Virus record (IMG/VR): IMGVR_UViG_3300017951_000171
Coordinates: 1-20,872 of that record
Length of the DNA: 20,872 nucleotides
DNA from: a virus
Direction: 5' to 3' (one strand)
A model generated the notes under the pieces. The model saw only the letters and a program-made list of their open reading frames with translations, was not told where the DNA came from and did not search any database. A program made the position numbers and the translations under genes. The stretch's first letter is position 1, and every line of letters starts with the position of its first letter. Below, in pieces: positions 1 to 20,872 of this stretch.

Positions 1-1845
1 CTTTCGGCACTTAATCAATATATCGGTGGCTACTTAGTTGATGAAGGCAACGTAGCAGCTCCCGATATGTATGCTAGCACTGGTCACAACGATCACCCTA
101 TATTTACCTACAATTTTCCCTTCGAGCAGACCACATCAAGCAGCGCTCAGAAGGTCTACTTCGAGTTTGAAATACCTACTTACGCCTTTAATGTATGGTC
201 CTTACCTTCCGGACCTGGCAAGTTGTGTATCTGCACAGACCTTACAGCTATAGGTGACTTAGCTTCTATTGCTGACTTTAATGACTGCCTACTAGTTACA
301 GAGGACGGCGCCGGTTTATCTGAAGACTTTAATAACGGTGTAACTACAACTTTTAATAGCTCACCTACCCAGGACTGGAGACCCGGACAGCGTTACAAGG
401 TTGCTATTGACTTCTACGAAAAGAAGATCTGGGTTGGATACTGCGGTACCGGTGGATCGCCCGGTTATTGGAGCGCACAGATCGGCGGCAGCCAACCGAC
501 TACTACAGATCTAGCCTCCGTTACAGAGAGTTTTAGCTTTGGTAGTGTACTTAACGGTACTGCTTTTTACGTGGGTGCTCTTGCCGATAGAAGGCTAATT
601 ACAAACCACGAAGGCAATAACTCACAGGCGATGATTGCTTTCTATACCCAGGCGGGTGAACTACAGGATCAACTACCAACCGGCTACAAAACTTTGGGCC
701 AGTACGTGGCACCAAGACCTCTAAACCTAGAACGCTCATACGCAGCTGCTAATCCCCAAGAATACGTAAAAGCCCTTACCTACACAGGCAATGGTGGTAC
801 GCAAACCTTTGAGCTTGGGTGGCAGCCAGACCTAGTGCTCTTTATGAACGCAAGCGGGTCGTCGATCACCAAACCAACCTTTTTTGACAGCACCAATGGC
901 GCAAGCGTTGCACTTCCGGTCGCCAGAGAAAACCCAATTACAAGCAGAGTCGACTGTCAATTCACATCTACAGGCTTACAGGTTTCCAATAACACCAGCA
1001 CCCCTGGCACTAGCGGCTACCAACGAAGCATTTTCACTAACCAACTGAACTCGGTTTACAAAGCGTTCTGCTGGCGTAAAAGTGCAAATGCCGGCTTTGA
1101 CGTGGTCAGTTACGTAGGAAACGGCGGCACTCAGGCCATCTCGCACAACTGCGGTGGTCCGGTCCACTTCATGATGATCAAGTGTGTCGATTCGACGCAG
1201 ACCTCTGGCCCCGAAAACGCTTGGGTTACCTGGCATCGCGGAGCTGCAACAAACACACAGATGCAGGAGTTTTGGGAGTTTGGTGCTGAGGGCAGCGTCA
1301 CAATCAACGCAAACGAGCCAAGGTTTAACAACCAGATCCCTACTTCTTCAAACTTCTATGTAGGTAATGACAACAGTGTTAATCAAAGCGGTAAAAACTA
1401 CATAGCTTATTTGTGGACCTCTAGACCTGGCTTTAGTGCATTTGGTCAAGGCGTCACAGACCGATATGGCGCCCGTGCTTTCTGCGCATTCAAGCCAGCA
1501 ATAGTGATACTCAAAAATCAGTATGATGACACGCCTCAGGTCGTTACACAGAACACTGATCTGTTATTTGGTTACGACGCTACTAGTACGTCATCATCAA
1601 AGGACTACATAGTCAATTCAATGACCTACGAGAACCGCTTTGGTATTTGGGCTAACGGTGACGGTGGTGATTTAAGTCCTACAAACCTTTCGAATATAAT
1701 TACGTACCATCCTGACGGCTTTGAGGTGTTTAACCACACCTGGAACCTGTTTGGCGAACAGCAAAACACGAACGGTTCTGTAACTATGGACAGTCGCTTT
1801 GTCTGGGCAGCGTTCGCCCAACCTATAACCGGTGTGTCCAGATAA
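1..1845 (+). CDS. Tail fibre / adhesin protein, 5' truncated by window edge
   Basis: The frame is open from base 1 (LSALNQYIGGYL...), so the true start lies left of the window and 614 residues are visible. The first third, around bases 370-480, contains YKVAIDFYEKKIWVGYC, which resembles a SPRY/lectin-like beta-sandwich. Two later copies of a phage fibre module follow: VKALTYTGNGGTQTFELGW (about base 770) and FDVVSYVGNGGTQAISHNCG (about 1095). Each is followed by a long stretch rich in aromatics and Asn/Gly, and the protein ends FVWAAFAQPITG. This YxGNG(G/S)TQ..ISH pattern recurs in cyanophage tail fibres (DUF7483-like, from memory). A host-surface receptor-binding role in the tail is inferred. 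The gene is first in a run of same-strand fibre genes, 24 bases ahead of the next one. Confidence 0.8.
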   Translation, partial: LSALNQYIGGYLVDEGNVAAPDMYASTGHNDHPIFTYNFPFEQTTSSSAQKVYFEFEIPTYAFNVWSLPSGPGKLCICTDLTAIGDLASIADFNDCLLVTEDGAGLSEDFNNGVTTTFNSSPTQDWRPGQRYKVAIDFYEKKIWVGYCGTGGSPGYWSAQIGGSQPTTTDLASVTESFSFGSVLNGTAFYVGALADRRLITNHEGNNSQAMIAFYTQAGELQDQLPTGYKTLGQYVAPRPLNLERSYAAANPQEYVKALTYTGNGGTQTFELGWQPDLVLFMNASGSSITKPTFFDSTNGASVALPVARENPITSRVDCQFTSTGLQVSNNTSTPGTSGYQRSIFTNQLNSVYKAFCWRKSANAGFDVVSYVGNGGTQAISHNCGGPVHFMMIKCVDSTQTSGPENAWVTWHRGAATNTQMQEFWEFGAEGSVTINANEPRFNNQIPTSSNFYVGNDNSVNQSGKNYIAYLWTSRPGFSAFGQGVTDRYGARAFCAFKPAIVILKNQYDDTPQVVTQNTDLLFGYDATSTSSSKDYIVNSMTYENRFGIWANGDGGDLSPTNLSNIITYHPDGFEVFNHTWNLFGEQQNTNGSVTMDSRFVWAAFAQPITGVSR

Positions 1846-1869
1846 ACTGCTCTCAACAGAGGTTTCCAG

Positions 1870-2388
1870 ATGCCTTACCAACTAGACGGTAATGTTCTGA
1901 CGATTGGCTACGCATTCAAGGATGCGCAGGGCAATCAGTACCCGGCTAATTGGTTGGGCGACTCCACAAAGGAAGACCGTGACTACATCGGCATCGTCGA
2001 GGTACCCGACCCTGAGCCCTATGACAGCCGCTTTTACACAGGCCGCACCCTCGAAGGCAAGCTGCTGAGCCGACCACTTGATGACGAGCAGGTTGAACTG
2101 CCGAACGGTCGCATTCAAGATGTACCTGGTCTGCGTTCTTACTGGTTACAAAAACAAAAGACCCAGGCGCAAAGGATGCTGAACGAGACCGACTGGTATG
2201 TCATCCGTAAAAGCGAGTCCGGTACAGCAATTCCAGCGTCAGTCGCTGCTTATCGTGAAGCCGTCCGTGAAGCAAGCAATCTCCGGGAACAGGCAATCTC
2301 GGCGGTTACCAATACGGACGAGTTGCACGCTCTACTTACGGCAGTGCAGGGAACCGAAGGTGGACTACCCGCTTGGCCAAGCCTTTAG
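1870..2388 (+). CDS. Tail fibre assembly chaperone-like protein
   Basis: This 172-residue protein has the order expected of small phage tail-fibre assembly proteins. An N-terminal beta part (residues 1-85, with a PDPEPYDSRFYTGR segment) is followed by a helical C-terminal part (about 90-160). The helical part contains LNETDWYVIRKSESG and IPASVAAYREAVREAS, a signature of DUF4376/tail-fibre-chaperone-like proteins: 'DWYVIRK.E.G..IP..V..YR..VR'. An AGAGG element 8-12 bases ahead of the ATG supports this start. Lying straight after a fibre gene fits a role in folding or attaching fibres. Family membership is from motif recognition only; it could instead be a minor structural protein. Confidence 0.65.
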   Translation: MPYQLDGNVLTIGYAFKDAQGNQYPANWLGDSTKEDRDYIGIVEVPDPEPYDSRFYTGRTLEGKLLSRPLDDEQVELPNGRIQDVPGLRSYWLQKQKTQAQRMLNETDWYVIRKSESGTAIPASVAAYREAVREASNLREQAISAVTNTDELHALLTAVQGTEGGLPAWPSL

Positions 2389-2437
2389 CTTGGTTCAGTT
2401 GGTAACCGCTAGACTCATCTAAAATCCGTAGCTGGAC

Positions 2438-2776
2438 ATGGCTATCTCTCCAGCCACCTACAACATCCTGTTGCAGAGGCGGGCGGACTACTACGTCACG
2501 CTCCAGTTCAAGGACTCAGCAGAGGCCCCGATTGACATCACGGGCTGGACTGTCGAGTCTGAGATTTGGAATAAAGACCGTAATCGTAAGTACGCAGACT
2601 TTGTTGTCGAGTACACGAACCGCAGCACGGGTACGGTCAAGCTAAGCCTCAGCGACGAGACCACAAGCAGCCTTCCTGATAAGGCATACTATGATGTGCT
2701 GCTTACTGACGTAAATAATATAAAAGAGTACTATCTAGAGGGCTCTATAACTGTTTCTGAGGGATACACCTCATGA
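2438..2776 (+). CDS. Small structural-type protein (baseplate/fibre Ig-like domain)
   Basis: The 112-residue product reads as a single beta domain. RRADYYVTLQFKDS, then APIDITGWTVESEIWNK, a VKLSLSD strand and a YYDVLLTD strand suggest an immunoglobulin-like or BppU-N-type fold of the kind found in phage baseplate and fibre proteins. There is no signal peptide or TM segment, so it is presumably a virion component. Its stop overlaps the next gene's ATG by four bases (ATGA), indicating translational coupling. The function is inferred from fold-like pattern and position; I do not recognise a named family with certainty. Confidence 0.6.
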   Translation: MAISPATYNILLQRRADYYVTLQFKDSAEAPIDITGWTVESEIWNKDRNRKYADFVVEYTNRSTGTVKLSLSDETTSSLPDKAYYDVLLTDVNNIKEYYLEGSITVSEGYTS

Positions 2777-2982
2777 CTAGTGTCAATGTAAGCAGCAGCA
2801 CTAACAACGTTGTAGTTACAAACGCTATAACTGGTGTTGTTTCAGTGATCTCGTCAGGGCCCTATCTCAACATCGATGGTACGGCTAAGGTAGAGGGAAG
2901 TCTCGTCTACTTCGACGGCACACAATTCAAGGCCGACGAGCAGTGGACAACTTCCTCGCTCACTGACGGTGGGAACTTCTAA
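2773..2982 (+). CDS. Small fibre-associated protein, unknown function
   Basis: This 69-residue protein is rich in Val, Ser, Thr and Asn. It begins with alternating beta-type sequence (VNVSSSTNNVVVTN) and ends LVYFDGTQFKADEQWTT...LTDGGNF. The last residues resemble the endings of the next two fibre genes' segments (FDIDGGTF at the end of the 2988-4460 product), suggesting related beta-rich fibre material. It is translationally coupled to the preceding gene through ATGA and lies 5 bases before the following fibre gene. No enzymatic motif is visible. It is probably a small tail or collar component. Confidence 0.55.
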   Translation: MTSVNVSSSTNNVVVTNAITGVVSVISSGPYLNIDGTAKVEGSLVYFDGTQFKADEQWTTSSLTDGGNF

Positions 2983-2987
2983 GCACC

Positions 2988-4460
2988 ATGGCTAACGCTA
3001 TCCGCATCAAGCGCCGGGCGGCCGGCGGTACCACTGGAGCGCCTGGCTCACTCCAGAATGCTGAGCTTGCCTACAACGAAAGCGACGGCGGTAACGGCGT
3101 CCTTTATTACGGCTACGGCACCGGCGGTGAAGGTGGTACGGCCACCCAGGTTGTTGCAATCGGTGGCGATGGAGCCTTCGTAAATCTGAGCGGTGCTCAG
3201 ACCGTTTCCGGTACAAAAACCATTACCGGAACGCTGAATCTGGGTAGTGCAACCCTGTCGGGTAACGCAACTTTCAGCAATAACGTCACTGTTACTGGCG
3301 ACCTGACTGTTCAGGGAACCACCACGACCGTTTCATCGACCTCTGTGTCGGTTGCGGACAAAAACATTGAACTGGGCACCACCGAAAGCCCCACCGATTC
3401 CACTGCAGACGGTGGCGGCATCACACTTAAAGGTGCGACTGACAAGACCTTTAGTTGGGTCGATCAAACGGACAGCTGGACTAGCTCCGAAAACATCGAT
3501 CTAGCCGGCGGTAAAGAGTTCAAGATCGGCGGCACTACGGTCCTGAGCTCAAGCACTCTTGGTACAGGAGTGACCACGTCGAGCCTCCAGCACCTCGGCA
3601 CGATCAGCACCGGCACCTGGAACGCAACCACCATCGGTGTAAGCAAAGGCGGCACTGGTCAGACCAGCTACACCGACGGTCAGATTCTGATCGGTAAGAC
3701 CCAAGGCAACACCCTTAATAAGGCGACGCTGACCGCCGGCAGCAACGTCACCATCACCAACGGTGCCGGCTCGATCACGATCGCTTCTGACGACACCACT
3801 TACACAGCTGGTGCAGGTCTCGAGCTGAGTCAATCAAATGCCTTCAGCGTCGATTTGAAGGCGGACGGCGGTCTGGTTACTGAGGGTCAAACGAGTGAAC
3901 TTGCGATTGACCTAGGTGCTTCGGCCATCACTGGAACGCTGGGCATTGCAGACGGTGGCACCGGATCCACGACTGCGTCTGGCGCCAGAACGGCACTCGG
4001 CGTTGCAATCGGCGAAGACGTCCAGGCCTATGACGCGTCTCTTGCCGCGATTGCAGGCCTTTCGACTACTGACGGCAACTTCATCGTCGGTAACGGCCAA
4101 AGCTTTGTTGCTGAGTCCGGTGCTACGGCACGGGCCAGCCTTGGTCTGACCATCGGCACCCACATTCAGGGCTATGCAAGCGACCTGACTTCCCTGTCTT
4201 CAATGCAGGAGGGTGCGGCCAGCGCACTCAAGGAGATCACGTCCACCGAGATTGGAATCCTTGATGGTGCGACCGTCACCACCACGGAGCTCAACATTCT
4301 CGATGGCGGTACCAGTGCAACCTCTACTACGCTGACGACCTCAGACAGGCTGGTTGTTAACGATGCAGGTACGATGGTGCAAGTCGCACTTAGCGACCTT
4401 GTTACCTTCCTTGAGAACGGGACCGCGTCCGGTTTCGATATCGACGGAGGAACCTTCTAA
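2988..4460 (+). CDS. Tail fibre protein with Mtd-like N-terminus
   Basis: The 490-residue product starts ANAIRIKRRAAGGTTGAPGS followed by LQNAELAYNE, the pattern of the N-terminal domain of phage major tropism determinants and related fibres. The shaft (about 65-140) is made of Gly/Ser/Thr/Val strands, including VTVTGDLTVQGTTTTVSSTS and VADKNIELGTTESP. The rest has the fibre motifs GVSKGGTGQTSYTDGQILIG, GIADGGTGSTTASGARTALG and two 'QAYDASLAAIAGLST'-like units. This is typical of trimeric cyanophage tail fibres. Codon use looks richer in C-ending codons than in the 6087-8336 gene. No catalytic motif is visible. A structural, virion-surface role is inferred. Confidence 0.8.
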   Translation: MANAIRIKRRAAGGTTGAPGSLQNAELAYNESDGGNGVLYYGYGTGGEGGTATQVVAIGGDGAFVNLSGAQTVSGTKTITGTLNLGSATLSGNATFSNNVTVTGDLTVQGTTTTVSSTSVSVADKNIELGTTESPTDSTADGGGITLKGATDKTFSWVDQTDSWTSSENIDLAGGKEFKIGGTTVLSSSTLGTGVTTSSLQHLGTISTGTWNATTIGVSKGGTGQTSYTDGQILIGKTQGNTLNKATLTAGSNVTITNGAGSITIASDDTTYTAGAGLELSQSNAFSVDLKADGGLVTEGQTSELAIDLGASAITGTLGIADGGTGSTTASGARTALGVAIGEDVQAYDASLAAIAGLSTTDGNFIVGNGQSFVAESGATARASLGLTIGTHIQGYASDLTSLSSMQEGAASALKEITSTEIGILDGATVTTTELNILDGGTSATSTTLTTSDRLVVNDAGTMVQVALSDLVTFLENGTASGFDIDGGTF

Positions 4461-4469
4461 GGTTAACTA

Positions 4470-6071
4470 ATGTCAAATATCATTAGGCACAAGCGCGGAA
4501 CAACCGACCCAAGCGCCAGTGATTTTGACGGCACTGCGCAGCTTCTCATCAACACTACCGACGGGGGTCTTTTCACCAAGACTGACGGCGGCAGTGTTGT
4601 TGAGATCGGCAGTGGTGGAGGAGGCAGCTCCTACACAGACTCTGACGTCGATGCACATCTAAACAAAACTGCACAGACAGCCAGCAACGCCTACCTGCGC
4701 TGGACCGGTCAAGACTACGCATTCGGAACTATTACCCAATATTCCGATGCATTTGTCGATACTCACTTAAATAAGACCGAAAGCACCAGCTCAGGTACTT
4801 ACCTGAAGTGGAACGGCGAAGATTATGAGTGGGCAAGTGTTAGCGGGGGCAGCTCCTACACCGACTCCGACGTTGACGCCCACCTAAATAAGACCCAACA
4901 GACTGCTACCAACGCCTACCTACGTTGGAACGGCCAAGATTACGCTTGGGGGACCATTACCCAGTACAGCGACGCATTTGTCGACACGCACTTAAATAAG
5001 ACCGAAAGCACCAGCTCAGGTACTTACCTGAAGTGGAACGGTGAAGATTATGAGTGGGCAAGCGTTAGCGGCGGTAGCTCCTACACCGATTCTGATGTTG
5101 ACAGCCACCTAAATAAGACCCAACAGACAGCCAGCAACGCCTACCTGCGCTGGACCGGGCAAGACTACGCTTGGGGGACGATTACCCAGTACAGCGATGC
5201 GTTTGTTGATACCCACCTAAACAAAACCGAAAGCACCAGCTCAGGTACTTACCTGAAGTGGAACGGTGAAGACTACGAATGGGCAACTGTTAGCGGCGGC
5301 AGCTCATACACCGATTCAAATGTAGATTCGCACCTAAATAAAACCCAGCAAACAGCAAGCAACTCTTATCTGTATTGGACGGGCCAGGACTACGCCTGGG
5401 CTACTCTTAGCCATTACACCGACTCTGCTGTTGACAGCCACCTAAACAAAACTGGGGAAACAGCAACAAACGCTTATTTGTACTGGACGGGCCAGGATTA
5501 CGCCTGGGCTACTCTTAGCCACTACACAGATAGCGCCGTCGATGCCCACTTAAACAAAACAGGCGAGACATCAAGCGGTACTTACCTCAAGTGGAACGGT
5601 ACAGATTACGAATGGGCGACGATAAGTGGTGGTGGTTCTTACGGTAACTCAGACGTCGACGCCCACTTAAATAACAGCCAAATTACCTCGGGCTATGTCC
5701 TGAGCTGGAACGGACAAGACTACGCATGGGTTGCCCAATCAGGAGGCGGCGGTGGGGTTAGCGATGGCGACAAAGGTGATATCACTGTTTCCAATAGCGG
5801 TGGCACCTGGACTATCGATCACACAGCAGTTACTTACAGCAAAATCCAGAGTGTCAGCGCTGACAAGGTTTTAGGTCGCACTGGGACGAGCGGCAGCGTC
5901 GAGGAAATTAGTTGCACCTCAACCGGGCGTTCTATTATTGGTGGAGCTGATGCAGCTGCTGTGCGCACCACTCTGGGTTTAGGTACAGCTTCGACGCAAA
6001 ACATCACTGTCAGCACTTCTAGTCCTTCGGGCGGCAGTGACGGCGACATCTGGTTCGTGTACTCCACCTGA
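4470..6071 (+). CDS. Repeat-containing tail fibre protein
   Basis: The 533-residue protein opens with NIIRHKRGTTDPSASDFDGT and a LINTTDGGLFTKTDGGSVVEI segment, an Mtd-like fibre N-terminus. Residues 55 to about 424 are ten tandem units of alternating 36 and 39 residues. Each carries Y(S/T)D..VD.HLNKT and YL.W.G.DY.W, and poly-Gly linkers flank the array. The C-terminal part (about 430-533) has DKGDITVSNSGGTWTIDH and GRTGTSGSVEEIS, common in the distal parts of phage fibres. It is probably an elongated trimeric fibre whose length depends on repeat number. The start has no Shine-Dalgarno; the ATG follows TTAACTA directly. Confidence 0.8.
   Translation: MSNIIRHKRGTTDPSASDFDGTAQLLINTTDGGLFTKTDGGSVVEIGSGGGGSSYTDSDVDAHLNKTAQTASNAYLRWTGQDYAFGTITQYSDAFVDTHLNKTESTSSGTYLKWNGEDYEWASVSGGSSYTDSDVDAHLNKTQQTATNAYLRWNGQDYAWGTITQYSDAFVDTHLNKTESTSSGTYLKWNGEDYEWASVSGGSSYTDSDVDSHLNKTQQTASNAYLRWTGQDYAWGTITQYSDAFVDTHLNKTESTSSGTYLKWNGEDYEWATVSGGSSYTDSNVDSHLNKTQQTASNSYLYWTGQDYAWATLSHYTDSAVDSHLNKTGETATNAYLYWTGQDYAWATLSHYTDSAVDAHLNKTGETSSGTYLKWNGTDYEWATISGGGSYGNSDVDAHLNNSQITSGYVLSWNGQDYAWVAQSGGGGGVSDGDKGDITVSNSGGTWTIDHTAVTYSKIQSVSADKVLGRTGTSGSVEEISCTSTGRSIIGGADAAAVRTTLGLGTASTQNITVSTSSPSGGSDGDIWFVYST
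4632..5741 (+). repeat. Ten-unit tandem coding repeat (108/117 bp units) in tail fibre gene
   Basis: In the fibre encoded at 4470-6071, units begin at residues 55, 91, 130, 166, 205, 241, 280, 316, 352 and 391. The spacings are therefore 36, 39, 36, 39, 36, 39, 36, 36 and 39 residues. The extra three residues are a GGS-type linker that follows only units ending WNGEDYEW or WNGTDYEW. The first six units form three near-identical 225-bp pairs at the DNA level (the TACCTGAAGTGGAACGG segment recurs). Later units diverge, and the last is degenerate (LNNSQITSGYVLSWNGQDY). The high DNA identity makes unit gain or loss by recombination likely. Confidence 0.9.
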
Positions 6072-6086
6072 TATCACTTAACTAAA

Positions 6087-8336
6087 ATGACTGTTTACTA
6101 CGTCGATCCAGTTAACGGTAACGACAGCAATAACGGCCAAAGTTTTGCTAACCGCCGTAAGACCTATCCGTCGAACGTCAGCGGAGAGCACGAAGTTCGT
6201 TTTATAGAAACACCTTCGACTGTCACAACTGCAACTACTGCCCGGTGGATTGATAGGTCGGCATACGTTCCGCAAAAGACTGCAGCTATCTATTCATTCA
6301 CTGCTGGTACACCAATCAGCATGAGTAGTAGTAACAATAACCATGGTTTTGAGACCGGTGACTGGATTTTACCTACAAGCACAAATTCAACTGTTGTGCA
6401 AAACGTCGGTAAGATATGGAAGATAACAAAAACTGATAATAACAACTTTACGCTTGATGGTAGCTCTGGTACAACCAGTTACAGCACTTATATGTTTACT
6501 CGTAATCTTACGGGTAATCAGTGCGTTGTACTTGACACTGTACAGACCGCAGATCTATTCGGGTGCCAGTGGTTGCAGTCAGATTTTACAGACGTTTATA
6601 GTAACAACTCTTTAAGCTATTCGGCTAATACAAATAACGGTTACCAGAACCCACACGTCACAGGTTTCTATCACACTAGCAGTTCTACGGGCACCTTTAT
6701 GGTGTACCAGCTGCCGTCAACTTTGGACTTATCCGATTTTGACGGTATACAGTTCATGCTTAGGACAAACACAACTTCAAGTAACGCATCAAGGATAAAA
6801 GTTAATCTGTGCTCTGATACCGCTGGTCAAACTGTCGTTAATACTTTCAGTTTCCCCAACATTGCGTACGGCAACAAGTGGTTCCGCCATGTAGAGATGA
6901 GCTCAGGCTCGCTTGGCAGTAGCATTAACAGTATTACTTTTAGCTGCTCTACTGCGACAGGCAGTAACGCTTACTACTACGTTGAGGGTATTCAGGCTAT
7001 TAAAGATGGTGGCCTTAATCTATACAGTCTGATCAGTCCCGATCCCACTAGCTATGGCTACTACGCAATTAGGGAGTTTTCTGGTGCGGACGTATTTATA
7101 GCAGGTGGGCCATACCAAAACCCCGGTTATTCACAGTCATATTGTGCTTATACGGGCGCTGATTTTGCCTCTGGTAGTGACTTGTACGTCATGCAAGCGC
7201 ACATTTATGAAGCAACCAATAATCCCTGGAACCCTCAGCACTCATTAGGTCAGGGCAGCAGTGCAACCGCACGCCTACAGATCTCAGGCGGCTGGAACAC
7301 AACTGATATGTCTACCCGCACTGGTGTTTCCGCTATCGGATACAACGGTCAATACGGACATCTGCTGGGCGGATACACCATTAAAAATACCGACCTCGAA
7401 CACTTTGTTTGTGTATTTATGTCTAGTTTTATATACTGCCAGTCTACTATTGACAATGTAAACTTAGATATTAGAGGCTGCATATGCAGCGGTGACAGTA
7501 CCAATGGCATGACGCCAATCCGTGTAAATAATGGTTACCAAGGTCCGCCATTAGGTGATGTCTATGTTGATTACCACAACGGTAATTATGGACCTAGGAA
7601 TGTACACAATCCGAATCCACACTATGTAAAGTGGTTCCAAGGTGCTAATGCCCTAGCGTATCATGCCCCTGGTAAGTATCTAGGTAATGTAAGTAGTGGA
7701 AAAGCCTCAGTTGGTGGCATTACTAACCCACAACACGGTGTAGTACTTAAAGACCTAGACATATCGGGTAGCATCCAGGCGTATACCCCGCTGGATATAT
7801 ACGCAGAAGACTGCGATGCTACTTTTGTCTTTTACAACTTTGGCGGACAAAGGTTATTTTCAAAAAACCTAAACGGCACAAACCCACCAAAAGTGCAATT
7901 TGGTACAGCTGGTTATGCTGAACTACAGTCAACAATAGTGAATACTACAGGCGGCCAGGCCTGGATGTTTAGACCTACAAGTACAAGCTATTGCACAGAA
8001 GCCTACCCCTTAGAGTTACGCCTAGCTCAGGTTGCTTATGATGCAAATAGCCAAGTAACCGTAACTGCATACATGCGTAGAAATAGTACAGGCCTAAATA
8101 TGCAATTACTTGTCCACCCGGAGCTTGCACCCGTGTCGCCTTATAGGGAAGTATTTGGCAGTACAGGGGTTAGCACAAAGACCTCCGTGAACTACACGGG
8201 CGCCATAAATACCTGGGTGCAGGTAACGCTGACCTTTACACCATCTGAAGCAGGTGTTGGTAATATCTACGCCCGTGCGTGGGGCGGATTCAGCAATACC
8301 GGGTACATTGATGACCTTGCAATCACGCAAGCTTGA
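6087..8336 (+). CDS. Large virion-associated adhesin / depolymerase-like protein
   Basis: The 749-residue product starts MTVYYVDPVNGNDSNNGQSF, the opening usual for right-handed beta-helix proteins such as pectate-lyase-like phage tailspikes ('YYV.P..G.D.N.G.S'). The middle is rich in Asn, Tyr, Ser and Gly with short beta strands. The C-terminus (about 630-749) reads as a carbohydrate-binding jelly-roll, with TVTAYMRRNS, WVQVTLTFTPSEAGVGNIYA and YIDDLAITQA. This combination suggests a host polysaccharide-binding or -degrading tail component. I cannot identify catalytic residues, so the enzyme role is only a possibility. The gene is more A+T-rich than its upstream neighbours. The ATG follows TTAACTAAA with no Shine-Dalgarno. 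Confidence 0.7.
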   Translation: MTVYYVDPVNGNDSNNGQSFANRRKTYPSNVSGEHEVRFIETPSTVTTATTARWIDRSAYVPQKTAAIYSFTAGTPISMSSSNNNHGFETGDWILPTSTNSTVVQNVGKIWKITKTDNNNFTLDGSSGTTSYSTYMFTRNLTGNQCVVLDTVQTADLFGCQWLQSDFTDVYSNNSLSYSANTNNGYQNPHVTGFYHTSSSTGTFMVYQLPSTLDLSDFDGIQFMLRTNTTSSNASRIKVNLCSDTAGQTVVNTFSFPNIAYGNKWFRHVEMSSGSLGSSINSITFSCSTATGSNAYYYVEGIQAIKDGGLNLYSLISPDPTSYGYYAIREFSGADVFIAGGPYQNPGYSQSYCAYTGADFASGSDLYVMQAHIYEATNNPWNPQHSLGQGSSATARLQISGGWNTTDMSTRTGVSAIGYNGQYGHLLGGYTIKNTDLEHFVCVFMSSFIYCQSTIDNVNLDIRGCICSGDSTNGMTPIRVNNGYQGPPLGDVYVDYHNGNYGPRNVHNPNPHYVKWFQGANALAYHAPGKYLGNVSSGKASVGGITNPQHGVVLKDLDISGSIQAYTPLDIYAEDCDATFVFYNFGGQRLFSKNLNGTNPPKVQFGTAGYAELQSTIVNTTGGQAWMFRPTSTSYCTEAYPLELRLAQVAYDANSQVTVTAYMRRNSTGLNMQLLVHPELAPVSPYREVFGSTGVSTKTSVNYTGAINTWVQVTLTFTPSEAGVGNIYARAWGGFSNTGYIDDLAITQA

Positions 8337-8341
8337 ATAAC

Positions 8342-8602
8342 ATGAACTACAACATCACTGACTTTGAAATCTTAGACACTTGGGTTTCAGGTTCTTCGTA
8401 CTCCTATCAGGTCCAAGTCTCTGAGGACAGATCCGTAATTGTGGGCTTTGCAGAGAGTAAATCAGATAGTTTTGTAAAAGATAACGTGTACAAATACCTA
8501 GAACAGGAGTACAACATGTGGACTGAGGAAGAAGAGCGGATTCGACAGGAACAGGAGCAACTTGCTGCAACTGATGCAGATGAGGACCAAACAGGGGAGT
8601 AG
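8342..8602 (+). CDS. Small acidic protein in fibre operon, unknown function
   Basis: Using the ATG at 8342 gives 86 residues. A TTG at 8333, overlapping the previous stop, would add three. The N-terminal half is beta-like (YNITDFEILDTWVSGSSYSY, then QVSEDRSVIVGFAESKSD). The C-terminal half is a highly charged, probably helical tail (EQEYNMWTEEEERIRQEQEQ, then acidic residues). There is no signal or TM segment. A location between the adhesin gene and another small virion-type gene suggests a tail-associated or assembly role. No family recognised. Confidence 0.6.
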   Translation: MNYNITDFEILDTWVSGSSYSYQVQVSEDRSVIVGFAESKSDSFVKDNVYKYLEQEYNMWTEEEERIRQEQEQLAATDADEDQTGE

Positions 8603-8607
8603 CACAA

Positions 8608-8925
8608 ATGGGCTTACCGTCTAGAGACGACGTACTCAAACTTGACTACTTACATCACGGCGCACCAGCAGCTAACGTCAAAGCGAAAAACTCGGCTGAT
8701 GACGACTTACTTAACTTAGGTGAGCCAAACTATTACCTTGAAACTGTCAGTACAGGAACACCCACCGCCGGCAATATTTATATAAGGGACGGAGGTACTT
8801 GGTACGAGCAGACTGGAACTAGTGTGACTTGGGTGCAAGTACCAGGCGGTAGAGGAAGTCTTGCAAGTTATAATGCATCCGTTTATATAAAAATCAACGG
8901 CAGCTGGATCGGACCTTGGGACTAG
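8608..8925 (+). CDS. Small fibre-type protein, unknown function
   Basis: The product is 105 residues. A GGGGAG element about eight bases ahead of the ATG is one of the better ribosome-binding sites in this block. The N-terminus is polar (GLPSRDDVLKLDYLHHGAP). The rest contains fibre-like beta segments: GNIYIRDGGTWYEQTGTSVT and ASVYIKINGSWIGPWD. 'Y.RDGG.WYEQ' style sequences often occur in small tail or neck proteins, so a virion role is plausible. It closes the fibre operon; an AT-rich stretch with two ACTAGT palindromes (8921-8926 and 8943-8948) follows. Confidence 0.6.
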   Translation: MGLPSRDDVLKLDYLHHGAPAANVKAKNSADDDLLNLGEPNYYLETVSTGTPTAGNIYIRDGGTWYEQTGTSVTWVQVPGGRGSLASYNASVYIKINGSWIGPWD

Positions 8926-8951
8926 TAGTAAACTTTTAGAAAACTAGTCAA

Positions 8952-9086
8952 ATGCCCGCTAAATCAAAAACTGCACTGGGCCGCGTCGATCACAAGTCCC
9001 GCCCTCCTAAGAAGACTCGCCAAGGCGCGGGACAGCACTCAAAAGCAAGCCACGGCCGCAAAAAGTACCGAGGGCAAGGTAAGTAG
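8952..9086 (+). CDS. Small basic conserved cyanophage protein (KKYRGQGK)
   Basis: This 44-codon frame reads MPAKSKTALGRVDHKSRPPK and ends SKASHGRKKYRGQGK. It is strongly basic, with 15 Lys or Arg, and has no hydrophobic core. The ending KK-YRGQGK on a very short Lys/Arg/Gly/Gln-rich protein is a pattern I associate with small unannotated cyanophage proteins, so I consider it real despite its size. Nucleic-acid or virion-DNA association is an inference from charge only. It sits between the fibre operon and a hairpin directly after its stop codon. Confidence 0.65.
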   Translation: MPAKSKTALGRVDHKSRPPKKTRQGAGQHSKASHGRKKYRGQGK

Positions 9087-9090
9087 TAAG

Positions 9091-9115
9091 CCAGTTTGTC
9101 GACTGGTAGGTTTTT
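9091..9115 (+). terminator. Hairpin plus T-run downstream of small basic gene
   Basis: CCAGT (9091-9095) pairs with ACTGG (9102-9106) around a TTGTCG loop, followed by TAGG and five T residues. The stem is short, so it is only a moderate intrinsic terminator. It lies five bases after the stop of the 8952-9086 gene and about 45 bases ahead of the next start. TAGGT/ACCTA just downstream (9107-9121) could form a competing second hairpin. Confidence 0.5.
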
Positions 9116-9159
9116 GCACCTAGTAGTATTCCGGGGATGTTGTGTTCCTACACCCAACA

Positions 9160-9528
9160 ATGATCAAAGCTTCTGCTGCCGCCCTCACCTTTGCAGCACT
9201 GGGTATCGCTTGTGTGCCCACTGCTAAAGCCGACGGCTTTTACATCAACCCCGAGTACAACCTCGGCTTTGCCGGCAACCAGACCTCTGGCGGTGGTGCG
9301 ATCGACGCCCACGTCGGTTACGAGGCTGGCCCTTGGTACATCCAAGGCGGTCCCCAAATCGTGTTCCCCGAAGGCGGTGCAACTGATTACAACTTCTCTG
9401 CCAAGACTGGCCTGAGTGCCGACGTCACCGCTGACGGCAAGCTCGGTATCTACACCGAAGTGAGCATGGCCACTGGCGCCAAAAGCAACAGCTACGGCCT
9501 CAAGCTCGGTTCTAAATTCAAGTTCTGA
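9160..9528 (+). CDS. Secreted glycine-rich outer-membrane-type protein
   Basis: From the ATG at 9160 (a GTG at 9142 would add six residues) the 122-residue product begins with a clear signal peptide, MIKASAAALTFAALGIACVP then TAKA, with cleavage before DGFYINPEYN. The mature part alternates aromatic, polar and Gly residues in amphipathic strands (GGAIDAHVGYEAGPWYIQGG, then GLSADVTADGKLGIYTEVSM) and ends in Phe (GLKLGSKFKF), typical of small outer-membrane beta-barrel-like proteins. Similar sequences occur in cyanophages and Synechococcus, so host origin is plausible. It would act at the host envelope. Codons are mainly C-ending, unlike the preceding AT-rich fibre genes, and hairpins flank it on both sides. 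Confidence 0.75.
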   Translation: MIKASAAALTFAALGIACVPTAKADGFYINPEYNLGFAGNQTSGGGAIDAHVGYEAGPWYIQGGPQIVFPEGGATDYNFSAKTGLSADVTADGKLGIYTEVSMATGAKSNSYGLKLGSKFKF

Positions 9529-9538
9529 GCGACAGCAT

Positions 9539-9556
9539 GGCCCGTTTCGGCGGGCC
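9539..9556 (+). terminator. Perfect 6-bp GC hairpin after secreted protein gene
   Basis: GGCCCG (9539-9544) pairs perfectly with CGGGCC (9551-9556) around TTTCGG, eleven bases past the stop of the secreted-protein gene. The following bases (TTCGACC) lack a T-run, so it may stabilise the mRNA 3' end or act together with the stronger hairpin at 9581. Confidence 0.5.
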
Positions 9557-9580
9557 TTCGACCAGTTCGTACTGACGCGC

Positions 9581-9616
9581 AACTACCTGTCAGCCTTCTG
9601 GCGGGTAGTTGTTTTT
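9581..9616 (+). terminator. Intrinsic terminator
   Basis: AACTACC (9581-9587) pairs with GGTAGTT (9604-9610). Inside it GCC (9593-9595) pairs with GGC (9600-9602) around TTCT. The stem is followed immediately by GTTTTT. This is the best terminator-like structure on the + strand in the window and closes the unit containing the secreted protein. Confidence 0.65.
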
Positions 9617-9622
9617 CCATGT

Positions 9623-9766
9623 TTGACTAAACCCGACAACTGGGAGTACTGCTTCCCTGTAGATAGGTGGCTGGTCCCGTACGTGAGGGATCTGCTGGAC
9701 TACTACACCAAGCCCCCGTACGCTGATGAGCGGCGAGTACTAACTAATGAAGACCGAGCATTTTGA
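9623..9766 (+). CDS. Small protein of unknown function (TTG start)
   Basis: A 47-codon frame starts at TTG directly after the terminator T-run and reads TKPDNWEYCFPVDRWLVPYV, RDLLDYYTKPPYADERRVLT, ending NEDRAF. Its high Trp, Tyr, Asp and Pro content and lack of repeats look like true protein. The stop overlaps the following gene's ATG region by 20 bases. No ATG or Shine-Dalgarno is available, which lowers certainty. No family recognised. Confidence 0.45.
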   Translation: MTKPDNWEYCFPVDRWLVPYVRDLLDYYTKPPYADERRVLTNEDRAF

Positions 9767-10073
9767 AGCACCAGGCCTGAAAGTATCAAGGACTTTCAGC
9801 CCACACAGCGGAGCCTGGTACATCGCGTGGAAGCCATACGTGTCGATGTGGTTCACCGACAGAAAGGCACTGCTGAAGTTCGTTTCGTGGCCACCCAAAA
9901 CGCCGACAGGCGATCGGTTGCGTGAATGGCTGAAGAGCTTTGAATCAGACGCTCCAACAAAGGAGGCGACCGAGCTTGAGGTGTTGAGTCCTGAGGTGAA
10001 GGCGACAGGATTTGGCCCTGAGTGCCATTTGGACGAAAGTGATCCAAACTATCAAACGAGAACTGTCATCTAA
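9747..10073 (+). CDS. Small soluble protein, unknown function
   Basis: The 108-residue product has a compact N-terminal domain (GLKVSRTFSPHSGAWYIAWK, then YVSMWFTDRKALLKFVSWPP), followed by TPTGDRLREWLKSF. The acidic, probably disordered C-terminus ends PECHLDESDPNYQTRTVI. The aromatic-rich first 70 residues suggest a folded alpha/beta domain. There is no signal peptide or TM segment. Its ATG follows TAACTA, and its stop abuts the next gene's ATG (TAA then ATG), so it is probably cotranslated with the two membrane-linked genes that follow. Function unknown. Confidence 0.6.
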   Translation: MKTEHFEAPGLKVSRTFSPHSGAWYIAWKPYVSMWFTDRKALLKFVSWPPKTPTGDRLREWLKSFESDAPTKEATELEVLSPEVKATGFGPECHLDESDPNYQTRTVI

Positions 10074-10310
10074 ATGCGAAAGCTGATTGACGCACTGGCG
10101 CTAACAGGATTTGCCTTGTCAGCATCCCTGACTGCCGCCCTGGTGATTTCGTACTACCAATTCGAAAACATCAAAAAGCAAGCAGTCGAGAACCTAACGG
10201 GTCAGATAACCGGTGCAGTTACCGACAAGCTCAGCAGCGAGCTTGAAGGACAGGTCGAAAAGGCCTTGCCTAAGATCCCGACCACCACTGGTCCGGCCTT
10301 GCCTTTCTGA
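10074..10310 (+). CDS. Single-TM small membrane protein
   Basis: The 78-residue protein has one N-terminal hydrophobic segment (residues 7-27: DALALTGFALSASLTAALVI and the next residues). An amphipathic helical stretch follows (NIKKQAVENLTGQITGAVTD, then KLSSELEGQVEKALP), and the end is Pro/Thr-rich (KIPTTTGPALPF). The end matches the lead-in of the next protein, which begins PKIPDIRIPEI. The start immediately follows the upstream stop, and TGATG overlaps the next gene by one base. Such pairs occur together in cyanophages (from memory) but have no established function. It presumably sits in the inner membrane or a virion-associated membrane complex. Confidence 0.65.
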   Translation: MRKLIDALALTGFALSASLTAALVISYYQFENIKKQAVENLTGQITGAVTDKLSSELEGQVEKALPKIPTTTGPALPF

Positions 10311-10975
10311 TGCCCAAAATTCCGGACATACGAATCCCGGAAATTAGAGAAATCCCGGTCACGAAGTTGCCGACCGTACCGGCGGTGACGCTTGAGCTTG
10401 GTCCGCCTATCACCGAGCTGCCTGGTTGCGTGCCAGTGCACCGTGATGCCGCACTGAACCCAAGGCTGCTTGAGGATGACCCTAACGGTGTGGGTACCTG
10501 GTGCCCAAACGGTCAAATTCCGTCGTTTGTACCGATGGACTTCACGCCTAGCAAGGTCCAGGTAATTGAACAAAAGCAGCCGAAATCAAATGAAGCCGAG
10601 GATAGTGAATCAGCGGCCCCTGAACTACCGACAGTCCCGCGACTACCTCAACCAAATGCGCAGACATCTCAGACAGCAGAGCCGGTTGAGACGCCCAAAC
10701 CGTTTTTGGAAAAGGCGCTTGACGGACTACCGCCTGTGGAGGCTGTGGTCACGACGACAGCGATTGCCGTGGTGGCTACGACTTCTGCCTTGGTGGCCAA
10801 ACCACTGGCAGACCTGATCCTCAAAACGATCAAGCCAACGGTCAAAAAGACGATGAAAACTATCGCGAAGCTCCGGGGACAAACGATTCCACTGGAATCC
10901 GTGTGGGAGCGGCGGGTCGCGCAGCGGGAACGGAACTTGGCAATTCGGACTTTGCGCCGGGCTTTGAAACCTTGA
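10310..10975 (+). CDS. Proline-rich cyanophage protein with hydrophobic C-terminal segment
   Basis: This 221-residue protein starts with an extended Pro/Ile repeat, PKIPDIRIPEIREIPVTKLP. A motif block follows at about residues 38-85 (LPGCVPVHRDAALNPRLLED, then NGVGTWCPNGQIPSFVPMDF), then a Pro/Glu/Thr-rich spacer (85-135). A hydrophobic helix at about 143-165 (PPVEAVVTTTAIAVVATTSA then LVAKPLADLIL) precedes a basic C-terminus (WERRVAQRERNLAIRTLRRA). The order Pro-repeat, CV.VHRD, C..G..PSF.PMD, TM-like helix is one I associate with a conserved cyanophage protein of unknown function, probably membrane- or virion-associated. The last 116 bases overlap the 3' end of the opposite-strand gene. Confidence 0.7.
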   Translation: MPKIPDIRIPEIREIPVTKLPTVPAVTLELGPPITELPGCVPVHRDAALNPRLLEDDPNGVGTWCPNGQIPSFVPMDFTPSKVQVIEQKQPKSNEAEDSESAAPELPTVPRLPQPNAQTSQTAEPVETPKPFLEKALDGLPPVEAVVTTTAIAVVATTSALVAKPLADLILKTIKPTVKKTMKTIAKLRGQTIPLESVWERRVAQRERNLAIRTLRRALKP

Positions 10976-11744
10976 TTGCGTGGACGTGAGGTAACACCTG
11001 GCCCGGTTTTGGGGTCAGGATTACGTCTGAGCAGATGACGTAGAACTTTGAGTCGGGGTGAAAACGGATGCCATCCTGGGCAAGATTTCCGCAGTGACGT
11101 AAACGCGATAGCTCAAAATCTAGTCTTTTGTTAGCAAGTATTTGTCGCTGTAAAGCTGTGTACGTATCAGCAGACGTCTTACACCTTTCCTGCATACCAC
11201 CGTCTAGTGGAATACTTACAGTCGCACTTACACCAAAATTTACAGAATGGTTATTCTTTTGACCGCTAGGTAATTCTTGGTAGAAAAGTACATTACCAGG
11301 ATTATCGGGCACGCCATTGTCGTCAGCATCCGTAGGGTCGTAGTAAGGCGTGCGAACAGTGTCGCTGTAGGGCAATGCGTATGACTTACTTGTAGTCACA
11401 AAAGGCGAGACGTTAAGCGTTGGCCCCTGACACGAAATACCCGGCCCGTAGGAGTTAGTCGGATACGGACCAGTCAGCATCTGTATGGCTTGGTTCGTCA
11501 CCGAGCCGGTGCTGTTGGCCACCGGATTTGCAGTGGCATTTGCCTGAGCAAAAGCCGGAGCAGGTGATACAACTAAGGCCCAAACACAGAGACCGTATCC
11601 GTAACGGTTTCTGTGACGATGGTCCGAGTTACGTCCGTGACGGCTTCGAGCCCTGGACCTTCGTAATGCTCCACGAAAGAGAAGGCCTCCCCAGGTTTGA
11701 CGATCGACCAGTCGGGCTTTTCCTGTAGTTCGAGTCCTGTCCAA
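10860..11744 (-). CDS. Exported conserved cyanophage protein, start codon unresolved
   Basis: Coordinates give the longest frame (294 residues), but residues 1 to about 45 are Arg-rich and antiphase to the upstream gene, so they are probably not real. The believable protein begins around base 11606 with RYGYGLCVWALVVSPAPAFA followed by QANATANPVAN, a signal peptide. The mature part has SYGPGISCQGPTLNVSPF, VNFGVSATVSIPLDGGMQER and a helical segment LANKRLDFELSRLRHCG, then IRFHPDSKFYVICSDV. This is a pattern of secreted or structural cyanophage proteins. No ATG, GTG or TTG exists in frame near the signal peptide; the next ones (GTG about 11529, ATG about 11487) would remove it. The 3' end overlaps the + strand gene by 116 bases. 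Confidence 0.65.
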   Translation of the reverse strand: MDRTRTTGKARLVDRQTWGGLLFRGALRRSRARSRHGRNSDHRHRNRYGYGLCVWALVVSPAPAFAQANATANPVANSTGSVTNQAIQMLTGPYPTNSYGPGISCQGPTLNVSPFVTTSKSYALPYSDTVRTPYYDPTDADDNGVPDNPGNVLFYQELPSGQKNNHSVNFGVSATVSIPLDGGMQERCKTSADTYTALQRQILANKRLDFELSRLRHCGNLAQDGIRFHPDSKFYVICSDVILTPKPGQVLPHVHAIKVSKPGAKSELPSSVPAARPAAPTRIPVESFVPGASR

Positions 11745-11998
11745 CTGGATGTAACGCCGTCGATAGTTTGGGTTTGTGTTTCAGAGGCACCTGGCAGGAT
11801 GCCTGCACCAGAGTGTTGCACATTCGTGCCAGATGCACTGTACGTATAGCCAGTTGAATAATTGACGCTACGTATTTGTTCTGTAATTTGCGTAGTTGAT
11901 TCGGTTCGTGAGGTCATCGTCCCAGTCCTAAAGCTTGGGACAACCGGGGCTGCTGCCGCAGGACTCGCCAACAGCAGCATTACAACGGCCCACCTCAT
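11573..11998 (-). CDS. Exported Thr/Ser-rich protein
   Basis: The 141-residue product has a signal peptide MRWAVVMLLLASPAAAAPVV. A beta-rich Thr/Ser/Glu sequence follows (RTESTTQITEQIRSVNYSTG, TQTIDGVTSSWTGLELQEKP, GEAFSFVEHYEGPGLEAVTD) and ends TETVTDTVSVFGP. The GEAFSF..E.Y.GPG element resembles AGDAFSFSESFTEGDP in the next protein upstream, so the two may share a fold or common origin. Start and the upstream stop overlap by one base (TGATG). Periplasmic, outer-surface or virion location is inferred from the signal peptide. It is in a three-gene exported cassette, function unknown. Confidence 0.65.
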   Translation of the reverse strand: MRWAVVMLLLASPAAAAPVVPSFRTGTMTSRTESTTQITEQIRSVNYSTGYTYSASGTNVQHSGAGILPGASETQTQTIDGVTSSWTGLELQEKPDWSIVKPGEAFSFVEHYEGPGLEAVTDVTRTIVTETVTDTVSVFGP

Positions 11999-12495
11999 CA
12001 GTCGAGAGTAAGTTCAACAACCATCTGACCGACAGCGCTCGTACCGGCGCCACCTGCGGTCAGGCTGATCGCGTGATCACTGGCAATACTTCCAGCAAGA
12101 CTGCCTGCAACACCGCCGGCATTGACAACGGTGTTGCCCAGCATCGGCAAAGAACCGACGACACCCGAGGTGACAGTCGTTGCCGATGGCGTCGGGTCAC
12201 CCTCAGTAAAAGACTCGGAGAATGAGAAAGCGTCCCCAGCAGTAGTGACGCTGTAGTCGGCGGCTGTGTAACCAACTGCACTGCCAGCTGTCAAAGCGCC
12301 AAGTCCGCCAGCAGTATCAAGCGTGATGTTGTTCCCGCTTACTGCGTAGCTCGAGCCAATGCGTTGGGCTGAGCTAGCAGCAGCATCAACCGTCAGAGAA
12401 ACACTAGAAGAAATCTTATGGCTGATGTCTGCCTTAGCAGGTAGGGCTGCACCAGCCAGTAGCAAGGTGCCGAGAATCAGTCGTTTCATGGTCAC
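11998..12495 (-). CDS. Exported Ala/Gly/Ser-rich protein
   Basis: The start is GTG at 12495 (GTGA overlap with the upstream stop) or ATG at 12489, which gives the cleaner signal peptide MKRLILGTLLLAGAALPAKA with cleavage before DIS. The mature protein (about 140 residues) is low-complexity and beta-prone: HKISSSVSLTVDAAASSAQR, SGNNITLDTAGGLGALTAGS, AGDAFSFSESFTEGDPTPSA and a Gly/Ala/Val-rich end VGQMVVELTLD. No catalytic motif is visible. It shares the AFSF.E.F/Y.G..P motif with the downstream product. It is probably secreted to the host envelope or part of the particle. Confidence 0.65.
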   Translation of the reverse strand: MTMKRLILGTLLLAGAALPAKADISHKISSSVSLTVDAAASSAQRIGSSYAVSGNNITLDTAGGLGALTAGSAVGYTAADYSVTTAGDAFSFSESFTEGDPTPSATTVTSGVVGSLPMLGNTVVNAGGVAGSLAGSIASDHAISLTAGGAGTSAVGQMVVELTLD

Positions 12496-12758
12496 TTTGT
12501 GGTTGATGGAGCGACTTGCTTACTACCAGTATCGTCCTTTTTCTTTTGACCGCCCGGCTTACCCACAGCCACCCCAAATGAGGCCATCGTCCCTGTCAGC
12601 AAACTGGCGGGGAAAGTCGGATCCATGGCTTTGACATAGCCGAGATAGTTAAGACTCAGCATTGCAATAGACCAGGACAGGACCGCAAGTCTTACAAAGT
12701 CACCTAGGGGCGTGTGCTCTTTTGTGTTACCTGAATCCTGATCGGCGTCACTTGCCAT
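12492..12758 (-). CDS. Small membrane protein with two hydrophobic segments (holin candidate)
   Basis: The 88-residue product has a charged N-terminus (MASDADQDSGNTKEHTPLGD). Hydrophobic helix 1 is at about 23-42 (RLAVLSWSIAMLSLNYLGYV), and hydrophobic segment 2 follows at about 50-66 (ASLLTGTMASFGVAVG). The tail is Lys-rich and polar (KPGGQKKKDDTGSKQ). Two short TM segments, a small size and a charged C-terminus are holin-like. It is next to, though divergent from, a cluster with a coiled-coil membrane protein and a peptidase. Its ATG shares CATG with the opposite gene's ATG, leaving no intergenic promoter. The holin role is inference. Confidence 0.6.
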   Translation of the reverse strand: MASDADQDSGNTKEHTPLGDFVRLAVLSWSIAMLSLNYLGYVKAMDPTFPASLLTGTMASFGVAVGKPGGQKKKDDTGSKQVAPSTTK

Positions 12759-13035
12759 GATGGAACGAGCCTGGTGGACAGTTGTGATTGAAGTATGGGC
12801 GGCCGTAGTTGGCGCCTCGATAACAGTAGCTTCCTTAGGCGTTACTAGTAGTAGTAAGCGTTCTACCGAAAGTCGCGACGCAGTAATCCGACTGACCGCT
12901 TCTGTGGATAGCGTTGCTACAAGGCTGGACGTACTGCATACCGATATGAAAAGCCGCGACGCCGAGGTGTTTAGCCGCCTGCGACAGCTAGAGGCATCTG
13001 TAGCCCGGCTAGAAGGATTGAGTAATAGCCATTAG
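12757..13035 (+). CDS. Membrane-anchored coiled-coil protein
   Basis: The 92-residue product (ATG 12757, or ATG 12760 immediately after) has one N-terminal TM helix at about 4-28 (RAWWTVVIEVWAAVVGASIT then VASLGV). A continuous helix with heptad spacing follows at about 40-88 (DAVIRLTASVDSVATRLDVL, SRLRQLEASVARLEGL). The N-in, C-out anchored coiled coil resembles spanin-like or XhlA-like lysis accessories, or a structural tether. It precedes a one-TM peptide and a C39-like peptidase on the same strand. The start overlaps the divergent gene's start by two bases. Confidence 0.65.
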   Translation: MMERAWWTVVIEVWAAVVGASITVASLGVTSSSKRSTESRDAVIRLTASVDSVATRLDVLHTDMKSRDAEVFSRLRQLEASVARLEGLSNSH

Positions 13036-13061
13036 TATTTAAGGGTTACCGGTATGAGGTC

Positions 13062-13208
13062 ATGGAAGACATCCTCAACTCCCCGATTACCTGGGCTGTA
13101 GTGGCCTTAGTCAGCGAGCTTATTGGTGCCTCAAAATTGAAGCAGAACGGTGTAGTGGCCCTACTGCTTGACAGCATTTTAAAAATGAAACCTAAATCTA
13201 ACAAATAA
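13062..13208 (+). CDS. 48-residue membrane peptide
   Basis: The frame reads MEDILNSPITWAVVALVSEL, IGASKLKQNGVVALLLDSIL, ending KMKPKSNK. It has two moderately hydrophobic stretches (about 8-22 and 30-40) and a basic tail. The form 'M..LLNSP.TW...A..SE.IG' is familiar from small proteins of cyanophages, so I call it real although it is short. GAGGT lies just ahead of the ATG. The stop is three bases before the peptidase gene's start, suggesting cotranslation and a possible membrane or lysis role. Confidence 0.6.
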   Translation: MEDILNSPITWAVVALVSELIGASKLKQNGVVALLLDSILKMKPKSNK

Positions 13209-13211
13209 ATA

Positions 13212-13952
13212 ATGGTTTTAGCCAGTCTCGCAGTTGTTATGGCGCTGTCGCTTCACGACTTTTTCAACCACTACAAGGCTGAGCCACACCAGATAGCGGC
13301 AATACAGGAACTGCAGGAAGCAATGCCTGCAGAACTACTGGACCGAAAAGCTTCTTGGTACGAAACCTGGAAAGCAGGTGGACGTATTGAGTGGCTTTTA
13401 GTCCCGTACTACAACCAGTACAAACTGCAGAACGGCAGCCGCAAGTGCTTCACTGCGGCAGCAGCAATGATTGCAGGTAACTACGCCCGCGTACTCGACC
13501 CACATAACTACGATCGCGTAAGGGCCAAGTATGGCGATACAACTGAAGTTTATGCGCATCTAAACGCCCTTTGGGAACTAAAGCTAAAAGCACGCTTTTT
13601 CAACAACGCTACACCACATTTACTAGAGCAACTAATTGACCTTGGCGTACCAGTCGGTGTCGGCTGGTTACAGAACGGGAATGTAGCTGCGGGTGAAAGA
13701 CCTACAGGAGGTCATTGGAGCGTAATTATCGGCTACACCAAGTCGTTTTTTATAGTTCACGACCCAGCTGGGCAACCTGATCTTGCTAGGGGCGGGCACG
13801 ACACTTCAAAAACTGGAGAAGGTGTCCACTATGACAAGCGTTATTTTATACCCAGGTGGGAGGTCGAAGGCGCAGGTAGCGGCTGGGCTTTAGTTGTTAC
13901 AGAAGACTGGATGGAAGACGATATCCGTAGTATTATAAACGGACATAAATAA
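13212..13952 (+). CDS. C39-like cysteine peptidase with N-terminal membrane segment (possible lysin)
   Basis: The 246-residue protein has a hydrophobic N-terminus (residues 1-16, MVLASLAVVMALSLHD) that could be a signal anchor. A papain-like C39 domain follows from about 60. VPYYNQ (64-69) supplies the oxyanion Gln69. SRKCFTAAAAM contains Cys79, GGHWSVIIGY contains His168, and IVHDPAG contains Asp184, the expected Cys-His-Asp order and spacing of Peptidase_C39_2. The family cleaves peptide bonds. In phages such domains occur in envelope-acting or virion proteins, so a role in lysis or wall cleavage is inferred from the anchor and from the small membrane genes just upstream. Confidence 0.75.
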   Translation: MVLASLAVVMALSLHDFFNHYKAEPHQIAAIQELQEAMPAELLDRKASWYETWKAGGRIEWLLVPYYNQYKLQNGSRKCFTAAAAMIAGNYARVLDPHNYDRVRAKYGDTTEVYAHLNALWELKLKARFFNNATPHLLEQLIDLGVPVGVGWLQNGNVAAGERPTGGHWSVIIGYTKSFFIVHDPAGQPDLARGGHDTSKTGEGVHYDKRYFIPRWEVEGAGSGWALVVTEDWMEDDIRSIINGHK

Positions 13953-13957
13953 ACTGC

Positions 13958-14485
13958 ATGATTGTCCAGGACTACGAAATCCAGCGCCTGTGCCTGGAAC
14001 AAAAAATGGTCGCACCTTACGACGTAGACCTTCTTAATCCCGCTTCACTAGATCTCCGCATTGGGGACAACATTATGGTTGATGTTGCCCATAGCACGGA
14101 GCTGCAGAGACAGTCCATAGCGCACAACACTAGAGAAAACCCCTACCTAATGCAGCCCGGCGAGTTTTTACTTGCTGAAACACTTGAGGTATTTAATATG
14201 CCGCAGGACATTTGCGGACTGTTCTGCCTTAAGTCGTCACGGGCCAGGGAAGGCTACGAGCACAGCCATGCGGGCTACGCAGATTGTGGCTGGACCGGCA
14301 GTCGGCTAACGCTCGAGCTCAAAAACAACCGTCGGTTCACTAATTTGCCTTTATACCCAGGACTCAAGATTGGGCAAATGGTCTTTTTCCTAATGCTCAA
14401 TATCCCCGACATTGATTACGGAAAGGTCGGCCACTACAACGGGCAGCCTCAAGTAATGCCAAGCTGGGAAGACTTAGCCGGCTAG
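13958..14485 (+). CDS. dcd: dCTP deaminase
   Basis: The 175-residue product carries the diagnostic order of the Dcd/dUTPase trimeric fold. PASLDLRIG is at 28-36, PGEFLLAETLEVFNMP at 67-82, KSSRAREG at 92-99 (the Arg-containing nucleotide-binding loop), and GWTGSRLTLELKN at 111-123, where Glu120 matches the catalytic Glu of E. coli Dcd. PGLKIGQMVFF follows, with HYNGQPQVMP near the end. The reaction converts dCTP to dUTP and ammonia, feeding dTTP synthesis. Bacterial Dcd is about 190 residues, so this is slightly short. It starts five bases after the peptidase gene; no Shine-Dalgarno is seen. A bifunctional deaminase/dUTPase cannot be excluded. Confidence 0.85.
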   Translation: MIVQDYEIQRLCLEQKMVAPYDVDLLNPASLDLRIGDNIMVDVAHSTELQRQSIAHNTRENPYLMQPGEFLLAETLEVFNMPQDICGLFCLKSSRAREGYEHSHAGYADCGWTGSRLTLELKNNRRFTNLPLYPGLKIGQMVFFLMLNIPDIDYGKVGHYNGQPQVMPSWEDLAG

Positions 14486-14509
14486 GCTAGTGCAAGGACA
14501 GACCCAAAC

Positions 14510-14686
14510 ATGGAACGGTACCTAGTTGAGGTCAAAGGTAAGTTCTACTTTGAGACGTCCCAGGACCCAGAAAATATCCCCGGCGATATCTACTCGTGTA
14601 TATCCGAGTGCTTCAGATCGGACGAAGACATAATCGACATAGAAATACAAACCTTTTCGATCCCTAAAGATGGATCATCAGATTGA
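14510..14686 (+). CDS. Small acidic protein, unknown function
   Basis: The 58-codon frame reads MERYLVEVKGKFYFETSQDP, ENIPGDIYSCISECFRSDED, IIDIEIQTFSIPKDGSSD. It looks like one alpha/beta unit (beta, helix DIYSCISECF, beta), a shape common in small cyanophage accessory proteins. The start is an ATG after CCCAAAC, without a Shine-Dalgarno. The stop overlaps the HNH gene start by 17 bases, so coupling is likely. No motif points to a function. Confidence 0.6.
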   Translation: MERYLVEVKGKFYFETSQDPENIPGDIYSCISECFRSDEDIIDIEIQTFSIPKDGSSD

Positions 14687-15044
14687 TGGAATCTACCTTG
14701 TCAGCAAAAAAGCCAACAAGCAAAGGTTCAGAGCATCAATCTTTAGTGCGTGGGAACATCGCTGCGCATACTGCGGCGAACACGCAACTACGATCGACCA
14801 CGTAAAGGCAAAAGCCAAGGGTGGCCCGACATCACTACCCAACTGCGTGCCAGCTTGCCTGCGTTGTAACGCAGATAAGTCACATGCGTCTGTATGGTCT
14901 TGGTGGATTAAGAAACCGTTTTGGAGCTTATTTAGAGCATATGTTTTACTGCAGTGGACTAATCAAAACGAACAGCTTTCATTTGCTCTATGTAGATCTG
15001 TGCCTGCCATAGATCGTTTGCATAGCGCCCGTAGGCACAGTTAG
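14670..15044 (+). CDS. HNH endonuclease
   Basis: The 124-residue product has a complete zinc-finger HNH core. CAYC (Cys32, Cys35) is followed by TTIDHVKAKAKGG with Asp43-His44, PNCVPACLRCNADK with Asn58, Cys63, Cys66 and Asn67, and Lys70. This is the classical CxxC-DH-N-CxxCN arrangement that cleaves DNA with one catalytic metal. The C-terminal part (about 75-124) is aromatic and less typical; its last 86 bases overlap the opposite-strand gene. Its role could be homing or general DNA processing. It is free-standing, with no intron or fused terminase visible, so a homing-type nuclease is possible. Confidence 0.8.
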   Translation: MDHQIDGIYLVSKKANKQRFRASIFSAWEHRCAYCGEHATTIDHVKAKAKGGPTSLPNCVPACLRCNADKSHASVWSWWIKKPFWSLFRAYVLLQWTNQNEQLSFALCRSVPAIDRLHSARRHS

Positions 15045-15147
15045 GGCTACAGGCCCTATAGCGACATTCACCAATTTCAGGTTCAGTACTCAACTCGATG
15101 TAGTAGCCATCGCCGCAGTCAATAGCGTCGTCAGGGATGCTGTGCAC
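14959..15147 (-). CDS. Small Cys-containing protein, unknown function
   Basis: From GTG at 15147 the product has 62 residues; a TTG at 15183 would add twelve that are antiphase to the conserved end of the upstream gene. The sequence reads DDAIDCGDGYYIELSTEPEI, then ECRYRACSPNCAYGRYANDL, then WQAQIYIEQMKAVRF. Four Cys (CG...C....C...C) could bind a metal. It overlaps the upstream gene by 17 bases and the 3' end of the HNH gene by 86. Its helical end and aromatic content look genuine, but there is no ATG start, so confidence is moderate. Confidence 0.45.
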   Translation of the reverse strand: MHSIPDDAIDCGDGYYIELSTEPEIGECRYRACSPNCAYGRYANDLWQAQIYIEQMKAVRFD

Positions 15148-15454
15148 TTGTCTTGCTCCAAAAAACTGAGCAGCTTTTGGCAAAGATGCCGCCGCTGGAA
15201 CGACCTTCAGGAAAGCCTAGTCCGCATTCTGCCGGCACAAACTCCCAATGGATGCAATGCTGACACCTGGGTTTGTTATCTGTAATAGCTCTTGCATCTG
15301 CATAAAGCTGCTCAGCTTCTTCAACAGCTGTTTCTATATCGCTTGAACTAAGCGGTAGTTCAACTTTTCCGGTGTGAGTTTTTATGCGGACACGCCAGCC
15401 CGTTTGATCCTGGTATAGGACCATGCGGCCAGCGTGGTACCGCAGTGAAGCCAC
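15131..15454 (-). CDS. Cys/FPE/FA-motif protein (zinc-binding type), copy 1
   Basis: This 107-residue product starts at a GTG sharing TAGTG with the upstream stop. The N-terminal half (about 11-35) resembles a small beta domain (MVLYQDQTGWRVRIKTHTGK). A helix rich in Glu/Ala follows (DIETAVEEAEQLYADARAI). The C-terminal module has RCQHCIHW (Cys64, Cys67, Trp70), Cys77, GFPE (80-83), FA (91-92) and Cys95 followed by SVFW. Four cysteines with fixed FPE and FA positions suggest a zinc-binding knuckle. The same module closes the products at 16571-16843 and 16809-17144. It lies just downstream of the dNMP kinase gene. Function unknown. Confidence 0.65.
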   Translation of the reverse strand: MASLRYHAGRMVLYQDQTGWRVRIKTHTGKVELPLSSSDIETAVEEAEQLYADARAITDNKPRCQHCIHWEFVPAECGLGFPEGRSSGGIFAKSCSVFWSKTSAQHP

Positions 15455-15996
15455 TAAGTTTTGGCAAGTAGTCGCAGCTTAGTAACAAGATCCTGAATAG
15501 TGCCTTCATTAAATATCGCGCAATCAAAATCTCCGTAATCGTCAAGACCACCCTCACTAGCGTGATCGTATGTCCGCTGTACGTCAGGTCGATCGACCCA
15601 CCAAAGATCCCCACCAAGGCTCTTAATCAATTTTGCTTCGTTTAAAAAACGACAGTCATCTACCACAACGCGGTCGTAGTAGGACATGCGCTCCTGCCAG
15701 CACTTCAGCCAAATATCAGGACCGATGCAAGCTCTTCCCCACTCAGTACCGAGTGTCCTGAGCATGTGTCTGACACTGACCTCAGCATGTGGAACGACTA
15801 CCGACTTGTTGCGTTCCAGTAAAGCAGTGGCTTCGTCGCTGTCACACCCGAGGCTCATCAGCATCGGGTGCAGCATCAATTTCAAGGTCTGAGCAAAGGG
15901 CACCACGGTGTAACCCCGCTCTTCGACTAGCCACGAAGCAATCGTACTTTTCCCACAGCCTGGTGCTGGGCTGTAAATACCTATAAGTTTTTTCAC
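15454..15996 (-). CDS. Deoxynucleoside monophosphate kinase-like P-loop protein
   Basis: The 180-residue product begins KKLIGIYSPAPGCGKSTIAS, a P-loop (residues 9-18, Lys16). It continues PFAQTLKLML, a SVRHMLRTLGTEWGRACIGP segment followed by DIWLKCW, then RVVVDDCRFLNEAKLIKSLG, which gives the Walker-B-like strand and base-binding region. A short FNEGTIQDLVTKLRLL end completes it. This layout matches the phage dNMP kinase family (T4 gene 1-like), which phosphorylates dNMPs to dNDPs for phage DNA synthesis. It starts at GTG overlapping the upstream stop (GTGA). A dNTP-supply role fits with dCTP deaminase and polymerase in the same window. Confidence 0.8.
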   Translation of the reverse strand: MKKLIGIYSPAPGCGKSTIASWLVEERGYTVVPFAQTLKLMLHPMLMSLGCDSDEATALLERNKSVVVPHAEVSVRHMLRTLGTEWGRACIGPDIWLKCWQERMSYYDRVVVDDCRFLNEAKLIKSLGGDLWWVDRPDVQRTYDHASEGGLDDYGDFDCAIFNEGTIQDLVTKLRLLAKT

Positions 15997-16241
15997 TTTG
16001 CTTTAGGGAACTGGGAAGTGATAAAAGATGCTCGAAGTATTTGACCGCTATCTTCGATAAATTTTTCAAACAGACCTGTGTAGGTACCGCAAAGCCCAGG
16101 TTCAGCTTGATCCCTTTCATAAAGGTCATACAAGTAGTCAAGAAACATCGCTTTACCATGCTCTACCTGCCATGGCTTGAGCTCTTCGCAAAGCGTCTCC
16201 GCGTTCAACGACTGGATCGCCCCAATAAACTGTTTGTCCAT
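15993..16241 (-). CDS. Small helical protein, unknown function
   Basis: The ATG at 16241 gives 82 residues: MDKQFIGAIQSLNAETLCEE, LKPWQVEHGKAMFLDYLYDL, then a GTYTGLFEKFIED segment. The frame continues upstream to a TTG at 16298, but those residues look like out-of-frame sequence. The LKPWQ.EH.K..FLDYLYDLYERD...GTYTGLFEKF pattern resembles cyanophage proteins of unknown function and seems strongly helical. Its stop overlaps the kinase GTG by four bases, so the two are coupled. No known domain. Confidence 0.65.
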   Translation of the reverse strand: MDKQFIGAIQSLNAETLCEELKPWQVEHGKAMFLDYLYDLYERDQAEPGLCGTYTGLFEKFIEDSGQILRASFITSQFPKAK

Positions 16242-16284
16242 CAAAAAACCAAGGTCTGAAATAGGTCTCAATGCCGAAAACCAT
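16153..16284 (-). CDS. Possible overlapping 43-residue ORF
   Basis: In another frame an ATG at 16284 opens MVFGIETYFRPWFFDGQTVY, WGDPVVERGDALRRAQAMAG, RAW. It is rich in Trp, Tyr, Phe and Arg and fills the otherwise empty 16242-16331 gap, but its last 88 bases overlap the 15993-16241 gene. Both frames look protein-like; this one is less certain. Confidence 0.3.
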   Translation of the reverse strand: MVFGIETYFRPWFFDGQTVYWGDPVVERGDALRRAQAMAGRAW

Positions 16285-16331
16285 CGGGTGTACGCCAAAA
16301 GAGCCTACGCCCGCGGTCCAGTGATACAAGA

Positions 16332-16568
16332 TCAGCGCTCAGCATCCGGTAGATGGTAGAGGCGCTCAAGCTTTAGTGAATCAGGCTCATCATCAGATGA
16401 AACATAGTCAACAGTGTCGGTTTCTTCAGGTACGTCGTCTAAGTTTTGTAATATCCAAGTTGTGTTTGTCCCCATCTGCTTAACGCATATTAGGCCAACG
16501 CGCGGTGACTTACTTAGGTACCTGAAAAGGGCAGCCTCAAACGGATTAAGGAACGGATGTGCTCTCAT
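16332..16568 (-). CDS. Small protein, unknown function
   Basis: The ATG at 16568, two bases after the upstream stop, gives 78 residues. RAHPFLNPFEAALFRYLSKS is followed by PRVGLICVKQMGTNTTWILQ and an acidic linker (DDVPEETDTVDYVSSDDEPD), then LERLYHLPDAER. Residues 1-45 look like a compact helix plus two strands (helix FEAALFRYL, strands VGLICVKQM and TTWILQNL). The frame is open further upstream to 16670, but that part overlaps the zinc-module gene and is not used. No family recognised; it is within the - strand operon of small genes. Confidence 0.6.
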   Translation of the reverse strand: MRAHPFLNPFEAALFRYLSKSPRVGLICVKQMGTNTTWILQNLDDVPEETDTVDYVSSDDEPDSLKLERLYHLPDAER

Positions 16569-16570
16569 GG

Positions 16571-16843
16571 TCAGTAGCACAACAAGGCCGGACAGTCCTG
16601 CGCGAAGCGCGTCCCACCTTCCGGAAAACCAAGACAACACTTGCCCGACCAGTGCTGGCACTTTTTGCATGGTCCGCCTTGCTCAAGCTGTTCGTACTTG
16701 CGCATTCTGACTTCATCCCTGAGCTCAGCTCGACCAGCTTCGCTCTTTAGATAACAGCGTTGACACAAAATGGCATTTCGAGTTCGCTTTCCGCACCCCG
16801 CGCAATCCCTAGTGTTTATTGTGTTCGAAGAGCGAGCACTCAA
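16571..16843 (-). CDS. Double Cys-cluster protein with Cys/FPE/FA module, copy 2
   Basis: A TTG at 16843 gives 90 residues and 35 bases of overlap with the upstream gene. The next in-frame ATG upstream (16891) would overlap 83 bases. CAGC (Cys14, Cys17) and CQRC (Cys27, Cys30) form a small zinc ribbon. A charged helix follows (RAELRDEVRMRKYEQLEQGG), then the module CKKCQHW (Cys59, Cys62), Cys69/70, GFPEGG, RFA and Cys84. The same module ends the products at 15131-15454 and 16809-17144. Zinc binding and a nucleic-acid or protein interaction role are inferred. The absence of an ATG near the believable start makes the 5' boundary uncertain. Confidence 0.6.
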   Translation of the reverse strand: MSARSSNTINTRDCAGCGKRTRNAILCQRCYLKSEAGRAELRDEVRMRKYEQLEQGGPCKKCQHWSGKCCLGFPEGGTRFAQDCPALLCY

Positions 16844-17144
16844 AAGCGAATTTCCCGCCAGCTTCGGGATACTGCATAGAACAGGACTCATTAGACCAAT
16901 AAACGCAGTTAGAGCAAGTAAGGCTTGGTGTAGTTGACTTAACACCTAGCGCTCTCAATATAGCGTTTAATTGCTTAGATTGCTCAATGTAGTCATATAA
17001 AGACTCCTGTGTTATCTCATAGGTAGTCTCACCGTGATCACACTTAAGGCACTTTCGCCTTATGCGCACAGCGCCATCAGTTTTTCGACTTCTGACCTCG
17101 GTCGCACGGAGAGCCCTATTGCCGCATTTACTACATACTTTCAT
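16809..17144 (-). CDS. NrdR-like zinc-ribbon protein with Cys/FPE/FA module, copy 3
   Basis: The 111-residue protein opens MKVCSKCGNRALRATEVRSR (Cys4, Cys7), then DGAVRIRRKCLKCDHGETTY (Cys32, Cys35). This matches the N-terminal ribbon of NrdR ('CP.C......R....G...RRR.C..C..R.TT.E'). It lacks the ATP-cone that follows in NrdR. Instead there is a helical linker (QESLYDYIEQSKQLNAILRA), and then TCSNCVYWSNESCSMQYPEA with GGKFAFECSLF. NrdR proteins repress ribonucleotide reductase genes, so a transcriptional role is possible but not established for this fusion. The start is ATG at 17144, 14 bases inside the HTH gene's 3' end. Confidence 0.7.
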   Translation of the reverse strand: MKVCSKCGNRALRATEVRSRKTDGAVRIRRKCLKCDHGETTYEITQESLYDYIEQSKQLNAILRALGVKSTTPSLTCSNCVYWSNESCSMQYPEAGGKFAFECSLFEHNKH

Positions 17145-17424
17145 CTGATCCCGATACCTGCTCTTCAGCGTCGAACCATAGCTTCCTATTCACAATCTTT
17201 CGGACATGTGAGTAGGAAACTTCAAACTGTTTAGCGATGTCCTTGCTTGCCACACCCTTTTTGTCAAGGTCCCTAATGGCGACCACGTCTTTTGCAGACA
17301 ATTTTGCATTGGTAGGAATGTTTCCCGCACGGAACGAACCGGTTGTTGAGTAGAAGCGCTTGTATCTCGCCTTTCTCTCCTTACCAACAAGTGAGAGCAG
17401 GTTGTCTAGATCTAGTTCAATCAC
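17131..17424 (-). CDS. Helix-turn-helix DNA-binding protein
   Basis: The 97-residue product begins at GTG overlapping the upstream stop (GTGA). After a basic stretch (ERKARYKRFYSTT) it has LSAKDVVAIRDLDKKGVASK (about 42-61) and DIAKQFEVSYSHVRKIVNRK (about 62-81). This is the HTH arrangement found with HNH/GIY-type endonucleases and resolvase-like regulators ('I..L...G....IA..F.VS...V..I..RK.W'). It has no nuclease domain here, so a small transcriptional regulator or DNA-binding accessory is likely. It sits directly before the NrdR-like gene. Confidence 0.75.
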   Translation of the reverse strand: MIELDLDNLLSLVGKERKARYKRFYSTTGSFRAGNIPTNAKLSAKDVVAIRDLDKKGVASKDIAKQFEVSYSHVRKIVNRKLWFDAEEQVSGSDESM

Positions 17425-17648
17425 GAAACTACAGACACCTCAGCGTTAGGCCAGCGAGCTTTTGCGTATTTGATAACGCTAGTTTTTGTCTCGGCCCTCA
17501 TTTGAACGTACATAGGACTCGCACCAACCTGAGAGACACGGACCTTGTACGCACGTGTCTTTGCACCTGGTACGGGCCGACTTATGCCGTCGCCGATCTT
17601 TGGTGTGCCATTTTCGTCGTTCCACTGCAGGGCAGGAAAATCAGCCAC
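17421..17648 (-). CDS. Small basic protein, unknown function
   Basis: The 75-residue protein begins MADFPALQWNDENGTPKIGD, followed by basic beta-like sequence (AYKVRVSQVGASPMYVQMRA) and a C-terminal helix (ETKTSVIKYAKARWPNAEVS). The ATG lies just inside a 52-base divergent gap shared with the + strand gene starting at 17701. It is the first gene of the leftward operon running to 14959, so its promoter should be in that gap. No motif gives a function. Confidence 0.6.
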   Translation of the reverse strand: MADFPALQWNDENGTPKIGDGISRPVPGAKTRAYKVRVSQVGASPMYVQMRAETKTSVIKYAKARWPNAEVSVVS

Positions 17649-17700
17649 TAATAAGCTTGACGGTGATCCGGACTATATTAGGACCAACAGCAAGCGGGCT

Positions 17701-17940
17701 ATGGATTGGCTGAAGAAATCCGTTACACCAGAACGTGAGCTAAAAATTGAGCTACTTGCAAGAGAACTCGAACCTCGTGAGGCGTACTTATTTAAGACCC
17801 TAATGAGTTACCAGGAAATGCTTCAAAGCGCTGTTCACCATATTATGAAGCTTGAGTTTGAGCTTGAAGATATTCGATCACAAAATCACGAGCCTCCTCA
17901 AACAACTCAAAGCACAAGTCCTCACCAAACTCCTCAGTAG
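17701..17940 (+). CDS. Small helical protein on opposite strand to its neighbours
   Basis: From ATG 17701 the product has 79 residues. Helical amphipathic sequence (MDWLKKSVTPERELKIELLA, RELEPREAYLFKTLMSYQEM, LQSAVHHIMKLEFELEDIRS) is followed by a Gln/Pro/Thr-rich tail. The in-frame residues ahead of the ATG (DPDYIRTNSKRA) also look protein-like but have only ATT as a start. The tail lies antisense to the 3' end of the - strand gene at 17843-18031 (98-base overlap). TATATT at 17674-17679 is a possible -10 element. Function unknown. Confidence 0.5.
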   Translation: MDWLKKSVTPERELKIELLARELEPREAYLFKTLMSYQEMLQSAVHHIMKLEFELEDIRSQNHEPPQTTQSTSPHQTPQ

Positions 17941-18031
17941 CCAACTCCTTAAACCTTGCGAGCACAAGTGCGTCAAAGTTATTCGTGGTTTTGGGTTCAG
18001 GCTCTTTAGTAGAACGACGCTGCACGATCAA
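17843..18031 (-). CDS. Downstream half of an amber-split protein
   Basis: From TTG 18031 (or GTG 18025) the frame gives 62 residues: IVQRRSTKEPEPKTTNNFDA, LVLARFKELATEEFGEDLCF, ELFEEARDFVIEYLQAQTQA. It is in the same reading frame as the 18065-18277 gene, separated by one TAG and eleven sense codons (VCNQFRLRAKI). These also read as protein and join smoothly to both sides. It has only weak starts of its own. It is probably the C-terminal half of a 143-codon gene. Helical, acidic end; function unknown. Confidence 0.5.
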   Translation of the reverse strand: MIVQRRSTKEPEPKTTNNFDALVLARFKELATEEFGEDLCFELFEEARDFVIEYLQAQTQAS

Positions 18032-18064
18032 TATCTTTGCCCGCAGTCGAAACTGGTTGCAGAC

Positions 18065-18277
18065 CTAAAGCTTTTTCTCTTTTCTGTGCAGCTGGTCGTA
18101 ATCGGTAAGCTCACTTTGACTAGCACTTGCCTTATGTTTTTCGATGTTTGCACGCAAAGACTCCGTCGCGCCAACGAGTTCGCTGTATAGAAGCTCTAAC
18201 TCGTCAGTGCTAAGGGCATCAATGTGCTGCAGGGATACCTGATCCTTGAGCAGCTGACTGTTCCAAACTAAGTTCAT
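18065..18277 (-). CDS. Upstream half of an amber-split protein
   Basis: The 70-residue product (ATG 18277) reads MNLVWNSQLLKDQVSLQHID, ALSTDELELLYSELVGATES, LRANIEKHKASASQSELTDY, DQLHRKEKKL and then TAG. It is a two-helix, coiled-coil-like protein; the form DELE.LY.EL....E.LR.NIEK.KA.......L.RK recurs in small cyanophage proteins (from memory), which continue into a basic segment like the RLRAKIL seen here after the stop. A hairpin (18291-18310) precedes the start. Either a short protein or the N-terminal half of a split or readthrough product. Confidence 0.6.
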   Translation of the reverse strand: MNLVWNSQLLKDQVSLQHIDALSTDELELLYSELVGATESLRANIEKHKASASQSELTDYDQLHRKEKKL

Positions 18278-18290
18278 AAGTAAAAGGTAA

Positions 18291-18310
18291 GCCCCAGGAC
18301 TACCTGGGGC
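18291..18310 (-). terminator. Perfect 8-bp GC hairpin between two leftward genes
   Basis: GCCCCAGG (18291-18298) is an exact inverted repeat of CCTGGGGC (18303-18310), with a four-base loop. On the - strand it lies 15 bases after the stop of the 18326-18613 gene and 13 before the start at 18277, followed by TTACCTTTTACTT. It is probably an intrinsic terminator or partial attenuator separating the two genes, or an mRNA-stabilising hairpin. Confidence 0.6.
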
Positions 18311-18325
18311 CGGTGTCCTAAGGCA

Positions 18326-18613
18326 TCAGGCCTCAGGCTTATCAAGGCAAAGGACGAAGCAGCCCGGACGGGTAGCGTCGCGACGAACAGAGTAGCGCAC
18401 CTTGTCGCTAGCCCGGCTCATCACACCAACAACCTGGGAAATCGTGGTGGGACGATACCCTTCACCAGTTTCCTCGTTGTAGTAAGGAACAAAAATGGCA
18501 TCGCCCGGGGTCATACCAAGGACTTCTTCCCGCAGAGGGGTAGTTTTGCAATTACGCCCAGTGCGAACCTTGACCTCCGCAAGGGTCACTTTTTCAAACG
18601 ACGACATAACCAT
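18326..18613 (-). CDS. Conserved small cyanophage protein, possible DNA-binding
   Basis: The 95-residue protein starts at ATG 18613 or ATG 18607 (MSSFEKVTLAEV). It contains RTGRNCKTTPLREEVLGMTP, GDAIFVPYYNEETGEGYRPT, TISQVVGVMSRASDKVRYSV and RRDATRPGCFVLCL. The central TTISQVVGVMSR..DKVRYSVRRD segment looks like a winged-helix or HTH-like unit (S-Q-V-V-G turn, basic recognition-like end). I associate the pattern with small cyanophage proteins of unknown function. It is first of its leftward unit, opposite a + strand HTH-like gene, with a 59-base gap between starts. Confidence 0.65.
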   Translation of the reverse strand: MVMSSFEKVTLAEVKVRTGRNCKTTPLREEVLGMTPGDAIFVPYYNEETGEGYRPTTISQVVGVMSRASDKVRYSVRRDATRPGCFVLCLDKPEA

Positions 18614-18672
18614 CAGATGAGGTGAAGCTCAGCTAATAGCGTACACTGCAGATGCATTAAAGGTATACGACC
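18614..18672. promoter_or_regulatory. Divergent intergenic region
   Basis: These 59 bases separate two outward-facing small genes, each resembling a DNA-binding protein, so promoters for both directions should lie here. TATACG (18664-18669) and TACACT (18646-18651, + strand) and TACGCT (- strand) are weak -10-like hexamers. No convincing -35 box or long operator dyad is visible. Confidence 0.4.
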
Positions 18673-18822
18673 TTGGCCAACGAGCCTGTTAAAGAGAACC
18701 CCGCACCAGCAGACCGTCAGCTTGTCCGTTTTATGAGTACGGGTGGTATGAGCGGCAGGTCGATTTCTAAGGCACTCAAACTGCCCTACGTAAAAGTCCT
18801 GAGGTGGCTTAAGGAAGAGTAA
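18673..18822 (+). CDS. 49-residue HTH-like protein (TTG start)
   Basis: The frame reads ANEPVKENPAPADRQLVRFM, STGGMSGRSISKALKLPYVK, VLRWLKEE. The second half has the helix-turn-helix pattern 'G.SGRSISKAL.LPYVKVLRWLK', as in small MerR/Cro-like or resolvase-type HTH units (Ser-Ile-Ser-Lys-Ala turn, then a recognition helix). There is no ATG ahead; TTG is the only start before the coding-like part. It is divergent from the 18326-18613 gene and ends 14 bases inside the convergent gene at 18809-19027. A small regulator is inferred. Confidence 0.55.
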   Translation: MANEPVKENPAPADRQLVRFMSTGGMSGRSISKALKLPYVKVLRWLKEE

Positions 18823-19027
18823 TTTTTATGATGCGCTTACTGAAATCTACGACAGCTAGCGGGCTGGCCCGCTTCAGCATCCAAACGCCAAGGCCAGCTA
18901 AGCCATTGTGTTCGCCAGCCACCGGCTGAGGTTCGAGATGCTCGACAACCCAGTGAGGCGGCTGCACGACCCATAAGGGCCTACGTGAACCAAGTCTTAT
19001 GAGTTTCAGTCCGAGGCTCTGTAACAT
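18809..19027 (-). CDS. Small protein, unknown function
   Basis: The 72-residue product begins at ATG 19027: LQSLGLKLIRLGSRRPLWVV, QPPHWVVEHLEPQPVAGEHN, then GLAGLGVWMLKRASPLAVVD. Trp/Pro/His-rich composition and a C-terminal helix look coding, but there is no recognisable motif. The start is 22 bases inside the upstream gene. The last 14 bases overlap the + strand HTH-like gene. Confidence 0.5.
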   Translation of the reverse strand: MLQSLGLKLIRLGSRRPLWVVQPPHWVVEHLEPQPVAGEHNGLAGLGVWMLKRASPLAVVDFSKRIIKITLP

Positions 19028-19173
19028 ACCTCGCTCTCAGAAATCAGCACTAGCTCATTATATAGATTTCCATAGGGGCTGAGCCTAAATTTTTGCTTAG
19101 CTTTTTCTAGATCAGGCGCCTGTATAATCTCGTACAGTCCGATTCTGCGAATCGAAAACACAAAGCGCTTCAA
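19006..19173 (-). CDS. 55-residue protein, unknown function (TTG start)
   Basis: The frame reads MKRFVFSIRRIGLYEIIQAP, DLEKAKQKFRLSPYGNLYNE, LVLISESEVCYRASD, with TTG as the start codon one base after the previous gene's TAA. The arrangement beta (RFVFSIRRIG), EI..APDLEKAK.KFRLSP helix, then LVLISE.EV strand looks like a small alpha/beta domain seen in phage accessory proteins. It overlaps the downstream gene by 22 bases. Function unknown, but coding is convincing. Confidence 0.6.
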   Translation of the reverse strand: MKRFVFSIRRIGLYEIIQAPDLEKAKQKFRLSPYGNLYNELVLISESEVCYRASD

Positions 19174-19174
19174 G

Positions 19175-19273
19175 TTAGCTTGCAGGAAACTGCGTTAGAA
19201 ATATTGTAACAACTAGTAGACCTACCAACCAGGTAAGGCCGAACAGTACAACCAACTGGTTTTGCGTCAGCAC
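19175..19273 (-). CDS. 32-residue single-TM peptide (GTG start)
   Basis: The GTG at 19273, four bases after the upstream stop, gives LTQNQLVVLFGLTWLVGLLV then VTIFLTQFPAS: an almost wholly hydrophobic TM helix flanked by short polar ends. A longer in-frame reading to ATG 19357 would run antiphase to the upstream RHH-like gene. It is tightly packed (one base before the next start), so probably a genuine membrane peptide. Role unknown. Confidence 0.5.
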   Translation of the reverse strand: MLTQNQLVVLFGLTWLVGLLVVTIFLTQFPAS

Positions 19274-19277
19274 GTAC

Positions 19278-19511
19278 CTAAGGTCTTGGACGAGGCTTTG
19301 ACTTCTGCTCGACCCACTTACGCCGAACCTCAGCGTCTTTCTCAACGGCAACGTCATAAGTTTGCTTACCTACACTGTCTTCTAGGTAGGTATACAGGCA
19401 TTGCCGAAGCAAGGCCGTGGTCCGTAATCCTTCTTGTTCTGCAATTTCTTCAAAAAGACGTGCCCGATGCGGGTCAAGCAGGACCTGATAACGGATCTTT
19501 GCGGCTGCCAT
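19278..19511 (-). CDS. Ribbon-helix-helix-like small protein
   Basis: The ATG at 19511 gives 77 residues. The frame is open to 19637, but that part is antiphase to the upstream gene. It has a strand KIRYQVLLDPHRARLFEEIA followed by EQEGLRTTALLRQCLYTYLE, the beta-helix-helix pattern of Arc/CopG-type DNA-binding proteins. A charged tail follows (VEKDAEVRRKWVEQKSKPRP). Such dimeric proteins bind DNA with the N-terminal strand. A phage regulator is plausible; the assignment is by pattern only. Confidence 0.6.
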   Translation of the reverse strand: MAAAKIRYQVLLDPHRARLFEEIAEQEGLRTTALLRQCLYTYLEDSVGKQTYDVAVEKDAEVRRKWVEQKSKPRPRP

Positions 19512-19533
19512 AACACTGTGTAACCGTGAAATA

Positions 19534-19713
19534 CTACCAGCGCAGACTTGGATCGACGTACTTTCGCCAAGCATTGCGCTGCGCTTTGCGGCTGGTACGC
19601 CTCTGAGTGGTGCACCCCGCCCTGACCTCCTTGGCAAAAGCCAGAAACTGTGCCGCCCTTTGTATGTCTCCCGTGGTTGCAGTCCTGACTTCGTCCTGCA
19701 GCCAAGCGACCAT
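19534..19713 (-). CDS. Small basic protein, unknown function
   Basis: The ATG at 19713 gives 59 residues; a TTG at 19737 would add eight. VAWLQDEVRTATTGDIQRAA is followed by QFLAFAKEVRAGCTTQRRTS and RKAQRNAWRKYVDPSLRW. An N-terminal helical pair precedes a very basic C-terminus, suggesting nucleic-acid contact. It is the first gene after polymerase A in the leftward unit. No family recognised. A second long frame over the same bases is rejected as a shadow. Confidence 0.5.
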   Translation of the reverse strand: MVAWLQDEVRTATTGDIQRAAQFLAFAKEVRAGCTTQRRTSRKAQRNAWRKYVDPSLRW

Positions 19714-19778
19714 TATCTGACGACCAGTCCTTGCCAACGCCCGCCATCAGACTTTGAGCAACTGTAATAGTCAGATCT

Positions 19779-20872
19779 TTACTTGGCCTCGTACCAAGTT
19801 TTTCCATAGGCGGCGTCAGCTACAGCGGGTATCTCCTCTAGCCACAAAGCCTCCGCATCGACCATGCGCTTACTCAATATGTCCTTCCATTTGTCCTCGA
19901 AGCCCTCTTTAACCAGTAGTAAGACTTCGTCATGAACGACAGCAGATAAACGTGCTTCGTCTTCGTCTACCTGTCGCAGATCGAGCCAAAGATCACCCAG
20001 AGCCTTTTTAAGAATCGCAGCACCGGCACCCTGGATAGGCGTATTGCAGCGGGTAGTTAGGCGGTTCATATCTCCAGGCAAGTACCTAATCATGCCCGTA
20101 CGCGGTATGCGGACCATGCCCAGTCTGTCTCTGCATGGTTTCTGCGATGCGGCCTGCTGCTCCTTCTGCCAACGGTCAATACCCTCGTACTGTTGGTGGA
20201 ACTTTTCCCTAATGACTTGCGCGTCTTCAAGGGTCATAGTTATACCCATTGCACCTGCATACTCACGTAACCCGGCTGCACCACTGCCATACAACAAACC
20301 AAAGTTTGCACTTTTTGCTACCTGCCTGCGTGCTTTTTGTTCGGCTTCGTCATCAGTGGACTCTGGATAGATCGCTTCAGCAGTTAGGGTGTGAAGATCA
20401 ATATCTCGCTGGAACGCATCAATCATGATGGGGTCTTTAGACACAGCAGCAGCTAGACGAAGTTCCATCTGACCAAAGTCAGCCACTACAAATACGTAAC
20501 CGTCTTTCGCCCTTGCCGCTTTCCTGAAACCAGAATCACGCGGTACCTGCTGTAAATTTGGGTTCCTACAAGACATGCGTCCGGTATCAGCACCCAGCTG
20601 CAAATAACTGGCTCTGATATAACCGTCTGGGTCTTGATGCTCCATGAGAGATACGACCATCTGGCGCCGCTTCTCAGCCCGCTTCCAGGCCAAGTACAGG
20701 TGTATGACTCGGTGGTCCGCTTCGTAAGAACGTAGTGCTGACCTGCTAGCACTGGGTTTATTGTCCTTATCTAAGGGTGGCTTACCAAGTAGCACAGTCA
20801 GCTTTTCTATGAGCTGCTTTGATGAATTGAGATTGAAGCCTGCGAGCTTCTTTGTGCCAAGCCTTACGGAGC
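19779..20872 (-). CDS. polA: DNA polymerase I family (family A), 5' truncated by window edge
   Basis: The frame is open to the right edge, with about 363 residues visible (LNSSKQLIEKLTVLLGKPPL near its beginning). Numbering from a GTG at 20795: TGRMSCRNPNLQQVPRD is at 71-87. Motif A VADFGQMELRLAA has Asp106. Motif B RRQVAKSANFGLLYG (156-170) has Lys161, Phe165 and Tyr169. Motif C SAVVHDEVLLLV has His288-Asp289-Glu290. These are the polymerase palm and fingers, and both catalytic Asp are present. Phe165 corresponds to Phe762 of E. coli Pol I. Any 3'-5' exonuclease domain is outside the window. It replicates phage DNA. The operon continues left with small genes. Confidence 0.93.
   Translation of the reverse strand, partial: SVRLGTKKLAGFNLNSSKQLIEKLTVLLGKPPLDKDNKPSASRSALRSYEADHRVIHLYLAWKRAEKRRQMVVSLMEHQDPDGYIRASYLQLGADTGRMSCRNPNLQQVPRDSGFRKAARAKDGYVFVVADFGQMELRLAAAVSKDPIMIDAFQRDIDLHTLTAEAIYPESTDDEAEQKARRQVAKSANFGLLYGSGAAGLREYAGAMGITMTLEDAQVIREKFHQQYEGIDRWQKEQQAASQKPCRDRLGMVRIPRTGMIRYLPGDMNRLTTRCNTPIQGAGAAILKKALGDLWLDLRQVDEDEARLSAVVHDEVLLLVKEGFEDKWKDILSKRMVDAEALWLEEIPAVADAAYGKTWYEAK

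Follow-up and report, generated by a model that had tools for sequence, protein, structure and literature searches.

An in-frame amber codon splits a small gene of a previously unnamed phage family and is probably a recent nonsense allele

On the minus strand of a metagenomic virus contig, an amber codon divides what reads as a single small protein, raising the question of whether the gene has been broken, is decoded through the stop, or is in fact two genes. The DNA analysed, hereafter the window, comprises positions 1–20,872 of IMG/VR virus record IMGVR_UViG_3300017951_000171. This 20.9-kb record is probably a fragment, with tail genes on its left and a family A DNA polymerase truncated by its right end. 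Translation confirmed the claim of an earlier note that two minus-strand ORFs at 17843–18277 lie in one frame with a TAG between them: from 18277 to 17843 the frame runs through 70 codons, TAG, 73 codons and TAA, i.e., 143 sense codons (Table 1). The interrupted gene is one small gene, with no function assigned, in the replication and nucleotide-metabolism region of the phage; a convergent ORF and a 75-aa gene are its downstream neighbours. A conserved V/I-C-x-x-F motif directly follows the TAG, and the eleven codons from the TAG to the first TTG encode VCNQFRLRAKI, as the earlier note had quoted.

Table 1. Features of the interrupted gene and its surroundings (window coordinates).
Feature	Coordinates	Strand	Remarks
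N-terminal 70 codons of the interrupted gene	18068..18277	-	29.6 bits to homologue profile; predicted beta-hairpin, long helix and start of second helix
In-frame TAG	18065..18067	-	Private to the window sequence; sense codons in relatives
C-terminal 73 codons and TAA	17843..18064	-	TAA at 17845-17843; 36.0 bits to homologue profile
Terminator-like hairpin with T-rich tail	18290..18311	-	Separates the interrupted gene from the 95-aa gene upstream; z -4.97
Upstream 95-aa gene, syntenic anchor	18326..18613	-	About 80-84% identity in most relatives
Convergent ORF	17545..17940	+	Overlaps, by its 3' end, the final codons of the interrupted gene; arrangement also in relatives

Synteny was the only route to homologues, because direct searches for the gene gave nothing. 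No match to the interrupted gene was obtained from IMG/VR by peptide patterns, from Pfam, or with the exact DNA pattern around the TAG; tblastn against the GenBank phage collection found none with either the window protein or an intact homologue as query, and the PDB yielded no credible match by sequence. PHROGs gave weak partial matches only, such as phrog_10142, a 60-aa family of unassigned function that matched residues 2–38 of the N-terminal half (E 0.007); this match is absent from the intact homologues tested and is probably uninformative. Relatives were instead fetched through the neighbouring polymerase (29 loci, best 70% identity) and through the adjacent 95-aa gene (15 loci, 74–84% identity excepting one truncated at a contig end). 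In the fetched loci, tblastn or a profile search located the gene at the position that it has in the window. Microbacterium phage Hendrix was matched by both the polymerase and the fold searches, but nothing around its polymerase showed sequence relatedness to the gene.

In 19 distinct IMG/VR contigs, some of which are near-identical to one another and hence represent fewer than 19 independent lineages, the homologue is an uninterrupted ORF of 135–156 aa with a sense codon at the TAG position (L002, L003, L004, L005, L006, L007, L008, L009, L027, L028, L029, L033, L034, L035, L036, L041, L042, L044, L045; L031, L032, L037, L038 and L043 are repeat views of contigs in this list). Either the same 95-aa gene immediately precedes it, or it occupies the same neighbourhood on the polymerase side. 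Synteny is kept on both flanks, with the 95-aa gene upstream and, downstream, the convergent ORF and the 75-aa gene. The intact homologues (e.g., L002, L004, L006, L009, L029, L008) share the place and the predicted two-part architecture of the window gene and align collinearly with it over its whole length, at 25–33% identity; unlike the window copy, they contain no stop codon. Two more distant homologues (L039, L040) and four relatives consisting of the N-terminal domain only (L013, L024, L025, L030) also read through the site. Alignment across the stop, a check that the earlier note had proposed, thereby found sense codons in 19 of 19 close, two of two distant and four of four short relatives, the residue being Gly, Asn, Glu, Arg, His or Lys.

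A profile built from the homologues, with the window left out, matched the N-terminal half (29.6 bits, E 1e-10), the C-terminal half (36.0 bits, E 1.1e-12) and the read-through product (76.6 bits, E 3.3e-25), the last of these end to end, collinearly and without a gap at the TAG. With the relatives' ORFs in tblastn, the alignment spans the stop over 153 columns (E 1e-15). The VCNQF that follows the TAG aligns with a stretch that is among the family's most conserved, with a phenylalanine that is invariant in the alignment, and the eleven codons which had been said to look like protein do align as conserved coding sequence in the relatives. The two halves constitute one gene, as had been proposed, because the syntenic homologues are single uninterrupted ORFs; judged from these alignments, chance is excluded as the cause of the halves being in frame. 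The window copy has the position of this syntenic small-gene family (after the 95-aa gene and convergent to a plus-strand ORF) and matches its profile over the full length, but its reading frame is interrupted.

AlphaFold predicted the same architecture for an intact homologue (mean pLDDT 83.1, pTM 0.52) and for the window read-through product (mean pLDDT 83.5, pTM 0.58): a small beta-hairpin is followed by a long helical hairpin, and a loose linker leads to a second, C-terminal helical hairpin. A fold search returned one viral match of similar length (E 1.8e-7) and weaker matches to the N-terminal domain only (targets of 83–90 aa). Nothing significant emerged from the PDB fold search, in which T4 UvsY was listed at E 2.8, not significant for the helical hairpins. 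The TAG is residue 71, within a helix predicted at residues 60–90, and the segment beyond it is predicted to form the rest of this second helix, the linker and the C-terminal hairpin. Termination there is predicted to remove about two thirds of the helix and the whole C-terminal hairpin. Because a conserved one-helix motif directly follows the TAG, the stop interrupts a domain instead of marking a boundary between two; a truncation within a predicted helix would speak against a designed short product.

Genetic code 15, in which TAG would be read as glutamine throughout the phage, could accommodate this one in-frame TAG, but the probability of such a reassignment is negligible. The 38 listed window ORFs end in TAG (14), TGA (16) or TAA (8), and the TAG-terminated genes include those for dCTP deaminase and deoxynucleoside monophosphate kinase. 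When all ORFs of the relatives were compared with the window, the TAG at 18065–18067 was, by our reading of the resulting table, the only internal stop of a coding frame with homology on both sides; by the same reading, the remainder occur ahead of start codons, at the ends of genes or in frames that do not code. In code-15 gut phages, many genes carry in-frame TAGs (e.g., PMC9523058; PMC10607447), and one study reports TAG in 41 ORFs (PMC10607447). The window shares with these phages an in-frame TAG in a phage gene; unlike them, it has a single in-frame TAG, uses TAG as a normal terminator and yielded no tRNA. The window displays neither numerous in-frame TAGs nor avoidance of TAG as a terminator, in line with the prior judgement that whole-genome recoding is unlikely.

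Amber read-through or suppression, which would give a 70-aa and a 144-aa product, is compatible with the intact and constrained frame after the stop and with a product predicted to take the same fold as the intact relatives. However, a stop at this site is kept by none of the homologues (0 of 19 close, 0 of two distant and 0 of four short), whereas programmed read-through should leave it conserved, and it falls within a predicted helix rather than at a domain edge. RNA folding around the TAG is not unusual: the RNA downstream of it folds no better than shuffles (z -0.36) and the segment spanning it folds slightly better than average (z -1.52). The amber-suppressor tRNA that the earlier note had suggested looking for was not found: ARAGORN detected no tRNA gene either in the window or in 24 loci, and the Rfam tRNA model gave no hit to the window or to 12 related records of 21–56 kb, possibly all fragments. 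We therefore assign read-through only a small probability. There is a very slim chance that the TAG is both real and used, such that a lineage-specific gene makes a short N-domain form as well as a read-through full-length form.

The locus might alternatively comprise two working genes, i.e., a stand-alone N-terminal domain and a C-terminal helical-hairpin protein re-initiated at a TTG or GTG near 18031. Stand-alone N-domain relatives do exist in L013, L024, L025 and L030 and as a second copy in L002, and fold-level matches of this kind (83–90 aa targets) occur in other phages; a restart at 18031 would also leave the C-terminal hairpin whole. L002 carries a full-length copy as well as its short one (minus strand, 20066–20404 of the reverse complement). 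The stand-alone relatives have the same N-terminal sequence pattern as the window gene and, in models, a beta-hairpin and helical hairpin, but no C-terminal hairpin. At about 80–85 aa, they read past the TAG site and hold all of helix 2, extending about 15 residues beyond the window fragment. As had been noted, the second half offers only TTG or GTG starts, the first being TTG 18031 and GTG 18025; neither is preceded by a clear Shine-Dalgarno sequence, such starts are absent from the relatives, and no conserved restart site after the TAG was found among them. Moreover, the stretch from the TAG to the TTG is conserved as coding sequence, and the frame is broken within a predicted helix. Nor were the halves found as separate genes elsewhere, the observation that would have undone the one-gene claim. 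Two working genes therefore have a slim chance of being correct.

Among the three options raised in the earlier note, only a recent nonsense mutation, or a sequence error that resembles one, is supported. Our preferred reading, with a probability of about 0.62, is that the TAG is a recent true nonsense allele in a dispensable small phage gene; this figure, like the weight given below to a sequence error, is a judgement. One small phage gene would have acquired a premature amber codon in the window sequence, and ordinary termination there would yield a 70-aa fragment without most of helix 2 or the C-terminal helical hairpin. Since the fragment would lack these elements, it is probably inactive, and the gene would be one that this phage, or the variant sampled, can do without. 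As the frame beyond the TAG still looks fully constrained, the mutation should be recent. The analysis does show that the homologues are single uninterrupted ORFs in the same position, that the TAG interrupts a predicted helix that is conserved, and that the window contains no other broken gene. Across the relatives, approximately 250 gene-by-locus comparisons gave no clear nonsense; of the stops listed there, some affect the convergent ORF, either at its end or in its 5' part, which is over-extended, and the others precede another gene.

The main rival, which we consider unlikely but take seriously, is that the TAG is a consensus error of sequencing or assembly, or a minority variant in the metagenomic contig, the gene being intact in the real phage. 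An error at the TAG base would look identical to a nonsense mutation. An error would fit three observations: no homologue shares the stop, the C-terminal half is undecayed, and the contig is intact apart from this lesion. On the other hand, the window has no other disrupted gene, so its density of errors is not high, and an error in a single codon would leave the unusual divergence of the whole copy unexplained.

This divergence is substantial. Whereas the window gene is 28–32% identical to relatives, its immediate neighbours, the 95-aa and 75-aa genes, are 57–82% identical to those of L002–L006 and the polymerase is 66–71% identical to that of the relatives. Against relatives with flanking genes at 59–82% identity, the window copy reaches only 31%. 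Between relatives, the same gene retains 40–52% identity (L004/L005 versus L006/L009). The window copy is the fastest-evolving of the syntenic genes compared and forms the longest terminal branch in the trees of both halves; such divergence would fit relaxed constraint. Rapid change is strongest in the N-terminal half, with 23% identity between the window and L004 versus 58% between L004 and L006. The C-terminal half is near normal, with 40% identity to the nearest relatives versus 43% for the same half of an intact relative, and it retains its frame and terminal residues after the TAG. Given this near-normal identity, the segment after the TAG is undecayed, and therefore the stop is either recent, or not real, or bypassed. 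Bypass has no positive support. Nevertheless, an undecayed C-terminal half is explained equally well by read-through or sequence error, which weighs against a nonsense allele. The N-terminal half shows a flat 23–30% identity to every relative compared, with third positions saturated, and the C-terminal half follows the expected gradient. For this pattern we considered domain replacement or local acceleration, either of which may apply; a mosaic origin of the N-terminal half was also considered, and with both halves long-branched the short alignments lend it little support.

In annotation, a single disrupted gene should take the place of the two ORFs. It belongs to a phage family that had no name, and at least 19 of its relatives are intact. 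The preferred reading of a recent nonsense allele suggests that the gene may be dispensable in the window lineage. A misleading candidate for amber read-through or recoding is also eliminated, and beyond annotation the result matters little.

Several minor observations concern other parts of the window. The hairpin upstream of the interrupted gene is GC-rich, with its z-score measured on a 76-nt stretch, and the relatives have a similar hairpin of different sequence in the same place between the 95-aa gene and the homologue; it may be an intrinsic terminator that is conserved, or an RNA element whose changes compensate each other. The convergent ORF is 45–60% identical in the relatives, and stops in their frames suggest that its real start would lie well inside the listed ORF. 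Three small minus-strand proteins (15131–15454, 16571–16945 and 16809–17144) have an apparent common C-terminal cysteine motif, arranged around C-x2-C, then PEGG/PEAG, then FA-x2-C. The proteins of 16571–16945 and 16809–17144 cross-match each other's relatives, and the three may represent a family of small Cys-rich proteins that is repeated within one phage. Adjoining the tail genes, a plus-strand ORF at 4470–6071 encodes a long protein with repeat units of the type SYTDSDVDAHLNKTQQTA...YLRWNGQDYAWGTI.
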